Of a stretch of 64,000 bases of DNA, positions 1-64,000 are shown one piece after another. Made by a program: the position numbers and the translations under genes. A model generated the notes under the pieces. The model had not been told where the DNA came from. It saw only the letters and a list, made by a program, of their open reading frames with translations, and did not search any database. The stretch is from Alkaliphilus metalliredigens QYMF (GTDB lineage Bacteria; Bacillota; Clostridia; Peptostreptococcales; Natronincolaceae). The stretch spans positions 3,205,539-3,269,538 of the forward strand of contig NC_009633.1 in the NCBI RefSeq assembly GCF_000016985.1, read 5' to 3'. Each line of letters starts with the position of its first letter. The first letter of the stretch is position 1.

Positions 1-1
1 T

Positions 2-502
2 ATTGTATTGCAGGATGCATTTATGTTTTCAGGGACCATCAGGGATAACATTGCCCTAAATAACCGTTCCATTTCTCAAGAGGAAATCGAAGCAGTTGCC
101 CAATACGTAAATGCCCATCATTTCATCGAAAGGCTTCCTGGAAAATATGATGAACCCGTTACAGAACGAGGCTCTACACTTTCTTCTGGTCAGAGACAAT
201 TATTAGCCTTTGCCAGGGCACTGGCCTTTGATCCATCAATTTTAATATTAGATGAAGCAACATCAAATATCGATACAGAAACCGAGGAGTTAATTCAGGA
301 TGCAGTGACAAAGTTAATCAAAAACAGAACAACCATCGCTATCGCCCATCGCTTATCTACCATCCAAAACTGCAATAAAATAATCGTTCTCCACAAGGGT
401 CATATTCGTGAAATGGGAGATCATCAGTCCTTATTGCAAAAGCAAGGAATCTATTACAAGCTCTATCAGTTGCAATATAAAGAAAGCTTATTGCCTTCTT
501 AA
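2..502 (+). CDS. ABC exporter ATPase domain, C-terminal part (5' truncated)
   Basis: This is the C-terminal half of an ABC transporter nucleotide-binding domain. The reading frame is already open at base 2 and the Q-loop region (VLQD) sits at the window edge, so the Walker A motif and any membrane domain lie upstream. Visible in order are the signature motif LSSGQRQ, the Walker B stretch ILILDEATS and the switch histidine in AIAHRLSTI. The sequence GTIRDNI after the Q-loop and the HRLSTI H-loop are typical of MsbA/LmrA-like exporters in which membrane and ATPase domains are fused, so this is probably the tail of a multidrug-type half-transporter. The substrate cannot be inferred. A strong terminator follows directly. 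Confidence 0.9.
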
Positions 503-506
503 TAAA

Positions 507-566
507 ACTCGGCTACAATGAAAAGGATTTTCAAGTTCCCTCTTCATTGTAGCCGAGTCTGTTTTA
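507..566 (+). terminator. Intrinsic terminator of the ABC transporter gene
   Basis: A perfect 16-bp inverted repeat (507-522 with 543-558, arm ACTCGGCTACAATGAA) lies just after the stop codon and is followed by CTGTTTT. Confidence 0.85.
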
Positions 567-872
567 TGGTTTTTGCAGGATGACTTTCATCATCCTTCTT
601 TATTTTGCTATTTTTCTTGCTTTTTTGACTTTTAACACTTTTTTACGTTTTGCCTGATTTGCTATTCAACGGTGTATCTGGTGTATTATAAAATTTATTA
701 TTCATTTAGCCCCTCTTTTGCATCGCTTTAATGCACAATTCACTTCAATAAAGAATATTGATGATTGCAATCTTGCATATATTGTTTTTAACTGTTTTTT
801 CACCCATGCATAAAACTTCTACCTAATGGTAGAAGTTTTTATATTTTTCATCTAGTTAATTGCATAAGTCAT
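567..872. other. AT-rich gap, no convincing gene
   Basis: No conserved protein is recognisable here. On the minus strand a 20-codon reading frame at 643-705 (MNNKFYNTPD...) has a GAGGGG ribosome binding site, and lysine-rich codons follow in other frames, but it is too short to call. A hairpin, GGATGA with TCATCC, lies near 579-597. The terminator at 811-843 belongs to the small cysteine-rich gene on the minus strand. Confidence 0.4.
811..843 (-). terminator. Terminator after the cysteine-rich small gene
   Basis: A perfect stem (AAAACTTCTACC with GGTAGAAGTTTT, loop TAAT) has A/T tracts on both sides, so it could work in either direction. It lies 30 nt past the stop codon of the 46-aa gene on the minus strand. 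Confidence 0.7.
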
Positions 873-1013
873 TTAGTTTTCCTGCGGTAAATGCTTTTCG
901 TACATGTCACATTCTTCCAGGGTGCAAGAACTTAATACACAGTGTAAACAGGTCAGTACGTTGCATTGTCTCATTTCTTCCAAATTATTATCGATTCTTT
1001 GCTCGTTACTCAT
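873..1013 (-). CDS. 46-aa cysteine-rich small protein
   Basis: A short gene of 46 codons, starting ATG at 1013 behind a strong GAGGAGGG ribosome binding site with good spacing and ending TAA at 873, then a terminator. The protein has five cysteines in its C-terminal two thirds (residues 17, 22, 25, 30 and 35; segment CNVLTCLHCVLSSC) after an acidic, polar N-terminus. There is no signal peptide or membrane segment. The spacing suggests a metal site or a redox-active cysteine cluster, but I do not recognise the family. It is divergent from arcA. Support comes from the ribosome binding site, the terminator and the non-random cysteine pattern; function is unknown. Confidence 0.65.
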   Translation of the reverse strand: MSNEQRIDNNLEEMRQCNVLTCLHCVLSSCTLEECDMYEKHLPQEN

Positions 1014-1104
1014 AAAACACCCTCCTCTTCTTTTTTATATTATATGTAACTTTATTATAAACTATGTGCAGTTATCTGTCAATTGCAATTTAAAATTATT
1101 TTAA

Positions 1105-1234
1105 AATCATTTTATTGTATTTCCAAAACTTTGAATTTTAAACAATCCCACTTTAGGCATAATAAGTTGAAATATTCGTCAAACTAAGAAAGATGCAGAC
1201 AATCTACTTATTATGATTAGAAAGGACTGATAAA
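1105..1234 (+). promoter_or_regulatory. Upstream region of arcA with an inverted repeat
   Basis: The leader contains a 9-bp inverted repeat, CATAATAAG at 1159-1167 and CTTATTATG at 1207-1215, flanking 39 nt, and several A/T-rich ARG-box-like stretches (TTTGAATTTTAAACA near 1130). These could be operators for an arginine repressor, but no site matches a consensus well. The AGAAAGGA ribosome binding site is at 1219-1226. Confidence 0.3.
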
Positions 1235-2458
1235 ATGAGTTCTCAACAGCCCATCCATGTTTACAATGAAATTGGACAATTAAACAGTGTATTACTCCAT
1301 TGTCCAGGGGCAGAAATAGAAAACATTGTTCCCGATTACCTTCGTCGACTTCTTTTTGACGAAATTGCATACTTAAAGCAAGCCAGAAAGGAACATGCAC
1401 AATTTGCAGAAATCTTAGAAAATGAAAGCGTAGAAGTTCTCTACTTAACAGATCTTATGGCAGAGGTTTTAGCAGATTCTCAGGTACGCCAAGGATTTTT
1501 AGAAGACTTTATGGAAGAAGCCCGGGTGGGTACCGAAGGGTTAAGGGAAGCTTTACGAAACTTTTTTTCAGCCATGACACCTCAGGAAATGATTCGAAAA
1601 TGCATTTCAGGGGTTCGAACCGATGACCTGTCAGACATCAAACCCAAATCCCTTGGTGATATGGTTAAGAACCCGTATCCCTTTTACCTTGATCCTATTC
1701 CCAATCTTTATTTCCAAAGAGATCCCTTTGCTACAATTGGAAGCGGGGTTACTTTAAATGTAATGGACAGTATCACAAGAAATAGAGAGACACTTTTCCC
1801 CAAGTACTTATTTGACCATCACCCCCGATTTCAAAATATCCCCAGATGGTACAATCGAGACAAAAGCCATCCTATCGAAGGTGGTGATCAGTTGGTTCTA
1901 TCAGATAAGGTAGTGGCTATTGGTTTAAGTGATCGCACAGATGCCGTGGCTATTGAAAGAGTTGCCCGTAATTTATTTAAATCTGATGAAAGCTTCGAAA
2001 CCGTATTAGCATTTGACATTCCTAAAACAAGAGCTTATATGCACTTAGATACTGTATTTACAATGGTGGATCACGATCAGTTTACGATTTATCCTGGAAT
2101 TGAAAGTCCACTGGATGTTTATAGTTTATCCAAGGGAAAAAAAGAGGACCTCACCATGAGCTATGAGCCTGGCAAGCTTTCTTCCACCTTAAAAAAATAC
2201 CTAAACCTGCCTGCTGTGAACCTCATTAGATGTGGTGACGGAGACTTAATTGCCGCAGGGCGTGAGCAATGGAACGATGGCAGCAATACCCTAGCCATTG
2301 CACCAGGTAAAGTCATTTGCTATGATCGAAACTACGTCACTAATGAAGCACTACGAAGGAGTGGTGTAGAGGTATTAGAATTTGAATCCTATGAATTATC
2401 TCGAGGACGAGGTGGTCCCCGTTGTATGAGTATGCCCCTCCATAGAGACAAGCTTTAA
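1235..2458 (+). CDS. arcA: Arginine deiminase
   Basis: A cytosolic enzyme that hydrolyses L-arginine to citrulline and ammonia, the first step of the arginine deiminase pathway. The 407-aa length matches the family. Diagnostic segments are FQRDPFATIG (about residues 168-177), EGGDQLV, GLSDRT, HLDTVFTMVD and the C-terminal GGPRCMSMP, whose Cys397 is the expected nucleophile. The start ATG at 1235 has an AGAAAGGAC ribosome binding site. The partner genes for ornithine carbamoyltransferase and carbamate kinase are not adjacent, so citrulline must be processed by enzymes encoded elsewhere. A separate promoter follows before the next gene, so the two are probably not one operon. Confidence 0.95.
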   Translation: MSSQQPIHVYNEIGQLNSVLLHCPGAEIENIVPDYLRRLLFDEIAYLKQARKEHAQFAEILENESVEVLYLTDLMAEVLADSQVRQGFLEDFMEEARVGTEGLREALRNFFSAMTPQEMIRKCISGVRTDDLSDIKPKSLGDMVKNPYPFYLDPIPNLYFQRDPFATIGSGVTLNVMDSITRNRETLFPKYLFDHHPRFQNIPRWYNRDKSHPIEGGDQLVLSDKVVAIGLSDRTDAVAIERVARNLFKSDESFETVLAFDIPKTRAYMHLDTVFTMVDHDQFTIYPGIESPLDVYSLSKGKKEDLTMSYEPGKLSSTLKKYLNLPAVNLIRCGDGDLIAAGREQWNDGSNTLAIAPGKVICYDRNYVTNEALRRSGVEVLEFESYELSRGRGGPRCMSMPLHRDKL

Positions 2459-2469
2459 ATATGGCGGTT

Positions 2470-2498
2470 TTGACATTTCTCTAAATAGAAGTTAAAAT
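2470..2498 (+). promoter_or_regulatory. Sigma-A-type promoter for the PHP phosphatase gene
   Basis: TTGACA at 2470-2475 and TAAAAT at 2493-2498 with an exact 17-bp spacer, 46 bp ahead of the chosen start codon. Confidence 0.75.
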
Positions 2499-2543
2499 AG
2501 ATGGAGAATCATGGAAACTACTTTACGTTTGGAGGCGATACTT

Positions 2544-3350
2544 ATGTTTGATTATCACATGCACAGTCACTTTTCTCCCGATGCCTCTATGGCCATGGAG
2601 GATGCTATCAAAACTTCGATTTCAAAGGGTTTAACAGAAATTTGCTTTACGGATCATCTGGATTATGATTATGATGGACAGGGCAATGACATTTCCTTTG
2701 ATTGGCCATCTTATTTAGAGCACATAAACAAACTGCAGCAAAAATACAGTGGTCAAATTGTTATCAAAAAAGGTGTAGAATTTGGATTACAGCCCCATAT
2801 TTTAGATAAATATGAAAAAGATGTCTCAAACCTTGATCTTGATTTTATAATTGCTTCCATCCATAGTGTTGAAAAACACGACCTTTATGAGGGAAATTAT
2901 TTTGATGACAAGGACCAGAGTAAAGCGTATTTAAATTACTTTCAAAGTCTATATGACATGCTTCATCACTATGAGCAATATAGTGTTTTAGGCCATTTAG
3001 ATGTGATTAAGCGTTACGGTCATTATGATATCCTATTACCCTTCGAAGCATTTGAGGAAGTGACAAGGGCTATTTTGAAATTAGTCATTGAAAAAGGACG
3101 GGGAATTGAATTAAACACATCGGGGATTCGCTACCAGCTAGGAGATTATCATCCCTCCCTTGATATTTTAAAAGTTTATCGAGAATTAGGAGGAGAGATT
3201 ATCACCCTTGGCTCTGATTCTCATACACAGAATCAAATTGCATTTGATTTCCCCAATGCACTGAAGGCTTTAGAGTCCATCGGATTTAAGTACATTTCAA
3301 GCTTTGATAAAATGAAACCAAGCTTTCATAGAATTGATCATCTCTTATAA
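2544..3350 (+). CDS. PHP-domain histidinol-phosphatase-like protein
   Basis: A 268-aa protein of the PHP (polymerase and histidinol phosphatase) family, HisJ/HisK type. The metal-binding N-terminal motif DYHMHSHFS is at residues 3-11, followed by TDHLDYD, GVEFGL, IASIHS, LGHLDVI and LGSDSH, which are the conserved metal-ligand segments. The start chosen is ATG 2544, preceded by GGAGG at 2531-2535; an earlier in-frame ATG at 2511 lacks a ribosome binding site. Family members dephosphorylate L-histidinol phosphate, but no his genes are nearby, so another phosphoester substrate is possible. It has its own promoter and terminator and is therefore probably monocistronic. Confidence 0.85.
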   Translation: MFDYHMHSHFSPDASMAMEDAIKTSISKGLTEICFTDHLDYDYDGQGNDISFDWPSYLEHINKLQQKYSGQIVIKKGVEFGLQPHILDKYEKDVSNLDLDFIIASIHSVEKHDLYEGNYFDDKDQSKAYLNYFQSLYDMLHHYEQYSVLGHLDVIKRYGHYDILLPFEAFEEVTRAILKLVIEKGRGIELNTSGIRYQLGDYHPSLDILKVYRELGGEIITLGSDSHTQNQIAFDFPNALKALESIGFKYISSFDKMKPSFHRIDHLL

Positions 3351-3403
3351 AATAACAACACAGTGTACAGACTATTCAAAAGTCTTTAGATTGAAAAACC
3401 AAA

Positions 3404-3453
3404 AAAACCCAGCCACCGAAGCGTATATACTACGCAAGGGTGCTGGGTTTTTG
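3404..3453. terminator. Bidirectional terminator
   Basis: An inverted repeat (AAACCCAGC at 3406-3414 with GCTGGGTTT) has one bulged base, with A and T tracts on the two sides. It serves the PHP gene and the convergent zinc-ribbon gene. Confidence 0.8.
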
Positions 3454-3479
3454 AAACAAAAATAACATGAGAAACTTAC

Positions 3480-3722
3480 TTACATTTGAAGTACGTTAAT
3501 CACCACTGGTGTATCATTCTGGCAGTGAGGACAATAGAATAAGTGAACACATTGGTCAGAGTCCACCCCATCATTTTTCTTGGTAATTTCTTGGCTTAGA
3601 TAAGGGCTATAATCATCAAAATAATCTTGGATAGCACCTCGAGCCTCCATTCCTTGGTGACAAGTATCACACTTCACCACATAACTGGCCAACCCATTGC
3701 AAATAGGACATACTAATGCCAT
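3480..3722 (-). CDS. Small zinc-ribbon protein
   Basis: An 80-aa protein with two CxxC-type knuckles at the N-terminus (CPICNG, CDTCHQG) and a third near the C-terminus (FYCPHCQND), a pattern expected to bind one or two zinc ions. The start ATG at 3722 is preceded by AAAGGAGG at 7-nt spacing; a longer reading from 3743 would put the ribosome binding site inside the gene. The middle (QDYFDDYSPYLSQEI) is acidic. I do not recognise a named family. It is likely cytosolic and monocistronic. Confidence 0.75.
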   Translation of the reverse strand: MALVCPICNGLASYVVKCDTCHQGMEARGAIQDYFDDYSPYLSQEITKKNDGVDSDQCVHLFYCPHCQNDTPVVINVLQM

Positions 3723-3830
3723 CTTCCTTCCTCCTTTACCCACTGGCCTTTCTAATTCTAGGGATTGTCTCAGAATTATCTATTCATCTACTTTCTTTTA
3801 GTATTGTTTGTCATAGGCTTTTATTCAATC

Positions 3831-3862
3831 CCCCAAAAAAAAACAGATCACAAGGATCTGTC
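3831..3862 (-). terminator. Terminator of the GGDEF-RHH gene
   Basis: ACAGATC (3843-3849) pairs with GATCTGT (3855-3861). On the minus strand the stem is followed by nine T residues. Confidence 0.85.
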
Positions 3863-3897
3863 TTGGTAATATTAGCTAATGATCATTAACGTACTCT

Positions 3898-4533
3898 CTA
3901 GGACTTATTACCTTGGTATTTGGTAATTAGATTATCTAAGGCTTCCCTTAGAAGCAATGCTTCTGTCTTTTCAGTCCTTTGGGAAAGCTTATTTAGGGAT
4001 TTTAATTGACTTTTCATGTAGTACACCGCCCGTTGCTCCATTTCTTCGCTTTCTGCAATCACCACACGATTTTTTCCTTCTTGCTTTGCTTGCTTCAAAG
4101 CGCTAAAGGCCCTCTCAATCAACACTTCTTTATTTTGTCCGTGTTTTGGAAAAGCTGCGATTCCCGCACTCATCTTCAGGCGTATTTCTCGTTTACCATC
4201 CTTCAGTTGAAAGGGTTTCCTTTCAATGTGCTCCCTGATTTCTTCTACAATAACAGCAGCTGTTCTGATATCAATATGATCTAAAAGAATATTAAAGTCA
4301 TCTTTTTGAACCCAGCAAAGCATATCAGTTGCCTTTAAGTTTTGTTTCAGCACATATGCCATCTTTTCGATTACTTCGTCACCTATCATCTCTCCGTAAT
4401 ACCGATTAACCGCATCAAAATTATCGATATCGATTCGTGCAACGACAAAGCGTTCTGTAGAACCCTCCAGCTTGTCTCCTACATACTTTACAAATTCATC
4501 ATAGGTCATAATTCCCTCTATTTTATGAATCAT
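3898..4533 (-). CDS. Degenerate GGDEF protein with C-terminal ribbon-helix-helix-like domain
   Basis: A 211-aa protein. Residues about 25-160 form a GGDEF fold: ARIDIDNFDAVN and YYGEMIGDEV are the conserved nucleotide/metal-binding beginnings and MSAGIAAFP the following strand. The catalytic signature is QKDDF (residues 76-80) instead of GGDEF, and the RxxD inhibitory site is absent (KATD), so cyclase activity is doubtful. Residues about 170-205 (SLNKLSQRTEKTEALLLREA...) match the pattern of CopG/Arc-type ribbon-helix-helix DNA-binding domains. No membrane segment or receiver domain is present. The start has an AGGAGG site. I infer a nucleotide-sensing DNA-binding regulator; the RHH call rests on pattern only. 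Confidence 0.75.
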   Translation of the reverse strand: MIHKIEGIMTYDEFVKYVGDKLEGSTERFVVARIDIDNFDAVNRYYGEMIGDEVIEKMAYVLKQNLKATDMLCWVQKDDFNILLDHIDIRTAAVIVEEIREHIERKPFQLKDGKREIRLKMSAGIAAFPKHGQNKEVLIERAFSALKQAKQEGKNRVVIAESEEMEQRAVYYMKSQLKSLNKLSQRTEKTEALLLREALDNLITKYQGNKS

Positions 4534-4875
4534 TGTTTATGCCTCCTTCTCCCCTTATATTTCTTTTTCTTCGATAAACAAACTAAGGACTGACTCAAAA
4601 AGTTAAAGTACAAACTTTTGGTCATCTACCTATGAATTAAGTTTAATTTGCTTCTCATTTTAATATAGTACCCATTGGGCTGGCTTATTCACAACAAATT
4701 TAAGTAACATGATAATTGCTTTTGATTCTCTCCTTGTATTAAATGTAATAAAACGTCCTTTCTCAGAATATTTATTGAGTATGGCGTAGATTGATAACAT
4801 CCACCCTTTTGTGAAACACCTGAAATGAACATTATTTCATCTTTACAACCTAAACCAAGTATTGGAGGTGATCCT
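4534..4875. other. Intergenic region between divergent genes
   Basis: AT-rich DNA that must carry promoters for the GGDEF-RHH gene (minus) and spoVB (plus). A weak sigma-E-like -35 (GAATATT near 4767) is present, but no matching -10 (CATACAAT-like) is clear. I see no small gene or structured RNA here. Confidence 0.35.
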
Positions 4876-6420
4876 TTGAAAAAGTCCTCTTTTTTATTCG
4901 GAATTATTCTATTAACCATCGTAAACTTCATTGTTCGTTCAATGGGCTTCGTCTATCGAATTATTCTTTCACGTTTGATTGGAGCTGAAGCCATCGGACT
5001 TTATCAAATGGTTTTTCCATTCTTGATGGTATTAATTGCAATTCCAACAGCAGGAATCCCAGTAGCCGTTTCTAAAATGGTTGCAAAGGAGAATTCCTTA
5101 AGAAATCACACTGGCATTTATAAAATCTTAACCATTGCCCTAGCCATTGGGGGTACCTTATCCTTATTTTTATCCATTTTCGTTTCCCTGAGAATTGAAT
5201 GGATTACCACAGAGGTCCTTAAAAACCCCCGACTCTATTATTTGATTCTCTTTTGCATACCCTCTATTTCACTCATTAGTTTTTCCAGCATCATTAGAGG
5301 ATTTTTCTACGGTCTTAAGGACATGCAGCCTGCGGCGACAGCTCAAATCATAGAACAGCTCACACGAATTATCTTTGTGCTGGGATATCTATATTACCAA
5401 AGGCCTTCTAGTCCAATTATGTCAGCGATCATTGCAATTATTGGCATCTCAATTGGAGAATTTTTTGGATTATTGTATTTAATTCTACGATTTCAAATTA
5501 AAAAATTTAAAAATGTCCCTAGGGTCATCATGGGACCTACAGAGTCCATGCCAGCAATATCAAAATCGCTTCTTTTTATTGCCGTACCCCTAACCTTAAG
5601 CCGCTTGATTTCTACATTGATGCAAACAGTTAATGCCGTATTAATTCCCCAACGACTGATTGTGGCAGGTTATTCTTCCATAGAAGCTGTTGAAACATTC
5701 GGAAAAATATCCGGAATGGCTATGCCCTTACTTTTTTTACCCTTTACCGTCACCAGTGCATTGGTCATTAATTTGATTCCCAATGTATCTGAGCAAATGG
5801 CCCTCAATAATGTAGATGACGTCACCTATAAATCCAATTTAGCCATAAGAATGACCCTGTTGGTTGCCATTCCAACCATGGTTGTCTATGCTATATTTGG
5901 TAACCATTTAGCTGAGCTCATCTATAATCACGAGGAGGTCGGGCGTTATTTATCCATCATCAGCTATGGTACCCTCTTTTTGTGCATGCAGCATACCATC
6001 TCTGGTATCCTGCATGGATTAGGCAAGCAGGTGGTCACCACCATCAATTATATGCTTGGTATGAGCATTCAGCTCTATTGCACCTATATATTGGTTCCAA
6101 ATCCTAAGTATGGGATTAATGGATTCTTTATTGGCTTTTTACTTTCTACTTTCATTATCTTTGTGTTAAATACGATTTCTCTTCATCGGATTATCAAACT
6201 CAAGGTGCCTTTGATTCAATCCGTTATCAAGCCTGGTATTTGTGCACTTTTTATGATTATGACAATGAATTACAGTTATCACTTTGTTTATGGCTTCATG
6301 CATTCCAATACCTGGAGCACCCTATTGGCTTCCACCCTAGGAATCCTAAGCTATGCACTAGCCCTATTGGTTACCAAAACACTAGAAATTCGAACGTTAA
6401 TGAACATATTTAGAGGATAA
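4876..6420 (+). CDS. spoVB: Stage V sporulation protein B / lipid II flippase-family membrane protein
   Basis: A 514-aa polytopic membrane protein of the MATE/MOP superfamily (polysaccharide synthase group), with about 14 hydrophobic segments spread over the whole length. The N-terminus (VNFIVRSMGFVYRIILSRLIGAEAIGLY) and the segment IPTAGIPVAVSKMVA are typical of SpoVB/MurJ-like flippases, which move lipid-linked peptidoglycan precursors across the membrane during spore cortex synthesis. The start chosen is TTG 4876, directly behind GGAGGTGAT; the in-frame ATG at 4825 lacks a ribosome binding site. Clostridia often have several paralogues, so a role in vegetative polysaccharide export is also possible. 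Confidence 0.85.
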   Translation: MKKSSFLFGIILLTIVNFIVRSMGFVYRIILSRLIGAEAIGLYQMVFPFLMVLIAIPTAGIPVAVSKMVAKENSLRNHTGIYKILTIALAIGGTLSLFLSIFVSLRIEWITTEVLKNPRLYYLILFCIPSISLISFSSIIRGFFYGLKDMQPAATAQIIEQLTRIIFVLGYLYYQRPSSPIMSAIIAIIGISIGEFFGLLYLILRFQIKKFKNVPRVIMGPTESMPAISKSLLFIAVPLTLSRLISTLMQTVNAVLIPQRLIVAGYSSIEAVETFGKISGMAMPLLFLPFTVTSALVINLIPNVSEQMALNNVDDVTYKSNLAIRMTLLVAIPTMVVYAIFGNHLAELIYNHEEVGRYLSIISYGTLFLCMQHTISGILHGLGKQVVTTINYMLGMSIQLYCTYILVPNPKYGINGFFIGFLLSTFIIFVLNTISLHRIIKLKVPLIQSVIKPGICALFMIMTMNYSYHFVYGFMHSNTWSTLLASTLGILSYALALLVTKTLEIRTLMNIFRG

Positions 6421-6440
6421 GCAACATCTTATCCTTTTAT
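6415..6440 (+). terminator. spoVB terminator overlapping the stop codon
   Basis: GGATAAG (6415-6421, includes the TAA stop) pairs with CTTATCC (6428-6434), followed by TTTT. Confidence 0.7.
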
Positions 6441-6441
6441 C

Positions 6442-8169
6442 CTAGGAGTGTGATCCTCTTTTAAAGTAATCCAACACAACCTCCACAGGTTTGGTATTGA
6501 TGATGTCCTTAGGCTCTAGCCAGCCCTTTCTAGCAATACCAACCCCATACTGAACATCATCTATTCCACTTGTTCTGTGGGCATCAGGCTCAATCACTAA
6601 CTTCACCCCTTGCTCTTTGGCGTAGCGACACATTCTCCAATCCAAATCCAAACGGTGTGGGTTGCTATTAATCTCGATGGCCACATCATTTACGGCACAG
6701 GCTTCAATGATTTTTTCTAGATTAACAGGATAGGACTTCCTTGATAAAAGCAATCGCCCCGTTGGATGCCCCAATATCCTCAGGTACTTGTTTTCTATGG
6801 CTTTGATAATTCGCTTGGTCATTATCTCTTCTTCCATATTAAATTGAGAGTGAACTGAACCAATCACATAATCAAAGGAAGCCAATACTTCATCTTCATA
6901 ATCTAAGGATCCATCGGGGAGAATATCTGATTCAATCCCTTTCAATATGGTAATTTCAGGATATTCCTCTCTGAGGACTTCGATTTCTTGATGTTGTTTT
7001 TGTACCTGCTCTACCTTTAGTCCCTTGGCATAAAAGGCAGTTTGACTGTGATCTGATATGCCTATGTATTGGAATCCTTCTTTTATCGCTGCTTGTACAA
7101 TCTCTTCAATAGAATTAACCCCATCACTATAGTGACTATGCACATGAAAGACACCCTTAATCTCTTTTCTTTCAACTAAATTGGGTATCCTTCCAGCCTC
7201 AGCTGCTTCGATTTCTCCCATCCCCTCCCTGAGTTCCGGCGGAATATATGAAAGCTTCAACACATCAAATAGCGCTTTTTCATCCTGAATTGGTAATCTC
7301 TCTTCCCCTTTAAACACACCGTACTCATTGACTTTTAGCCCCATAGTCTTAGCACGATGACGGAGGGCCGTATTGTGATCTTTACTTCCTGTAAAGTGAT
7401 GCAGCGCACTGGCATATTCGCTTTCATCTACCACTCTTAAATCCACATTGATTCCCATATCTAATGACACACTGCTTTTTGTTTTTCCCTGGGCAATCAC
7501 GTCTGTCACACCTGTCAAGGAAGTAAAAAATGCCATAATATCTTCACGATCCTGTTCCAAACAGCAACCAATGATATCAATGTCCTTTACAATTTCCTTT
7601 CGTCTACGAATGCTCCCGGCTAAACTGACCTTTATCATTCTAGAATGTTGCTGGAGTTCTCTAAGCAGCTGATTCCCTAGTGTTAGTGCAGTGGACACCA
7701 AATGTTGCCCCCGGTGTTTTTTTATGTGATCTATGCCAGATAAAATTTTATTTTGCGTCTTTTCTCCAAATCCCTTTAAATCAATTAATCTATTTTCCAA
7801 GCAAGCGTATTCTAGCTCTCCTAATGTTGTGATGGATCGTTTTTCATAAAGCTCCTTTACTTTTTTCGGGCCAATACCAGGGACTTTTAAAATTTCAAAG
7901 AGTCCTTCAGGCGTTTCATCTTTCAAGGCTTCATAGTATGCTAAGTGCCCCTCTTGAACTAGCTCAGTGATCTTTTCAGCTAAAGCTTTTCCGATTCCCT
8001 TTACCTTGTGAATTTCCCCGCTGTTGACTAGCTCTTCAATGTCTTCTTCTAACAATTCCAGCGCTCGAGCTCCATTATAATATGCTCTGACCTTAAAGGG
8101 GTTCTCTCCCTTCAGCTCTAAAAGCATCCCAATTTCCTCCAATATATTGGCAATCTCCTTTTTATCCAT
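6442..8169 (-). CDS. polX: Family X DNA polymerase/3'-5' exonuclease
   Basis: A 575-aa bacterial PolX for DNA repair. Helix-hairpin-helix motifs are seen at VKGIGKA (about 56-62), VPGIGPKK (96-103) and LKGFGEK (131-137). The nucleotidyltransferase core carries GSIRRRKEIVKDIDII (185-200) with the metal-binding aspartates. The C-terminal PHP domain begins FHVHSHYSDG (341-350) and continues with ISDHS, GIESDI, IGSVHS, LGHPTG and EPDAH, the metal ligands of the exonuclease. Length and domain order match B. subtilis YshC. It has a good AAGGAG site and is expected to act in base-excision repair in the cytosol or nucleoid. Confidence 0.95.
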   Translation of the reverse strand: MDKKEIANILEEIGMLLELKGENPFKVRAYYNGARALELLEEDIEELVNSGEIHKVKGIGKALAEKITELVQEGHLAYYEALKDETPEGLFEILKVPGIGPKKVKELYEKRSITTLGELEYACLENRLIDLKGFGEKTQNKILSGIDHIKKHRGQHLVSTALTLGNQLLRELQQHSRMIKVSLAGSIRRRKEIVKDIDIIGCCLEQDREDIMAFFTSLTGVTDVIAQGKTKSSVSLDMGINVDLRVVDESEYASALHHFTGSKDHNTALRHRAKTMGLKVNEYGVFKGEERLPIQDEKALFDVLKLSYIPPELREGMGEIEAAEAGRIPNLVERKEIKGVFHVHSHYSDGVNSIEEIVQAAIKEGFQYIGISDHSQTAFYAKGLKVEQVQKQHQEIEVLREEYPEITILKGIESDILPDGSLDYEDEVLASFDYVIGSVHSQFNMEEEIMTKRIIKAIENKYLRILGHPTGRLLLSRKSYPVNLEKIIEACAVNDVAIEINSNPHRLDLDWRMCRYAKEQGVKLVIEPDAHRTSGIDDVQYGVGIARKGWLEPKDIINTKPVEVVLDYFKRGSHS

Positions 8170-8249
8170 CTTTTCACTCCTTCACCCTTTGCTTCATTTT
8201 ACCTGTTTCAACTATTATTGACGATTTCCTTCCTAAAAATCAGCACAAT

Positions 8250-8277
8250 CAAAAAAAGCGTCGAAGACGCTCTTTTT
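8250..8277. terminator. Bidirectional terminator after the MOSC gene
   Basis: AGCGTC (8257-8262) pairs with GACGCT (8266-8271), with A tract and CTTTTT flanks. It ends the cofactor operon on the minus strand. Confidence 0.8.
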
Positions 8278-8282
8278 ATAGG

Positions 8283-8726
8283 TTATCTATCTTCTTCTAT
8301 TATTTCGATTGTATCCCCTGGTAAAACAAGTCCACCCTGTATCACCCTTGTAAAAATCCCTTCTCGTGGCATGACACAATCCCCCACTGTGTGGAAAATA
8401 GCACAGCGTTGATGGCATTCCTTCCCTATTTGAGTCACCTCTTGAATGGTCACCCCTATCTTAAGCCTGGTACCAATGGGAAGCTCGTATAGGGTGATCC
8501 CTTCTGTTGTAATATTTTCAGCAAAATTCCCAGCTTCTAATTCTTCCATACCCAGGGCCTTAATCTTATCAATGCTTTCCTGACCCAATAAGCTTATTTG
8601 TCGATGCCAATCACCAGCATGGGCATCCCCTTCCAAACCAAAATTTTCGACGAAGGTCCCCTTTTCAATTTGTTCTTTTGGAATTCCCTTTTCTTTACTG
8701 ATATTAATCGCCACTACCTTTGCCAT
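8283..8726 (-). CDS. MOSC-domain protein
   Basis: A 147-aa single-domain MOSC protein. MOSC domains bind molybdenum-sulfur clusters or sulfurated cofactor and are related to the C-terminal part of Moco sulfurases. Seen here are LEGDAHAGDWHRQISLL (about residues 30-46), the conserved GNFAENIT segment, IGVTIQEVTQIGKECHQRC with the conserved cysteine, and MPREGIFTRV. It is the last gene of the moeA operon, 16 bp after the fusion gene, with an AGGAGG site. The location suggests it inserts sulfur into, or delivers, the mature molybdenum or tungsten cofactor. Confidence 0.9.
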   Translation of the reverse strand: MAKVVAINISKEKGIPKEQIEKGTFVENFGLEGDAHAGDWHRQISLLGQESIDKIKALGMEELEAGNFAENITTEGITLYELPIGTRLKIGVTIQEVTQIGKECHQRCAIFHTVGDCVMPREGIFTRVIQGGLVLPGDTIEIIEEDR

Positions 8727-8742
8727 AATGATTCCTCCTCAA

Positions 8743-10668
8743 CTATATTTTGACTACGTTTCCAATTTCACTGGTATCATATCCACCTAAAGCGTTGACT
8801 TGAGCTAAAAACGTTTCTTTTTTTATGGTTTCGATTAAACTTTGTATCCTTTGATCTCCAAGCATCTCTGCGGGTAAGCAGAGGTCATAGTCCTCCCAGG
8901 CAATTGGGATAAAGTCCAATCCCATAGCTTTAGCTGCAGAATAAACTCCAAGTCCAGTATCGGCACTGCCACTGGCTACAGCCATGGCCACAGCCATATG
9001 AGTCGTCAATTCTCGATCATAACCAACAATGCCCTCAGGATCAACTTCTTCCTCTTTCAAGAAGTACTCTAATAGAATACGGGTTCCTGCTCCCCTCTGC
9101 CGATTAACAAAGCGGATGTCCTTACGAACCAAATCCTTTATCCGATTTATATTTTTAGGATTCCCCTTAGACACCATAAGTCCCTGACTTCGCTTAACAA
9201 ATTTAATTATCATCATCTCATGAGAGCCAATATATCGCTTCACGTAGGCTTCATTATACTCCCCACTTTGTTCATCTAACAAATGTATTGGGGCCATATG
9301 GCATTCTTTTTTCTTTAGGGCCATGATACCACCCAAGCTTCCCACATGGGCTGAGGATAAAAATAAATCTGGTTGTGTTTGATGTAATTGGTTAGCTAAT
9401 AAATCCATGACAACATCGTGACTTCCAATGGATACAATGGTCTGCTTAATTTCCTCTATGGGTTTTAGTAGTTGAATATCCACCTCACTCCCCGCCTCAT
9501 ACCCTTCTCTTCTTTGGGGCACGATTAAGATGCCGTCAGCCTTGACTAAGGACATAGTCGCGCCGGCACCTCTATCTAATGGTGTGGCAATCATTTTCTG
9601 TCCCACAAGCCCCAACTTCATTCGTATAAACTCTTCATGCTTTAATGAAGAAACAACACGTCTAGATAAAATAGCCTTTGTCATGGATTTTTGTTGTGGA
9701 ATCTGGCGATGATAGACATCTAGAAGTGGCTTGACAAAAAACTCAAATACAAAATATGCCGACACCGGATATCCTGGAATTCCTATAACCGGTTTATTGT
9801 CTACAATGGCTAAAATCACAGGCTTTCCAGGCTTAATAGCAACACCATGGGCAATGACCACTCCCATCTCCCTCAATACATTAACAGTATAATCCTTTGA
9901 GCCCGCTGATGAACCTGCATTGATTAAAACACAATCGTTTTCTTTTAATGCCTTTTTAATACTCTCTTTCAAGATATCAGGATCATCAGGAGTAATTCCA
10001 TACAAGTTAGCCACTCCATGACCCTCTTCAACAAAAGCCTTAAACATCGTCCCATTGGATTCAATGATTTTCCCTACCATTAGTTCATCATTTACAGAAA
10101 CAATTTCTGATCCAGTTGGAATGATTCCCACACTGGGTTTAGGATAAACCGACAAGACCTGCATGTGTCCAGCCATCAATGCCCCCATATCCATAGGTCT
10201 AATTTTATGATTGGCTGGTATAATCAATTCTCCTTCAATAATATCCTCCCCGATGGGACGTATATGCTGCCAAGGCTTAGCTGCTTCATGAATTTCAATT
10301 GTATTCTGATCTATTTCCACAATATCTTCAATCATGATGACCCCATCATAGGGTTCTTGAATCACACCGCCGGTATTGATATATATAAAATCCCTCGGGG
10401 ATATTAACCGTATCGGCTCTTTTTCAGAGACACCGTAGGTTCTACTGCAGATGATCGCCACGCCATCCATGGCAGCAGCGTTATAGTTTGGAGAAGACTT
10501 TTTAGCAAAAATAGGATCTGTTGTAATCCGATTTAAACTCTCTTCTACAGAAATCTCCTCTTTTTTTTCAGGGATTCCTCCGTGCTCTTCAATGGCTTTT
10601 AAATACATCCCTCGGACCTCTTCCAAAGGAATACTAGTCAAATATAAACTTCTTTCTTTCTTTTCCAT
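8743..10668 (-). CDS. MoeA-family molybdopterin molybdotransferase fused to a PBP-like domain
   Basis: A 641-aa protein in two parts. Residues about 1-415 are a complete MoeA: N-terminal linker region with NYNAAAMDGVA, central MoCF-binding fold with IIPTGSEIV, INAGSSAGSKD and GKPVILAIVDNKPVIGIPGYP, and a MoeA C-terminal domain. Residues about 430-630 resemble a periplasmic-binding-type domain (SSAHVGSLGGIMALKKKE, NRQRGAGTRILLEYFL, GSADTGLGVYSAAKAMGLDFIP) like those of ModA/LysR effector domains. It has no signal peptide, so the binding domain is cytosolic and may sense or hand over oxyanion or cofactor. It lies between moeA and the MOSC gene. This architecture occurs in clostridia and archaea, often annotated MoeA/LysR-type. 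Confidence 0.9.
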   Translation of the reverse strand: MEKKERSLYLTSIPLEEVRGMYLKAIEEHGGIPEKKEEISVEESLNRITTDPIFAKKSSPNYNAAAMDGVAIICSRTYGVSEKEPIRLISPRDFIYINTGGVIQEPYDGVIMIEDIVEIDQNTIEIHEAAKPWQHIRPIGEDIIEGELIIPANHKIRPMDMGALMAGHMQVLSVYPKPSVGIIPTGSEIVSVNDELMVGKIIESNGTMFKAFVEEGHGVANLYGITPDDPDILKESIKKALKENDCVLINAGSSAGSKDYTVNVLREMGVVIAHGVAIKPGKPVILAIVDNKPVIGIPGYPVSAYFVFEFFVKPLLDVYHRQIPQQKSMTKAILSRRVVSSLKHEEFIRMKLGLVGQKMIATPLDRGAGATMSLVKADGILIVPQRREGYEAGSEVDIQLLKPIEEIKQTIVSIGSHDVVMDLLANQLHQTQPDLFLSSAHVGSLGGIMALKKKECHMAPIHLLDEQSGEYNEAYVKRYIGSHEMMIIKFVKRSQGLMVSKGNPKNINRIKDLVRKDIRFVNRQRGAGTRILLEYFLKEEEVDPEGIVGYDRELTTHMAVAMAVASGSADTGLGVYSAAKAMGLDFIPIAWEDYDLCLPAEMLGDQRIQSLIETIKKETFLAQVNALGGYDTSEIGNVVKI

Positions 10669-10716
10669 TCAATTGCCCCCCCAATTGCTTTAGTAAATTA
10701 CATCTTTTGATAATAG

Positions 10717-11946
10717 CTAAAATAAATACACCTTAACAGCATCACCTAGGCTCACACCTTCCTGATTTAAAGCAAGGCAGATGTATCCATGGGCCTTTGT
10801 CATTGTGGTCAGCATGCCAGATTTTCCATGGACAGGATACACTCTTTTCTCCCCATTTTCCTCCTGTATGACTACCATGACATAATGCTCTCTCCCTGGA
10901 GCCGAGGGAATGTTGACTGCAACCGATCCTTCAATATAAGGCATATGCACTTTTAAGCCATAAAGGAAGTGGATGAATGGTCGCACTAAGGTTTGATAGA
11001 CCACCATGGCCGATACAGGTTGCCCTGGCAAGCCAAAAATCGCTTTATCTGATATCTTTCCCCCAATTGTGGGTTTACCAGGCTTCACTGCGATTCCATG
11101 GAATAACACACCGGGATTTCCCAAGGCATCAATCACATCTTTTGTCACATCCTTAGTCCCCATAGAGCTCCCTCCAGAAATTAAGATCACATCACTTTTT
11201 TGCATCAATTCTTGAACTTTATTCTTTAATGTTTCTATCTCATCTTTAACAACGGCAGTGGCCACAATTTCGCAACCATCTTCCATAGCCGCTATTCCTA
11301 AGCTATAAGTATTCATATCCTTTATTTGCCCCAATTTCAATTCTTCTTCTGGTCCAATAATTTCATCCCCAGTAGAGATGACACTCACTCTAATCGGTTG
11401 ATAAACATCAATTTCCGTAAATCCAATACCAGAGAGCACCCCTATATCCTGAGGCCGAAGACGATGTCCCTTTTTAAAGATTAGTTCGCCCTTCGACAGA
11501 TCATCTCCCTTTTTCAGTAGATTTTCTCTAGGTGCAACAGAACTTTGAATGCCCACTGTTTTCTCATCTAAAGCCTCTGTATACTCTACCATGACAACTG
11601 CATCACAGCCTTCAGGAATCATTCCCCCAGTAGGCACATAGCAACTTTGCCCTCTTTGTAAATGCAATGAGGTCCCTTGACCCATTTCGACCTCTCCAAT
11701 CATGTCTAGAAAGCTCGGTAAAGATTCACTGGCCCCAAAGGTATCTCTAGCCACAACAGCATACCCATCAACAGTAGAGCGGTCAAATCCCGGCACATCG
11801 ATAGGTGCTGTGATGTCCGTAGCAAGGACCCTCCCCCCCCCTTTAAATAACGGTACCTTTTCACTATCCAAGGATGTTTCTTTGAAATTTTCAATGACAA
11901 TCTGTTTTGCCTCTTCTAGTGTTACAGTATCTAATAACTCAATCAT
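10717..11946 (-). CDS. moeA: Molybdopterin molybdenumtransferase
   Basis: A 409-aa MoeA that inserts molybdate (or tungstate) into adenylylated molybdopterin. Domain evidence: FDRSTVDGYAV in the N-terminal region, VPTGGMIPEGCDAVVMVE, then the MoCF fold with VISTGDEI, ILISGGSSMGTKDVT and GLPGQPVSAMVV, and a small C-terminal domain. The start has a GGGGGGG ribosome binding site 8 nt upstream. It is first in the operon with the MoeA-PBP fusion and MOSC genes, behind a long structured leader and terminator. Two MoeA paralogues in one operon suggest separate molybdenum and tungsten insertion. Confidence 0.95.
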   Translation of the reverse strand: MIELLDTVTLEEAKQIVIENFKETSLDSEKVPLFKGGGRVLATDITAPIDVPGFDRSTVDGYAVVARDTFGASESLPSFLDMIGEVEMGQGTSLHLQRGQSCYVPTGGMIPEGCDAVVMVEYTEALDEKTVGIQSSVAPRENLLKKGDDLSKGELIFKKGHRLRPQDIGVLSGIGFTEIDVYQPIRVSVISTGDEIIGPEEELKLGQIKDMNTYSLGIAAMEDGCEIVATAVVKDEIETLKNKVQELMQKSDVILISGGSSMGTKDVTKDVIDALGNPGVLFHGIAVKPGKPTIGGKISDKAIFGLPGQPVSAMVVYQTLVRPFIHFLYGLKVHMPYIEGSVAVNIPSAPGREHYVMVVIQEENGEKRVYPVHGKSGMLTTMTKAHGYICLALNQEGVSLGDAVKVYLF

Positions 11947-12009
11947 TTGAATATCCCCCCCGTCAAATTCGTCTGACGCTATGGCGTCGACTCATATCCC
12001 ACTTAAATA

Positions 12010-12037
12010 CAAAAAAGCTAATCCAAAAGGATTAGCT
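12010..12037 (-). terminator. Terminator in the moeA leader (possible riboswitch platform)
   Basis: AAAGCTAATCC pairs with GGATTAGCTTT around loop AAAA, and on the minus strand it is followed by TTTT. It sits between the structured leader and the moeA start, so it can act as an attenuator. Confidence 0.75.
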
Positions 12038-12039
12038 TT

Positions 12040-12190
12040 AACACAAATATGAATTCGTTAGTTAGAATTCTTATGTAAAGCAAATTTCCTTTTCAAGTTC
12101 GGGAGGCAAGAGAATTTCTTCATTTACCCAGAGGTAAGTCATCGTAGCATCGCCTTAGATAATCTCACTCGGAAATTCGTAACATTCTAT
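12040..12190 (-). promoter_or_regulatory. Structured leader of the moeA operon, candidate Moco/Tuco riboswitch
   Basis: Reading the minus strand, AATTTCC near 12170 can pair with GGAAATT near 12080, enclosing a hairpin TTACC-TCTG-GGTAA and the segments CCTCTGGGTAAATG and GCCTCCCGAAC. These purine/pyrimidine blocks and the position upstream of molybdenum cofactor genes, just ahead of an intrinsic terminator, agree with what I recall of the Moco RNA motif. I matched them from memory only, so the class is uncertain; that a structured attenuating leader exists is more certain. Confidence 0.5.
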
Positions 12191-12203
12191 TAAATTCATT
12201 ATT

Positions 12204-12232
12204 ATCGTACCACATTTGGTCAGAAAATTCAA
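12204..12232 (-). promoter_or_regulatory. Candidate promoter of the moeA leader
   Basis: On the minus strand, TTGAAT (12227-12232) and TACGAT (12204-12209) with a 17-bp spacer, just upstream of the leader RNA. The -10 matches consensus at only four positions. Confidence 0.45.
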
Positions 12233-12247
12233 TTTTTATTAAGACAA

Positions 12248-12277
12248 CAAAAACCTCCTATAAATAGGAGGTTTTTA
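12248..12277 (-). terminator. 6S RNA terminator
   Basis: A 12-bp perfect stem AAAAACCTCCTA with TAGGAGGTTTTT (12249-12260 and 12265-12276) immediately after the 6S RNA 3' end, with T runs in the minus direction. Confidence 0.85.
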
Positions 12278-12278
12278 A

Positions 12279-12454
12279 TCCAAGATGCCGTCAGATGCAA
12301 AATTCACACCCGCACCTCACTCTAGGTGGGTGACTTGCCTTACTCTTCCTAAGTCCACTCGACGGTGGCATGTAGTCCAAGTAAAAACTTAGTCTCCCGG
12401 ATGTTTACTGTCGGTTGAATTTTACGATTCAAAACGTACATCTCAGAATGTCTT
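12279..12454 (-). ncRNA. ssrS: 6S RNA (RNA polymerase regulator)
   Basis: A transcript of about 175 nt on the minus strand. Its 5' part begins TTCTGAGATGTACG (12439-12449 region) and its 3' part ends GACGGCATCTTGGA (12279-12292). These ends pair to form the closing stem (TCTGAGATG with CATCTTGGA, allowing G-U) and resemble the conserved termini of bacterial 6S RNA. Further stems follow inwards: AAAATTCA near 12420 with TGAATTTT near 12300, then a large central bubble region that would mimic an open promoter for sigma-A RNA polymerase. A TATAAT box precedes it and a strong terminator follows. It contains no reading frame of note. Confidence 0.8.
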
Positions 12455-12460
12455 TAACTT

Positions 12461-12466
12461 ATTATA
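12461..12466 (-). promoter_or_regulatory. -10 box of the 6S RNA promoter
   Basis: Perfect TATAAT on the minus strand, placing the start near 12454. No strong -35 is visible at 17-18 bp upstream. Confidence 0.65.
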
Positions 12467-12617
12467 CACCAAAACAAAGAAAATATAAAATGAACTTTTT
12501 GCCTTTTAAGGCTGATTTTCCTTCAAAACATTCCTTGCTTTCTAGCTTCCACGGAATCCCTGCATTATAAGACTTTTTTTACTTATAGGATCAAAATTTT
12601 ATCTTCGAGTTCATTCA

Positions 12618-14390
12618 TTACATAGATTGAAATCCACTGAAAATCTCATTGATTTCATCTTCTTTTAATGTTTCCTTTATTAATAGGTCCTCCGCCACAG
12701 CCTCAACAATGTTAAGGCTCTTCTCTAGGAGCACCTTTGTTTCATCGTATAAACGCTTCATATTTAACTTTGTTAGTTCCATTACTCGTTGGTCACAAGC
12801 ACCTTGTCGACCAAATAAAACATCATAATTAATCATACCTACTTCATCATTCATCCCAAATTGTTTGATCATTGCACCTAGAATTTCTGTTGCCTTTTGA
12901 ATGTCATTACTGGCTCCTGTTGTGACAAAATCTGGTCCAAAAACAATTTCTTCTATGATTCTTCCTGATAAAGCAACTTTAATACTATTTACCATACTAT
13001 TTTTAGTATGATACATTTGATCTGGAGGAATATTCATACTAAATCCACCAGCTCCTTTGGTGCTTGGTATAATCGTTACCTTTGTCACTTTATTTTGGGG
13101 ACACAATAGCTTTGTGGCAACAGCGTGACCTGCTTCGTGATATGCAGTAATCTTTCTATCAATTGGCTGAATATTACTTCGATCCTTCTTCTCTTCTCCA
13201 GCTACCACTGTGTAAAAAGCCTTATCTATATGTCCTTCCGTAATAAAGTCTGCTTCTTCTCTTGCTGCATAAATAGCTGCTTCATTCATTAAATTTTCAA
13301 GTTTGGCACCACTGAAATAAACAGTTTGTTGTGCAATTCCTCGTAAGCACACCTTTGGATCTATAGGTCTATTTTGAGTATATAATTGTAGAATATCCTG
13401 TCTTGCTTTCAGATCAGGTAGTCCTATCTCAATTTGACGATCAAATCGTCCAGGTCTTAGTAGTGCATCATCAAGTATATCCAGACGGTTAGTTGCCGCC
13501 ATTACGATGATTCCTTCGCTACCTTTAAATCCAGACATCTCAGTTAATAATGCATTTAGTGTCCTGTCGGATTCATCGCTACCACCTAAACCTCCACGAT
13601 CTCTTTTCTTTCCAATGGCGTCAATTTCATCAATGAAAATGACACATTTTCCTTTGTCTTTTGCCTTTTTAAATAAGTTACGGATTCTACCAGCACCTAA
13701 TCCTGCATATACCTGTACAAAATCCGAACCGGAAACAGCTAAAAATTCAACTCCCGCCTCACTGGCCAGAGCCCTTGCTAATAGCGTTTTTCCCGTTCCT
13801 GGAGATCCATATAAGATAACCCCTTTAGGCATTTTTGCACCATAACGGCTATACTTCTCTGGATTCTTCAAGAAGTCTACAAGCTCCATGGCATTTTCCT
13901 TCGCCTCTTGATTCCCTGCAATATCTGCAAATCGAATCGATGAGTCTTTTTGAGTAGAAAACTCAACATCAGACATCTTGTCGTATTCCTTAGAGGTTTG
14001 TGTCGCATTTTTCTTAGATAAAAAGATGGCGACCCCAATAAATCCACCTATCAAAACAACAAATGTAATTACTTGAACAACAGAATATTGGTCTGTTGTT
14101 TCTCTGACCTGTATTCCATGTAATAACAAATTTTCTTTCAAACTGTCAGTTCTTGGATGGTCTGTTATAAACTGTTTTCCATCCTCAAAGACTCCTGTCA
14201 ATTTAGGACCTTCCGATAGATTGACGGTTCTAATTTCTCCTGCCTCTGTACTTTCTAAGAAAGCAGTATAACTAATCTCCAGTTTATCCTCATTAAAATA
14301 TTGAGTATAAACGGCATAACCAATTGCACTCACAACAACAATAGCAATACCAAGTACTATAATCAATTGTTTTTTAGTTAGTTTTAACAT
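12618..14390 (-). CDS. ftsH: FtsH-type ATP-dependent membrane metalloprotease
   Basis: A 590-aa AAA+ protease anchored in the membrane that degrades membrane and short-lived cytosolic proteins. Two membrane segments (about residues 9-28 and 104-125) flank a short extracytoplasmic domain. The AAA module has Walker A GSPGTGKT (195-202), Walker B VIFIDEIDA (250-258) and the arginine-finger region AATNRLDILDDALLRPGRFDR. The zinc protease motif is HEAGH (418-422) with a third ligand in DFVTTGASND. The start is ATG 14390, 7 nt after GGGGG; an upstream TTG at 14408 overlaps the ribosome binding site. It is shorter than housekeeping FtsH and lacks tilS/hpt neighbours, so it may be a second paralogue. 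Confidence 0.93.
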   Translation of the reverse strand: MLKLTKKQLIIVLGIAIVVVSAIGYAVYTQYFNEDKLEISYTAFLESTEAGEIRTVNLSEGPKLTGVFEDGKQFITDHPRTDSLKENLLLHGIQVRETTDQYSVVQVITFVVLIGGFIGVAIFLSKKNATQTSKEYDKMSDVEFSTQKDSSIRFADIAGNQEAKENAMELVDFLKNPEKYSRYGAKMPKGVILYGSPGTGKTLLARALASEAGVEFLAVSGSDFVQVYAGLGAGRIRNLFKKAKDKGKCVIFIDEIDAIGKKRDRGGLGGSDESDRTLNALLTEMSGFKGSEGIIVMAATNRLDILDDALLRPGRFDRQIEIGLPDLKARQDILQLYTQNRPIDPKVCLRGIAQQTVYFSGAKLENLMNEAAIYAAREEADFITEGHIDKAFYTVVAGEEKKDRSNIQPIDRKITAYHEAGHAVATKLLCPQNKVTKVTIIPSTKGAGGFSMNIPPDQMYHTKNSMVNSIKVALSGRIIEEIVFGPDFVTTGASNDIQKATEILGAMIKQFGMNDEVGMINYDVLFGRQGACDQRVMELTKLNMKRLYDETKVLLEKSLNIVEAVAEDLLIKETLKEDEINEIFSGFQSM

Positions 14391-14637
14391 AAAAAAACCC
14401 CCTTTCAAAAGTTAGTTAAAAAACTTGGTATGTAAGGGGTGTTTCATTTAACCAGATATATTATGTTAACACATTCGACATCAAAGCAAAAGTTTGTTTC
14501 ATGGCCTCTATATTCTATTGATACAGATTATAGGGGTAATGCTTATTCATACGCTGTCATACTTAGATTTTCACACCTTATATTTTGATTCAAGGAATGC
14601 AATCTCATTAACAATATCTAAAATCACGATTCATGTT

Positions 14638-15675
14638 CTATTTTTCTACGAAGTTTCGTATGTTTTTAAGCACAATATTAATGGTTCCGTCTCCATTTCG
14701 TTGAACAGAAAATTTATGTGGATCATTAAAGATATCTCGTTCATTTCGAATATCAAAACCCGTATCAGTCTTGATGGCCTTTCTTTTAAGCTTTTTCTCT
14801 ACCCACTCCTTGTTGACTTCAAATCCCGTTACTTGAAATCCTTCATTGTTTAAATGCTCTATATAATTATTTTTCATCTCTTCATTATCATCTGACATCG
14901 CTTCTGCAAACTGTCTCACATTAATTTCTTCTTCTTTGTTTAAATGTGTAGCTAATACATCCCTGGCTGTAGCAGCATGTGCTACATCTTGTCTCAATTC
15001 ATTTCTTACAAATTTTTCGGTCATACTCCTAAACATTTTTGTTTTATCTTTACTATCCACAAGGATATTACAGTTTAAAAAATCCTGAGCAAAAAAATGG
15101 GCCACATCTTGTTCGCTTCCCTTGGCCTGTTGTTTGTCCAAAAGAACTAAATCGTATTCATCGTTAGCCTCATATCTTTTAATAAATGCGCATTTCTGTA
15201 AACGTTGCGCCATTCCTGGCAAACCAGTCTCATGGGAAATAATCGAAACCTTAAATCTATCATCCACATATTCAATATCATGAACATAGGACTTGCGATA
15301 ATCCATTTTTAAAATCCCCACATATTTTTGTGAATCTACAGAATACGAGCAAATAACTAGATCACAAGAAGATGTGTTTGCATTGACTTTCATAGCCCGA
15401 AACAGATGCTGAGCAATGATTTTACTACTTTCAACAAAGCTACTCTCATGATAAAGTATTTGGTCGCAGCTGTCCCTCACAATATTTGGTCCCGTAATAA
15501 ACTTAGCAATACGATTGTCATCATCCTTTAGGGAACGCACAATATGTTTTTCTATTAATTCGTGGATCTCCTCCGTTATCTCTTGCTGAAAATCTGTCAG
15601 AAGGGGTTCCTCTGCTGTTTTATCTAATACATGAACAATTATAGAATGTAATATAACACTACTTGTCTCTCTCAT
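14638..15675 (-). CDS. Nucleoid-associated protein, NdpA/YejK family
   Basis: A 345-aa soluble protein. The N-terminal pattern (VILHSIIVHVLDKTAEEPLLTDF) and the middle segments (YVGILKMDYRKSY, ARDVLATHLNKEEEINV) match the NdpA/YejK nucleoid-associated family (PF04245), whose members co-purify with the bacterial nucleoid; biochemical function is poorly defined. The length is typical. The gene has a good AAGGAG site at the start and is followed by 230 bp without a gene before ftsH, so the two are probably separate units. No DNA-binding motif of a classical type is visible. Confidence 0.8.
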   Translation of the reverse strand: MRETSSVILHSIIVHVLDKTAEEPLLTDFQQEITEEIHELIEKHIVRSLKDDDNRIAKFITGPNIVRDSCDQILYHESSFVESSKIIAQHLFRAMKVNANTSSCDLVICSYSVDSQKYVGILKMDYRKSYVHDIEYVDDRFKVSIISHETGLPGMAQRLQKCAFIKRYEANDEYDLVLLDKQQAKGSEQDVAHFFAQDFLNCNILVDSKDKTKMFRSMTEKFVRNELRQDVAHAATARDVLATHLNKEEEINVRQFAEAMSDDNEEMKNNYIEHLNNEGFQVTGFEVNKEWVEKKLKRKAIKTDTGFDIRNERDIFNDPHKFSVQRNGDGTINIVLKNIRNFVEK

Positions 15676-15751
15676 TTAAAAACTCCTTTTCTTATGTCAT
15701 CTATCCTATAATATCAAACTTTCATCTTTCTTTATAGTGCAATATACACAC

Positions 15752-15781
15752 ATAGAAAAGATACTAGCTCCCTAGTATCTT
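15752..15781 (-). terminator. Terminator after the small gene pair
   Basis: AAGATACTAG with CTAGTATCTT (15758-15767 and 15772-15781), followed on the minus strand by TTTTCT. The stop codons of the small downstream reading frames fall inside the stem. Confidence 0.7.
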
Positions 15782-15879
15782 GTAGTCCTCAATATTCTCT
15801 GTAATTCCAATGGTCTCACCATAGACTTTTTTGAGGACGGCGCGTTCACCCCCGTGCCTTCCATTAAAAAACTAATCAT
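15764..15879 (-). pseudogene. Small translationally coupled ORF with a probable frameshift at a G run
   Basis: ATG at 15879-15877 overlaps the TGA stop of the 63-aa gene (ATGA), suggesting translational coupling. The annotated frame gives MISFLMEGTG and then unlikely residues to a TAG at 15772. If one base is added in the run of five G near 15851, the frame continues as MEGTGGERAVLKKVYGETIG then ITENIEDYKILGS to a TAG at 15764, which looks far more protein-like. A frameshift mutation, programmed slippage or a sequence error could explain this. Alternatively the region is a structured RNA: GTCCTCAA (15785-15792) can pair with TTGAGGAC (15831-15838). I do not recognise the product. Confidence 0.4.
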
Positions 15880-16067
15880 CTTTTTTTGTTATTAAAATAG
15901 TTTAAATACATTTCTTTGACTTTAATTTCTTTTTCAAATCGCACTTCATCAATGAGCCCTCTCTCTTTATGGTCCTTTAATAGGGCGATTAACTCACTAG
16001 ATAAAAAAGCCAGATCCTCTTCAATTTTTTCTATTTGTTGTTTATCTACCACCATATCAGTTTCCAC
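15876..16067 (-). CDS. 63-aa helical small protein
   Basis: A 63-aa, charged, largely helical protein (KQQIEKIEEDLAFLSSELIA...) with heptad-like spacing that suggests a short coiled coil, and a basic C-terminus (YFNNKKR). The start is GTG 16067, preceded by AGGGGGG at 6-nt spacing; the internal ATG at 16055 lacks such a site. No membrane segment or cysteine is present. Its stop overlaps the ATG of the next small reading frame. Function is unknown; small helical proteins of this type in spore formers include Spo0E-like phosphatases, but the SxxxD signature is absent. Confidence 0.65.
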   Translation of the reverse strand: METDMVVDKQQIEKIEEDLAFLSSELIALLKDHKERGLIDEVRFEKEIKVKEMYLNYFNNKKR

Positions 16068-16314
16068 TGCGTTCCCCCCTGCCTTTAGGATTATGTTTTT
16101 CTATGCATACTCCCTGAAGTTCTCCACAAATTGCTTTCTAATTGAGGTTCCTCTCTGATTGTTTCCCTATCATATACTATTCTATACCTGTTAAATTATT
16201 CCTTCTATCGAATTAGTATTATTTTCATATTTTTAATTGCTTTTTTCTCAGTAATTCGACTAATACAGTCTCAATTTCAGTATATTTTTGAAAAGATAGA
16301 TAATATTTTTTATA

Positions 16315-16343
16315 TTGACTTTTCAGATGAAACATAGTATATT
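16315..16343 (+). promoter_or_regulatory. tRNA-Ala promoter
   Basis: TTGACT (16315-16320) and TATATT (16338-16343) with a 17-bp spacer, 10 bp ahead of the mature tRNA. Confidence 0.75.
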
Positions 16344-16353
16344 TACTATAGTC

Positions 16354-16429
16354 GGGGCATTAGTTCAGTTGGGAGAACGCCACACTGGCAGTGTGGAGGT
16401 CAGCGGTTCGAGTCCGCTATGCTCCACCA
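16354..16429 (+). tRNA. tRNA-Ala(GGC)
   Basis: A complete 76-nt cloverleaf including encoded CCA: acceptor GGGGCAT/ATGCTCC, D stem GTTC/GAAC, anticodon stem CCACA/TGTGG with loop CTGGCAG (anticodon GGC) and T arm AGCGG-TTCGAGT-CCGCT. It is a single tRNA, not part of a cluster. Confidence 0.95.
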
Positions 16430-16448
16430 TTTTTTTTTGCTTTTTTGC

Positions 16449-17375
16449 CTATCTTAGTAGTTCATCCTTCAACTTATTTCTTAGCTCATTTAAATCCTTT
16501 GGTAATGATGCCCTCACCTCTATTTTTTCCTTATACCGTGGTTGTAAGAAACTTAAATAACTTGCATGTAAGGCCTGTCGTCTAATAAGCTCTGTATCCA
16601 CATAGCCATATAAATGGTCTCCTAGCATGGGATGTCCTATAGATTCCATATGCACTCTAATTTGATGGGTTCTACCAGTCAATAGCGATACCTCCAACAT
16701 AGTTGCATCCGCATATCTTTCCAAGACAGTAAATTTTGTTAAGGACTGCTGTCCACGATCATCTACTACTCTCTTTATCGTCTCGTCGCTTGACCGATAA
16801 ATTGCCCCATCAATCTCCCCTTCATTTGCCACCACAACCCCTTTAACAAACGCAACGTATTTTTTAGTTATTTCGTTGGCTTTCATCTGTTGAGACATAA
16901 TATGATGTGTGTAAGGATTTTTCGCTATGACTAGTAATCCAGAAGTATCCATATCTAATCGATTGACAAAGCGTATTCTACAGGCGACACCCTTTTTCTC
17001 CAAATAATTTTGGGCTGCATTAGCAATTGTATCCTTTGGATGACTTTTCGTCGGATGAGAAACAATTCCTGGTTCCTTATTTATCACAATGACATCGATA
17101 TCTTCATAAACTACATTGAAGGGTATTTCTTGCGGTTCAAACTGACTGGCTTCCTCAGTCATATCAATCTTGATCCAATCTCCCTCACTAAGCAATTCAT
17201 GATATTTAGCATATTGTCCATTTATTAAAATTCGTTTACTCTTCTTGAGCTTTGTCAATAAACGACTGGATAGATCTAACCTATTTTTTAGTGTCTCCTT
17301 AAGCGGTTGCTGATCATCTTCTGCCTCCACTTCATATGTTATCATACGCTCATTTTGTTCATTTGGCACTAGCAT
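16449..17375 (-). CDS. RluA-family pseudouridine synthase
   Basis: A 308-aa enzyme that isomerises uridine to pseudouridine in rRNA or tRNA. The N-terminal S4-like domain (SSRLLTKLKKSKRILINGQYAKYHELLSEGDWI) binds RNA. The catalytic domain has VIVINKEPGIVSHPT, the signature RFVNRLDMDTSGLLV with the catalytic aspartate in RLD, and LLTGRTHQIRVHM. The start is ATG 17375 behind GAGGTG; longer readings from 17429 lack a ribosome binding site. RluA, RluC and RluD cannot be separated by eye, although the S4 domain favours the RluC/RluD group. It is monocistronic and convergent with the tRNA. Confidence 0.92.
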   Translation of the reverse strand: MLVPNEQNERMITYEVEAEDDQQPLKETLKNRLDLSSRLLTKLKKSKRILINGQYAKYHELLSEGDWIKIDMTEEASQFEPQEIPFNVVYEDIDVIVINKEPGIVSHPTKSHPKDTIANAAQNYLEKKGVACRIRFVNRLDMDTSGLLVIAKNPYTHHIMSQQMKANEITKKYVAFVKGVVVANEGEIDGAIYRSSDETIKRVVDDRGQQSLTKFTVLERYADATMLEVSLLTGRTHQIRVHMESIGHPMLGDHLYGYVDTELIRRQALHASYLSFLQPRYKEKIEVRASLPKDLNELRNKLKDELLR

Positions 17376-17652
17376 GGATTCACCTCGTCTCATTTTGATC
17401 TGCATTGGTAATTGTATTATAAAACACAAAGCGCTTCAACCTTCTTTTTTCGATATCTTTCGATATCAGGAAGGATTTTCTTAATGTATTTAGAATTATA
17501 CATAAGTGGGCTATTCAGTGCATAATTTAAATTACTTTTATTATGTGTTGATTAAATGTTTAAAAACCACCTAATGGTGAAATACATATAGATAAGAACG
17601 TATCGTTTATTATCATTGTATTGCTAAGACTCATTATATAAGGAGAATGTTT

Positions 17653-18459
17653 ATGGCACTTAATAAAATTATCAATATTATTTATAATGACTCTAAATTT
17701 TCTGTGGATACAGCAACTTACTTAAAAAAGAGGTTAATTTCCTTAAATTACCATGTCAGTGATACCTTTGATTATACTGCTGAACTGACAATATGCATTG
17801 GGGGAGATGGCTCTTTCTTAAAAGTACTCCATGATTATGGATTTCCTGACATTCCTATTATCGGGATTAATACCGGTCATCTAGGCTTTTTCACAGAAGT
17901 TGATCCTGATCAAATCGACGAATTTTTAGACCAATATGTGGCTCAAGAGTACACTATCGATGAGATTAATCCCATTGAAGCCATCATTTGTACAAGAAAT
18001 AGTTGTATAGAAGCAATGGGTCTTAATGAGATCGTCATTAAAGGTGATAAATCCAGAACCATCCACCTAGATATTTACGTTGACAATCATTTGATCCAAC
18101 GTTTTAGTGGCGACGGTATTTTAATTTCCACTTCCACTGGTAGTACAGCCTACAATTACTCAAGTGGCGGTAGTATTGTGGATCCACGAATCGATGTACT
18201 TCAAGTGACGCCATTGGCTCCTATCAACACCAATGCCTATCGCTCCTTTACTTCAAGTGTCATTCTACCTGCTGACGCTGTCATTAAAGTGAGTCCAGAA
18301 TATCGTTTCGAAAACTCAATTGTAATCGTAAGTGACGGTGTAGAGCATCATCATGATGCTATTATAGAAGTTGTTTTAGAGCTCTCTGAATTAAAAGTTA
18401 AGATGCTTAGACTTAAAAACTCAGAGTTTTGGAAAAAAGTAATTGAAAAATTTCTTTAG
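17653..18459 (+). CDS. nadK: NAD kinase
   Basis: A 268-aa cytosolic kinase making NADP from NAD with ATP or polyphosphate. The GGDGSFLK motif (residues 50-57) carries the catalytic aspartate, followed by INTGHLGFF, GLNEIVIKG and the glycine-rich DGILISTSTGSTAYNYSSGG. The start ATG 17653 has AAGGAG at 7-8 nt; an in-frame ATG two codons upstream is too close to that site. The size matches Firmicute NAD kinases. Upstream is a 277-bp gap holding a small palindrome (GATATC-TTTC-GATATC near 17452-17467) of unknown meaning, and a terminator follows. Confidence 0.95.
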   Translation: MALNKIINIIYNDSKFSVDTATYLKKRLISLNYHVSDTFDYTAELTICIGGDGSFLKVLHDYGFPDIPIIGINTGHLGFFTEVDPDQIDEFLDQYVAQEYTIDEINPIEAIICTRNSCIEAMGLNEIVIKGDKSRTIHLDIYVDNHLIQRFSGDGILISTSTGSTAYNYSSGGSIVDPRIDVLQVTPLAPINTNAYRSFTSSVILPADAVIKVSPEYRFENSIVIVSDGVEHHHDAIIEVVLELSELKVKMLRLKNSEFWKKVIEKFL

Positions 18460-18505
18460 TAACGATGGATTGAAGAACAGTTTAACCATAAAAACTCAAA
18501 AAAGA

Positions 18506-18538
18506 AATGAAGGTCGCTAAATTGCGACCTTCATTTTT
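18506..18538. terminator. Bidirectional terminator between nadK and the symporter
   Basis: A 12-bp perfect stem, AATGAAGGTCGC (18506-18517) with GCGACCTTCATT (18524-18535), then TTT. Confidence 0.85.
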
Positions 18539-18639
18539 GATTGTTTCATTATTGACTTGCTGTGGAGAAAATCCTACATAAAAAGCTGGGAAGAATTGTT
18601 TAAAGCATCTCACAGGACTCAGACCTGTTTAAGAAATTT

Positions 18640-19875
18640 CTATACAGTTACTTCTTCCCTTGGCACATCTAATTCATTCTCAGTTGCAGCAATTACAACA
18701 GCACATGAAGCATCTCCTACAATATTCACTGTTGTTCTGGCCATGTCAAGAACTCTATCTATACCAGCAATCAATGCCACACCCTCTAGTGGCAACCCTA
18801 CTGAAGTCAACACTAAGGATAGCATAATGAGACCCGCTCCTGGTACACCTGCGGTACCAATTGAAGCCAAGGTTGCTGTTAAAATAATGGTACCAATTTG
18901 TCCTCCCGTCAGTGCTACCCCATAAACCTGTGCTACGAATAAAGCACATACCCCTTGATAAAGAGCAGTACCATCCATATTTATGGTTGCACCTAATGGC
19001 AACACAAAACTGGCAATCTTATCTGAAACTCCTAGACCTTCCTTACATGACTTCATGGTTACAGGTAGTGTACCTGCGCTACTGGTGGTACTAAAGGCAG
19101 TAATCGCAGCTGGAGCAATTGCCTTGAAAAATTTCATAGGGCTTATCTTTCCAACAACGGAAACCGCTGAGGAATATACCAAAACAGCATGAATAATACA
19201 ACCGAGATATACTGCTATTACAACCTTAATCAAGGGCAGTAATACAGCCGGTCCATTTTTAGCTACAACTGGTGTAATCAATCCAAATACACCATAGGGG
19301 GCGAAGTTCATAATCATTGCAGTAATTTTATACATAATTTCAGCTAAGCTATCAAAAAAGTTTATAAAAGGCTTTCCCTTATCGCCAGGAACTGCTGTAA
19401 ATCCGACACCAAGGAATAGCGCAAATACTATAATTTGTAACATACTACCAGAAACAAGTCCCTGAAGTGGATTACGTGGGATCATATTTACGATGGTATC
19501 AACAAGTTTCGGTGCCTCCGATGCGGCGGCTGCTGCTGCGTCTGTTGGAATACTAAGTCCAGCACCAGGATTAATAAGTTTTCCCAGTAATAATCCTATA
19601 CTAACTGCAAAGGCAGTGGTGAACAAATAGTAAGCCAGTGTTTTCCCACCGATTCTACCTAATGTCTTAGCATCCCCTATGCTGGCGGCTCCTACAATTA
19701 ACGAAGAAAATACTAAAGGTACAATAACCATGCCAATCATATTAATAAAAACGCTACCAATAGGTGCAATAAAGTTATCAACGAAGTCAGGCGCGCCTGC
19801 TAAAGCAAGACCAGCAACAATACCAGCAATAAGACCAATGAATATTTTTGTTGTTAAACTCATTTTCTTTTTCAC
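18640..19875 (-). CDS. Dicarboxylate/amino acid:cation symporter (DAACS family)
   Basis: A 411-aa secondary transporter of the glutamate/aspartate/C4-dicarboxylate family with about eight membrane helices and two re-entrant loops. Family landmarks are the serine-rich AFSTTSSAGTLPVT hairpin (first re-entrant loop), LPLGATINMDGTAL (the NMDGT motif in helix 7 that coordinates cation) and the C-terminal ALIAGIDRVLDMARTTVNIVGDA. The best start is GTG 19875, 8 nt after GGAGG; TTG 19878 and ATG 19863 are alternatives. It lies downstream of the YcbB-type response regulator on the same strand, so it is the likely regulatory target of that system. Confidence 0.92.
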   Translation of the reverse strand: MKKKMSLTTKIFIGLIAGIVAGLALAGAPDFVDNFIAPIGSVFINMIGMVIVPLVFSSLIVGAASIGDAKTLGRIGGKTLAYYLFTTAFAVSIGLLLGKLINPGAGLSIPTDAAAAAASEAPKLVDTIVNMIPRNPLQGLVSGSMLQIIVFALFLGVGFTAVPGDKGKPFINFFDSLAEIMYKITAMIMNFAPYGVFGLITPVVAKNGPAVLLPLIKVVIAVYLGCIIHAVLVYSSAVSVVGKISPMKFFKAIAPAAITAFSTTSSAGTLPVTMKSCKEGLGVSDKIASFVLPLGATINMDGTALYQGVCALFVAQVYGVALTGGQIGTIILTATLASIGTAGVPGAGLIMLSLVLTSVGLPLEGVALIAGIDRVLDMARTTVNIVGDASCAVVIAATENELDVPREEVTV

Positions 19876-20145
19876 CAATAATTCCTCCTTTTTTATTTAG
19901 AAGTAAACATAGACTCAACGCCATTATTAAATTTTATCCTCTCCCATCTGTTTTTTTCTTGTAACTCATTTTACATCAACATCCATTTGGATATTTTGGG
20001 CTATTGATGTAAACTAAGATACTAAAATGATCTTCATTATAAACTATGCATACCAAGTACATTATATTAAGATTAGTACATGTCCTACAAATAAATACTA
20101 AAACATACAGAATAATACTTAGATAATTTTGAATTGTCTGATATT

Positions 20146-21045
20146 TTACCGATCTATTAAAAGAATAAAAATGCCCTCGATAAATTTTTTCACGCTTATC
20201 TTTCCACCATAATTGCATTTCCCTCTTTCAAAATCCATTTCTCTTCTTACCTCAGCAAAATCAAATAGTGCAGAGGAGTAATTGACAAATGAATCATTGT
20301 AGTAATCCTCTATCCCTAGGTTAGCAAGGTTTTTTAGCGCACTTTTTATAGCCCTTCTTATTCTCTGCTCTATTGATCCTATATTTGTTGGTGTCCCTTG
20401 CTTTGATTCATAGTTTTCCTTAAGATAGCTATAGGCATGTGAAAGCTTGAACTGTGATTGTATACTATTATCTAGGGAACCCTTTTCACGCATCCACATT
20501 ACTATTTCTATGATATCCTGGCAGCCAGCCTCTCCTAGTATACCAATTTGTGCCAGAAGCTTTCGGATCTCTGCTCTTTCATCATAGACCTCATCCTTCT
20601 TTTCCAGAGTCTCTACACCAAGTACTTTCATGCTTTTTATGGCACTTTCAAAGGATTGAATCATTCTAGTCATTTTGTACTTTTCTTTAACACTTTTTAT
20701 CACAAAAACTACCTCAACAACATTGATTGGTTTATTTATATAAAACGCTATACCCTCTTTGTAGGCTCCTGATATCATCTCCTTTGAGTCTACCTGGGAG
20801 ATCATAATAAAAAGACTATTGCAGCCCGTATCTCTAAGGGCTGAAACAACACCAATTCCATCTATTTGGGGCATAAGTAAGTCAACCAGCACGATATCTG
20901 GCTTTAGTTCTTTGATTTCCTCTATAGCAGTTCTACCATTATCTGAGGTTCCTATTAAACTTCCGAGATTTTGATTTAAAATAATCCCCTTTAGTATCTT
21001 CTGAATCACTTTATCATCATCTACGATGTAGAAACTTGTATCCAA
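20146..21045 (-). CDS. Response regulator with YcbB/GlnL C-terminal domain
   Basis: A 299-aa regulator. The receiver domain (residues 1-120) has the acidic pocket VDDD and phosphoacceptor Asp55 in IVLVDLLMPQ, then the conserved serine and lysine (MISQ, INKP). The C-terminal half (about 145-290) matches the YcbB/GlnL domain (PF08664) found in regulators of glutamine or dicarboxylate transport. The start is TTG 21045 behind GAGGTGA. The gene follows the split sensor kinase by four bases and precedes the symporter, a usual sensor-regulator-transporter order. With its kinase interrupted, this regulator may be orphaned or driven by another kinase. Confidence 0.88.
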   Translation of the reverse strand: MDTSFYIVDDDKVIQKILKGIILNQNLGSLIGTSDNGRTAIEEIKELKPDIVLVDLLMPQIDGIGVVSALRDTGCNSLFIMISQVDSKEMISGAYKEGIAFYINKPINVVEVVFVIKSVKEKYKMTRMIQSFESAIKSMKVLGVETLEKKDEVYDERAEIRKLLAQIGILGEAGCQDIIEIVMWMREKGSLDNSIQSQFKLSHAYSYLKENYESKQGTPTNIGSIEQRIRRAIKSALKNLANLGIEDYYNDSFVNYSSALFDFAEVRREMDFERGKCNYGGKISVKKFIEGIFILLIDR

Positions 21046-21436
21046 ATTATCACCTCTTTATTTCAATATTTTCCTTAGGAATCAGAACCTTAAAACAGGT
21101 CCATTGATTCTCCTTGGAGCTTTCTGCTGATATGCTTCCTACAAAATGTTTATCAACAATCTGCTTTACATGAGACAGGCCTATTCCTGTAGACATTCTG
21201 CCTGTAATAGGATCATACTTCGTTGAAAACCCTGGTTCAAAAAGCACCTCCATATCGTCACTCTCGATCCCAGCTCCACTATCCACTACTCTAAATAAAT
21301 AACTGTCTCCTTCTCTTTGTTGATCCACTAAAATATGACCACTGCCCTCTATGGCATCTATAGAGTTAATTATCAAATTATTCAACACAGAAATCAGCGG
21401 GTAAAAATCTATGGTCCTAAAGTTATCCTTACACTT

Positions 21437-21449
21437 AAATTTAAAGATA
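21437..21449. repeat. Direct repeat at the left insertion boundary
   Basis: AAATTTAAAGATA, identical to 23136-23148. The target-site duplication is 11-13 bp, because the last two bases (TA) may belong to the element. Confidence 0.85.
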
Positions 21450-21470
21450 GGCGTTTGCCAAACGCCGCAA

Positions 21471-21494
21471 CCCGCACTATTGCGGGACTTTTTT
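21471..21494 (+). terminator. Terminator inside the left end of the insertion sequence
   Basis: CCCGCA (21471-21476) pairs with TGCGGG (21481-21486), then ACTTTTTT. It faces rightward and would stop transcription entering the element from the host gene side. Confidence 0.65.
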
Positions 21495-21506
21495 AAGCAT
21501 AAAAAA

Positions 21507-21580
21507 ATATAACTCCTCACCAGATTGTGGTAAAATTGAATTGACAGAAACAAATTCACCCAACCTGAAAGGAGTTATAT
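21507..21580 (+). promoter_or_regulatory. Stem sequestering the transposase ribosome binding site
   Basis: ATATAACTCCT (21507-21517) is perfectly complementary to AGGAGTTATAT (21570-21580), which holds the Shine-Dalgarno sequence right before ATG 21581. Read-through transcripts would fold and hide the start. A TAAAAT -10-like box (21531-21536) in the loop would give a native transcript lacking the left arm. Confidence 0.7.
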
Positions 21581-23041
21581 ATGGCTATTTTACCACACAA
21601 ACAGCTTTCTTTGGCTGAAATTTATTCCGATTGTGCCAATTATTTTGAAAATGATAAGCATCACTTTCTTTCTCTTTTAAAAGAAAACCTTAATCTTGAT
21701 GAGTTAATCCCTCTTTCTTTTCATCGTAATTACTATGCATCTACTGGCAGACCTAGAAAACATCATCTTACATCAATGGTTTGGGCTTTGCTTCTGCAGC
21801 GGATTTTCTCCATTCCAAACGATACATTGTTGCTGACTTTTCTTCAGTTTTCTAAGGAACTTAGAAATTTTTGTGGTTTCACCAATGTTCCTGATGCTTC
21901 TAGATTTACTAGATTCAAACAAGATTTTCTGCCAGACTTACAATCATTTTTTGAATATCTTGTGGATGTCACTGAACCTATTTGCCAGGCTATTGATCCT
22001 CATAAGGCTTCTATGACTATCTTTGATACTTCTGGCATTGAAGCTTTTGTTACTGAAAACAATCCTAAATACGCTAATAAAATTATTAAACAACTTAAAG
22101 CTTTTAAAAAGACTCATAACCTTGATGATTCCTATGATCCATATAAAGCAGCCTATGGTTCCATGCCTTCTCATGCAGCTGCTAATCCAGAGATCAAGCA
22201 ACTTTACATCAATGGTCATTTTTGTTATGTCTATAAATTTGGGATGATCACCAATGGTCTTGGTATTATTCGTGATATTACTTTTTATGACCAAGATTTT
22301 ATGAATGCTCATCCTAACATCGTTGTTGACAAAAAGTCGGATTCTCCTGATGAGGATAAGTCCCTTGGTGATGCAAAAGCTCTTTTACCAGTGTTATCTG
22401 ACTTTTTTAATAAACATCCACTCATTCAACCTAATATCTTTATCGGAGATGCTGCTTTTGATACCATTTCTATCTACAAAGGAATTTTTTCGGATTTAAA
22501 GTTCAATAAAGCTTATATTCCCTTAAATCCTCGTTCTTCCCTTAGCAGCTCTGAATACACTCTTACTGAAGATGGGATTCCCTGTTGTCCTCATGATCCA
22601 AAACTACCTATGAAGCCTGAAGGCAATACTTCTCATCTTCGCTGTGGTATTCCTACTTTCAAGTTTGTCTGTCCGAAAATGTCTTGGACTAAATGTGAAG
22701 ACGGCAAGTACCGACGCCGGCATAATTGCGATAATCCCTGTACTTCATCACCTTGTGGTAGAATGATTTATGTGTATCCTGAAAAAGACTTACGGGCATA
22801 TCCAGGCGCCATTCGTGGTACCGATGATTGGGATAAAACCTATAAAGCCCGAGGTGTCGTTGAGCAAACCATTAACCATTTCAAAGATAGCTTTTGTATT
22901 GCTAACCGAAGAACACAGAATGCTAAAACATTGCATGCCGACCTGATTATTGCTGGTATAACGCAGCTTGTTACAGTTATCCTTGCTGACAAAATACATC
23001 AACACAAATATATCAGAAGTTTAAAACCACTTATTGCATAG
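21581..23041 (+). CDS. Transposase of the insertion sequence
   Basis: A 486-aa DDE-type transposase. The N-terminal region (residues 1-110) resembles the DUF772-like domain of IS5/IS1182 transposases (LIPLSFHRNYYASTGRP). Catalytic-type acidic segments are TIFDTSGIEAF (first Asp), FIGDAAFDTI (second) and GVVEQTINHFKD (Glu). A cysteine cluster (CGIPTFKFVCPK, CDNPCTSSPC) between them is typical of IS1182-like proteins and may bind zinc. The frame is intact, so the element may still be mobile. Translation is probably controlled by the hairpin over its ribosome binding site. Confidence 0.9.
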   Translation: MAILPHKQLSLAEIYSDCANYFENDKHHFLSLLKENLNLDELIPLSFHRNYYASTGRPRKHHLTSMVWALLLQRIFSIPNDTLLLTFLQFSKELRNFCGFTNVPDASRFTRFKQDFLPDLQSFFEYLVDVTEPICQAIDPHKASMTIFDTSGIEAFVTENNPKYANKIIKQLKAFKKTHNLDDSYDPYKAAYGSMPSHAAANPEIKQLYINGHFCYVYKFGMITNGLGIIRDITFYDQDFMNAHPNIVVDKKSDSPDEDKSLGDAKALLPVLSDFFNKHPLIQPNIFIGDAAFDTISIYKGIFSDLKFNKAYIPLNPRSSLSSSEYTLTEDGIPCCPHDPKLPMKPEGNTSHLRCGIPTFKFVCPKMSWTKCEDGKYRRRHNCDNPCTSSPCGRMIYVYPEKDLRAYPGAIRGTDDWDKTYKARGVVEQTINHFKDSFCIANRRTQNAKTLHADLIIAGITQLVTVILADKIHQHKYIRSLKPLIA

Positions 23042-23135
23042 TTAACCGGTACGCCTTGTCTCTTTAGAAAATTTAATCAGCACTCAATTTTCTGCCCTTC
23101 TAATTACTTTTCAAATTTAGTTTCGCAATTACCTA

Positions 23136-23148
23136 AAATTTAAAGATA
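23136..23148. repeat. Direct repeat at the right insertion boundary
   Basis: Second copy of AAATTTAAAGATA; see 21437-21449. Confidence 0.85.
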
Positions 23149-24141
23149 ACATCTAATTTCCTAGCTAAGATTATTTTGTTACTATTTTCACTAATTATAT
23201 CAAATATTTCCCTCAAGCATATACTGGTTTTTCTATCCTCCTCGGATAGTACTTTTTCCATACCATCGGTTACCCTATAGTAGTCCTTCTTTATCTCATG
23301 TATATTTTTAGAAATTGTAAGTATCCGCTCCTTAAGAGCTACGTCCTCAATATCTCTATAGAGTTGATAGCTCTTTTCCATTGAATCCTCAATATCAAAA
23401 ACAGATTTCCTAAGAAAGAAAAGCTCCGTCTTCAGCCTTGAAATAAAAAGCACCATTTCCCTATACTTGCTTTCCTTCTGAGCCCGATCATATCTATCCT
23501 TATAATACAGAGACCCATTGTAAAAGATATAGGTTATTATGGATCTTACAAGCCCTACAATAATTATATTCAGAATGGCATGGCTAAAATCAAAATCTGT
23601 AAACAGCCTCCTAACTGTAACCTCTGCCACATTAGACATGCTATCACAAAACCAAAGTGATAAAATTAATAGGATTGGTGTATTTAGCTTTTTACGTATT
23701 TCTAGTAATTCAAAGAACACTCCATAAAGGATATAAAAAGTCACCACTGGAAAGTAATATAGGACATTTTGTAAAAAAGTAGTCTCCTGGTAGGAGAGAA
23801 AATGTACCAAGGCTCTAAAAAACGGTACCAATAGAGCTATCATATTACAGGTGACTATTACTGGTATTTGTTTAAAATAAATTAGCATAATCGAAAGCAC
23901 TATCACCGCCATAGAAAGTCTAAAGACATTAGATGTAGGATTTATGTAAATTTGTCCCATAAAGGTTGTTAAAATTGCTATAAGAAATATGTTCTCAACA
24001 TTTCTTCTGCTCCATTTCAATCCACATCATCTCCTTTACAGGAACTGGTCATAAATTTTAAAAATTTCAAATTGATTTTTTGAATGCTTCTAAAACCCTT
24101 AGAACTCGAATAACTTTTTGATTATTGACATGTAGAATATA

Positions 24142-24150
24142 AGTATACCA
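24142..24150 (-). promoter_or_regulatory. Extended -10 promoter candidate for the sensor kinase operon
   Basis: On the minus strand TGG-TATACT, an extended -10 element, about 120 bp before the kinase start. No clear -35 is visible. Confidence 0.4.
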
Positions 24151-24224
24151 TAATTAACCATGGGTTTTATTTAACTATTCCGACAATTCAGGGCTATTTT
24201 TGTCCTTTTTTGTAGAATTAAAAA

Positions 24225-24246
24225 AGAGGGGTGGTATAGTTACCCC
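24225..24246 (-). terminator. Terminator overlapping the stop of the 196-aa gene
   Basis: On the minus strand GAGGGGT pairs with ACCCCTC, then TTTTTT. The TAA stop lies at the start of the loop side. Confidence 0.8.
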
Positions 24247-24830
24247 TCAGAATTAAGTCTCGTTTTATAGTGTAGTAGCATTAAGATATTTCCGTAGATT
24301 TCTTTGATCAAAATATAATGAGAGAATTCGGATTCGATAAATTGCATTAACTCTTTTTTATTACTCTCACTATGGAGTATTTCGTAAACGTCTACCTCTA
24401 CAGGGAGCCAACCTAAATACTCTAGCTTATTACTTTGTACCGTTGACATCAATTCTTTTGGCATAGATGCAAATACGTTCCCCTTCTGAACTTCATGAGC
24501 CTTCCAAAACTCATTATGTATTGAAAGCAAATTAATATTCTTTAAATCCGAGGTTCTGATCTCACCGAAGCGTTCCAAATAATCTCCTTCATAATAGTCT
24601 CTAACTAGAATAGGCCGATATAAAAACTCCTCTTGAGAGATTTTTTCCATCTTGATATTCCTTGTTTTACTCTGATGCTGTTTCTGTTTCTCTTTTTCCT
24701 GGGTTAATTGTTTTTTCATTTTTTCAGCAGTCTCAATTAACTCCTCTAATAATCCTTCTTTTTTCATATTTTGATTTTCTTTTTCCAAGTTAAACATAAT
24801 CTTCTTTAAGTCGTAGAGTGTGACTTCCAT
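24240..24830 (-). CDS. Uncharacterised 196-aa protein with N-terminal coiled coil
   Basis: I do not recognise this gene. The N-terminal 65 residues are strongly charged and helical (KKIMFNLEKENQNMKKEG..., EKMKKQLTQEKEKQKQHQ), probably a coiled coil. The rest is a globular domain with aromatic-rich stretches (FLYRPILVRDYYEGDYLERFGEI, NEFWKAHEVQKGNVFASMP, YLGWLPVEVDVYEILH). No signal peptide, membrane segment or cysteine motif is seen. The start has a GGGG ribosome binding site and the gene ends in a terminator, so it is a single transcription unit. Confidence 0.7.
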   Translation of the reverse strand: MEVTLYDLKKIMFNLEKENQNMKKEGLLEELIETAEKMKKQLTQEKEKQKQHQSKTRNIKMEKISQEEFLYRPILVRDYYEGDYLERFGEIRTSDLKNINLLSIHNEFWKAHEVQKGNVFASMPKELMSTVQSNKLEYLGWLPVEVDVYEILHSESNKKELMQFIESEFSHYILIKEIYGNILMLLHYKTRLNSEG

Positions 24831-24948
24831 TGCAATCCCCTTCCTTGATGCATTACTCTATTATTTAATTATATTACACATCGAATAAATATAAAATAAT
24901 TTTCCAATACTAAATGTAAATTCAATCATTAGGAGAGGAATTGATCAA

Positions 24949-25239
24949 ATGAAGTGCAAATCATGTCCCAATGGAAATTTAATTTTAAAGGATCAAGTCA
25001 CTTATGTTTATCATTACCAAATTAGAGATGACGGTGCCATCAAATGGAATGATAAAGAAGGCTATACTCCTTATTTATTTTTTAATCGAGAACAACAAGA
25101 CTTCAGACAAACTGTTCAGTGTGATCAGTGTACACAAATCTATGATTTTAAAATTAAGAAAGACTACGATAACGAAATGGTCATCCTAAAAGGGGCCATC
25201 CATTCCCAAGGAGAGATCGATGCCCAACCCTTCGTTTAA
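24949..25239 (+). CDS. Small protein with two CxxC-type motifs
   Basis: A 96-aa protein beginning MKCKSCPNG and carrying CDQCTQIYDF near residue 63, so two CxxC pairs could make one zinc ribbon. The middle is rich in aromatic and acidic residues. The start is preceded by AGGAGAGG, and a terminator follows the stop at once. There are no relatives I can name. It could bind nucleic acid or be a structural zinc protein; neither is shown. Confidence 0.7.
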   Translation: MKCKSCPNGNLILKDQVTYVYHYQIRDDGAIKWNDKEGYTPYLFFNREQQDFRQTVQCDQCTQIYDFKIKKDYDNEMVILKGAIHSQGEIDAQPFV

Positions 25240-25264
25240 AAACCAGAAGCACTTCTTCTGGTTT
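25240..25264. terminator. Bidirectional terminator
   Basis: AAACCAGAAG with CTTCTGGTTT, loop CACTT. It is shared by two convergent unknown genes. Confidence 0.8.
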
Positions 25265-25889
25265 ATTTATTTAACTCACCATAAGTAAAATTGACACTGC
25301 CTTCAGTCCATTGCCTACGGTTTTTACCTTCTTTATAGAATGCCAGCATGCCATGATTTGGGTCTACTTTCCATAATCCTTGCTCGAATTCAGCACTTCC
25401 CTTTAATAATATCTCTTCAATTAACATTGTATTATCATAGAAATGTTCATCATAAATTGCTTGAAGGCCTATGGAACTGACTCTCAAATGCTGATATGTG
25501 TCTATGGCCATAGCCTTAAGTATCCACGATAAGGAGTCTGCCATATTAAGCATTTTTTTCATGTAATATTTTCTATCGGCAAAAACATAGGTTTTAATAT
25601 CCTTAGAGGCCTTGAATCCATCTTCAATTCTTTCAAAAATAATTTGATCTACAAAAATCCAATTGTTCTCTTTAAGTTTTCTCTCAATGATATCGATAAA
25701 GTCTTTTTCATCAATTTTCTTTAAGTCTAGTAAAATTTCTTCTTCTGGAACATCATCAGATACAAGATTGAGGACAATATCAAGAAAAATTTCTTCATTT
25801 ACCCATACCCACATTTGCTCTTCTAAATTGATTTGAAACATGGCTTCAACATTAGACTCTCGAAGCTTATTCATTATGTCAGCTTTCAT
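25263..25889 (-). CDS. Uncharacterised 208-aa acidic protein
   Basis: I do not recognise this protein. It is soluble and acidic, with no signal peptide, membrane segment or metal motif. The start is ATG 25889 (MKADIMNKL), 6 nt after GGGGG; earlier in-frame codons from 25928 overlap the ribosome binding site. Features include tryptophan-rich MWVWVNEEIFLDIV and a C-terminal HGMLAFYKEGKNRRQW. It is separated from the next gene by a terminator and so is monocistronic. Confidence 0.7.
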   Translation of the reverse strand: MKADIMNKLRESNVEAMFQINLEEQMWVWVNEEIFLDIVLNLVSDDVPEEEILLDLKKIDEKDFIDIIERKLKENNWIFVDQIIFERIEDGFKASKDIKTYVFADRKYYMKKMLNMADSLSWILKAMAIDTYQHLRVSSIGLQAIYDEHFYDNTMLIEEILLKGSAEFEQGLWKVDPNHGMLAFYKEGKNRRQWTEGSVNFTYGELNK

Positions 25890-26000
25890 TTTCATCCCCC
25901 TCTTCATCTTCACTCTTATTATAACCAAATGATATCAAACATACAATCTCTCATCTTACCACTATTAATATGAGTCAGTGTCTGTCTTGTTTACAAAAAA

Positions 26001-26030
26001 AAAGAAAGGTCAAGTTTGACCTTTCTTCTA
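26001..26030 (-). terminator. Terminator of the second symporter gene
   Basis: AGAAAGGTCAA pairs with TTGACCTTTCT (26005-26015 and 26018-26028), then a T run on the minus strand. Confidence 0.85.
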
Positions 26031-26048
26031 TTTAATTTTGTGGCTATA

Positions 26049-27197
26049 TTAAGCCTTAGCCCGAGCAAATTTATTAACAACTAATGCAATGGCACCATCA
26101 CCAGTTACATTTGCAGCAGTTCCAAAGCTATCTTGAGCAATATATAGCGCCATCATCAACGCAAGGTTTGCATCAGTAAATCCAAGCATGGTTTCTAAAA
26201 GCCCCAGAGCTGCCATAATTGCGCCTCCAGGTACCCCTGGAGCTGCTACCATTGTTACCCCTAGCATTAATATGAAAGGAAATACCTGGCCAAAGGTCAA
26301 TGCATTCCCAGCTAAAGCCATTACAGCGATAGCACAAATTGTTAGGGTGATCGTACTTCCTGCCAAATGGATTGTAGCGCATAAAGGCACTGCAAATTCA
26401 GCTACTTCGTCAGTAACACCATTTTTTTGTGCACTTTTTACAGTCACAGGAATTGTTGCTGCCGATGATTGTGTTCCAATCGCAGTAAAGTAAGCAGGCA
26501 GCATATTTTTAATAGCCTTAAATGGATTGATTCCTGTTACCGAACCTGCAATTAAATATTGAAGAATAATAAATCCTATATGTACTGCAATTACAACAAT
26601 AAACACTCTACCAAATACCGCTAATGTTTGAGTTGCTTCTCCTGTAAAAGCCATTCTTGCAAAAATTCCCGCAATGTGAATTGGTAATAAAGGAATGATA
26701 ATCGTTTCAATTACCTTTTGGATAATTTGTTGGAAATCTTGCATAAACGACAACATTGCCTTACCTTTAATTGCTGCCATTCCTAAGCCAAATAAGAAGG
26801 CAGTCACTAATGCTGTCATAACGCCCATGATCGCTGGCATTTGAATTTCAAAGAAGGCTGAAACTGTTATTCCACTCTCTGCAATTTCTCCTCCACTGAT
26901 AATGCCAGGTAAAATAAGTGTCGCCACAAAATATGCTAAAATACCTGCAACAACGGTAGAGAGATAAGCGATCCCCGCTGTAATACCTAGTAACTTTCCT
27001 GCTTTACTTCCTAATTCTGCAATTCCTGGTGCCACAAATCCAATGATTAGAAGCGGGATAATGTATCCTAAGAAGTTTCCAAAAATACCACTGAAGGTCA
27101 CCAGTAATCTCGTTAACCATTCAATCCCTGTAGTTCCAATAATAATACCTAAAATAATACCAATAATGAGTTTGGGCAGTAATCCTAATTTTTTCAT
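26049..27197 (-). CDS. Second dicarboxylate/amino acid:cation symporter (DAACS family)
   Basis: A 382-aa transporter of the same superfamily as the one at 18640-19875 but clearly divergent. It has the serine-rich TAIGTQSSAATIPVT re-entrant loop and the cation-site region VPLCATIHLAGSTIT, where the usual NMDGT is replaced by HLAGS, then YIAQDSFGTAANVTGDGAIAL. Loss of the NMDGT aspartate suggests altered cation coupling or substrate, as in the branch annotated as SstT-like or uncharacterised DAACS. The start is ATG 27197 behind GGAGG; a longer reading to 27230 contains that site. It has its own terminator and no linked regulator. Confidence 0.88.
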   Translation of the reverse strand: MKKLGLLPKLIIGIILGIIIGTTGIEWLTRLLVTFSGIFGNFLGYIIPLLIIGFVAPGIAELGSKAGKLLGITAGIAYLSTVVAGILAYFVATLILPGIISGGEIAESGITVSAFFEIQMPAIMGVMTALVTAFLFGLGMAAIKGKAMLSFMQDFQQIIQKVIETIIIPLLPIHIAGIFARMAFTGEATQTLAVFGRVFIVVIAVHIGFIILQYLIAGSVTGINPFKAIKNMLPAYFTAIGTQSSAATIPVTVKSAQKNGVTDEVAEFAVPLCATIHLAGSTITLTICAIAVMALAGNALTFGQVFPFILMLGVTMVAAPGVPGGAIMAALGLLETMLGFTDANLALMMALYIAQDSFGTAANVTGDGAIALVVNKFARAKA

Positions 27198-27506
27198 TTT
27201 GTTCCTCCTGTCTTTTATTGTTTGATACAATTGTGAATAATACTTCAGGTAAATTTTACCTTAGAACCGCAATATTTACAATACTTTTTAAATGATTTCC
27301 ATATTAAAATCTTTTTATTCATATATTTTCACTTCAATAACTCTAATAATTCAACATATATATTAATACAAAGCGAATTATATAAATATTGTTATTTTTA
27401 TATTGATTAAGCCTTCTATTTTATTATATTTATTGTATAATAATAATAACTAATACTATCTATATCATGCACAACCATTCATAATTTGCTTCTAGGAGGA
27501 GTTGTT
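27198..27506. other. AT-rich divergent promoter region
   Basis: No gene is seen. A TATAAT at 27436-27441 could serve the hydrogenase-like gene on the plus strand, but no matching -35 is clear. The AGGAGG site of that gene is at 27494-27499. Confidence 0.4.
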
Positions 27507-28760
27507 ATGCACCCTACAATCCATGGTATTTCTTTGGACCTTTCCAAATGTGTCGGATGCACTCGCTGTGTTAAAAACTGTCCATCAGAAGCAAGTCGTG
27601 TAAGAGATGGTAAGTCTCTCATTATTAATACAAAGTGTATCCATTGCGGACAGTGCACACAGGTGTGCACTCACCATGCCCGAAGTAGCATTACAAATGA
27701 GCTCAATTCAATTTTAAAATATCCCTACCGAATTGCCTTAGTGGACCCAGTTCTTTACAGTCAATTTGATGAACACCTTTCCATAGATCAAATTCTCTCA
27801 AGTATAAAGGATTGTGGTTTTCATTCTATATTTGAGACTTCTCAAGGTGCGGATCTTGTTTCTGACTTTACTAGAGACTGCATTAACGCACCACAACAAC
27901 TTCCAATTATTTCTTCTTCCTGCCCTACTATCATACGACTTATTCAAATGCGTTATCCCAGCTTAATTCAGAACATTTTGCCAATCAACTCACCAGTAGA
28001 GATCGCAGCTTATATGGCTAAGACCCAGGCAATAGAAAAACGACAGCTCTCAGAGGAAGAAATTGGGGTTTTTTATATCACTCCTTGTACAGCTCGCACC
28101 TACAGTTTCCAAAATCCTGTAGGAACTCAAAATTCTTATGTGGATGGCACTTTTTCAATCAAAACCATCTTTTTAGAGGTCAGTAAAATCATCGGAAAAA
28201 ATGACATCTCAAATCCACAAGAGAAGAGCTCCTTTTATCCTTCTGGTAAAGGCATCGGATGGGCTCGGACCGGTGGTGAATCTCAATCCTTAGGAATTAA
28301 AGAGTATTTAGCTGTTGATGGGATTCAAAATGTAGTCAATGTTTTAGATGAAGTAGAATTTAAAAAGATCGATGATGTTATCTTTCTTGAGTGTCATGCT
28401 TGTACCGGTGGATGTGTCGGCGGATGCTTGACAGTAATCAATCCCTTTGTTGCCCGTAATCGGATCCGCAGATTAGCTGAAAAACATTATGCTAATTCGC
28501 CTAATTATGTCAACATTTCCCCTGAGACCTTTGCCCTTACAGAGCCCATCCAATCCTTAGAAATCCTGCAATTAGATGAGGATATGTGCCATGCCATTAA
28601 AAAGATGGAAGCGATTCAAAAAGTTTTATCTAGTCTTCCTAACATTGATTGTGGTGCGTGTGGTTCTCCCTCCTGTAGGGCCCTAGCAGAAGATGTTGTA
28701 GGAGGCTATGCTTCACTATCAGACTGTATCGTTCAATTAAAAACCCAGCTTAAAAAATAA
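27507..28760 (+). CDS. Sensory-type [FeFe]-hydrogenase homologue (HydS-like)
   Basis: A 417-aa protein with three parts. Residues 15-57 carry two [4Fe-4S] ferredoxin motifs (CVGCTRCVKNC, CIHCGQCTQVC). The H-cluster domain follows: L1 SSSCP (Cys139), L2 TPCTA (Cys193) and L3 ECHACTGGCVGG (Cys299, Cys303). The proton-relay cysteine of catalytic hydrogenases (first Cys of TSCCP) is serine here, a hallmark of slow sensory enzymes. The C-terminus has a fourth cluster site, C-x2-C-x4-C-x16-C (382, 385, 390, 407). No maturation genes or PAS domain are present. It probably senses hydrogen or redox state. The start is ATG 27507 behind AGGAGG. Confidence 0.88.
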   Translation: MHPTIHGISLDLSKCVGCTRCVKNCPSEASRVRDGKSLIINTKCIHCGQCTQVCTHHARSSITNELNSILKYPYRIALVDPVLYSQFDEHLSIDQILSSIKDCGFHSIFETSQGADLVSDFTRDCINAPQQLPIISSSCPTIIRLIQMRYPSLIQNILPINSPVEIAAYMAKTQAIEKRQLSEEEIGVFYITPCTARTYSFQNPVGTQNSYVDGTFSIKTIFLEVSKIIGKNDISNPQEKSSFYPSGKGIGWARTGGESQSLGIKEYLAVDGIQNVVNVLDEVEFKKIDDVIFLECHACTGGCVGGCLTVINPFVARNRIRRLAEKHYANSPNYVNISPETFALTEPIQSLEILQLDEDMCHAIKKMEAIQKVLSSLPNIDCGACGSPSCRALAEDVVGGYASLSDCIVQLKTQLKK

Positions 28761-28790
28761 CACAAAAATGTCAAGTACTCAAAAAATCAA

Positions 28791-28830
28791 AACCGCTGTT
28801 CGAGAGCATTGCGCATCTCAATCAGCGGTT
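28791..28830. terminator. Bidirectional terminator
   Basis: AACCGCTG with CAGCGGTT and an inner GAGA/TCTC pairing. The T run is better on the minus strand (TTTTGATTTTTT), so it mainly ends the PII-like gene. Confidence 0.65.
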
Positions 28831-28847
28831 CTTCGTATAGAGAAATA

Positions 28848-29513
28848 CTAATACAACCCATAAGTTTTGTTCACATCTTGAATGAAAATAATACCGTTAC
28901 CAGGTTCATCAATTTGAAGTTCATCTCTAATAGAAGATGAAATTGATTCTGTTAGATGATTCTCAGATATGATCAAGACAATTTCCTTTTCTGGTTCTAT
29001 TTCCATAGCAAATAGCTTACTGGTTTCATGTATGCCCGAACCTCGTGCATTAACAATCGTCGCTCCTCTAGAACCGGCCTTCTTTGCAGCTTCTACCACA
29101 GATTCTGCATTACCTCTATCAACAATTACAAAAATAATATTATACATTGGATTTTCCACACCTCTGCTTTCTTTAGTATCATTACTTGTTAAGTTTTTAG
29201 CTCCGAATATGTTCAGGACCGAAGTACTAAATGCGATGCCATGATTTGGTTTATTAAAATTAAATTTCTTATTAAGTGCCTCTAGGCCAGCATAAGCTAT
29301 GGTTTGTTCAGCTACCATTAAAACAATTTCTTTTCTAGCTTCAGCTAAATCCAGAAATTCTAGAATCGGATTTCTGATCGTTCCTTTACCTAAAAAAATT
29401 GTGCCCCCTGTTATTCCATTTTGCTTTGCACATTTTATGACTTTACTTCCCAATCCTCGACTTACTATTAAACATAACAATTCATGCACTATGTAATTAG
29501 TACTACTATTCAT
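28848..29513 (-). CDS. Tandem PII-like protein linked to DUF1538
   Basis: A 221-aa protein made of two PII-like (GlnB-fold) halves in one chain. The halves repeat the same landmarks: GLGSKVIKCAKQNGITGGTI against GNAESVVEAAKKAGSRGATI, KEIVLMVAEQ against KEIVLIISEN, and NHGIAFSTSVLNIFG against GNGIIFIQDVNKTYG. PII proteins bind nucleotides and control transporters by trimer formation; a tandem protein would presumably make a pseudo-hexameric or dimeric variant. The classical uridylylation T-loop tyrosine is not obvious. Its start overlaps the end of the DUF1538 gene by 8 bp, so the two are translated together and it likely regulates that membrane protein. Confidence 0.8.
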   Translation of the reverse strand: MNSSTNYIVHELLCLIVSRGLGSKVIKCAKQNGITGGTIFLGKGTIRNPILEFLDLAEARKEIVLMVAEQTIAYAGLEALNKKFNFNKPNHGIAFSTSVLNIFGAKNLTSNDTKESRGVENPMYNIIFVIVDRGNAESVVEAAKKAGSRGATIVNARGSGIHETSKLFAMEIEPEKEIVLIISENHLTESISSSIRDELQIDEPGNGIIFIQDVNKTYGLY

Positions 29514-30996
29514 TCTTTAGAATACCTCCTTTTTTAGACTTTAGATTAAAAATAAAACCTAAGATTTGCAAAGTAATGATTGGAGTTAAGGCTACAGTGG
29601 CAATCATACCAAATCCATCTATTAAAATACTTGCGCCTTCAATTGCTTCTGCAGCTCCTTGTGTAAAAGCTAAGATGAAGGTTGCTGTCATAGGGCCTGT
29701 GGCAACGCCACCTGCATCAAATGCAATCCCTACAAATAACTTTGGCACAAAATAGGTCATGACAATTGAAATTAGGTATCCGGGTAAAAGATAATACCAT
29801 AGTTGAATTCCTGGTACGATTATTCTTAGCATCGATAGGGCCACCGCAAGTCCTACTCCTATGGAAAGGGCAATGAGTACAGCTTTTCTTTTAACATACC
29901 CACTTGTCACATCTTCTATTTGATTTGTTAATATATAAACTGCAGGTTCAGCTAATATTGTTACAATCCCAAGAATAAATCCCATAATGATAAGATAAAA
30001 TTTGTTATCTAAAGAGGCAAGACTATATCCGATAACACTTCCTACATCCATGAATCCAGCATTGACACCGACTAAAAATATTAAGAGTCCTACAAATGTA
30101 TAAACGAAACCTTTTAACATCTTTGCAAAAGCTTTTTTACTCAACTTAAAGGATATTTTTTGTAGCACCAAAAGAATGATTAGAAGCGGTGAAAGAGCAA
30201 AGAAACTTTCTCTTAATATAGCTGGTATTATTTGTATAAAGGGTCCCATGATTGTGGTTAATTCAGGTGTATTGGATTCAATATTCCCAGAAAATTCATT
30301 GGTTTTCGAAAGAATACTCATGATGATAACTGACATGATTGCACCAACAGATGTTATGGCAACTAAACCAAAACTATCTTTTTCAGATGCCTTACTATCT
30401 TTTTTTAGCTTAGAAACACCTATTGCTAGAGCGAGAATAAATGGCACTGCCAGTACCCCAGTGGTTGCACCTGAAGCATCAAAGGATATTGCTAAAAACT
30501 CTGATGAAGCAAATAATGCTAAAATAAAAGTGAGTCCATATAATATCGTTAAGACTTTATATAACGGTACATTAAAAACGATTCTAGCAAAGCCTAATGC
30601 AAGCATTATTGCCATACCAATGGAGACGACTATCAGAATGCTTATGCTAGATATTTGACCTGATGTGACCAAACCAACTTGATTGGCAAGTACGATTAAC
30701 CCAGGTTCAGCAATTGAAATAAAAAAACCAAGGATAAATCCAGCAGCAATAACGATCCATAGTTTGTTTGTTTTAGCAAGAGTAGATCCCATTACGCTAC
30801 CAAGAGGAGTCACACCAATGTCCACTCCTATTAAAAAAAAGGATAACCCCAAGATAATTAAGAATGCACCAATAAGAAATCTAATGATCAGTGGCGCTTC
30901 AAGAGGTGTAAGCGTAACGCTTAATATCAATACAATGATTGTAATAGGTAGAATTGAAAATATAACTTCTTTCAGTTTTTCAGTAAATATATTCAA
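29506..30996 (-). CDS. DUF1538 duplicated membrane protein, putative permease
   Basis: A 496-aa integral membrane protein with about twelve hydrophobic segments arranged as two homologous halves. Each half has GVxxGxxxxGSVxGxxLA (residues about 55 and 310), an FILGxxxxxAEPxxxxLxNQ segment and a glycine-rich FDAxGxxTG block (SFDASGATTGV, AFDAGGVATGP). Such inverted or repeated FDAGG-like half-sites are typical of transporters, but DUF1538 has no assigned substrate that I know. The likely start is TTG 30996 behind AAAGGATG, a weak choice. The downstream overlapping gene encodes a PII-like regulator, which suggests nutrient- or nucleotide-controlled transport. Confidence 0.8.
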   Translation of the reverse strand: MNIFTEKLKEVIFSILPITIIVLILSVTLTPLEAPLIIRFLIGAFLIILGLSFFLIGVDIGVTPLGSVMGSTLAKTNKLWIVIAAGFILGFFISIAEPGLIVLANQVGLVTSGQISSISILIVVSIGMAIMLALGFARIVFNVPLYKVLTILYGLTFILALFASSEFLAISFDASGATTGVLAVPFILALAIGVSKLKKDSKASEKDSFGLVAITSVGAIMSVIIMSILSKTNEFSGNIESNTPELTTIMGPFIQIIPAILRESFFALSPLLIILLVLQKISFKLSKKAFAKMLKGFVYTFVGLLIFLVGVNAGFMDVGSVIGYSLASLDNKFYLIIMGFILGIVTILAEPAVYILTNQIEDVTSGYVKRKAVLIALSIGVGLAVALSMLRIIVPGIQLWYYLLPGYLISIVMTYFVPKLFVGIAFDAGGVATGPMTATFILAFTQGAAEAIEGASILIDGFGMIATVALTPIITLQILGFIFNLKSKKGGILKNE

Positions 30997-31362
30997 ATAG
31001 TTTCACATCCTTTTATTGAATTTCTGTTAAAGAATTTAGCTAAGACCCTACCTGATTCCCCGATGTTATAGTTTACTGAAACGAGTTCACAATTCCTCCT
31101 TCTTTTCCATATTACCCAATGATTCTATAAATAATATATGATTTACCTTACCTACCATTATAGCGTACTAAAGCCTTAATTTTATAGATTTAAACAATAT
31201 ATTCATTAGTCCTTTTATAATTCACTATAATTTTGCACAAATAAAGGCAACAAAATATCTATAATTTGCTATTGTGTTCATGTATTCCTGATTTATTTTG
31301 TAAATGATTACCTCAGTTTTGGTAATTATTTTGAAAGTACAAAACGATAGAAAATTATATTA
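30997..31362. other. Gene-free AT-rich region
   Basis: Upstream of the DUF1538 operon (minus). I see no small gene, RNA or clear promoter; promoters for that operon must lie here. Confidence 0.4.
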
Positions 31363-31405
31363 CGATAAGAAAAGCCCAGTTATTTAAACTGGGCTTTTCT
31401 TATCG
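31363..31405 (-). terminator. Strong terminator downstream of tRNA-Val
   Basis: A 19-bp inverted repeat, CGATAAGAAAAGCCCAGTT with AACTGGGCTTTTCTTATCG, loop of about five bases. It is unusually long and symmetrical and could act in both directions. Confidence 0.75.
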
Positions 31406-31460
31406 TTTCATTGTTTTGATTGTTAGTGTCCAACATTCGCGCAAATTACCATTTTGTTTT

Positions 31461-31537
31461 TGGTGGGAAATAATGGACTCGAACCATCGACCCCTTGCAT
31501 GTCAAGCAAGTACTCTAGCCAGCTGAGCTAATTCCCC
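31461..31537 (-). tRNA. tRNA-Val(GAC)
   Basis: A 77-nt cloverleaf with encoded CCA: acceptor GGGGAAT/ATTTCCC, D stem GCTC/GAGT, anticodon stem CTTGC/GCAAG with loop TTGACAT (anticodon GAC) and T arm GATGG-TTCGAGT-CCATT. Confidence 0.95.
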
Positions 31538-31728
31538 AAGCAAGATTCATTTTAACACAAATTATATCCCCTGTAAACATTTTTTTGCCAAATGATTTTC
31601 ACTTTTCAAGCCTAAAAATTCAAACTAAATTTTAACTGGAATAATACATCACTTATTCTTATAAATTCTATATTAAGAAAAAGGTTATATGTTTCATTTT
31701 TTTCTCTGGGGGTAAAAAAAAAGTAGAC

Positions 31729-31758
31729 TTGTAAAATTACATGAAAGTAATGTAAAAT
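31729..31758 (+). promoter_or_regulatory. Promoter of the Rnf/Nqr-like operon
   Basis: TTGTAA (31729-31734) and TAAAAT (31753-31758), 18-bp spacer. The spacer and -10 contain the palindrome TTACAT-N7-ATGTAA, which may be an operator. Confidence 0.5.
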
Positions 31759-31789
31759 CATATCAACACAATGAAGGAGGTCGACATAT

Positions 31790-32752
31790 ATGACGGAGTT
31801 ATATCGTTCTATTTTTATGAAACAAAAAATGATGCGCAAAGTACTGTATAGTTTAATTCCAGTCACCCTAGGATCTATCTATTTCTATGGTTGGCGAACA
31901 CTAGTGCTTATGGCTGTTATTTCTGTTTTTGGTATATTTACTGAATACCTATTTAAAAGAAAATCAAATAAAAAAGTTTCAGAAGCTGTCTTAGTTACAA
32001 GTATATTACTAACTTTGACCCTTCCCGCCTCTACCCCCTTTTGGGTCGGTATTATTGGTATCATTTTTGGTATCGTTTTTGCAAAAGAGATTTTTGGAGG
32101 ATTCGGACACAATGTATTTAATCCTGCCTTAGCTGCAAGAACCTTCTTGTATGTTACCTTCCCTGAACCAATGACTGTTCAGTGGAGCACAGTGTCCTCT
32201 GGTTTCCCTGGAGGCTTTGCAAGATACCTTTCTCCAGCATTAGATACCATAACTCAATCTACTCCTCTAGGCATCCTTCGCCAAGGGGGAGAAATGCTTC
32301 CACTTAGAAATCTCTTTATTGGCAATACCTCCGGTTCCTTAGGCGAAGCCAGTGCTTTCTTAATCTTAGTGGCAGCAGCTTATTTACTATTTACTAAAAC
32401 CGCTGATTGGAAATTAATGCTTGCACCGGTTATTGGATTTGTTGGTATTCATTCCATTTTACTCTTAGCTAATGTTTCCAGTGTTCCAAGTCCACTCCAC
32501 GGTTTATTATCTGGTGGATTTTTATTTATGACAGTATTCATGACAACAGACCCCATTACTGCTCCAAAACAAACAGAGGCCAAATGGATTTATGGTCTTT
32601 TAATTGGTATTATTGCCAGTGTCATTCGTATCTTTGGTATCTTTGTGGGTGGTGCTATGTTTGCTGTGTTAATCATGAATACCTTCTCCCCTATTCTAGA
32701 TGAAGGAATTAAACATCTGAAGTCTTCTAAAAGAAAGAAGGTGACAGCATGA
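31790..32752 (+). CDS. RnfD/NqrB-like membrane subunit
   Basis: A 320-aa polytopic subunit of an ion-translocating NADH or ferredoxin oxidoreductase. Conserved segments are GGFGHNVFNPALAARTF, GNTSGSLGEAS and FMTTDPITAPKQ-TEAKWIYG. The covalent FMN threonine is expected in TQSTPLG (about residue 164). The length of 320 is RnfD-like; NqrB is about 100 residues longer. It has an AGGAGG site and overlaps the next gene by four bases (ATGA). It is first of five genes, so no NqrA or RnfC gene precedes it; the upstream neighbour is a tRNA on the opposite strand. Confidence 0.88.
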   Translation: MTELYRSIFMKQKMMRKVLYSLIPVTLGSIYFYGWRTLVLMAVISVFGIFTEYLFKRKSNKKVSEAVLVTSILLTLTLPASTPFWVGIIGIIFGIVFAKEIFGGFGHNVFNPALAARTFLYVTFPEPMTVQWSTVSSGFPGGFARYLSPALDTITQSTPLGILRQGGEMLPLRNLFIGNTSGSLGEASAFLILVAAAYLLFTKTADWKLMLAPVIGFVGIHSILLLANVSSVPSPLHGLLSGGFLFMTVFMTTDPITAPKQTEAKWIYGLLIGIIASVIRIFGIFVGGAMFAVLIMNTFSPILDEGIKHLKSSKRKKVTA

Positions 32753-33351
32753 AGAAATTCACGTTTAAACCGATTCTGTTTATGATTATCTTAACCGTTG
32801 TTTATACTGGTGTATTAGCAACCATTAATGAGGTCACCCGAGATAGAATTCAGTTAAATGAAAAGCTCAGCGAACAACGCTCTTTATTATATGTGTTAGA
32901 TTTCTCTATCCCCGATGATGCTGTTGAAGTCAGTAATTTTTACAGCACCCATATTGAAATCATTGAACATCAGGGTGAAACATTGTATGCTGGCTACCAA
33001 GGTGATGAATTAGTAGGCTATGTGATACCCATCGTCGGTGATGCAGTATGGGGTCAGTTAACAGGATTTGTTGCTTTAACTCCAGACTTCACTGAAATTA
33101 TTGGGGTTGAATTTTTATCCCACAATGAAACACCTGGTCTTGGTGGCAGAATTGACGAACTAGAATTTAAAGAGCAGTTTAGAAGTATTGGCATCGACCC
33201 AGATGCCATTGAAAATTTTATCGCCTATCGCCCTGACCCTGAAGGACAGGTAGATGCAATCTCAGGAGCAACAGGGACTTCAAATGCTGTTAGAAGAATC
33301 TTAAATGCAAGCCTTCAAGCGTTTCTAGCAGAAACAAGGGAGGGATTATAA
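32749..33351 (+). CDS. RnfG/NqrC-like FMN-binding subunit
   Basis: A 200-aa protein with one N-terminal membrane helix (residues 9-26) and an extracytoplasmic FMN-binding domain. The motif DAISGATGTSNAV contains the threonine (Thr175) that binds FMN by a phosphoester bond in RnfG and NqrC. The segment FLSHNETPGLGGRI is also conserved. The length agrees with RnfG rather than the longer NqrC. The ATG overlaps the previous stop (ATGA). Confidence 0.9.
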   Translation: MKKFTFKPILFMIILTVVYTGVLATINEVTRDRIQLNEKLSEQRSLLYVLDFSIPDDAVEVSNFYSTHIEIIEHQGETLYAGYQGDELVGYVIPIVGDAVWGQLTGFVALTPDFTEIIGVEFLSHNETPGLGGRIDELEFKEQFRSIGIDPDAIENFIAYRPDPEGQVDAISGATGTSNAVRRILNASLQAFLAETREGL

Positions 33352-33352
33352 G

Positions 33353-33982
33353 ATGTCAAAAAAAACAAAACGTATTTTTCAACTGGGAATCCTAAATGAC
33401 AATCCCGTTTTTAGACAAATATTAGGAATTTGTTCTGCCCTGGCCGTTACAAATTTAATGATCAACTCCCTGGTAATGGGAATTGGCCTTATTTTCGTGA
33501 CTGCCTTGTCTAGTTTTACAGTATCCGTCCTTAGAAAACATACCCCAAGACATATTCGGATGATGGTACAAACCTTGATCATCTCTGCCTATGTTATTAT
33601 TGTTGACATCGTGCTCAAGGCCTATTACCCTAGCATGAGTGATGCCCTTGGTCCCTATGTTGGATTGATCATTACAAACTGTATCATAATGGGACGTTGT
33701 GAATCCTATGCACAGAATAATCCCCCTAGCTTAGCCTTTCTCGATGGCATTGCCTCAGGCTTAGGATACACATTTGTATTACTATTAATTGCTTTCTTTA
33801 GAGAATTACTGGGATTCGGAAGTATATTTGGCATTACTGTCATGGGTGCTTGGTGGCCAAGATGGATCTTTATGATTATGCCTCCTGGAGCCTTCTTCAT
33901 GCTTGGTATTTTAATTTGGGTAATGAACTCTCTCGTTCCTTCTGAAGAGAAGGAAACTTCTGTAGCTGGAGGTGCTAACTAA
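33353..33982 (+). CDS. RnfE/NqrD-like membrane subunit
   Basis: A 209-aa protein with about six membrane helices. It keeps the cysteines that ligate the intramembrane [2Fe-2S] cluster with the partner subunit: [11 protein letters not shown] (Cys27 region) and [12 protein letters not shown] (Cys108 region). The N-terminal cytoplasmic [12 protein letters not shown] is typical. It starts two bases after the previous stop and overlaps the next gene by one base. Confidence 0.9.
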
Positions 33983-34572
33983 TGGAAAATGTGAACCCAT
34001 TTGTCATCTTATTTGCATCAATTTTTACAAGCAATATGATCCTAGCTAATTTCTTAGGAATGTGCTCTTTTATCGCAGTCTCTAAGGAGATTAAGACTTC
34101 CCTGGGATTAGGCCAGGCGGTTACCTTTGTACTGACTGGAACAACAATTATTAACTACTTGGTCTATCATCATGTACTTGTTCCCTTTGGCTTAGAGTAT
34201 TTAAGGTTTATTGTGTTTATCATTACAATTGCCGCCTTTGTACAATTAGTTGAAATGGTCGTAGAGCGCTACCTCCCTAACCTGTATTATTCCTTAGGGA
34301 TCTTTCTACCACTAATTACTGTTAATTGTGCCATTTTAGGAGTTTCCCTCTTTATGGTCATTCGTGATTATACCTTCATTCAGTCCGTTGCCTTCGGATT
34401 CGGGTCTGGATTAGGGTGGTTACTTGCTATATTAGCGATGTCAGGTATACGTCAGAAAATTAAAAAAGCACCGATCCCTAAAGGCCTTGAAGGAGCAGGA
34501 ATCACCTTGTTCATTACTGGATTAATGGCTCTAGCCTTTATTGGATTCTCAGGCATCGTTCAAATACAATAG
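33982..34572 (+). CDS. RnfA/NqrE-like membrane subunit
   Basis: A 196-aa six-helix protein related to RnfE/NqrD in inverted topology. It has the matching cysteines in [15 protein letters not shown] and [14 protein letters not shown], needed for the shared [2Fe-2S] cluster at the membrane centre. [13 protein letters not shown] and the C-terminal [11 protein letters not shown] are family features. It begins at the overlapping TAATG with the previous gene. Confidence 0.9.
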
Positions 34573-34588
34573 TAACGGAGGTGAATAC

Positions 34589-35689
34589 ATGAACACCATT
34601 TTGACCACCATTTTAATCATAACTGGAATTACAACTACCCTTGCCCTCCTGCTTACTTTAGCTAACACTTATATTGCAGATTATGGCGAAAGAAAAATTC
34701 GGATTAACAAAGATAAAGAATTCATCGTTGAAGGTGGCAATACGTTATTATCTTCCTTAATTGAAAATGAAATCTACCTTCCTTCAGCCTGTGGTGGTAA
34801 GGGAAGCTGTGGTTATTGTAAATGTGCCATTAACGAAGGGGGCGGGCCTGTCCTTCCTACAGAGCTTTCCTACCTAACAGAGGATGACATGAAAAACAAT
34901 GTCCGTTTGTCTTGTCAGGTCAAGGTAAAGGCAGATATGGAGATTCAAATTGCTGAAGATCTATTAAATGTTAAACAATTTGAAGCCATTGTTGAGAAAA
35001 CCGAAGACCTTACCTCAACCATTAAGTTATTGCGATTGAAGATTACCGATGGTCAGGAAATTGAGTTTAAGGCTGGACAATACGTACAGCTATTGGCGCC
35101 ACCCTATCCTGGTAGCCCTGATGAAGTCTTCCGTGCTTATTCCATTGCTTCTTCTCCAAATAACAAGGGTTATATCGATTTAATTATCGGTTATGTGCCA
35201 GACGGTTTATTGACGACTTATGTTCATAAACATTTATCTGAAGGAGATGAGATCCTTTTTAATGGACCCTTTGGCGATTTCTATTTACAAGATTGTGAAG
35301 AGGATGCCATCCTCGTTGCTGTTGGAACTGGAATGGCACCTATTAGAAGTATTTTATTTGAAATGCTTAACAAAAAAATTGATCGTAATACGATCTTCTT
35401 CTTCGGTGCAAAGACTCCTGAAGACCTATTTCTATTAGATGAGATGACAATGTTTGAAAAAGAGCTTCCTCGTTTCAAGTTTGTTCCTACTCTTTCACGA
35501 GCACCAGAAGAGTCTCAGTGGAAAGGTGAAGAAGGTCGGGTAACCGATGCCATGATGAAATTCTTAGAGAAAAAAGAAGGGCGTGAAGCCTACCTTTGTG
35601 GTAGTGCTCCCATGATCGATTCAACTGTCAAGACCCTAGTTGAGAGAGCCTTCGCTGACAACAAAATCTACTACGATAAGTTTGATTAA
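34589..35689 (+). CDS. nqrF: NqrF-type NADH dehydrogenase subunit
   Basis: A 366-aa protein that ends the operon. Domain order: one N-terminal membrane helix (6-28); [2Fe-2S] ferredoxin domain with cysteines at 68, 74, 77 and 109 (ACGGKGSCGYCKC ... LSCQ); FAD domain with RAYSIASSP; NADH-binding domain with VAVGTGMAPIRS and AYLCGSAPM. This is the electron-entry subunit of Na+-NQR, oxidising cytosolic NADH. The start ATG 34589 follows GGAGGTG; an earlier frame start at 34541 lies inside the previous gene. Pairing an NqrF with Rnf-length membrane subunits and no NqrA is the odd feature of the operon. Confidence 0.93.
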   Translation: MNTILTTILIITGITTTLALLLTLANTYIADYGERKIRINKDKEFIVEGGNTLLSSLIENEIYLPSACGGKGSCGYCKCAINEGGGPVLPTELSYLTEDDMKNNVRLSCQVKVKADMEIQIAEDLLNVKQFEAIVEKTEDLTSTIKLLRLKITDGQEIEFKAGQYVQLLAPPYPGSPDEVFRAYSIASSPNNKGYIDLIIGYVPDGLLTTYVHKHLSEGDEILFNGPFGDFYLQDCEEDAILVAVGTGMAPIRSILFEMLNKKIDRNTIFFFGAKTPEDLFLLDEMTMFEKELPRFKFVPTLSRAPEESQWKGEEGRVTDAMMKFLEKKEGREAYLCGSAPMIDSTVKTLVERAFADNKIYYDKFD

Positions 35690-35707
35690 TCAATCTAGAC
35701 ACAAAAC

Positions 35708-35734
35708 AAAAGCAGCCCTTGGCTGCTTTTATTT
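35708..35734. terminator. Terminator of the Rnf/Nqr-like operon
   Basis: AAAAGCAGCC with GGCTGCTTTT, loop CTT. It is shared with the convergent gene. Confidence 0.85.
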
Positions 35735-35752
35735 TGGTTACATTCATTTTAT

Positions 35753-36421
35753 TTAGTATTCCCTACGATAAATCTCCATTCTGCTTCTGAAAATTTCTAA
35801 TGTAGAGGGTGGATTATAGATAATTGCGTTGGCACCAGCATCAATGGTTCTTTTGATATTTTCTTCATCGGCCCCACCTGTTGCAAAAATGGGTACTTGT
35901 TCAAAATGCTTTCGGATTTCTGCCACTATCTTTGCTGTGTCTTTACCCGCTGCTACATTTAAAATATCCACTCCAGCAGCCAAGCGTTCTTCAAGCTTTT
36001 TTAAATTCGAAGAAACCACTGTAACTGTAACGGGAATGTCTATCAATTCCTTCATCAGCTTCACTGTATCATTAGGAGTAGGTGCATTAAGCACCACACC
36101 AATTGCCCCTTGGAACTCCGCGTGTAACGCTAAGTTTGATGACCTTTGCCCACTTGTCACCCCACCACCGACACCACAAAACACAGGCACATCTGAGGAT
36201 GTCATAATGGCGTGATTAATGGTTGGTTGAGGTGTAAAGGGGTAGACTGCCCAAATCGCATCGGCATTAATGTTTTCAATAATTGATATATCAGTGGTAA
36301 AGGCTAAGGATTTAATCTTCCGTCCAAATACAACCACCCCTGAAGCCTCTCGAATGACCTCTGGTACTTTAATCATATAACTCCTTAGGTTCCCTGTAAT
36401 ATTCGGTATATATTGCTTCAT
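35753..36421 (-). CDS. TIM-barrel-like protein of unknown substrate
   Basis: A 222-aa soluble protein with the alternating pattern of a TIM barrel. The C-terminal phosphate-binding signature is suggested by VPIFATGGADEENIKRTIDAGANAIIYNP, and inner strands include GIDILN-type AGVDILNVAAG and VTVTVVSS. It resembles ribulose-phosphate-epimerase, ThiE or KDPG-aldolase-like barrels, but key residues do not point to one reaction. The start is ATG 36421, eight bases after GGGG. It has no operon partner except perhaps the small gene upstream. Confidence 0.6.
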   Translation of the reverse strand: MKQYIPNITGNLRSYMIKVPEVIREASGVVVFGRKIKSLAFTTDISIIENINADAIWAVYPFTPQPTINHAIMTSSDVPVFCGVGGGVTSGQRSSNLALHAEFQGAIGVVLNAPTPNDTVKLMKELIDIPVTVTVVSSNLKKLEERLAAGVDILNVAAGKDTAKIVAEIRKHFEQVPIFATGGADEENIKRTIDAGANAIIYNPPSTLEIFRSRMEIYRREY

Positions 36422-36510
36422 GTACATGACCCCTTTTCTTCCATGAGTTCAGCCTCTGTGCATCCGTAATGGATTATGCAAGCAAGAGAATCCTTTGTAA
36501 AGATAATAAT

Positions 36511-36870
36511 CTATGCACTGTGATGTATGAAATATTCAGTCAGCCAATAGGTTAATTTAAATATAAAGAGATTAAACTCCAGTGTGTCTGGTTTCTCATC
36601 GGTATTCTTTTTAATGATATGATTGATATACGCCGTGGAATCTCTCGTATGACCATCGTAATAAAGAAGTTGATAATCCTCTTGTTTAATAATCTCCAAA
36701 AATGCTTCTTTTAATCTTTTTTCAGGAAGCATATTGCAATTTTTCATAATTTTATCTAGGATTTTTAAGCATTGCACATCCTCTGTTGTCAAGAGCTTGT
36801 CCTTAGGATTATAGACATCTCCGGCTTTCAATTCATTGATCTTAGTTGCTCCCCAAATAAAATTTGCCAC
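36511..36870 (-). CDS. Uncharacterised 119-aa protein
   Basis: I do not recognise it. It is soluble and mixed alpha-helical, with CLKILDKIMKNCNMLPEKRLKEA and a C-terminal hydrophobic-aromatic tail (FNLFIFKLTYWLTEYF). There is no signal peptide; the tail might associate with a membrane or form a hydrophobic core. The start has an excellent AGGAGGG site, which is the main evidence that it is a real gene. It is followed after 90 bp by the TIM-barrel gene on the same strand. Confidence 0.65.
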   Translation of the reverse strand: MANFIWGATKINELKAGDVYNPKDKLLTTEDVQCLKILDKIMKNCNMLPEKRLKEAFLEIIKQEDYQLLYYDGHTRDSTAYINHIIKKNTDEKPDTLEFNLFIFKLTYWLTEYFIHHSA

Positions 36871-37005
36871 ATAAATCCCTCCTCATTTCAAATCTTATTA
36901 TTCTACATCAGTCTTACTCTTTACTCTATGTTTATCTTGCTTTTCAAGTTTTATTCTACTCTATTATATTACCCCATTATTTTTTAATCAAACGAAGAAT
37001 CTAAC

Positions 37006-37037
37006 AAAGAAGAGTCGCACCCGAAGGTGACGACTCC
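37006..37037 (-). terminator. Terminator of the lysine operon
   Basis: On the minus strand GAGTCGTCACC-TTCG-GGTGCGACTC (one mismatch, UUCG-type tetraloop), then TTCTTTGTT. Confidence 0.7.
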
Positions 37038-37042
37038 TATAT

Positions 37043-38221
37043 TTATCTTGTCATTATTTCTTCAAACACGCTGATAAATCGGTCTATTTCTTCTTTTTCT
37101 ATGACCAAGGGTGGGATTAATCGTAATATATTACCACTAGTCATATTGACCAGCATTTCTCGTTCCAGGAAGTTTTGCTTCAAGGTTTGGGATCCCTTGA
37201 GGATCTCAACTCCAATCATCAAACCCCTTCCCCTAATGTCACCAATGCTATGGGGAAAAGTCACTTTTAGTGCTTCTAGCTTTTTTATCATGTATTCACC
37301 TTTTTCCCTCACTTGCTGTAAAAAGACATTATCTATCACTTCTAACGTTCTTCTCCCTAAGCTTGAACTCAGTGGGTTGGGTGCAAAGGTTGTTCCATGG
37401 TCTCCAGGCTTGAAATAATGACTTATTTTTTCAGCCACTATGATGCCACCTAATGGAAGTCCGCCACCAACTCCCTTAGCAAATAGTAATAGATCCGGCT
37501 TCACATCACTATACTCATAGGCAAAAAGTCTTCCAGTTCTCCCTATTCCCGTTTGAATTTCATCTACGCAAAACAGAACACCATGTGCTTCACATAATGC
37601 CTGAGCTCTTTCCATAAACTCAGTAGAAATCACATGAACACCCCCAGAACCTGAAATAGGTTCAAATAGAAATGCTGCAGGTTGATGTGTTTTAAAGCAG
37701 CTTTCTAAAGCTTGTATATCCTCTGTTGGAATTTCATGGACAGGAAATTTAATGGTTGGAAAATCTTGCTGCACATTATTCATACGTGTCAGTTTCAAGG
37801 CTCCCAGTGTTCTCCCATGAAAGCTGTTTTCAAATACAACAACACCCTTTCCATTATTTCCCTTACTATATTTGTGGATATATTTAATCATTGCCTCGGT
37901 ACTCTCAGCTCCAGAATTAGTAAAAAATATTTTGCCTGGAAATGTTCTCTCGATCATTTTTTCTGCTAATTCAATGGCAGGTATATTGTAAAAAAAGTTA
38001 GAAATGTGTAAAAAGCGTTTACTTTGTTCTTCTAGCTCCTCCATTAAAGCTGGATGTCCATGACCCAATACATTAACCGCTAAGCCCGCAAACAAATCTA
38101 GGTAGCATTTACCTTCTACATCTGTTATTGTTGCTCCTCTGGCATCTGCAACCACCACAGGCATTCGCCCATAGGTGGGTAGTAAATATGCTTGGTCTAG
38201 CTTCATCCAATCTCTCTTCAC
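37043..38221 (-). CDS. Class III PLP aminotransferase, probable N-acetyl-LL-diaminopimelate aminotransferase
   Basis: A 392-aa ornithine/acetylornithine-aminotransferase-like enzyme. PLP-binding features are FFTNSGAESTEAMIKY (phosphate grip), FHGRTLGAL, FCVDEIQTGIGRTG (Asp to the pyridine nitrogen) and LLLFAKGVGGGLPLG with the Schiff-base lysine. It overlaps lysC by four bases in the diaminopimelate operon next to dapH. The acetylated lysine pathway needs an aminotransferase acting on N-acetyl-2-amino-6-oxopimelate, usually a class I enzyme, so this class III enzyme may fill that role. Sequence alone would call it argD. A role in arginine synthesis, or both roles, is possible. Confidence 0.85.
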   Translation of the reverse strand: MKRDWMKLDQAYLLPTYGRMPVVVADARGATITDVEGKCYLDLFAGLAVNVLGHGHPALMEELEEQSKRFLHISNFFYNIPAIELAEKMIERTFPGKIFFTNSGAESTEAMIKYIHKYSKGNNGKGVVVFENSFHGRTLGALKLTRMNNVQQDFPTIKFPVHEIPTEDIQALESCFKTHQPAAFLFEPISGSGGVHVISTEFMERAQALCEAHGVLFCVDEIQTGIGRTGRLFAYEYSDVKPDLLLFAKGVGGGLPLGGIIVAEKISHYFKPGDHGTTFAPNPLSSSLGRRTLEVIDNVFLQQVREKGEYMIKKLEALKVTFPHSIGDIRGRGLMIGVEILKGSQTLKQNFLEREMLVNMTSGNILRLIPPLVIEKEEIDRFISVFEEIMTR

Positions 38222-39438
38222 AAACTCATCTCCAATCCAAAATGATGCCCAATTAAATCAATTACCTGTTGCTCTTTTTCCCTGACAACAACCCATGTGA
38301 TTCTAATTTCTGAAGTTGTGACCATTTTCACTTCTATATTATTATCAGACATCAGCTCAAATACCTTCGCTGCCACTCCAGCATGAGAACGCATTCCCAA
38401 TCCAACAGCTGAAATTTTTGCAATGTCTTCATTTATCTCCCATTGAATCGTTGGATCCTGTTGCTGCCACTCTCTCAACACTTTTTCCACCAGCCACAAA
38501 TCGTCCTTTGGTGCAGTAAAGCTCACATGCATTAGATTGTCCTCAGTTAGCATCTGAGAGATCATATCTACATTAATTCCCTTCTCTCCTAGTTGTCCAA
38601 AAAGTCGATATAGACTTTTGGTTGGAGAGGGAAGATTTAGTACCGTAATCTGTATATCTTCTAGGCTAGATGCCATTCCAGTCACAACTGCTTCTTCCAT
38701 TGTTTTCCCTCCTCCATTATCAATTATGGTCCCCGGTTCATCTGAAAAGGTAGAAGCAACATAGAGAGGAATATCATATTTATGCGCTAATTCCACCGCT
38801 CTATAGTGCATCACTCCCGCTCCATTACTTGCCATTTCCATCATTTCATCATAGCTGATTCTAGGGATCTTTTTTGCATTTTTCAATCGTCTAGGGTCCA
38901 TGGCATAAATCCCATCGACATCAGTGTAAATTTCACAGGTTCCTTCTAGTTTAGCCGCTAGAGCAACCGCAGAGGTATCACTACCACCTCGCCCTAATGT
39001 TGTAAAATCGTTGTCCTCCGTCACCCCTTGAAACCCTGCCACAACCACAATTTTACCTTCCTTTAAGGCTTCAGTTACCTTTGTTACATCAATATCCATT
39101 ATTCTTGCTTTTTGATGGCTCGATGTTGTTTGAATGTTTAATTGTGAACCTGTAAATGAAATTGCTTTATAGCCTTTTTCAATTAAAGCCATGGAAAGGA
39201 GAGAGATAGATACCTGTTCTCCAGTGGTTAATAGCACATCCATCTCTCTTGGATCTGGTTTTCCTGATATTGACTTTGCTAAATTAACCAGTTCATCGGT
39301 ATTTTTACCCATGGCCGATACAATAACCACCACATCTTTTCCAGCTTTTTTTGTTCTAATAATCTTATCTGCAACTTTTTTTATTTTTTCAGTGGAGCCT
39401 ATAGAAGATCCCCCATATTTTTGCACAACAATATTCAT
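38218..39438 (-). CDS. lysC: Aspartate kinase
   Basis: A 406-aa enzyme phosphorylating aspartate at the head of the aspartate-family pathway. The N-terminal KYGGSS (residues 8-13), AGFQGVTEDNDFTTLGRGGSDTSA and DVDGIYAMDPR belong to the amino-acid kinase domain. The C-terminal 140 residues contain two ACT domains (VLNLPSPTKSLYRLFGQLGEKGINVDMI, SAVGLGMRSHAGVAAKVFELMSDNNIEVKM), the usual site of lysine or threonine feedback. It is located in the operon between dapH and the aminotransferase gene. Confidence 0.95.
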   Translation of the reverse strand: MNIVVQKYGGSSIGSTEKIKKVADKIIRTKKAGKDVVVIVSAMGKNTDELVNLAKSISGKPDPREMDVLLTTGEQVSISLLSMALIEKGYKAISFTGSQLNIQTTSSHQKARIMDIDVTKVTEALKEGKIVVVAGFQGVTEDNDFTTLGRGGSDTSAVALAAKLEGTCEIYTDVDGIYAMDPRRLKNAKKIPRISYDEMMEMASNGAGVMHYRAVELAHKYDIPLYVASTFSDEPGTIIDNGGGKTMEEAVVTGMASSLEDIQITVLNLPSPTKSLYRLFGQLGEKGINVDMISQMLTEDNLMHVSFTAPKDDLWLVEKVLREWQQQDPTIQWEINEDIAKISAVGLGMRSHAGVAAKVFELMSDNNIEVKMVTTSEIRITWVVVREKEQQVIDLIGHHFGLEMSL

Positions 39439-39444
39439 CTCACA

Positions 39445-40158
39445 TTACTCCTCTATCAAGCTACGTAGCTCTTTCACGATTTCTGTTTTTGATTTTGTCT
39501 TTTCATCTATTTCCTTTATGACCCTAGCTGGCGTTCCTGCTACTACCACATTAGGTGGTACATCTTGAACTACAACCGCACCGGCGGCCACAACAGATCC
39601 CTTTCCAACTCGAATTCCCTCAAGTACAACTGCGTTAGCTCCAATCACAACATCATCTTCGATAATAACCGGAGTTGCTGAAGGGGGTTCAATGACACCA
39701 GCGATCACAGCTCCTGCTCCTATGTGACAATTTTTACCAATTGTTCCACGTCCACCTACCACAACATTCATGTCAATCATGGTACCTTCTCCAATGACCG
39801 CTCCAATGTTAATGCTTGCACCCATCATAATCACAGCATTATTACCAATTTCAACCTTTTCTCGAATAATGGCACCGGGTTCAATTCTTGCGTGAATACC
39901 CTTTAAGTCTAATAAAGGGATCGCAGAATTTGCACGATCATTTTCCAATACAAAATCTTCAATATTCTTTTGGTTTGCCTCCATTAACTTAGAAACAATC
40001 TTCCACTCCCCAAAGATCACCCCAGTGTTGCCTGTAATGAAGCTTTTTATCCCTTCTTGCTCCCAATTAATCTCGCTCAAATTCCCTTTAATATATACCT
40101 TAACTGGTGTTTTCTTTTCACTCTCTTGTATGTATTTAATAATTTCTCTTGCATCCAT
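39445..40158 (-). CDS. dapH: Tetrahydrodipicolinate N-acetyltransferase
   Basis: A 237-aa trimeric left-handed beta-helix acetyltransferase. The N-terminal domain (residues 1-85) is followed by hexapeptide repeats ([24 protein letters not shown] type, residues about 100-210) with [33 protein letters not shown] as the DapH signature. It converts tetrahydrodipicolinate to N-acetyl-2-amino-6-oxopimelate using acetyl-CoA. Presence of DapH, not DapD, marks the acetylated branch. It sits 104 bp after dapB, in a gap holding one copy of a 31-bp dispersed repeat. Confidence 0.93.
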
Positions 40159-40213
40159 TTTATGATATTCCTCCTCTGTAATTTACCTTACTTGTAGTTT
40201 ATCTTTAGTTTAT

Positions 40214-40244
40214 TGCTAAGACTCTCTCTACATTAAGTCTCATT
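40214..40244 (-). repeat. 31-bp dispersed repeat, copy B
   Basis: On the minus strand it reads AATGAGACTTAAT, variable bases, then GAGTCTTAG. It matches 56333-56363 (plus) at 27 of 31 positions. It lies in the dapB-dapH gap. Confidence 0.5.
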
Positions 40245-40262
40245 TTATCTTTCACTCACCAT

Positions 40263-40985
40263 TTACGTAAGGCCTAGTACGTCTTTCATATGGTACAGCC
40301 CTGTAGGCTGATTGACAACGAACTTAGCAGCCTCTAATGCCCCTTGGGCAAATACCGACCGATCATGGGCTTCGTGGCTGACTTTAACAGTCTCCAATTC
40401 ATTAATAAAGTTCGCCTCATGAAATCCAACAATATTGCCTCCACGAATGGCATGCACACCAATCTCGCCTTTTTCTCTAGGGCATTGACCTTCTCGTCCA
40501 TGCTGATGCTTACGGGCTTCACCTAATCCCTTTTCAATACATTCCACAATGGTTACTGCACTACCCGAAGGGGCATCCATTTTACGGTTATGATGTGATT
40601 CAATCACCTCAATATCCGCTTTATTCTTTAGCATTCCTGCCACCTGCTCCACCAAGGAAAAAAGAATATTCATTCCTAAAGACATATTGGTGGCCTGTAA
40701 TACAGGAATGTGCTTCGCTGCCTGATCAATGGCCTCTAGATGCTCTTTTTCAAATCCAGTGGTTCCGATGACTAAAGGAACCCCATGCGCCATGGCATAG
40801 TCCAATACACCCTCCAGAGCCGATGGATGTGAAAAGTCAATAATCACTTCTGGTGTGTGTTTTAAATTGCTTGTGGGATTTTTAGCATCCACCCCTGCTA
40901 TATTTGACCAATGGGAATCCTTCTGTGCTGCAACACTAATTAGATTTCCCATGGTACCACTCAGTCCCCAAATCAGTAATTTCAT
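40263..40985 (-). CDS. dapB: 4-hydroxy-tetrahydrodipicolinate reductase
   Basis: A 240-aa NAD(P)H-dependent reductase. The N-terminal nucleotide-binding motif is GLSGTMGN, followed by IDFSHPSAL, VIGTTGF and the DapB active-site segment ESHHNRKMDAPSGSA. The start is ATG 40985, six bases after GGAGG; TTG at 40991 is less likely. It lies 14 bp after dapA in the operon, with a slightly short length typical of Firmicutes. Confidence 0.95.
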   Translation of the reverse strand: MKLLIWGLSGTMGNLISVAAQKDSHWSNIAGVDAKNPTSNLKHTPEVIIDFSHPSALEGVLDYAMAHGVPLVIGTTGFEKEHLEAIDQAAKHIPVLQATNMSLGMNILFSLVEQVAGMLKNKADIEVIESHHNRKMDAPSGSAVTIVECIEKGLGEARKHQHGREGQCPREKGEIGVHAIRGGNIVGFHEANFINELETVKVSHEAHDRSVFAQGALEAAKFVVNQPTGLYHMKDVLGLT

Positions 40986-40999
40986 ATTCAACCTCCTCT

Positions 41000-41872
41000 C
41001 TAGATGATTTGAAGCTTTTTCATTTCTTCAACTAGCTTCTCACGATTGACCGCTTCCATTGAAGTAAGGGGCAGACGTAATTCATCTTCAATATATCCCA
41101 TCTCATTCAGTGCTGCTTTCACAGGAATTGGATTGACTTCAGAGAAGAGCAAGTCAATGCATTTTTTATATTTTAATTGTAAGGAAATAGCCTCTTCAAC
41201 TTTTCCTTCCATAAAGGCCGCACATATAGATTGCATTACCCTTGGCATGATGTTTCCTGCTACAGAAATTACCCCATGACCTCCACAAGCATAAATCGGA
41301 ATCACCTGGTCATCATTACCGGAATAAATTTTAAAGCCCGGTGGTGTTAAGCGTTTGATATCTAATATTTGCCCCATATCACCACTGGCTTCCTTCATTC
41401 CCACAACATTATCTAACTCAGCCATTTTTGCCACAACCTCGGCAGGAATGTTGACCCCAGTTCTAGAAGGCACATTATATAAAATCACTGGTAATGTTGT
41501 TGCATTTGCCACAGTTGTCAAGTGAGCAATCAAGCCTTTTTGTGTACATTTATTATAGTATGGTGTGGTTAATAAAATGCCATCGGCCCCTAATTCCTCT
41601 GCCTGCTCAGTATATTTTACTGCAGTTGCTGTGTTATTGGACCCCGTACCGATAATAATTGGTATTTTCCCCTTTGCATTGGCAACTGCTGTTTTGATCA
41701 CAAGCTTTCTTTCTTCTATACTTTGGGTTGATGCTTCTCCTGTTGTTCCTAATACGATCAATGCCTGAGTATGATTCTCTAAATGAAAATCTATCAATTT
41801 TCGAAGTGCATCAATATCAACTTCACCATTTTTAAATGGCGTGACGATTGCAACACCTGTACCATTAAACAT
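41000..41872 (-). CDS. dapA: 4-hydroxy-tetrahydrodipicolinate synthase
   Basis: A 290-aa TIM-barrel class I aldolase joining pyruvate and aspartate semialdehyde. GTTGE (42-46), YNVPSRTG with Tyr132 and the Schiff-base Lys160 in VVGMKEASGD are all present. The gene has an AGGAGG-type site and follows asd by 15 bp. Lysine feedback inhibition cannot be predicted from the sequence. Confidence 0.96.
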   Translation of the reverse strand: MFNGTGVAIVTPFKNGEVDIDALRKLIDFHLENHTQALIVLGTTGEASTQSIEERKLVIKTAVANAKGKIPIIIGTGSNNTATAVKYTEQAEELGADGILLTTPYYNKCTQKGLIAHLTTVANATTLPVILYNVPSRTGVNIPAEVVAKMAELDNVVGMKEASGDMGQILDIKRLTPPGFKIYSGNDDQVIPIYACGGHGVISVAGNIMPRVMQSICAAFMEGKVEEAISLQLKYKKCIDLLFSEVNPIPVKAALNEMGYIEDELRLPLTSMEAVNREKLVEEMKKLQII

Positions 41873-41887
41873 ATGAAATTCCTCCTT

Positions 41888-42883
41888 TTATTTTAAGCCT
41901 TCCATTGCTTCAATCACTTGCACTGCATTGGTAGCTGCACCTTTTCTTAAGTTATCTGCCACAACCCACATGGATAAAGCCTTTGGATTAAATAAATCCA
42001 TCCGTATTCTGCCTACATAGGTATCATCAGTGTTTTCTGCCTCTAGTGGTGTTGGGTATTGGTTTTCACTTGGATTATCTACCACCACAACGCCCGGTGC
42101 TTTACTTAAAATTTCTTTAACCTCTTCTACACTAGGTGTTTCGTCAAATTCCATGTATAGAGACTCGCTATGCCCATAAAAGACTGGAATTCTAACTGTG
42201 GTTGCATTTACTTCAATGGTTTTATCCTCTAGTATTTTTTGAGTTTCATAAACCATTTTTAGTTCTTCCTTGGTAAATCCATTCTCATTGAAAACATCTA
42301 TGTGAGGAATACAATTTCTTGCAATTTTTCTTGTATATACTTCGTTGGGATGATTTCCATCGGCCATTTGTTGTGTTAATTCCTCTATGGCTTTTTGACC
42401 ACTTCCTGATACCGCTTGATATGTAGAGACAACGATTCTCTTCATGCGGTACCTGCGATGTAAAGGTGCTAATGCAACAATCATCTGAATGGTGGAACAA
42501 TTTGGATTCGCAATAATTCCCCGATATCCCTTCAATACATGTGCATTTACTTCTGGCACAATCAAAGGAACACCTTTGGTCATTCGCCATTGGGATGAGT
42601 TATCTATCACTACATTACCTGCCTCTGCAGCGATTGGAGCAAATTTTTCAGAAACATCTCCTCCAGCTGAAAACAACAGATAATCATAGGATTCTTTCAT
42701 CACTTCTTCAGTTAGAAGCTCTACTGTGATCTCTTGATCCTTAAAAAGAATCTTTTCTCCGGCAGATCTGGCTGATGCAAATGCCCTCAGCTTACCTACA
42801 GGAATTTGTCGTTCCTCTAAGATTTCAAGCATTTTTCTACCTACTGCTCCTGTTGCACCTACTACACCAATATTTAACTTCAT
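41888..42883 (-). CDS. asd: Aspartate-semialdehyde dehydrogenase
   Basis: A 331-aa NADP-dependent enzyme reducing aspartyl phosphate. Nucleotide motif GVVGATGAVGRKML, active-site Cys129 in IANPNCSTIQM, and the segment VVSTYQAVSGSG are seen, with the conserved histidine in FYGHSE. The start is ATG 42883, 7 nt after AGGAG (ATG 42889 overlaps it). It is first gene of the lysine operon, transcribed through the lysine riboswitch. Confidence 0.95.
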   Translation of the reverse strand: MKLNIGVVGATGAVGRKMLEILEERQIPVGKLRAFASARSAGEKILFKDQEITVELLTEEVMKESYDYLLFSAGGDVSEKFAPIAAEAGNVVIDNSSQWRMTKGVPLIVPEVNAHVLKGYRGIIANPNCSTIQMIVALAPLHRRYRMKRIVVSTYQAVSGSGQKAIEELTQQMADGNHPNEVYTRKIARNCIPHIDVFNENGFTKEELKMVYETQKILEDKTIEVNATTVRIPVFYGHSESLYMEFDETPSVEEVKEILSKAPGVVVVDNPSENQYPTPLEAENTDDTYVGRIRMDLFNPKALSMWVVADNLRKGAATNAVQVIEAMEGLK

Positions 42884-42914
42884 TTTCATTCTCCTTTCGA
42901 GTCCATACTTCTAC

Positions 42915-42964
42915 AGTTATTATTACTTATTTACCCTGAAGTTATTAATACTTATTTACCATGA
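42915..42964. repeat. 25-bp tandem duplication upstream of asd
   Basis: Two abutting copies (42915-42939, 42940-42964) of AGTTATTATTACTTATTTAC plus five bases, 23 of 25 identical, between the riboswitch terminator and the asd ribosome binding site. Confidence 0.6.
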
Positions 42965-43085
42965 ATACAGTCAATAAGATATATACTTCTATACTATTCA
43001 GGGCATATGTTTTATGTCATACCCTAATGAAACAATCATATAAAGAAAATAGGAAAATAATGAAATATCACAGCCTTCAATATAC

Positions 43086-43121
43086 ACAAAAAAACCCCTA
43101 AGATCATTGTTCTTAGGAGTT
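43086..43121 (-). terminator. Riboswitch expression-platform terminator
   Basis: On the minus strand AACTCCTAAGA pairs with TCTTAGGGGTT, followed by TTTTTTT. It is 97 nt after the aptamer. Confidence 0.8.
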
Positions 43122-43217
43122 GTTATGGTAATATTAATAACTATCATATAGAGGAAGCATAGTACCTAGTAACCACTATATCCTATCCTTTTTATGCTCT
43201 TTATATTATCCATCAAC

Positions 43218-43390
43218 AAATAGCACTCCATAGATACAATCTATGACAGTGAGCCAGTTTTTCACCAGTCCCCCCAGCCGTTAATCTAGAGTTCTTTCAA
43301 CGACTTCGGCACGTCAGCCTTTCCCCAGTAGTATTGAGTCCTCTTCCTCTTAACACCTACTGCGTACTTTTCTTCAATGCACCTCTACTT
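43218..43390 (-). promoter_or_regulatory. Lysine riboswitch (L box)
   Basis: On the minus strand the aptamer begins AGAGGTGC (43386-43379) and closes at GGAGTGCTATT near 43221. Inside are the conserved AAGAGGAAGAGGACTC block, GGGGAAAGGC, GTGCCGAAGTCG and the CTGG pairing element, in L-box order. Placed ahead of asd-dapA-dapB-dapH-lysC with a terminator, it is expected to stop transcription when lysine is bound. The 600-bp leader between hydrolase and asd otherwise holds only the terminator and a tandem duplication. Confidence 0.88.
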
Positions 43391-43539
43391 ATTAATCTTT
43401 ATTTTATTGTCTTATTTCCTTTATTTGATTGTACATAGTGTATCATAGACATTTTGCCATGTCAAGCCAACTCCTTCCAGCAAGCTGAAATATTGTAAAA
43501 TCATGTGAACATCTCATACTTCCAAAGATCTATTATGGC

Positions 43540-43575
43540 AAAAAAAAGAAACCAGTTACGGTTTCTCTTTTTTTC
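43540..43575. terminator. Terminator of the LysM hydrolase gene
   Basis: AAAAGAAACC with GGTTTCTCTT, flanked by A and T runs, 12 bp after the stop. Confidence 0.75.
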
Positions 43576-43586
43576 AAAGTTTATTC

Positions 43587-44570
43587 TTAATGATAAAAAT
43601 CATGTAGTCCAATGGTCATCATATGTTTTCTATTTTGTACAATCCAGAAGTTTGTTGCTTTTCTTGGATTTAAGAAGTATAGCGCATCTCCAACTGGACG
43701 AGCACCGTCCAGTACTTCTCGGGCGGCCCTTACACTGTCTTGATGTGGTTTATTATGAATACTCCCATCAAGTACAGGGGAGAATTGCGTATAGCCATGT
43801 TGACGATCAAAAACAACACCATAAATTGAATTAGGGAAGTTGCCATCTCCAACGCGATTCATGATGACATTTCCAACTGCTACCTTACCTTGATAAGATT
43901 CACCTTGGGCCTCTGCATGGATAATTCGGCTCAACCAATACATGTCATCTTCTCTGTCGGCACCTCTTGAAACCGTTGTATTTGATGGGATGGAACTAGC
44001 AGGTGCTTGTCCTTTGATTTGTAGGGTCTGTCCCACATTAATTTGATCCGAGTTAAGTCTGTTTAGGTTTTTCAAATGGTCTACAGATACCCCCGCTCTT
44101 TGGGAAATCAAGAATAATGAATCACCATTTTGAATCTGGTAGGTGTCAGCAGTAATTGGCTCTACTTTTGTGGCTTGTGACTGCTGCTCACTTTGCTCTT
44201 TTGTCTGTTGCGTACTTGTAGATGGCGCACTCAAAGCTTCCTCTGTTGTCGTCTCTACAGTAGCGTATGTAGCGCTACTGCTCATTGTATTTTCTTCTAA
44301 TAACGATACTTTTTCACCTTGTTCAGTCGAAGCTCCTTCTTCTAGCTCCAGGTCTAGATCTAGATCCAGATCCAGCTCTTTTTCCTTAGCTATAGCTGCC
44401 TCTTCCCCTATGCTTTCAGAGTCCAGACTGATCTTTTGCAGTTCCTCAGACTGAAGATTTTGGGCTAAAATACTTGTTGTTAAAATTGCTAACGTAAGTA
44501 CTGCAAAAATAATTAGCATACTTTGTTTTCTTAATTTGCTTATGTTTTTTAGCTTATCCTTAATATCCAT
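43587..44570 (-). CDS. LysM and SleB-type cell-wall hydrolase
   Basis: A 327-aa exported protein. The N-terminal membrane anchor or signal (residues about 19-37) is followed by an acidic linker with a (DL)n run and a Ser/Thr/Gln-rich linker. A LysM peptidoglycan-binding domain (about 143-186, TYQIQNGDSLFLISQRAGVS) follows, then a SleB/CwlJ hydrolase domain (DDMYWLSRIIHAEAQGES ... GDALYFLNPRKATN) with the conserved glutamate in HAEA. Such enzymes cut spore cortex peptidoglycan or vegetative wall. The start is ATG 44570, and TTG 44573 is an alternative. It could serve germination with the neighbouring gerA locus. Confidence 0.88.
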   Translation of the reverse strand: MDIKDKLKNISKLRKQSMLIIFAVLTLAILTTSILAQNLQSEELQKISLDSESIGEEAAIAKEKELDLDLDLDLELEEGASTEQGEKVSLLEENTMSSSATYATVETTTEEALSAPSTSTQQTKEQSEQQSQATKVEPITADTYQIQNGDSLFLISQRAGVSVDHLKNLNRLNSDQINVGQTLQIKGQAPASSIPSNTTVSRGADREDDMYWLSRIIHAEAQGESYQGKVAVGNVIMNRVGDGNFPNSIYGVVFDRQHGYTQFSPVLDGSIHNKPHQDSVRAAREVLDGARPVGDALYFLNPRKATNFWIVQNRKHMMTIGLHDFYH

Positions 44571-44650
44571 CAAACTCCCACCTTTCTATTCTACCTTAAA
44601 AATTCTAACACAAATAAATGAAGGGGAGATGATGTAACATTTGACAATGA

Positions 44651-44673
44651 AAAAGGAGGTATCCCTACCCCCT
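44651..44673 (-). terminator. Terminator candidate downstream of the nitrilase gene
   Basis: On the minus strand GGGGGTA pairs with TACCTCC (one G-U), then TTTTT. It is 120 nt after the stop. Confidence 0.5.
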
Positions 44674-44794
44674 TGAAATCAAAAGCTTGCTCTCATTTAG
44701 AAACTTTTGCCAAAGGCTTCCTCGTGACTTAATATCCTAAAAATCAGTCTCCTGGGAACCACTTGTCCTTACGATTTATCTGATTTCACTTTCC

Positions 44795-45610
44795 TTATAA
44801 ACGGTATAGTTCACTACGTCTATGCTTTAATAATGGTAGCTGCTCTCTCACCCTATTAAGATAATCAAAGTCTAGGTCTCCATAGAGAATTTGTTCGGTT
44901 TCATCTGCCTTGTTCACCACATCTCCCCATGGATTCATCAACATAGAATGTCCATATGCATGATATGATGCCTCCAAGTTACGGGCTGGTGAAGCAGCAA
45001 TAAAGTATATTTGGTTGTCTAATGCCCGCACCTTGATCGTCGCCTCCCAATGGGCAGGCCCCGTGGTCATATTAAAGGCTGCAGGAACAATAACCACCTG
45101 CGCTCCCTCTAATGCCATCATTCTAATCAGTTCTGGGAAACGCATATCATAGCAAATAGCCACACCTATTTTTCCCAGTACCGTTTCAACTACCGTCATT
45201 TCCTCTCCTGCAGTCAGGGTGTCGGACTCTTTAAAACGAATGCCATTTTTCACATCTATATCAAAAAGATGTACCTTCCGATGACGCCCTATTAGCTCTC
45301 CTGCTTCGCCAAATATAAAACAAGTATTGTAAATTCGGTCTCCTTCCTGCTCAGGAATAGAACCCCCAATGATTATGACCCCTAGTTCTTTAGCTAATTG
45401 ACTCAATAACTGTGTGCTTTCCCCTGGGTATTCCTCTGCAAAGCGAGAAAAATATGCATTATCATAGGGACAATTGAACATTTCAGGTAATACAATGAGC
45501 TTAGCACCTTCTCCTGAAGCTTCACGAATCAGTTCCTCTGCCTTTTGTAGGTTTTTAGACTTTTTTTCTGTAATTAGCATTTGACATATGGCTACTTTGA
45601 CTTTCTCCAC
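44795..45610 (-). CDS. Carbon-nitrogen hydrolase, probable omega-amidase
   Basis: A 271-aa nitrilase-superfamily enzyme. The catalytic triad is Glu43 (LPEMF), Lys112 (HRKVHLF) and Cys153 (AICYDMRFPE). The Cys neighbourhood CYDMRFPEL and HLFDIDV resemble Nit2/YafV-type omega-amidases that hydrolyse alpha-ketoglutaramate and alpha-ketosuccinamate, but amide specificity cannot be fixed by eye. It is cytosolic, with no operon partner except that gerAB lies upstream on the same strand. Confidence 0.9.
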   Translation of the reverse strand: MEKVKVAICQMLITEKKSKNLQKAEELIREASGEGAKLIVLPEMFNCPYDNAYFSRFAEEYPGESTQLLSQLAKELGVIIIGGSIPEQEGDRIYNTCFIFGEAGELIGRHRKVHLFDIDVKNGIRFKESDTLTAGEEMTVVETVLGKIGVAICYDMRFPELIRMMALEGAQVVIVPAAFNMTTGPAHWEATIKVRALDNQIYFIAASPARNLEASYHAYGHSMLMNPWGDVVNKADETEQILYGDLDFDYLNRVREQLPLLKHRRSELYRL

Positions 45611-45708
45611 TTAAAACGCCCCCTTATTTATATTTATATTCATTTTCTAGCTACCTATAGGTTGATGATTGGCTTTGTCATCATGATGTTCTTAGATGTT
45701 AGCCTTGG

Positions 45709-46836
45709 CTAATTTACTGTTTTATGCTTTCTATGTTTTTTATCTTTCAATTTAATTGTTATAAACAATAACAAGGGTATGGGTGCAAACAATGGTAGCG
45801 ACACAAAGAAATAAGGTACCACCCATGCTAGAATTACATCAAATCTAGGGATGAGAAATGGCATGGATACCCCAATTAAAATCGCAACAGGCCAAGCAAA
45901 ATCCTTGGGCTCTCCTAACTGAAAATAATCGGAAATGATTTCACAAATGACATAATACGTAATAATGAATTTAAAGTAAGTCGTCACATAAAAGACTGCC
46001 AAAAACAATGGGTCTAGCCTTTCAATAATATCTCCAACCTCGATAATTCTTATTGTGCTAAAGGGAGGAAAATTAAGGGTTTTTAAGGTTTCTTCCTCAA
46101 AAGAAGCCACAGAAGCCAATGCTCTAAATGTTAGTAGTACTGTGGCCAAGAAAATTGCTATAAATGTATATTTCAAGAACTGGCTTTTCCCCCGAGCCTT
46201 TGTTTTCGTATATCTATAATAAAAAATCACTGGTAGTATTTGAGCATAGGGAAAATTCATATTAGGAATGGCTCCTGCCAATACAGGCTTTATACCCTGG
46301 GACATAATGGGTAAAACTTTTCCAAAATCCAGTTTAGATAGAACCAGAAGAAATAAAATACAATAGACAATTATCAGGATGGGTAGTAGAAACTCTAACA
46401 ACCTTACAAAGACCTCTAGGCCAAGCTTGACCCCATAGACAGCAGGGACTATAAAAAAAATGATAAAAATATAACCAGGGGTCTCTGGCATGGTTATTTT
46501 TCCAAAATAAAAAACATCAGAAACAACCAGACAACAAAGAATAAAAAAGAACAAAGCATAATAAAGATTCATCAAGCCCCCCAGGAGCTTACCCCAATAC
46601 TTATTTAGGGCATTGGTCATACTTAAGCCAGGACACAGTGATAGAGGCAGGTAGTGAATAAAAATAACGATATAGGCGACTATGGATGCGATTATATTGG
46701 AAATCCAAACATCCCTACCTGCCTCAATCATACCTGGAAGATAAAGAATGGATGCGCCTCCCAGTTGCGCTACGGTTAACCATAGAAGCTGCCTAAAGGA
46801 TATCTTTATTTTATTCTCATTTTCTATCCCTAACAT
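45709..46836 (-). CDS. gerAB: Spore germination permease-like subunit (GerAB family)
   Basis: A 375-aa inner-membrane protein of the amino acid/polyamine/organocation family with about ten helices. Features are ISFRQLLWLTVAQLGGASILYLPGM at the N-terminus and FPYAQILPVIFYY, typical of GerAB/GerKB. The B subunit carries the germinant-binding site and probably ion release function. Here it is divergent from the A and C subunit genes, unlike the usual A-B-C order. The ribosome binding site (GGTGGG) is weak and the short divergent gap holds the promoters. Confidence 0.9.
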   Translation of the reverse strand: MLGIENENKIKISFRQLLWLTVAQLGGASILYLPGMIEAGRDVWISNIIASIVAYIVIFIHYLPLSLCPGLSMTNALNKYWGKLLGGLMNLYYALFFFILCCLVVSDVFYFGKITMPETPGYIFIIFFIVPAVYGVKLGLEVFVRLLEFLLPILIIVYCILFLLVLSKLDFGKVLPIMSQGIKPVLAGAIPNMNFPYAQILPVIFYYRYTKTKARGKSQFLKYTFIAIFLATVLLTFRALASVASFEEETLKTLNFPPFSTIRIIEVGDIIERLDPLFLAVFYVTTYFKFIITYYVICEIISDYFQLGEPKDFAWPVAILIGVSMPFLIPRFDVILAWVVPYFFVSLPLFAPIPLLLFITIKLKDKKHRKHKTVN

Positions 46837-46922
46837 AAACTAACCCACCACTTTCTCTGTATTTTGTTATATTTTATCCCATTAATGCACAAAATATAAT
46901 TGTTACTAAGGGAGGGATGCTG

Positions 46923-48539
46923 ATGAGAAAGTCTACACTACAAATCATTAAAGAATCAATTCATAAAATTACTAAAAATAATAGCAAGACAGGTACAAGT
47001 ACAAATAAAGATACTAAGAGTCATGAAACGACTCAGTCAGTAAAATTTTCTCATCATTTAGATAAAAATATTCAAATCATTGAGTCCTACTTAGGAGATA
47101 GTGATGATATCAAATTTAGATATCTTCAGATCCCTACCCTCCCCAGTATAAGGGCAGTGGTCGTATTTATCGAAACCTTAGTAGATGACAGCATATTAGA
47201 GTCTTCGGTATTAACTCCCTTAACTCAAGGCCTTGGAGAAAGAACTGTTGAAGAAAGAACTTATTTAAGCTCCCATATAGATGACTTAATAGAAAGCACA
47301 TTACCTAATAGCAACATTTGTTTTTTACAAGATGTCAATGAAGCAGTAGATGAACTTTTATCAGGAAATGGTATTATATTGATCCAAAATTATGCAAATG
47401 TCATATCAATTACGATCTCCCAGGGTGCTGCTAGGGAATATGCTGAACCCCAAACAGAGAAAGTCGTTAAGGGTCCTCAACAGGGCTTTGTGGAGGATAT
47501 AGCTGCTAATGTTTCAATGATTAGAAAAAGAATTAAATCACCAAACCTTGTTATCAAAGAGCTTACCATAGGTAGAGAGTCAAGATCGGAAATAAGAGTC
47601 GCTTACATAAAGCATATTGTTAATCCTTCTATTGTCAAAGAAGTATTCAAAAGACTTAAGCGGATAGATGTTGATGGCATTGTTGGCTCTGCAAGCATTG
47701 AGGAATATATCGACGATGCCCCCACCAACCTCTTTCAAACCACCTTTTATACTGAAAGACCCGATAGGGTACAAGCAATGTTACTGGAAGGCAGGATAAC
47801 TATATTATGTGACGGAACCCCCTTTGCAATCACCGTCCCTGCCATCGTTACAGATTTTTTTATTAATTCTGATGACTATTACCAGAATCCTTACTTTGCA
47901 AGCTTCACTAGATTTATAGGATATCTAGGTGCCTTTATGATGACATTTTTACCCTCTATTTATATCGCTGTTAGCACCTTTCATCAGGAGGTGCTTCCCA
48001 CAAGCCTTGCCCTCACCATAGCTGGTGCTAGGGCAGGGGTGCCTTTCCCTACCTTTGTGGAGACGTTGATTATGGAGATTGCTTTTGAAGCTCTGAGACA
48101 GGCTGGCACCAGACTTCCAACCCATGTCGGTCAAGCAGTGAGTATTGTTGGGGCCTTAATCATTGGTCAAGCTGCCGTTGAAGCTGGATTGGTTTCTTCT
48201 GCAGTCGTTATTGTTGTTGCTACCACTGCCATTTTTTCTTTTACCATACCCTACACTAACTTTTCCTTAAGCTTACGATTGACAAGGTTTTTTATGATGG
48301 CGCTAGCAGCAACCCTGGGGATTTATGGCATCATGACAGGAGCCTTACTAGTAGCTCTTAACCTCGTCTCCTTAAGGTCCTTCGGTGTCCCCTTTATGGT
48401 TCCCTTTGCTCCTTTAAGCTTTCAGGATATGAAGGATTGGGTATTTAGATTTCCCCAATGGGCGATTACCAAAAGATCCCCTTATATTGTTAATGGAAAT
48501 GTCAATAAAAAGGCAAAAAATCTAAAACCCAAACCATAA
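46923..48539 (+). CDS. gerAA: Spore germination receptor subunit A (GerAA family)
   Basis: A 538-aa protein. A soluble N-terminal half (residues 40-290, with GPQQGFVEDIAANVSMIRKRI) precedes about five membrane segments in the C-terminal half (GYLGAFMMTFLPSIYIAVSTFH, ARAGVPFPTFVETLIMEI, QAVSIVGALIIGQAAVEAG). Family PF03323. The start is ATG 46923, 7 nt after GGAGG. It acts in the spore inner membrane together with the B and C subunits; the germinant is unknown. Confidence 0.93.
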   Translation: MRKSTLQIIKESIHKITKNNSKTGTSTNKDTKSHETTQSVKFSHHLDKNIQIIESYLGDSDDIKFRYLQIPTLPSIRAVVVFIETLVDDSILESSVLTPLTQGLGERTVEERTYLSSHIDDLIESTLPNSNICFLQDVNEAVDELLSGNGIILIQNYANVISITISQGAAREYAEPQTEKVVKGPQQGFVEDIAANVSMIRKRIKSPNLVIKELTIGRESRSEIRVAYIKHIVNPSIVKEVFKRLKRIDVDGIVGSASIEEYIDDAPTNLFQTTFYTERPDRVQAMLLEGRITILCDGTPFAITVPAIVTDFFINSDDYYQNPYFASFTRFIGYLGAFMMTFLPSIYIAVSTFHQEVLPTSLALTIAGARAGVPFPTFVETLIMEIAFEALRQAGTRLPTHVGQAVSIVGALIIGQAAVEAGLVSSAVVIVVATTAIFSFTIPYTNFSLSLRLTRFFMMALAATLGIYGIMTGALLVALNLVSLRSFGVPFMVPFAPLSFQDMKDWVFRFPQWAITKRSPYIVNGNVNKKAKNLKPKP

Positions 48540-48562
48540 AGCACCGAAGGGAGAAGAGATTC

Positions 48563-49714
48563 ATGAAAAAAAGCAGTCTGATACTGATCCTGTTACTATC
48601 TACCCTATTGACTACCTCCTGCTGGAGTCGTAGGGAAATAGACGAGCTTGGATTTGTAATGGGTTTAGGCATTTCCAAAACTGAGGCAGGTCTCTATTCA
48701 GTGGTGGTTCAGGTTGCCAATCCCGATGCACTTGTGGCAGATGTCACTGATTCCAGACATCTCTACACAATTATAAAGTCCGAAGGTCTTACGTTTTTTG
48801 ACGCCTTAAGAAATTTATCTATGGTAGCTGGTAGGCGTCTTTATATCGCTCATATTACAACCCTTATCATACACGACTCAATCGCCATAGAGGGACTAGA
48901 AGATGTGATTGGTTTTCTTGTGCAGGATATGGAAACCAGACTAGAAACAAAGATCCTTATTAGCAAAATACCTCCTGAAGATATTTTAGATACGCAAAAT
49001 CACCTAGGCGTCATTCCTGCCGTTGTCTTGTCAACAATAGCAGACAATTATGGAGCCAATTCTAAAATATATATATCGGATCTTCATGAAACCGTTGAAG
49101 CAGTCAACAATCCTAGCACCAACTATGTAACCACACTAGTGGAAATACTACCCCCTCCATCAAAAAAAGAGCTACCGCAACTAAAACTAACTCAAATTGC
49201 TATTTTTGAAGATGATAAACTTAGGGGATATCTAGACTATGAAGAAGGACAAGGCTTTAACTTGATTACCAATAATTTTAAAAACGCCTTAATTGTATTT
49301 GAAAGTGCTGCTACCGGTGATAATATCGTGATAGAGGTATTAGAATCAACAACCAAGATTACACCAAGTTATGAAAATGAAAAGGTAAACTTTCACATTG
49401 AACTAAAGCTTACGGGCAATGTGGCAGAGAGAGTCCCCATAAAGGGTCGGGCTCATGATTTAGACATCTATCATGTCCAAGATGAATTATGTCGGGTTTT
49501 GGAAAACAAGCTTAATAGATCCATCTCTACTGCCCAAGAAAAATACGAGGTTGACTACTTTAATCTAAGTAAGGATTTTCATAGAAAATATCCTAAAGAG
49601 TTTAAGGAAATAAAAGATGACTGGAATGAAGTGTTTTCTCATGCTGATATCACAGTGAAGGTAGAAAGCAATGTAATTCACTCTGCCCTCAATTTAAATA
49701 GGGGGAAAATATAA
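48563..49714 (+). CDS. gerAC: Germination receptor lipoprotein subunit (GerAC family)
   Basis: A 383-aa exported lipoprotein. The signal peptide ends in a lipobox LLTTSCW (Cys at residue 20), then REIDELGFVMGLGISK, the usual GerC start. The C-terminal region with RAHDLDIYHVQDELCRVLE is the GerAC domain. It is translated 23 bp after gerAA, with the small D gene overlapping by one base. Confidence 0.92.
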   Translation: MKKSSLILILLLSTLLTTSCWSRREIDELGFVMGLGISKTEAGLYSVVVQVANPDALVADVTDSRHLYTIIKSEGLTFFDALRNLSMVAGRRLYIAHITTLIIHDSIAIEGLEDVIGFLVQDMETRLETKILISKIPPEDILDTQNHLGVIPAVVLSTIADNYGANSKIYISDLHETVEAVNNPSTNYVTTLVEILPPPSKKELPQLKLTQIAIFEDDKLRGYLDYEEGQGFNLITNNFKNALIVFESAATGDNIVIEVLESTTKITPSYENEKVNFHIELKLTGNVAERVPIKGRAHDLDIYHVQDELCRVLENKLNRSISTAQEKYEVDYFNLSKDFHRKYPKEFKEIKDDWNEVFSHADITVKVESNVIHSALNLNRGKI

Positions 49715-49938
49715 TGAATATTATCTTAGTCCTATTAATTACCGTTATACTTTCTATTGATTTTGCTAGATTGAAAAAAAACAAATCAGAGGTCTTATCT
49801 CTTTATATTGCTGTCGTTGCAATGATTTTACTTGTTGCTGCAGTAGATAAATATGATTTTTTTGAAACCAGTCCCCTGGAGATAGGGATTAGAAAGCTAC
49901 TGCCGGTTACTAATTGGCTAGAAACCAAGTTTAATTAA
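49714..49938 (+). CDS. Small two-helix germination receptor D subunit
   Basis: A 74-aa protein with two hydrophobic segments (residues 2-17 and about 30-45) and a short C-terminal tail. Short two-helix D subunits are known in some GerA operons and tune receptor function. It overlaps the gerAC stop (TAATG), so it is translated together with it. It is real by position and amino-acid composition; no catalytic motif is present. Confidence 0.7.
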   Translation: MNIILVLLITVILSIDFARLKKNKSEVLSLYIAVVAMILLVAAVDKYDFFETSPLEIGIRKLLPVTNWLETKFN

Positions 49939-50053
49939 AATTCCTACCAATTGAATTGTATTTTCTGCTAAAATATATTTTTCTTTTAATCCGCCTAAAT
50001 CTGGGTATTCATATAGAAAGCTAAAAAGAATATCATGTAAAGGAGCGAATTAA

Positions 50054-51046
50054 ATGATTAGTATTCGTAATGATAGCACAGATCCACGTTTTAACTTAGC
50101 CCTTGAAGAATATGCTTTGAAATATTTAGATCCCAATGAAGAGTATGTCATTTTATGGCAAAACGAACCCTCTATTATTGTGGGTCGCAACCAAAATACA
50201 GTTGAAGAAATTAATGCTGAATATGTGAAGAAAAATAAAATCAATGTGGTTCGTAGACTTTCTGGTGGTGGCGCTGTTTATCATGATTGGGGTAACTTAA
50301 ACTTTACCTTTATTGTCAAAAGTGGTAGAAATCTCGTCAGTAATTATAAAAAATTTACAGAACCCGTTATCAAAGCCCTTAATCGATTAGGTGTCCAAGC
50401 AGAATTTTCCGGTCGCAATGACATTACCATAGATGATAAAAAATTCTCTGGAAATGCCCAGTATTATTATAAGGACCGCTTACTCCATCACGGAACCTTA
50501 CTGTATGACTCCGAATTAAGTGTGCTTCAAGATGCCTTAAATGTCAAGACTGATAAATTTTCATCTAAAGGGATTAAGTCCGTTCGCAGTAGAGTCACTA
50601 ACATCGCTTCCTATTTAGAGAATGTTGTCCCAGTTCAAGAATTCAAAGACATTTTAGTCAGCTATATTTTAGAGGATTCTGGAAGCACCTCAAATGAGTA
50701 TGAGTTGACAGATAGAGATAAAAAGAAAATTCATGAAACGATGGAGGAGCGCTATGCCGCTTGGGAGTGGAACTATGGTCGTTCTCCAAACTTTAATATG
50801 AAAAAATCTAAACGGTATGCTGGAGGCTTACTGGATATTCGTTTAAATGTCCACAATGGCTTGATACAAGAATGCAAGCTGTATGGTGACTTTCTAAGTA
50901 AAAAAGACGTCACAGATCTGATAGACCTAATAAAAGAATCAAAATATGATGAAGATACCATTCGTCAGCAATTACAGGACTTTGATCTTAATGATTACTT
51001 AGGCAGTATCGCTCTAGATGAATTCATTGATTGTTTGTTCTATTAG
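50054..51046 (+). CDS. lplA: Lipoate-protein ligase A
   Basis: A 330-aa enzyme that adenylates lipoate and attaches it to E2 or glycine-cleavage H protein lysines. Conserved: NLALEEYAL, VGRNQNTVEEIN, VVRRLSGGGAVYHDWGNLNFTF with the RRxSGGGxVYHD nucleotide motif, and FSGNAQYYYKDRLLHHGTLLYDS. The C-terminal accessory domain starts near residue 250. The AAGGAG site is well placed. No lipoate synthase or octanoyltransferase neighbour is present, so scavenging is likely. It is monocistronic with a strong terminator. Confidence 0.93.
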   Translation: MISIRNDSTDPRFNLALEEYALKYLDPNEEYVILWQNEPSIIVGRNQNTVEEINAEYVKKNKINVVRRLSGGGAVYHDWGNLNFTFIVKSGRNLVSNYKKFTEPVIKALNRLGVQAEFSGRNDITIDDKKFSGNAQYYYKDRLLHHGTLLYDSELSVLQDALNVKTDKFSSKGIKSVRSRVTNIASYLENVVPVQEFKDILVSYILEDSGSTSNEYELTDRDKKKIHETMEERYAAWEWNYGRSPNFNMKKSKRYAGGLLDIRLNVHNGLIQECKLYGDFLSKKDVTDLIDLIKESKYDEDTIRQQLQDFDLNDYLGSIALDEFIDCLFY

Positions 51047-51071
51047 TGTTATTTGGAATTTCAAGTGCTTA

Positions 51072-51117
51072 AATGTACAAAGGGAAGTGGTCATCCACTT
51101 CCCTTTGTACATTTTCT
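51072..51117. terminator. Terminator after lplA
   Basis: A 19-bp perfect stem, AATGTACAAAGGGAAGTGG with CCACTTCCCTTTGTACATT, loop TCAT, then TT. Confidence 0.85.
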
Positions 51118-51150
51118 AATAAATCATTAAATTGTTGTTATCACCTTTTT

Positions 51151-52164
51151 TTAGTAAACACAGCCTCTATTAATATCCTTTAATTCATGACATCCTGTCA
51201 TAATCATTGTTTCTTTTAACTCTTTTCCTATTTTTTCAGTATAAATCCCAACTCCCTCTGCACCGCCACCATATGCTGCTACGATATAGGGTCTGCCAAT
51301 GAGTACAGCGTCTGCTCCAAGGGCTAAGGCTTTAAAAACATCTACTCCAGTTCGAATACCACCATCAATAAATATCTTCATTTTTCCTTTGACTACCGCT
51401 ACAATTTCTGGTAACACTTCGATTGTGGCCGGTGTATGATCCAGGACTCTCCCTCCATGATTTGAGACCACAATCCCATAGGCACCTGCCTCCATGGCCT
51501 TTTTAGCTCCTTCAACTGTCATGATTCCCTTTAAAATCACAGGAATACTTGTTGAACTAATAATTTTCTTTAAATCTTCTACAGATTTTGTTGCCACTGG
51601 TTTTCCTAGAAGCGCTAAGGTAACAAGTCCTGCCGCATCTATATCCATGGCAATAGCAGTCACACCTACTACTTCAGCTTTCTTTATCTTCGAAATGATT
51701 TCATCGGTTTTCCAAGGTTTAATTGTAGGAATTCCATTGCCTCCATGTTCTCCGATTACTTGAAGAGGTAAATCATAAAACTCATCCTTCACCCCATCCC
51801 CAGTAAATCCAAGGATTCCTGCATGATTGCATCCCTCTATAATCGCTTGAGAGTAGGTAAAATCATCTAACTCGTCACTATAATTGAGGGCAACTGCACC
51901 AACAGGAGCAGCAAATACAGGGTACTTAAATTTTCGCCCAAATAACTCAATAGACGGATCGATTTCCTTTTCCATTACAATTGTATCTAAATTGATTTTG
52001 ACGTCATTTAATTTCTCCCAATTCCGAATAAATCCTGCTCCGGACCCCTTACCTCCGGCTCCTGGTACTTCTCCTCTACAGACGATTCCATTGCATTCTT
52101 TACAAACCTTACAACGTTTTTCTATTTTTTTTCTTGCATTATCCCGTATTTCTTCATAATTCAT
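51151..52164 (-). CDS. FMN-dependent alpha-hydroxyacid oxidase-like protein with Cys-rich N-terminus
   Basis: A 337-aa (S)-2-hydroxyacid oxidase-family TIM barrel. It shows VFAAPVGA, IAMDIDAAG, VILKGIMT, the catalytic SNHGGR and the FMN phosphate-binding IFIDGGIRTGVDV ... GADAVLIGRP. The first 30 residues hold C-x2-C-x2-C-x4-C (CKVCKECNGIVC), which is absent from oxygen-using lactate oxidases and could bind an Fe-S cluster or zinc. The substrate may be lactate or another hydroxyacid, and the acceptor probably not oxygen. It has a good ribosome binding site and is monocistronic. Confidence 0.88.
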   Translation of the reverse strand: MNYEEIRDNARKKIEKRCKVCKECNGIVCRGEVPGAGGKGSGAGFIRNWEKLNDVKINLDTIVMEKEIDPSIELFGRKFKYPVFAAPVGAVALNYSDELDDFTYSQAIIEGCNHAGILGFTGDGVKDEFYDLPLQVIGEHGGNGIPTIKPWKTDEIISKIKKAEVVGVTAIAMDIDAAGLVTLALLGKPVATKSVEDLKKIISSTSIPVILKGIMTVEGAKKAMEAGAYGIVVSNHGGRVLDHTPATIEVLPEIVAVVKGKMKIFIDGGIRTGVDVFKALALGADAVLIGRPYIVAAYGGGAEGVGIYTEKIGKELKETMIMTGCHELKDINRGCVY

Positions 52165-52330
52165 TGCTTCATCCTCCTTTGGTTTCTACTTAATTTATTT
52201 CGATGAAAGAAATTAAATTCCTCTTTCTCTATACAAAAAAGTCTTTCGTAAAATCTATTGCATAGTTGTATTATTTCATAATCAAATCTATGATCTACGA
52301 AACAATAGAACATCAACACACTTTGAACAT

Positions 52331-52360
52331 AGAAAAGAGAAGGCATCAAAATACCTTCTC
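52331..52360 (-). terminator. Terminator of the two-component/DUF2680 operon
   Basis: On the minus strand GAGAAGG pairs with CCTTCTC (52337-52343 and 52354-52360), then TTTTC. It also makes a spurious ribosome binding site for a frame rejected below. Confidence 0.7.
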
Positions 52361-52437
52361 CTCTCAACACTTACTTTTCCAACATATTATTCTATAGTAT
52401 TAAATACGCGAGTCTTACTATTTTTAATTTGTCTACT

Positions 52438-52971
52438 CTAGAAGTTAAGTTTCATTCTTCTTTCATTTCCTCGGTGAGGTCCCTTACCATCTAATAAAAG
52501 TCTACTAGATTCCATTTTTTCTTTGATCATTTCCATCTGTTCTTCAGTAATCTCCCCAGATTCCACCTTAGCCTGGATCGCTTTCATTCGTTCTTCTAAA
52601 CCTACTTTTCTGACGTCCTCTAAATCAACTCCTCGTTCTTCTAACATTTCTCTAACATGCACCCCTGCTTCTTTTTGTGCCAATAGGTCTTCTAATGGAA
52701 TATCCAATTTTTCGGAAATTCCTTCTAGTCTTTCCTCGAATCTTCCTCCTTGCATTTCTTTAAATCGTCCTCCAAATCTAGCTCCCTTTTGAGCCTGGAA
52801 TTCTTCTACAGACATCCCCAATTTTTCAGCAACTGCTTCAATGTTTACCTCTCTATTTGTTCTGAACCTAAGTTGCTGGTTTTCTTGTGGCACTTCATTT
52901 GCAAAGGCAGGTGCTGCGATGGCACCTACTAAACTTAATGCTGCAATTGATATCACTAGTTTCTTTTTCAT
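52438..52971 (-). CDS. Secreted DUF2680-like protein
   Basis: A 177-aa exported protein. The signal peptide (MKKKLVISIAALSLVGAIAA, cleaved after AFA near residue 24) is followed by charged helical repeats: IEAVAEKLGMSVEEFQAQK, ISEKLDIPLEDLLAQKEAG and LEERMKAIQAKVESGEITEEQ. These match the DUF2680 pattern, in which short helical repeats lie outside the cell membrane. The start is ATG 52971 behind AAGGAG. It follows the sensor kinase by 73 bp on the same strand and may be controlled by, or sensed by, that system. Confidence 0.8.
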   Translation of the reverse strand: MKKKLVISIAALSLVGAIAAPAFANEVPQENQQLRFRTNREVNIEAVAEKLGMSVEEFQAQKGARFGGRFKEMQGGRFEERLEGISEKLDIPLEDLLAQKEAGVHVREMLEERGVDLEDVRKVGLEERMKAIQAKVESGEITEEQMEMIKEKMESSRLLLDGKGPHRGNERRMKLNF

Positions 52972-53044
52972 TTTGACACACTCCTTTAGAATTTTTTTCT
53001 TACCTACTGCTTTCATAGATAGTATAGGCTTTTAAAGTGACAAC

Positions 53045-54469
53045 TTAGTGACAACTATAAGAAACTTTTTTTAATGTAAAGAAAAACATTATACCCTCTT
53101 CATGATTTTCTACACCATATTGACTTCCATGGAGTTCAAGTACATTCTTCACAATAGCTAATCCTAATCCTGTTCCTTTTTTTTCTTCACTGCCCTTATA
53201 AAAACTTTCCCATATTGACATTCTTTCTTCTTCGCTAATTGGATTGCCTTCATTATACACACTTATTTTAATATTCTCTTTTTCTTCTTGTATCGAAACA
53301 CTGATTAATCCTCCTGATTCAGTGTGATTAACCGCATTTTGAAGAAGATTGGTGAGTACCTGTTCAATCCGATATTCATCTCCTAGGACTTCACATGACT
53401 CCATTGATGTATCTACTTGAAATCTCAAGTTTTTTTCCTTTTTAAATAATTCAAACTTCCAGAGACTTCGTTGAACCATCACGCCAATATCAAGTTGTTC
53501 AACATTTACCTTGAAGTTTCCCGATTCAAGTTGTCCCAGGTCCAACAGATCTCTTACCAAGTTACTCATTTTATTTATTTCATCCTCAATAATTGTAAAG
53601 TATTCTTCCCTCTCCTTCTCATTTGTTGCCATTCCATCTTCTAGTGCTTCAGTGTAACCTTTTATCAATGAAATGGGTGTCTGCAATTCATGAGAAACAC
53701 GGGCAACGAATTCCTTACGCATTTTTTCTAAATTTTTTTCATTTTGTAATTCTTTTTGTAGTGCTTCAATTGTTGTTTTTAGTTTTTCTGTTAAGAAGTT
53801 TAAGGTTTCTCCTAGCTGACCAATTTCATCTCCTCTATTTCCATTCCACCTTACTTGAAAGTTTAACTGACTCATTTCTTTGGCAACTTCATTCAAACCA
53901 ACTAAAGGCTTCGTAATGGTTTTTGAAAAAAACCACGATAAAATGACTGCCACAATTAAGGCTACCAGTAGTAGATATAGCGTAAACTGCTGACTAATAG
54001 CGACTGCTTCTTCAATAGGCTGTAGTGGTGTTTGAAAGAAATATATTTTATTATCTATTGGAACCAAAACAGCCAATAACTCAATTTGACTACTGTGTCC
54101 AGAAATTTTATAGTATTGGGTTTGCCCTCTTCTAGCCTGGTTTAAATGTTCGCTAGGAATGAAATTAGCTCGACCTATTCTGATGAGCCCCTCTTGATAA
54201 ATAATTTGATCCTGCTCATCAATAATCAGCACTCGACCATTAATCTCCTCGACAACATTTCTAATGTAAATTACCATTTCTTCACTCGTACCGTCTTCTT
54301 GAATTTGTCTGTCAATTTTTGTTCCGTACGCCTCCATACCCTGTACTTTCTGATAAATATAATAGTGGCTCAATAACTGACTTTGTAATAACCAAAAAAT
54401 ACCATTAACAATTAATGTAAATAGTAGAAAAAGCAAAAGTAATTTTATAAAAATGGATTGCTTTTTCAC
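53045..54469 (-). CDS. Sensor histidine kinase with HAMP domain
   Basis: A 474-aa transmembrane kinase. Two membrane segments (residues 10-28 and 160-180) enclose an extracytoplasmic sensing domain of about 130 residues; a HAMP linker (about 183-235) follows. The dimerisation box FVARVSHELQTPISLIKGY has phosphoacceptor His260, then N box LTNLLQNAVNH, G1 YNEGNPI and GTGLGLAIVKNVLELHGS. It starts at GTG 54469, overlapping the stop of the regulator gene by four bases (GTGA). Its signal is unknown; the DUF2680-like protein downstream is a candidate partner. Confidence 0.93.
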   Translation of the reverse strand: MKKQSIFIKLLLLFLLFTLIVNGIFWLLQSQLLSHYYIYQKVQGMEAYGTKIDRQIQEDGTSEEMVIYIRNVVEEINGRVLIIDEQDQIIYQEGLIRIGRANFIPSEHLNQARRGQTQYYKISGHSSQIELLAVLVPIDNKIYFFQTPLQPIEEAVAISQQFTLYLLLVALIVAVILSWFFSKTITKPLVGLNEVAKEMSQLNFQVRWNGNRGDEIGQLGETLNFLTEKLKTTIEALQKELQNEKNLEKMRKEFVARVSHELQTPISLIKGYTEALEDGMATNEKEREEYFTIIEDEINKMSNLVRDLLDLGQLESGNFKVNVEQLDIGVMVQRSLWKFELFKKEKNLRFQVDTSMESCEVLGDEYRIEQVLTNLLQNAVNHTESGGLISVSIQEEKENIKISVYNEGNPISEEERMSIWESFYKGSEEKKGTGLGLAIVKNVLELHGSQYGVENHEEGIMFFFTLKKVSYSCH

Positions 54470-55143
54470 TTTGTCACCTCAAACCGATACCCTAGCCCTC
54501 GGACAGTTTTAATCTGCTCTCCCATTTCCTTCAATTTATGTCTTAACCGCTTCACATGAGTATCCACTGTTCTCAAATCACCATAATAATCATATCCCCA
54601 AACTCCATCTAAAATTACTTCTCTAGATAGCGCTTGGTTTTGATTATGGAGGAAAATTAAAAGCAGATCATATTCCTTAGGAGTTAACATAAGACGTTCA
54701 CCTTGTAAAAAGACTTGGTGCCCTTTTTTATCTACCTTCAATCCTTGTACTATCAAAGTTTCTGTTGATAACTGGCGATTACTTCGCTTTAATAAAGCCT
54801 TCACTCTAGCCACCAGTTCCTTTACACTAAAAGGTTTTGTCATATAATCATCCACCCCTAAATCAAACCCAAAGAGTTTATCATGTTCTTCACTTCGCGC
54901 TGTTAATATTAATATAGGCACATTACTCTTTTCCCGTATTCTTTTACAAATTGTCCAACCATCATACTCCGGAAGCATAATATCCACAATAATCAGGTCG
55001 TACTGCTCCTCTTCCCATAATACCAAGGCCTCTTTACCATCAGCTGCTTCAATTACGCTGACCATTTCCTTTTTTAAATAAGTTGCCACCAATTTTCTTA
55101 AGTTTTTTTCATCCTCTACTAAAAGAATCCGACTTCCTACCAT
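54466..55143 (-). CDS. OmpR-family response regulator
   Basis: A 225-aa regulator. The receiver domain has LLVEDE, phosphoacceptor Asp54 in IIVDIMLPEYDG and TKPFSVKELVARV. The C-terminal winged helix (about 135-225) has LTPKEYDLLLIFLHNQNQALSRE and TVDTHVKRLRHKL, typical of OmpR/PhoB DNA binding. The start ATG 55143 is 6 nt from GAGGTG. It is first gene of a three-gene unit with the kinase and the secreted protein. Confidence 0.94.
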   Translation of the reverse strand: MVGSRILLVEDEKNLRKLVATYLKKEMVSVIEAADGKEALVLWEEEQYDLIIVDIMLPEYDGWTICKRIREKSNVPILILTARSEEHDKLFGFDLGVDDYMTKPFSVKELVARVKALLKRSNRQLSTETLIVQGLKVDKKGHQVFLQGERLMLTPKEYDLLLIFLHNQNQALSREVILDGVWGYDYYGDLRTVDTHVKRLRHKLKEMGEQIKTVRGLGYRFEVTK

Positions 55144-55285
55144 AACCTTCACCTCTTTTGATCTTCACATTATTTTTATACCGTTCTAGCTTTCCCCATA
55201 TCTATTATACTAACAAAATGTGACAGTTTTGTGGCAAAGATTTCGTGTCCTTCAGTCTACTTTTATCAACTATCATCTACATAAA

Positions 55286-55410
55286 AAAAGCGTCTCCGAC
55301 GCTTTCGCTAGGGAAACCTAGTTTCCCTTCGACGACGACAAAGTCGTCTGAGCACCCTTCTGACTACGGAAGGGGAATACTTCCCCTTTCAACCCCTGTT
55401 TTTTATATAA
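55286..55410 (-). repeat. Palindromic repeat with stacked hairpins (possible small RNA)
   Basis: Four hairpins in 125 bp: AAAGCGTC/GACGCTTT, GGGAAAC/GTTTCCC, GACGAC/GTCGTC and AAGGGGAA/TTCCCCTT. The last competes with CCCTTC/GAAGGG. On the minus strand the outer hairpin with TTTTTTT looks like a terminator. That strand also reads as a short peptide with serine run (KGEVFPFRSQKGAQTTLSSS), then KGN, stop and VSLAKASETLF. I recall such short peptide readings being scattered in clostridial genomes, so this may be a dispersed palindromic element. Confidence 0.45.
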
Positions 55411-55440
55411 TTAGGAAAGTAGAACTTACCTATTATATAA

Positions 55441-55472
55441 AAAAAGTAGTGATATTTTAATTTATCACTACT
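55441..55472 (-). terminator. Terminator of the double-cubane operon
   Basis: AGTAGTGATA with TATCACTACT, then a T run on the minus strand. Confidence 0.8.
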
Positions 55473-55549
55473 CTTTCTGGATGTTTATATTCAAATATTT
55501 TACTTTTTAGAAAATACATAATATGTCGTTATCGACATTTATTAATGGC

Positions 55550-56314
55550 TTATAACTCATAAGCAATAATCGCAGCCCCAATAGCCCCAATAAATTGGGA
55601 AAGATCAGATACTTGAATTTCTACTCCCAGCTTGTCACTTAAGTATTTTTTAAGTAATGGGTTTTGAGAAACACCTCCTGAAAAAAACACCTGATCTTCT
55701 GCACCTACTCGACTCACTAAGGAATAGGTTTTATTACATACAGATTGTAATAATCCTGCAGCAATACTTTCCTTTGAAGCACCTTCAGCCATCAAACTAA
55801 TGACCTCTGATTCAGCAAAAACAGTACACATACTATTAATGTTCTCAGGCTTTGCATCTCCTGCTGTTTCAGAGAGTTGACTCACATCCATTTCCATGGT
55901 ATTGGCCATGACCTGCAAAAAACGCCCTGTTCCAGCTGCACATTTATCATTCATTAGAAAATCCATTACCAATCCGCTTTCATTTAGTCGAATGACCTTG
56001 CTATCCTGTCCCCCAATATCAATCACGGTTCTAATTTCAGGGTTAATAAAATGTGCCCCTCTCCCATGACAAGTAATTTCAGTTACCTTTTTATTAATAA
56101 AATCCAACGAAACACGGCCATAGCCAGTTCCAACAATGGCATGAACTTCATCTAGCGTAAGTTGGCTTTTGTTCAAAATTTCCTCTAATAGCCGGTTTCC
56201 TGACTCCTTAGGACTCCATCCAGTTGGAATGATTGCTGTTGCCATGATTTTCTCTCCATTAAAGGCCACAGCTTTTGCCGCCACGGATCCCACATCAATT
56301 CCAATACTAATCAA
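55550..56314 (-). CDS. ASKHA ATPase activator of a double-cubane/2-hydroxyacyl-CoA dehydratase-type protein
   Basis: A 254-aa homodimeric ATPase of the BadF/BadG/HgdC family that holds one [4Fe-4S] cluster between subunits and drives electrons to its partner using ATP. The N-terminal IGIDVGSVAAKAV and DIGGQDSKVI are ASKHA phosphate loops. Cluster cysteines are NDKCAAGTGRF and NSMCTVFAES, and FSGGVSQNPLL is the adenosine loop. The probable start is TTG 56314. It lies 69 bp after its partner gene, in an intergenic stretch with a dispersed 31-bp repeat. Confidence 0.92.
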   Translation of the reverse strand: MISIGIDVGSVAAKAVAFNGEKIMATAIIPTGWSPKESGNRLLEEILNKSQLTLDEVHAIVGTGYGRVSLDFINKKVTEITCHGRGAHFINPEIRTVIDIGGQDSKVIRLNESGLVMDFLMNDKCAAGTGRFLQVMANTMEMDVSQLSETAGDAKPENINSMCTVFAESEVISLMAEGASKESIAAGLLQSVCNKTYSLVSRVGAEDQVFFSGGVSQNPLLKKYLSDKLGVEIQVSDLSQFIGAIGAAIIAYEL

Positions 56315-56332
56315 TTTATCACGTCCTTCTCA

Positions 56333-56363
56333 AATGAGACTTAATCTAAAGGGAGTCTTAGTA
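56333..56363 (+). repeat. 31-bp dispersed repeat, copy A
   Basis: AATGAGACTTAATCTAAAGG followed by GAGTCTTAGTA, 27 of 31 identical to the complementary strand of 40214-40244. It can fold through AGACT/AGTCT. It lies between the two double-cubane genes. Confidence 0.5.
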
Positions 56364-56383
56364 CGACATCGAAGTTCCACTCC

Positions 56384-57544
56384 TTAACCAGTGACCGTAA
56401 CCCCCAATGTTTCTAAGAAGGCTTCTATCCTTACCTTTAATTGTCCTACATCTGAATCCGAATAATCTGTTTCGATTTGAGTAAAGGCAAGTCCTAATTC
56501 TTCTTTGACATATTTTTTCACAGTGAAGGATTCAATATTGTATGTATGACAGGCTTGCCACGTTAGATCTACCACAGCATCCACTTGATACTCCGCTGCC
56601 ATTCTTTTAATTAAATCCAATCTACCATTGTTGTTATTCATACAAGAGCAAGGAGTAGATAAATACTTTTCTGCTAAAGCAAGCATTGGTTCTTTATGTT
56701 CATCTACCATGGTATCTAGACCTTTATATCCTGTACAGTTTTCTAATGCAACAACACTGGCCCCTGCTTCTTCGATCAACTTCAGTACCTTTTCCGAGCC
56801 ACTTCCAATTGGACACCCTGTCAATAAAATTCTCGGTGCCCCCTCACTGAAGGCGTATTGTCCCTTACTCATTTGATCCTCAACATCATGGATTAGTCTT
56901 TCTATTAATTCAATTCCAGCCTCTTTATCTACGTTAAACCCCTTTAACCATTGCGCTAACATCATATCCATTCCTGATAGCGGTGCAGGTTTATGGGCAT
57001 TTAGTTGGTGTAGACGCTTCATTGCCTGTCTTTCACGGTTCATTAGCTTAATGGCATCCTTTAGTTTTTCTTCTGTAATTTCTACATTAAACTGCTTTTC
57101 TAAAAAGTCTTTAAACCGAACCATTTCATTTTTCCAAAGGGCCAATGATTCCTCTCCTTCAGCCGTTTGTGGTAAATTCATAATATGCATTGGCTTAATC
57201 TTACCCATCAACTCATACATTTTCTTCTTTCCATCACAGGTGGTTTCCGCTAATAATACATCGGAAAAATAGAAATAAGGGCATTTATCTGTAATGGCAA
57301 ATCCATAGCTTGATTTAATCAGTGGACAAAGATTTCTTGGCAGTTCTTTTTCTGCATCTTCAATGGGTTCTTGTTTTGTTCCACAAAGTGTCACACTAAT
57401 TGCATCAGCAGCTAGGGCAATCTCCTGTGGCGAAAAAACACAGTACATACCCACTACCTTCTTCCCCGCTTCACTTGCCTCTTTAATTTTAACTGAATTG
57501 ACACCCCGTAAAGCCTCTACTTCTTCCATCATTGCTGGTCTCAT
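56384..57544 (-). CDS. Double-cubane-cluster protein-like reductase component (HgdB/YjiM family)
   Basis: A 386-aa protein of the HgdB/YjiM family. It resembles single-subunit double-cubane-cluster proteins: GMYCVFSPQEIALAADAI, NLCPLIKSSYGFAITDKCPYF, TTCDGKKKMYELM and the C-terminal GCPIGSGSEKVLKLIEEAG and CTGYKG. Cysteines in these blocks are candidate ligands of the [8Fe-9S] cluster. There is no HgdA partner gene and no CoA-transferase, so it is not a typical dehydratase operon. The start is ATG 57544 behind GGGGG. It probably reduces a small stable substrate at very low potential using the adjacent activator; that substrate is unknown. Confidence 0.85.
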   Translation of the reverse strand: MRPAMMEEVEALRGVNSVKIKEASEAGKKVVGMYCVFSPQEIALAADAISVTLCGTKQEPIEDAEKELPRNLCPLIKSSYGFAITDKCPYFYFSDVLLAETTCDGKKKMYELMGKIKPMHIMNLPQTAEGEESLALWKNEMVRFKDFLEKQFNVEITEEKLKDAIKLMNRERQAMKRLHQLNAHKPAPLSGMDMMLAQWLKGFNVDKEAGIELIERLIHDVEDQMSKGQYAFSEGAPRILLTGCPIGSGSEKVLKLIEEAGASVVALENCTGYKGLDTMVDEHKEPMLALAEKYLSTPCSCMNNNNGRLDLIKRMAAEYQVDAVVDLTWQACHTYNIESFTVKKYVKEELGLAFTQIETDYSDSDVGQLKVRIEAFLETLGVTVTG

Positions 57545-57797
57545 TTTCATTCCCCCTAGGTTTATTCTTTTTCAGTGTAACAGGACTTCCTCTGTGTCAC
57601 AATCATTTGAGAGTCTTTTACTTATTGAAAATATCTATGGGTTTTACATTAAATATAGAAAAATTTTACAACTATAAAATTCAAAAGTAGCATCAGTAAT
57701 GAATTGTGTTATCCATCTGTAAATTCATATTTCCCTTATACATATCTCCGCTAATTTCAAGACATAATAATCCTATTGTGATGAAAGGAGTGGGAAA

Positions 57798-59264
57798 ATG
57801 GGCAAAGGAGATAATAAAGTCCCTCTTTCAAAAAATTTTAGTCATAATATTAATTATTTATTGAAGGAATTGCGAGTAGATGAAAACTTCGACATTATCC
57901 ATCGACAGTTAGAGTATGCCAATCGTAAGTTTGGTCTTTTTTTCGTGGATGGGTTTGCTAATGAAAACGTGATGGTTATGATTATGAGGGAATTAGAACA
58001 TCTCGCTCCCAATGATATCTATAAAGATGCCGTAGACAAATTAGTGAAACGATTTATTCCCCACATCGAGGTGGAGAAAATTGATGACCTAGAAGAGAGC
58101 ATTACCCAGATCTTATCTGGACAAGCAGTATTAATTATTGAAGGATGTAACGAAGGGATTTTAATCGATATCAGAGAGTATCCTAGCCGTTCTCCTGAAG
58201 AGCCAGACATTGAACGCGTTGTCCGGGGACCTCGAGACGGTTTTGTCGAAACCTTGGTCTTTAATGTGGCGTTAATTCGCCGTCGTGTGAGAGATCGTTC
58301 TTTAATCATGGAACCATTACAAGTGGGTACCCGTTCAAAAACAGATATCGTCATCGCATACTTAGATAGCGTCGTAGACTTGGATTTAGTGGCGCAATTA
58401 AAGCAAAAAATCGAAGATATCTCAATTGATGGATTACCCATGGAGGAAAAGTCCTTGGAAGAGTTTATATTTGGCCGTCACTATAACCCCTATCCCATGG
58501 TTCGATATACTGAGCGTGCGGATACATGTGGTGTACACCTCAGGGAAGGGCATATCCTCATGCTTGTGGATGGCTCACCCAGTGTGATGATTTGTCCTGC
58601 AACCTTTTGGCATCACCTCCAACATGCGGAGGAATATCGTCAAAAACCAATTGTGGGTATGTTTTTACGCTGGGTTCGTTTTACAGCGGTTTTTGCATCT
58701 TTATTTTTGTTACCCTTATGGTATGTTTTGGCCGAAAACCCTCATCTTCTTCCTGAGTCATTAAAGTTTATTGGCCCTGAGACAACAGGTCAGGTTCCTT
58801 TGTTTTGGCAGTTTTTCTTGGCGGAAATTGGGATCGAAATCCTAAGGATGGCAGCCATACATACCCCCAGTGCCTTGGCTACAGCCTTAGGTTTGGTCGC
58901 TGCCATTTTAATTGGTGAAGTTGCCATTAATGTTGGTCTCTTTGCCGAAGAGGTAGTTCTTTATTTAGCCATTGCGGCCATGAGTACCTTTGCCACGCCT
59001 AGCTACGAACTGAGTTTAGCCAATCGAATGTTTAGACTGGTATTCCTCATCGGTGGTGCGTTATTTGGTATTTATGGTTTTCTGGGGAGCATCTTGCTAT
59101 GGATTATTTTACTTGCTACATCCAAATCATTAGGCGTCCCTTATTTATGGCCATTGATTCCCTTTAACGGTAAAGCTTTATTAGATTTATTTATTCGAAT
59201 TCCAGTACCATTGAAAACCAAACGACCTAGTGCTTTAAAGACACAGGACGATACAAGAGAGTAA
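57798..59264 (+). CDS. spoVAF: SpoVAF/GerA-family spore protein
   Basis: A 488-aa membrane protein of the GerA family (PF03323), of length and N-terminus close to SpoVAF (DIIHRQLEYANRKFGLFFVDGF, ERVVRGPRDGFVETLVFNVALIRRR). The soluble half is followed by about five membrane segments (WVRFTAVFASLFLLPLWYV, FFLAEIGIEILRMAAIHTPS, IYGFLGSILLWIILL). SpoVAF assists release of calcium-dipicolinate and germinant signalling in spores. It stands alone here, not in a spoVA operon. An AAAGGAG site lies before the ATG at 57798. Confidence 0.85.
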   Translation: MGKGDNKVPLSKNFSHNINYLLKELRVDENFDIIHRQLEYANRKFGLFFVDGFANENVMVMIMRELEHLAPNDIYKDAVDKLVKRFIPHIEVEKIDDLEESITQILSGQAVLIIEGCNEGILIDIREYPSRSPEEPDIERVVRGPRDGFVETLVFNVALIRRRVRDRSLIMEPLQVGTRSKTDIVIAYLDSVVDLDLVAQLKQKIEDISIDGLPMEEKSLEEFIFGRHYNPYPMVRYTERADTCGVHLREGHILMLVDGSPSVMICPATFWHHLQHAEEYRQKPIVGMFLRWVRFTAVFASLFLLPLWYVLAENPHLLPESLKFIGPETTGQVPLFWQFFLAEIGIEILRMAAIHTPSALATALGLVAAILIGEVAINVGLFAEEVVLYLAIAAMSTFATPSYELSLANRMFRLVFLIGGALFGIYGFLGSILLWIILLATSKSLGVPYLWPLIPFNGKALLDLFIRIPVPLKTKRPSALKTQDDTRE

Positions 59265-59270
59265 AAAAAC

Positions 59271-59310
59271 AAAGGTGCGACTTCATATGTTTAGAAGTCG
59301 CACCTTTTAT
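59271..59310. terminator. Bidirectional terminator
   Basis: AAAGGTGCGACTT with AAGTCGCACCTTT, then TTATTTTTTT. It is shared by spoVAF and the convergent transporter gene. Confidence 0.85.
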
Positions 59311-59314
59311 TTTT

Positions 59315-60619
59315 TTATATATGCACTAACCCTATTAATATTGATGCGATCAACATTAATATACTCATGCCGTATAACCACTTAAAACTAAATTTCATAT
59401 GATCTTTTAAGTCTAGATCTACTAACCCTAATGCTAAAAAAGTTGCAGGTACTATGGGACTAACCAAAAGACTTATATTTTTCCCCACTAGCATCGTTGT
59501 TGCAGTATTAAATGGCTCAACTCCAAATTGTGATCCAACTTCGAGTACCAATGGCATCAGTCCATAAAAATATGCATCGGTACCGATCATCATACCCAGA
59601 GGAAGTGCAATAACACCAAATACTAAATGTACATATCTTCCTAGAAAATCTGGAACAATAGATAGCATTGAACCTGCCATAGCTTCAAGCATACCCGTTC
59701 CATCCATTATCCCCACCATAACACCTGCTGCTAGCATTGTAGCAGCTATAACAAGGGCTGCAGGTGCATGGGCTTTAATTCTCGCATCTTGGGCTTTTAA
59801 TGACGGGAAGTTTATAACTAAACCAAGACATAGTCCTATCATAAATACCAAGTAAGCAGGCATGACATCCCAAACCAATGTTCCAATAACAGCAACCGTA
59901 AGCAGTAGATTAAACCATAATAACTTAGGTCGTTTAAGGTCTTGTCCTTTTATATCATCTTCTTGACCTATTTCTATTGCTGTCGCTTCTTCTATACTGA
60001 TTCCAGCACCCTTTTTCTTTTCAATTATACCCAGTATTGCTGCAAGACCTAGTGTAAATATGACACCCAGTACTTGGAGCGGAATAAGCCTTAACCATAG
60101 ATCATTTGCATCCATGCCCAGTACAACTGCAGATCTAGCTACCGGACCTCCCCAAGGCAATAAATTCATAACCCCCATTGCACTAGCAAGTATTAATATC
60201 AGTACCTGTGGTCGTATATTCATTTTTTTGTAAATAGGATACATAGCTGGTACAGTAACTAAAACAGTAGTTGCAGTTGCACCATCTAAATGTGCTATTG
60301 TAGCGATTACACCGGTAGCTACTGTTATTAAAACAACATTATTTCCAGCTCTTTTTACAAGTGCAGACACCATTCCATCAAACACACCCACATCCGACAT
60401 TAATCCAAAAAAGATAATGGAAAATATAAATAATATGGAATTATTTTGTACAGTCCCAATTCCCCCTTTAACCATTTCACCTATTTCTTCAATTCCAAAA
60501 CCTGCTATAAGTGCTGCAACCAATGGAACTAAGATAAGTACAACGATTGGACTCATTTTTCCTTTTAGTAAAATCACAATAATACTAATAACCATTAAAA
60601 ATCCAAGTATTGATAACAT
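59315..60619 (-). CDS. CitMHS-family citrate transporter
   Basis: A 434-aa membrane protein with about twelve helices. It belongs to the citrate:metal/proton symporter family (CitMHS): THAHLDGATATTVLVTVP-like ATIAHLDGATATTVLVTVP and LLPWGGPVARSAVVLG, plus the C-terminal GTDAYFYGLMPLV and NISLLVSPIVPATFLALGLVD. It likely imports citrate or a related tricarboxylate as metal complex. The start is ATG 60619 behind GAGGGGG. It lies in one unit with the aconitase-family gene, 71 bp downstream of it on the same strand. Confidence 0.88.
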   Translation of the reverse strand: MLSILGFLMVISIIVILLKGKMSPIVVLILVPLVAALIAGFGIEEIGEMVKGGIGTVQNNSILFIFSIIFFGLMSDVGVFDGMVSALVKRAGNNVVLITVATGVIATIAHLDGATATTVLVTVPAMYPIYKKMNIRPQVLILILASAMGVMNLLPWGGPVARSAVVLGMDANDLWLRLIPLQVLGVIFTLGLAAILGIIEKKKGAGISIEEATAIEIGQEDDIKGQDLKRPKLLWFNLLLTVAVIGTLVWDVMPAYLVFMIGLCLGLVINFPSLKAQDARIKAHAPAALVIAATMLAAGVMVGIMDGTGMLEAMAGSMLSIVPDFLGRYVHLVFGVIALPLGMMIGTDAYFYGLMPLVLEVGSQFGVEPFNTATTMLVGKNISLLVSPIVPATFLALGLVDLDLKDHMKFSFKWLYGMSILMLIASILIGLVHI

Positions 60620-60690
60620 TTTATTCCCCCTCAAGTTTTTTAGTTGAAACTAGATCTTTTATTATTATTTACTATAGGAGATATTTGATC

Positions 60691-62991
60691 TTATCTCCTA
60701 TAGTAATTTATTAAACAGCCTTCAATTAATATCTCTCTTTCATCATCGGTCAATTGTCCAAGTCTTAAAACGGTTTCTTTTATTTCTTCACCAATTACAT
60801 ATGCCTTTATTTCATCTGTCTTGTTAATGATAGCTGATCTTATACCAGGTATTAAAACAAAATCTCCCTTACTTACAGCATTTTCATCTTCCGTTAAAAA
60901 TGGCAAGATACCCCAGTTGATCAAATTGGACCGATATCGTTTTGTAGCATATTCTTTTGCAATATTTGCCCAACCTCCTACTACCTTTTGGCAAGATGCT
61001 GCTTGCTCTCTAGCTGAGCCATCTCCGGGTTTATTGGCATATATCGTACTTCCGATGGCAATATCCTTTGCTTCTTTATTTTCAAAACCTTTTATGGATT
61101 TGATCTTTTTATAAAGATTTTTCAAAGCTTCAAATTCAATATCTACAGATTTTCCTTCTTCTCTAGCTACTTCATAGGATAATACTTGTTTAGAATTCGA
61201 AACGTAGTTTGGATCTTTTCTACTTAAGGTGAATTCTGCTAGTCTCAGAGGGTTAGATCTATAGGATGAAGTTTCCCCTGATGGAATCAGTTCATCTGTT
61301 GTGGTTACTGGATCCGTTATATGCGTTACAACTTTTAAAAGAATATCCTCTGTTAAACTAGGCATCTCTGGCCAGTCTTTTATATTAGGTCCAGATACCA
61401 GTTCCACAGAATCATCTGCTTCTTCTACATCATCGTAGACTCTATTATCATAAATGGTTTTATCAAAATAGTATTTTTTATTGCTATATTCTATATCTAT
61501 TTCATCTGCTCCGGTTAATCTTCCTCCATTTATGGCAGTTGCTGCAATGGATCTAGCATCCATAAGACCCACCATAGAGATTTGTCCTTCATTTGGTTTT
61601 GAGCCTTCTCTATTAGCAAAATTTCTCGTGGTATGTCGGATAGAAAACTCCCCATTTGCAGGTGTATCTCCTGCTCCAAAGCATGGTCCACAAAACGCTG
61701 ATCTAACTATGGCACCAGCTTTCATCAAATCATAAACCGAACCATTTTTCACCAGTTCAGCATAGGTAGGTTGACTTCCTGGGTATACACTCATAGAAAA
61801 ACTTCTATTTCCTACAGTTTTATCTCTTACAAAATCTCTTAGGATATCACTTACTGCAACAATATTGTCAAATGTTCCCCCTGCACATCCTGCAACGATT
61901 CCTTGATCAACATATATATCCCCATTGATGATCTTACTAGACAAATTTATTTCCACAGTATTGGACTCAAATAGTGCTTTACTCTCTTCTTCTACTTTAT
62001 GGAAGATGTCTTTGGCATTTTCTTTTAGTTCTTTTATCGTATAAACATTGCTTGGATGAAATGGCATTGCTATAGAGGGTCTAATCTTCGATAAATCGAT
62101 TTCAATAATCCGATCATAGAAAGTAATATCTGCTGGCTTTAGTTCACTGTAATCCTTTTCCCGACCATGAATTTTGTAGTATTCCCTTACCTTCTCATCA
62201 GTTTGCCAAATAGAACTCCAACAAGCTGTCTCAGTAGTCATTACATCGATTCCATTTCGATACTCAATAGGCAATTTTTCGATCCCATCTCCCACGAATT
62301 CCATTACTAGATCTTTTGTAAAATTATTTTTATATACATTTCCAATTATAGATAAGGCAACATCCTGTGGTCCAACCCCTAGTATAGGCTCTCCTTTTAA
62401 ATAAACAGCAACAACCTTCGGTTTTTTAAAATCATACGTTTTTCCTACAAGTTGTTTGGCAAGTTCTCCGCCACCTTCTCCTACTGCCATTGTTCCAAGT
62501 GCCCCATATCTAGTATGACTGTCAGATCCCAAAATCATATTTCCACATTTCGCCATCATCTCTCTGTTATAAGAATGAATGACTGCTAGGTTTGGAGGTA
62601 CATAGACTCCCCCGTATTTTTGTGCAGCAGATAATGCAAACTTGTGATCATCTTCATTGATCGTGCCCCCTACTGCACATAGGGTATTATGACAATTAGT
62701 TAGCACATAAGGTATGGGGAATTTTTCCATCCCACTGGCTTTAGCCGTTTGTATGATACCAACATAAGTAATATCATGAGATGTTAAAGAGTCAAATTTT
62801 AATCTAAGTTCATCTCCTGTTCCAATATTATGGCTATTTAATATTTGACAGGTAATAGAGCCTTGTTTAGCGGCCTTTTCATTTAATTCTTTTCCTGTTT
62901 TATTTCTTATTACTTCTTTTACATCTGGTGTATTGAAAATGATTTCATTTCCATTTATAAGATATCCTCCGTTTTCGTACAAATTAATCAA
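60691..62991 (-). CDS. Aconitase-family hydratase (YbhJ-like)
   Basis: A 766-aa [4Fe-4S] enzyme of the aconitase superfamily. Cluster cysteines are seen in VAGCAGGTFDN and SAFCGPCFGAG, with LGSDSHTRYGALGTMAVGEGG in domain 1 and a C-terminal swivel-type domain (NSKQVLSYE ... GDGSAREQAASCQKV, IGSTIYANKPGDGSAREQ). The length and architecture are YbhJ-like rather than classical AcnA/B. Together with the citrate transporter it suggests isomerisation of imported citrate or another tricarboxylate. The likely start is TTG 62991, ten bases after GGAGG. Confidence 0.85.
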   Translation of the reverse strand: MINLYENGGYLINGNEIIFNTPDVKEVIRNKTGKELNEKAAKQGSITCQILNSHNIGTGDELRLKFDSLTSHDITYVGIIQTAKASGMEKFPIPYVLTNCHNTLCAVGGTINEDDHKFALSAAQKYGGVYVPPNLAVIHSYNREMMAKCGNMILGSDSHTRYGALGTMAVGEGGGELAKQLVGKTYDFKKPKVVAVYLKGEPILGVGPQDVALSIIGNVYKNNFTKDLVMEFVGDGIEKLPIEYRNGIDVMTTETACWSSIWQTDEKVREYYKIHGREKDYSELKPADITFYDRIIEIDLSKIRPSIAMPFHPSNVYTIKELKENAKDIFHKVEEESKALFESNTVEINLSSKIINGDIYVDQGIVAGCAGGTFDNIVAVSDILRDFVRDKTVGNRSFSMSVYPGSQPTYAELVKNGSVYDLMKAGAIVRSAFCGPCFGAGDTPANGEFSIRHTTRNFANREGSKPNEGQISMVGLMDARSIAATAINGGRLTGADEIDIEYSNKKYYFDKTIYDNRVYDDVEEADDSVELVSGPNIKDWPEMPSLTEDILLKVVTHITDPVTTTDELIPSGETSSYRSNPLRLAEFTLSRKDPNYVSNSKQVLSYEVAREEGKSVDIEFEALKNLYKKIKSIKGFENKEAKDIAIGSTIYANKPGDGSAREQAASCQKVVGGWANIAKEYATKRYRSNLINWGILPFLTEDENAVSKGDFVLIPGIRSAIINKTDEIKAYVIGEEIKETVLRLGQLTDDEREILIEGCLINYYRR

Positions 62992-63094
62992 GATAAGATC
63001 ACCCTCCTATATTTTCTAGTATTGTATTGTCAATTCATTAATTTAATTATATAATTATTCTGAAATATAGGCTAATACTATTATAGTTATATCA

Positions 63095-63123
63095 TCCATA
63101 GGCTTTGCCTATGGGCAAGGAGG
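63095..63123 (+). promoter_or_regulatory. Hairpin and ribosome binding site before the LysR gene
   Basis: CCATAGGC-TTT-GCCTATGG forms a perfect 8-bp hairpin ending three bases ahead of AAGGAGG (63117-63123). It could hinder translation or serve as a LysR operator, given that the divergent operon shares this gap. Confidence 0.45.
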
Positions 63124-63129
63124 TTATTT

Positions 63130-64000
63130 ATGAATCAACGTGAATTACTATATATAAAAGCGATTGCTGATACAAAAAGCATCTCAAAAGCAGCAAAAAA
63201 ATTATTTATAGCACAGCCTTCCCTTAGCCAATCAATTCAAAAAATTGAAGAAGACTTAGGTTTACACTTATTTAAACGTACTAATCAAGGTATGCTATTA
63301 ACTTATGCTGGAGAAAAATATTATCTAGCTGCTACTCAAATATTAAAGATATATAATGATTTTGAGATGGAAATTAGCTATATAAACGATTTAAAGAGCG
63401 GTAGAATCACGATTGGAATTACAAATTTCCTGGCTACACACCTTCTACCTACCGTCCTTCCTGATTTTAAAAAGCTTTGTCCTAATATACAGGTCCTTAT
63501 TCAAGAGAAAAATTCTACGGAATTAGAAAACACCTTAATAAACGGTGAAATAGACTTTGCTATCATGCATATGCCTGTCACCAAACGTCAATCTTCATTA
63601 TTGTTTGATCCTATAGATGATGATCCTTTTCTATTAGCGACAGAAAAGAATCATCCCCTATCAAGACATGCTAAAAATATAGATGGTCTTTCTTTTCCAT
63701 CTATAGATTTAAAATTATTTAAAGATGAACCATTTATCGTTCTCCATTCCGGTAAAAGGATTGGTCAAGTTGCAACGATGATATTTCAAAAAGCTGATAT
63801 TATCCCAAATATAGTTTTGACCTTAAAGAACTTCGAAACAGCTAGAAGATTAGCTAGTACTGGGATAGGATCAACTTTTATACCTTACGAATACAGTAAA
63901 ATTTTTGGAGAAAAATACCAACCATCGTATTTTTATATAGATCAAAAATATGGTGCTTATTGGACTACATGCATTGCTACAAGTAAAAACATGTATGTTT
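63130..64000 (+). CDS. LysR-family transcriptional regulator (3' truncated by the window)
   Basis: The first 290 codons of a LysR-type regulator, open at the window end. The N-terminal winged helix-turn-helix (residues 1-60: LLYIKAIADTKSISKAAKKL, AQPSLSQSIQKIEEDLG) is typical, followed by the effector-binding domain (GRITIGITNFLATHLLPTVLP from about 92). It starts ATG 63130 behind AAGGAGG. Divergence from the aconitase and citrate transporter genes strongly suggests it controls them, with citrate or a related acid as co-inducer. Confidence 0.9.
   Translation, partial: MNQRELLYIKAIADTKSISKAAKKLFIAQPSLSQSIQKIEEDLGLHLFKRTNQGMLLTYAGEKYYLAATQILKIYNDFEMEISYINDLKSGRITIGITNFLATHLLPTVLPDFKKLCPNIQVLIQEKNSTELENTLINGEIDFAIMHMPVTKRQSSLLFDPIDDDPFLLATEKNHPLSRHAKNIDGLSFPSIDLKLFKDEPFIVLHSGKRIGQVATMIFQKADIIPNIVLTLKNFETARRLASTGIGSTFIPYEYSKIFGEKYQPSYFYIDQKYGAYWTTCIATSKNMYV

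Follow-up and report, generated by a model that had tools for sequence, protein, structure and literature searches.

What a membrane protein of the DUF1538 family and the PII-like protein encoded beside it do together is the question raised by this locus, which lies in a 64,000-nucleotide stretch of the Alkaliphilus metalliredigens QYMF genome (NC_009633.1, positions 3,205,539 to 3,269,538; "the window" below). The pair is present in a third of the sampled genomes of the phylum, and where checked its products carry no annotation beyond 'DUF1538' and 'P-II family nitrogen regulator'; PII proteins have so far been described as regulators of nitrogen or carbon nutrient uptake. The reading we favor, with somewhat better than even confidence, is that the two genes form a self-contained module, in which a UmpAB-like monovalent cation/proton antiporter is switched by the PII protein through a small ligand, probably an adenine nucleotide.

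Gene organization and the two duplicated proteins

The membrane protein gene (29506-30996, minus strand) starts with TTG and encodes 496 amino acids, both start and length being conserved among relatives, and its product is a putative fused UmpA/UmpB-like antiporter. The tandem PII gene (28848-29513, minus strand) starts with ATG, encodes 221 amino acids, and overlaps the first gene by 8 bp (29506-29513, reading ATGAATAG on the minus strand); the coordinates, strands and overlap given in the initial annotation are correct. Because the PII gene has a strong ribosome-binding site of its own, as we read the sequence (AGGAGG, 29525-29530, minus strand, inside the end of the DUF1538 region), coupled translation of the two genes is plausible only. 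On the 3′ side of the PII stop codon the sequence reads as a stem (AACCGCTG/CAGCGGTT) followed by a T-rich stretch (28781-28830, minus strand), which is likely the transcript end and was missed by the stem scan because of its long loop. No riboswitch match was found in window positions 27300-36500.

The module is convergent with a plus-strand gene (window 27486-28760) for a short protein with ferredoxin, iron-hydrogenase large-subunit C-terminal and FeS domains. On its other side, a 20-pair stem resembling a two-way terminator (window 31362-31406) and a tRNA-Val gene (window 31461-31537, minus strand) separate it from an adjoining five-gene Nqr-type operon on the plus strand (window 31790-35689; NqrB, FMN-binding NqrC, NqrD, NqrE and an NqrF-like protein). 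No nqrA gene was found ahead of this operon and the genome gives only weak NqrA_N matches; a Na+-pump operon without NqrA is possible.

The 496-residue protein matches PF07556 (DUF1538) twice in Pfam (448.5 bits against a cut-off of 22.6; E 3e-135), with about seven membrane helices per half. Its first half (30262-30996, minus strand; residues 1-245) and second half (29506-30261, minus strand; residues 246-496 and the stop codon) share 31% identity over 243 columns (E 3e-40), a score reached by none of 1000 shuffles. Two motifs recur: AEP, at residues 96-98 (30703-30711) and 349-351 (29944-29952), and FDxxGxxTG, as FDASGATTG at residues 172-180 (30457-30483) and FDAGGVATG at residues 426-434 (29695-29721), all on the minus strand. 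In the first half the Glu of AEP and the Asp, Gly, Thr, Thr and Gly of FDASGATTG are invariant among 57 relatives; in the second, Glu-Pro and Asp-x-Gly-Gly are invariant. The alignment and a model of a natural DUF1538-PII fusion (see below) place these motifs, with their invariant Glu and Asp, at helix breaks or close to them in each half, the first AEP at a helix break itself, and we regard them as candidate ion and proton sites. In the same model the linker has a pLDDT below 50, there is no trusted contact between the PII domain and the membrane part, and the fold match list is filled by the PII domain. The internal duplication with repeated half-sites that had been read from this protein initially is therefore real, with AEP at 96 and 349 and FDASG/FDAGG at 172 and 426.

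One DUF1538 pair has a measured activity, overlooked in the initial annotation, which left the substrate unknown: UmpAB, a split pair of Halomonas zhaodongensis, was reported in 2017 as a Na+(Li+,K+)/H+ antiporter with an optimum at pH 9.0, assayed in an E. coli strain devoid of its main antiporters (PMC5484666). The UmpAB clone contains four open reading frames, none of them a PII gene, and transport thus needs no PII partner of its own. The 496-residue protein scores 162.6 against the equivalog cut-off of 490 for NF041627, and 154.9 against 500 for NF041628, and is therefore a member of the DUF1538 family and no demonstrated UmpA or UmpB equivalog.

The halves of the soluble protein share 28% identity over 97 columns (E 2e-12), again with no shuffle out of 1000 scoring as high, which rules out a chance repeat or compositional artifact for either protein. 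Only the C-terminal half passes the Pfam cut-off for PF00543 (P-II; 43.2 bits against 25), and this family matches all 22 single-domain relatives (E up to 0.1). An AlphaFold2 model of the 221-residue protein, from an alignment of 89 relatives (pLDDT 87, pTM 0.82), has two complete β-α-β-β-α-β units, spanning about residues 10-99 and 124-214, the ferredoxin-like PII fold in both halves, and its best solved matches in Foldseek are GlnK/PII chains (E 2e-6), in agreement with the duplicated PII fold proposed at the outset. PstA, the c-di-AMP receptor, was considered as a relative and is a generic fold match only.

The first PII domain (29217-29486, minus strand; residues 10-99) is diverged and lacks the RGxGxHE motif, and the second (28860-29144, minus strand; residues 124-218) is conserved. 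The latter carries RGSGIHE (residues 157-163; 29025-29045, minus strand) at the base of a T-loop six residues shorter than that of E. coli GlnK, together with PGNGIIF (residues 204-210; 28884-28904, minus strand), the B-loop counterpart of GDGKIF in GlnK, with Ile in place of Lys90 in the alignment to the E. coli protein. The Arg, both Gly and the Glu of RGxGxHE are invariant in 19 near and 22 single-domain relatives. Since the C-terminal domain has kept this motif and the N-terminal domain has lost it, sensing and docking may perhaps be divided between the two domains.

Compared to E. coli GlnK, the subfamily consensus keeps Gly27, Thr29, Gly35, Gly37, Gly87, Gly89 and Phe92, residues on the adenine/ribose side of the site, and loses Gln39, Tyr51, Lys90, Arg101 and Arg103, which bind phosphates, Mg or 2-oxoglutarate or, in the case of Tyr51, are modified. 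With these contacts lost, the subfamily should not sense 2-oxoglutarate in the manner of GlnB, and our best guess for the ligand is an adenylate that carries fewer phosphates, or else some other nucleotide. By the long T-loop and five residues that delimit the canonical GlnB/GlnK subfamily, these proteins fall outside it, and the label 'P-II family nitrogen regulator' is probably misleading here. The A. metalliredigens genome has three further PII genes (C1 3450833, 3604795 and 3605180), and as these are closer to the canonical profile the tandem protein appears as an extra, specialized member.

Linkage of DUF1538 and PII genes across genomes

Loci were collected from 60 relatives, a one-genome-per-species scan (80 named loci), a sample of 299 genomes drawn evenly from the phylum, from which 60 further stretches were fetched, another phylum, and plasmids; all six-frame open reading frames were scored with purpose-built profiles for DUF1538 and for the PII domain of the tandem protein. 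As best matches, the 80 scan loci lean towards near relatives, a bias of which the 299-genome sample is free; Gammaproteobacteria, including Halomonas, lie outside the survey, and its alphaproteobacterial examples are two plasmids.

Several patterns of association are seen. First, an adjacent PII gene on the same strand is present at 188 of 193 distinct DUF1538 loci; of the five others, three are cut by contig ends, one (L028) is an internally deleted second copy, and one (L174) is truly lone. Secondly, DUF1538 occurs in 101 of the 299 genomes and the PII subfamily (called at E up to 1e-10) in 102, with both in 100, DUF1538 only in one, the PII subfamily only in two, and neither in 196; thus all but three of the 103 genomes that have at least one of the two families have the other as well. 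The corresponding Fisher value of 2e-76 ignores kinship, and the near-perfect match is independent of it. Thirdly, in public plasmid records the two products already stand next to each other under the names 'DUF1538 domain-containing protein' and 'P-II family nitrogen regulator'. These distributions support a dedicated, nearly exclusive partnership, as judged from gene content, and bear out the link between the two families suggested in the initial annotation; in the open-access literature naming DUF1538, a coverage that leaves subscription journals aside, we found no earlier report of it. The L174 gene (2937-4436, minus strand) is the only intact lone DUF1538 gene found, and reads as lying beside PdxA2-like and DUF1537-like genes; PII subfamily genes are present on another contig of that genome.

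At four loci (L074, L076, L078 and L082) a PII domain is fused to the C-terminal end of a double DUF1538 protein, giving open reading frames of 602-630 amino acids, each with a tandem PII gene just upstream. As all four cluster together in the trees, a single event may lie behind them. The fusions are strong evidence that the two families act in one complex, and they place the C-terminal end of DUF1538 in the cytoplasm. Fusion and near-obligate linkage would be seen equally if the PII protein were a constitutive structural or assembly subunit that senses no ligand, reflecting complex formation only, and such a role is in keeping with the absence of Tyr51, the residue that is modified, and of Lys90, Arg101 and Arg103, which contact the ATP phosphates. 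We consider this unlikely, however, as the nucleotide-side glycines and RGxGxHE are strongly conserved in the second and single domains, as for a ligand site, and UmpAB functions in E. coli with no PII gene on its clone.

The direction of control could also be the reverse, with the membrane protein recruiting or sequestering a PII protein whose real target lies elsewhere in the cell. Such sequestration of GlnK at the membrane by AmtB is documented, and no conserved third gene limits the targets that might be imagined. Yet we find this very improbable for the DUF1538 module, since the DUF1538 pair UmpAB transports in its own right (PMC5484666) and the PII domains fused to DUF1538 are unable to leave the membrane.

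Among the 132 nearest flanking genes of the pair, three occurrences is the most that any Pfam family reaches. With no recurrent family, no pathway points to a substrate, and with no third gene regularly beside the pair, the transporter is the obvious PII target. The same survey rules out the Nqr-type operon as a general neighbor of the module. The substrate here might, however, be a metabolite or another ion, such as an organic acid, ammonium or bicarbonate, and not Na+ or K+, with the PII protein controlling DUF1538 all the same. PII proteins are known to control the transport of ammonium, nitrate, urea and bicarbonate (PMC10710835), the 496-residue protein is by score no UmpA or UmpB equivalog, and a single family member has been assayed; on the other hand, cation/proton antiport is the sole measured DUF1538 activity (PMC5484666) and the flanks of the pair show no recurrent metabolic gene. 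We take a metabolite or other ion to be a possible but distinctly less probable substrate, and prefer monovalent cation/proton antiport.

Membrane topology and the order of duplication

Basic residues were counted for each half in two alternating sets of loops, A and B, delimited by the helices of the fusion model. In the A. metalliredigens protein the counts are 7 and 1 in the first half and 1 and 12 in the second, an opposite charge. The same holds in general: A minus B averages +4.4 in the first halves of 134 fused proteins and +3.5 in those of 38 pairs, and -8.7 and -7.1, respectively, in the second halves. The 12 solo DUF1538 proteins have no bias (mean -0.4, sd 1.9). Opposite bias in paired halves and none in solo proteins is the classical sign of dual topology, as in the SMR and Fluc families. 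The opposite loop charges argue that the DUF1538 unit is an antiparallel two-half transporter, in which the halves would be inserted in opposite orientation and the solo proteins would have dual topology. DUF1538 resembles SMR and Fluc in that its solo forms show no charge bias, its paired genes show opposite bias and fused forms exist, and it differs from them in its larger unit, of about seven helices per half, and its cytoplasmic regulator. No mention of DUF1538 in connection with dual topology was found in the open-access literature that names it; UmpAB is reported as a heterodimer requiring both partners, which fits antiparallel halves, in a paper that does not discuss topology (PMC5484666).

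The number of PII domains varies with DUF1538 architecture, a relation that the initial annotation had missed, as it had the opposite loop charges of the halves and the fusions. All 12 solo DUF1538 proteins (about 235 residues) are accompanied by one PII domain, and fused double proteins at uncut loci always by at least two (as a tandem gene in 108 cases and as two separate genes in 7, with three or more domains in a few loci), the sole apparent exception being cut by a contig end. Split, UmpA/UmpB-like pairs have one PII domain in 15 cases, as do two double loci, and two domains in others (14 tandem, 6 as two genes). A strict one-to-one matching of DUF1538 and PII domains was considered and given up, since 15 split pairs have just one PII domain and three occur at seven loci or more. 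Three PII domains per double DUF1538 are found at L070, L088, L093 and the four fusion loci; this number would suffice for one PII trimer. The largest forms seen are those of L157 and L158 in Desulfobacterota, with DUF1538 proteins of 706-713 residues and PII proteins of 369-381 residues.

In the DUF1538 tree, first and second halves are separated with full support, and a group set apart on the first-half side holds the solo proteins together with a Desulfobacterota pair (L153-L155). This pair duplicated independently of the main pairs and is a second origin of the split state, again with opposite loop charges. Split pairs with one PII domain lie near the base of the DUF1538 tree, and the PII first domains form a group of their own, in a tree of 99 columns with many open forks. 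From this branching the likely order is that DUF1538 duplicated, then PII duplicated, and then the DUF1538 halves fused; duplication of both in the same event was dropped as an explanation, since the one-PII split pairs branch outside the two-PII ones. A wider proposal, for and against which we see about equal weight, is that these proteins make up a large and unrecognized PII branch whose role is the homeostasis of monovalent cations and pH, with a member for each DUF1538 antiporter, in which the antiporter passed from solo homodimer to opposite pair to fused inverted repeat and the PII protein from one domain to two, becoming fused to its partner in places. The solo, split and fused DUF1538 forms offer a natural series for the origin of inverted-repeat transporters, with the regulator following.

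A possible mechanism and comparison with known systems

In the mechanism we propose, the two DUF1538 halves, which are the separate UmpA and UmpB elsewhere, would be joined in one chain and lie antiparallel in the membrane as an inverted repeat, with AEP and FDxxGxxTG near the helix breaks of each half serving as ion and proton sites. The PII protein would bind at the cytoplasmic face and switch the antiporter, most likely by keeping it in an inactive state, as happens to AmtB with GlnK and to SbtA with SbtB, and the switch would follow binding or release of a small ligand. This would probably be an adenine nucleotide, sensed differently than in GlnB and GlnK because the phosphate and 2-oxoglutarate contacts are lost. 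If the PII protein does gate the antiporter, the cell would couple its Na+, K+ and pH balance to a small-molecule signal in the cytoplasm, and PII sensors may also control cell salt and pH balance. Some observations count against this reading as a whole: the known PII-gated transporters are trimers (PMC10710835), UmpAB is active without PII on its clone, the UmpA and UmpB equivalog scores are missed by far, and the L174 gene is alone.

Three known systems are instructive. UmpAB belongs to the same Pfam family in both of its homologous halves, which are required together; in A. metalliredigens these form one fused chain accompanied by a PII gene, and the UmpAB paper makes no mention of PII (PMC5484666). 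AmtB-GlnK is similar in its conserved neighboring genes and its Pfam P-II family, P-II/GlnK proteins being the nearest solved proteins by sequence; it differs in its transporter, in the long T-loop, Tyr51, Gln39, Lys90, Arg101 and Arg103 of GlnK, all missing here, and in that the PII protein here is tandem. SbtA-SbtB, a cyanobacterial bicarbonate transporter and its PII-like regulator, likewise consists of a transporter with a dedicated PII partner, and the fused PII domain matches SbtB best in fold; however, SbtA is of another transporter family, and SbtB is single-domain and only weakly similar in sequence (E 0.17 or worse). SbtB gates SbtA, a Na+-coupled transporter (PMC10710835; PMC10991534), and it binds AMP, ADP, ATP, cAMP and c-di-AMP, holding SbtA in the AMP or ADP state (PMC10991534). 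The PII-controlled transporters listed in a 2023 review on the switching of transporters are Amt, Nrt, Urt and SbtA, with no cation/proton antiporter among them (PMC10710835). By analogy, the mode of action of the DUF1538-PII module would be that of AmtB-GlnK and SbtA-SbtB, in another class of transporter and with a divergent, often tandem PII protein.
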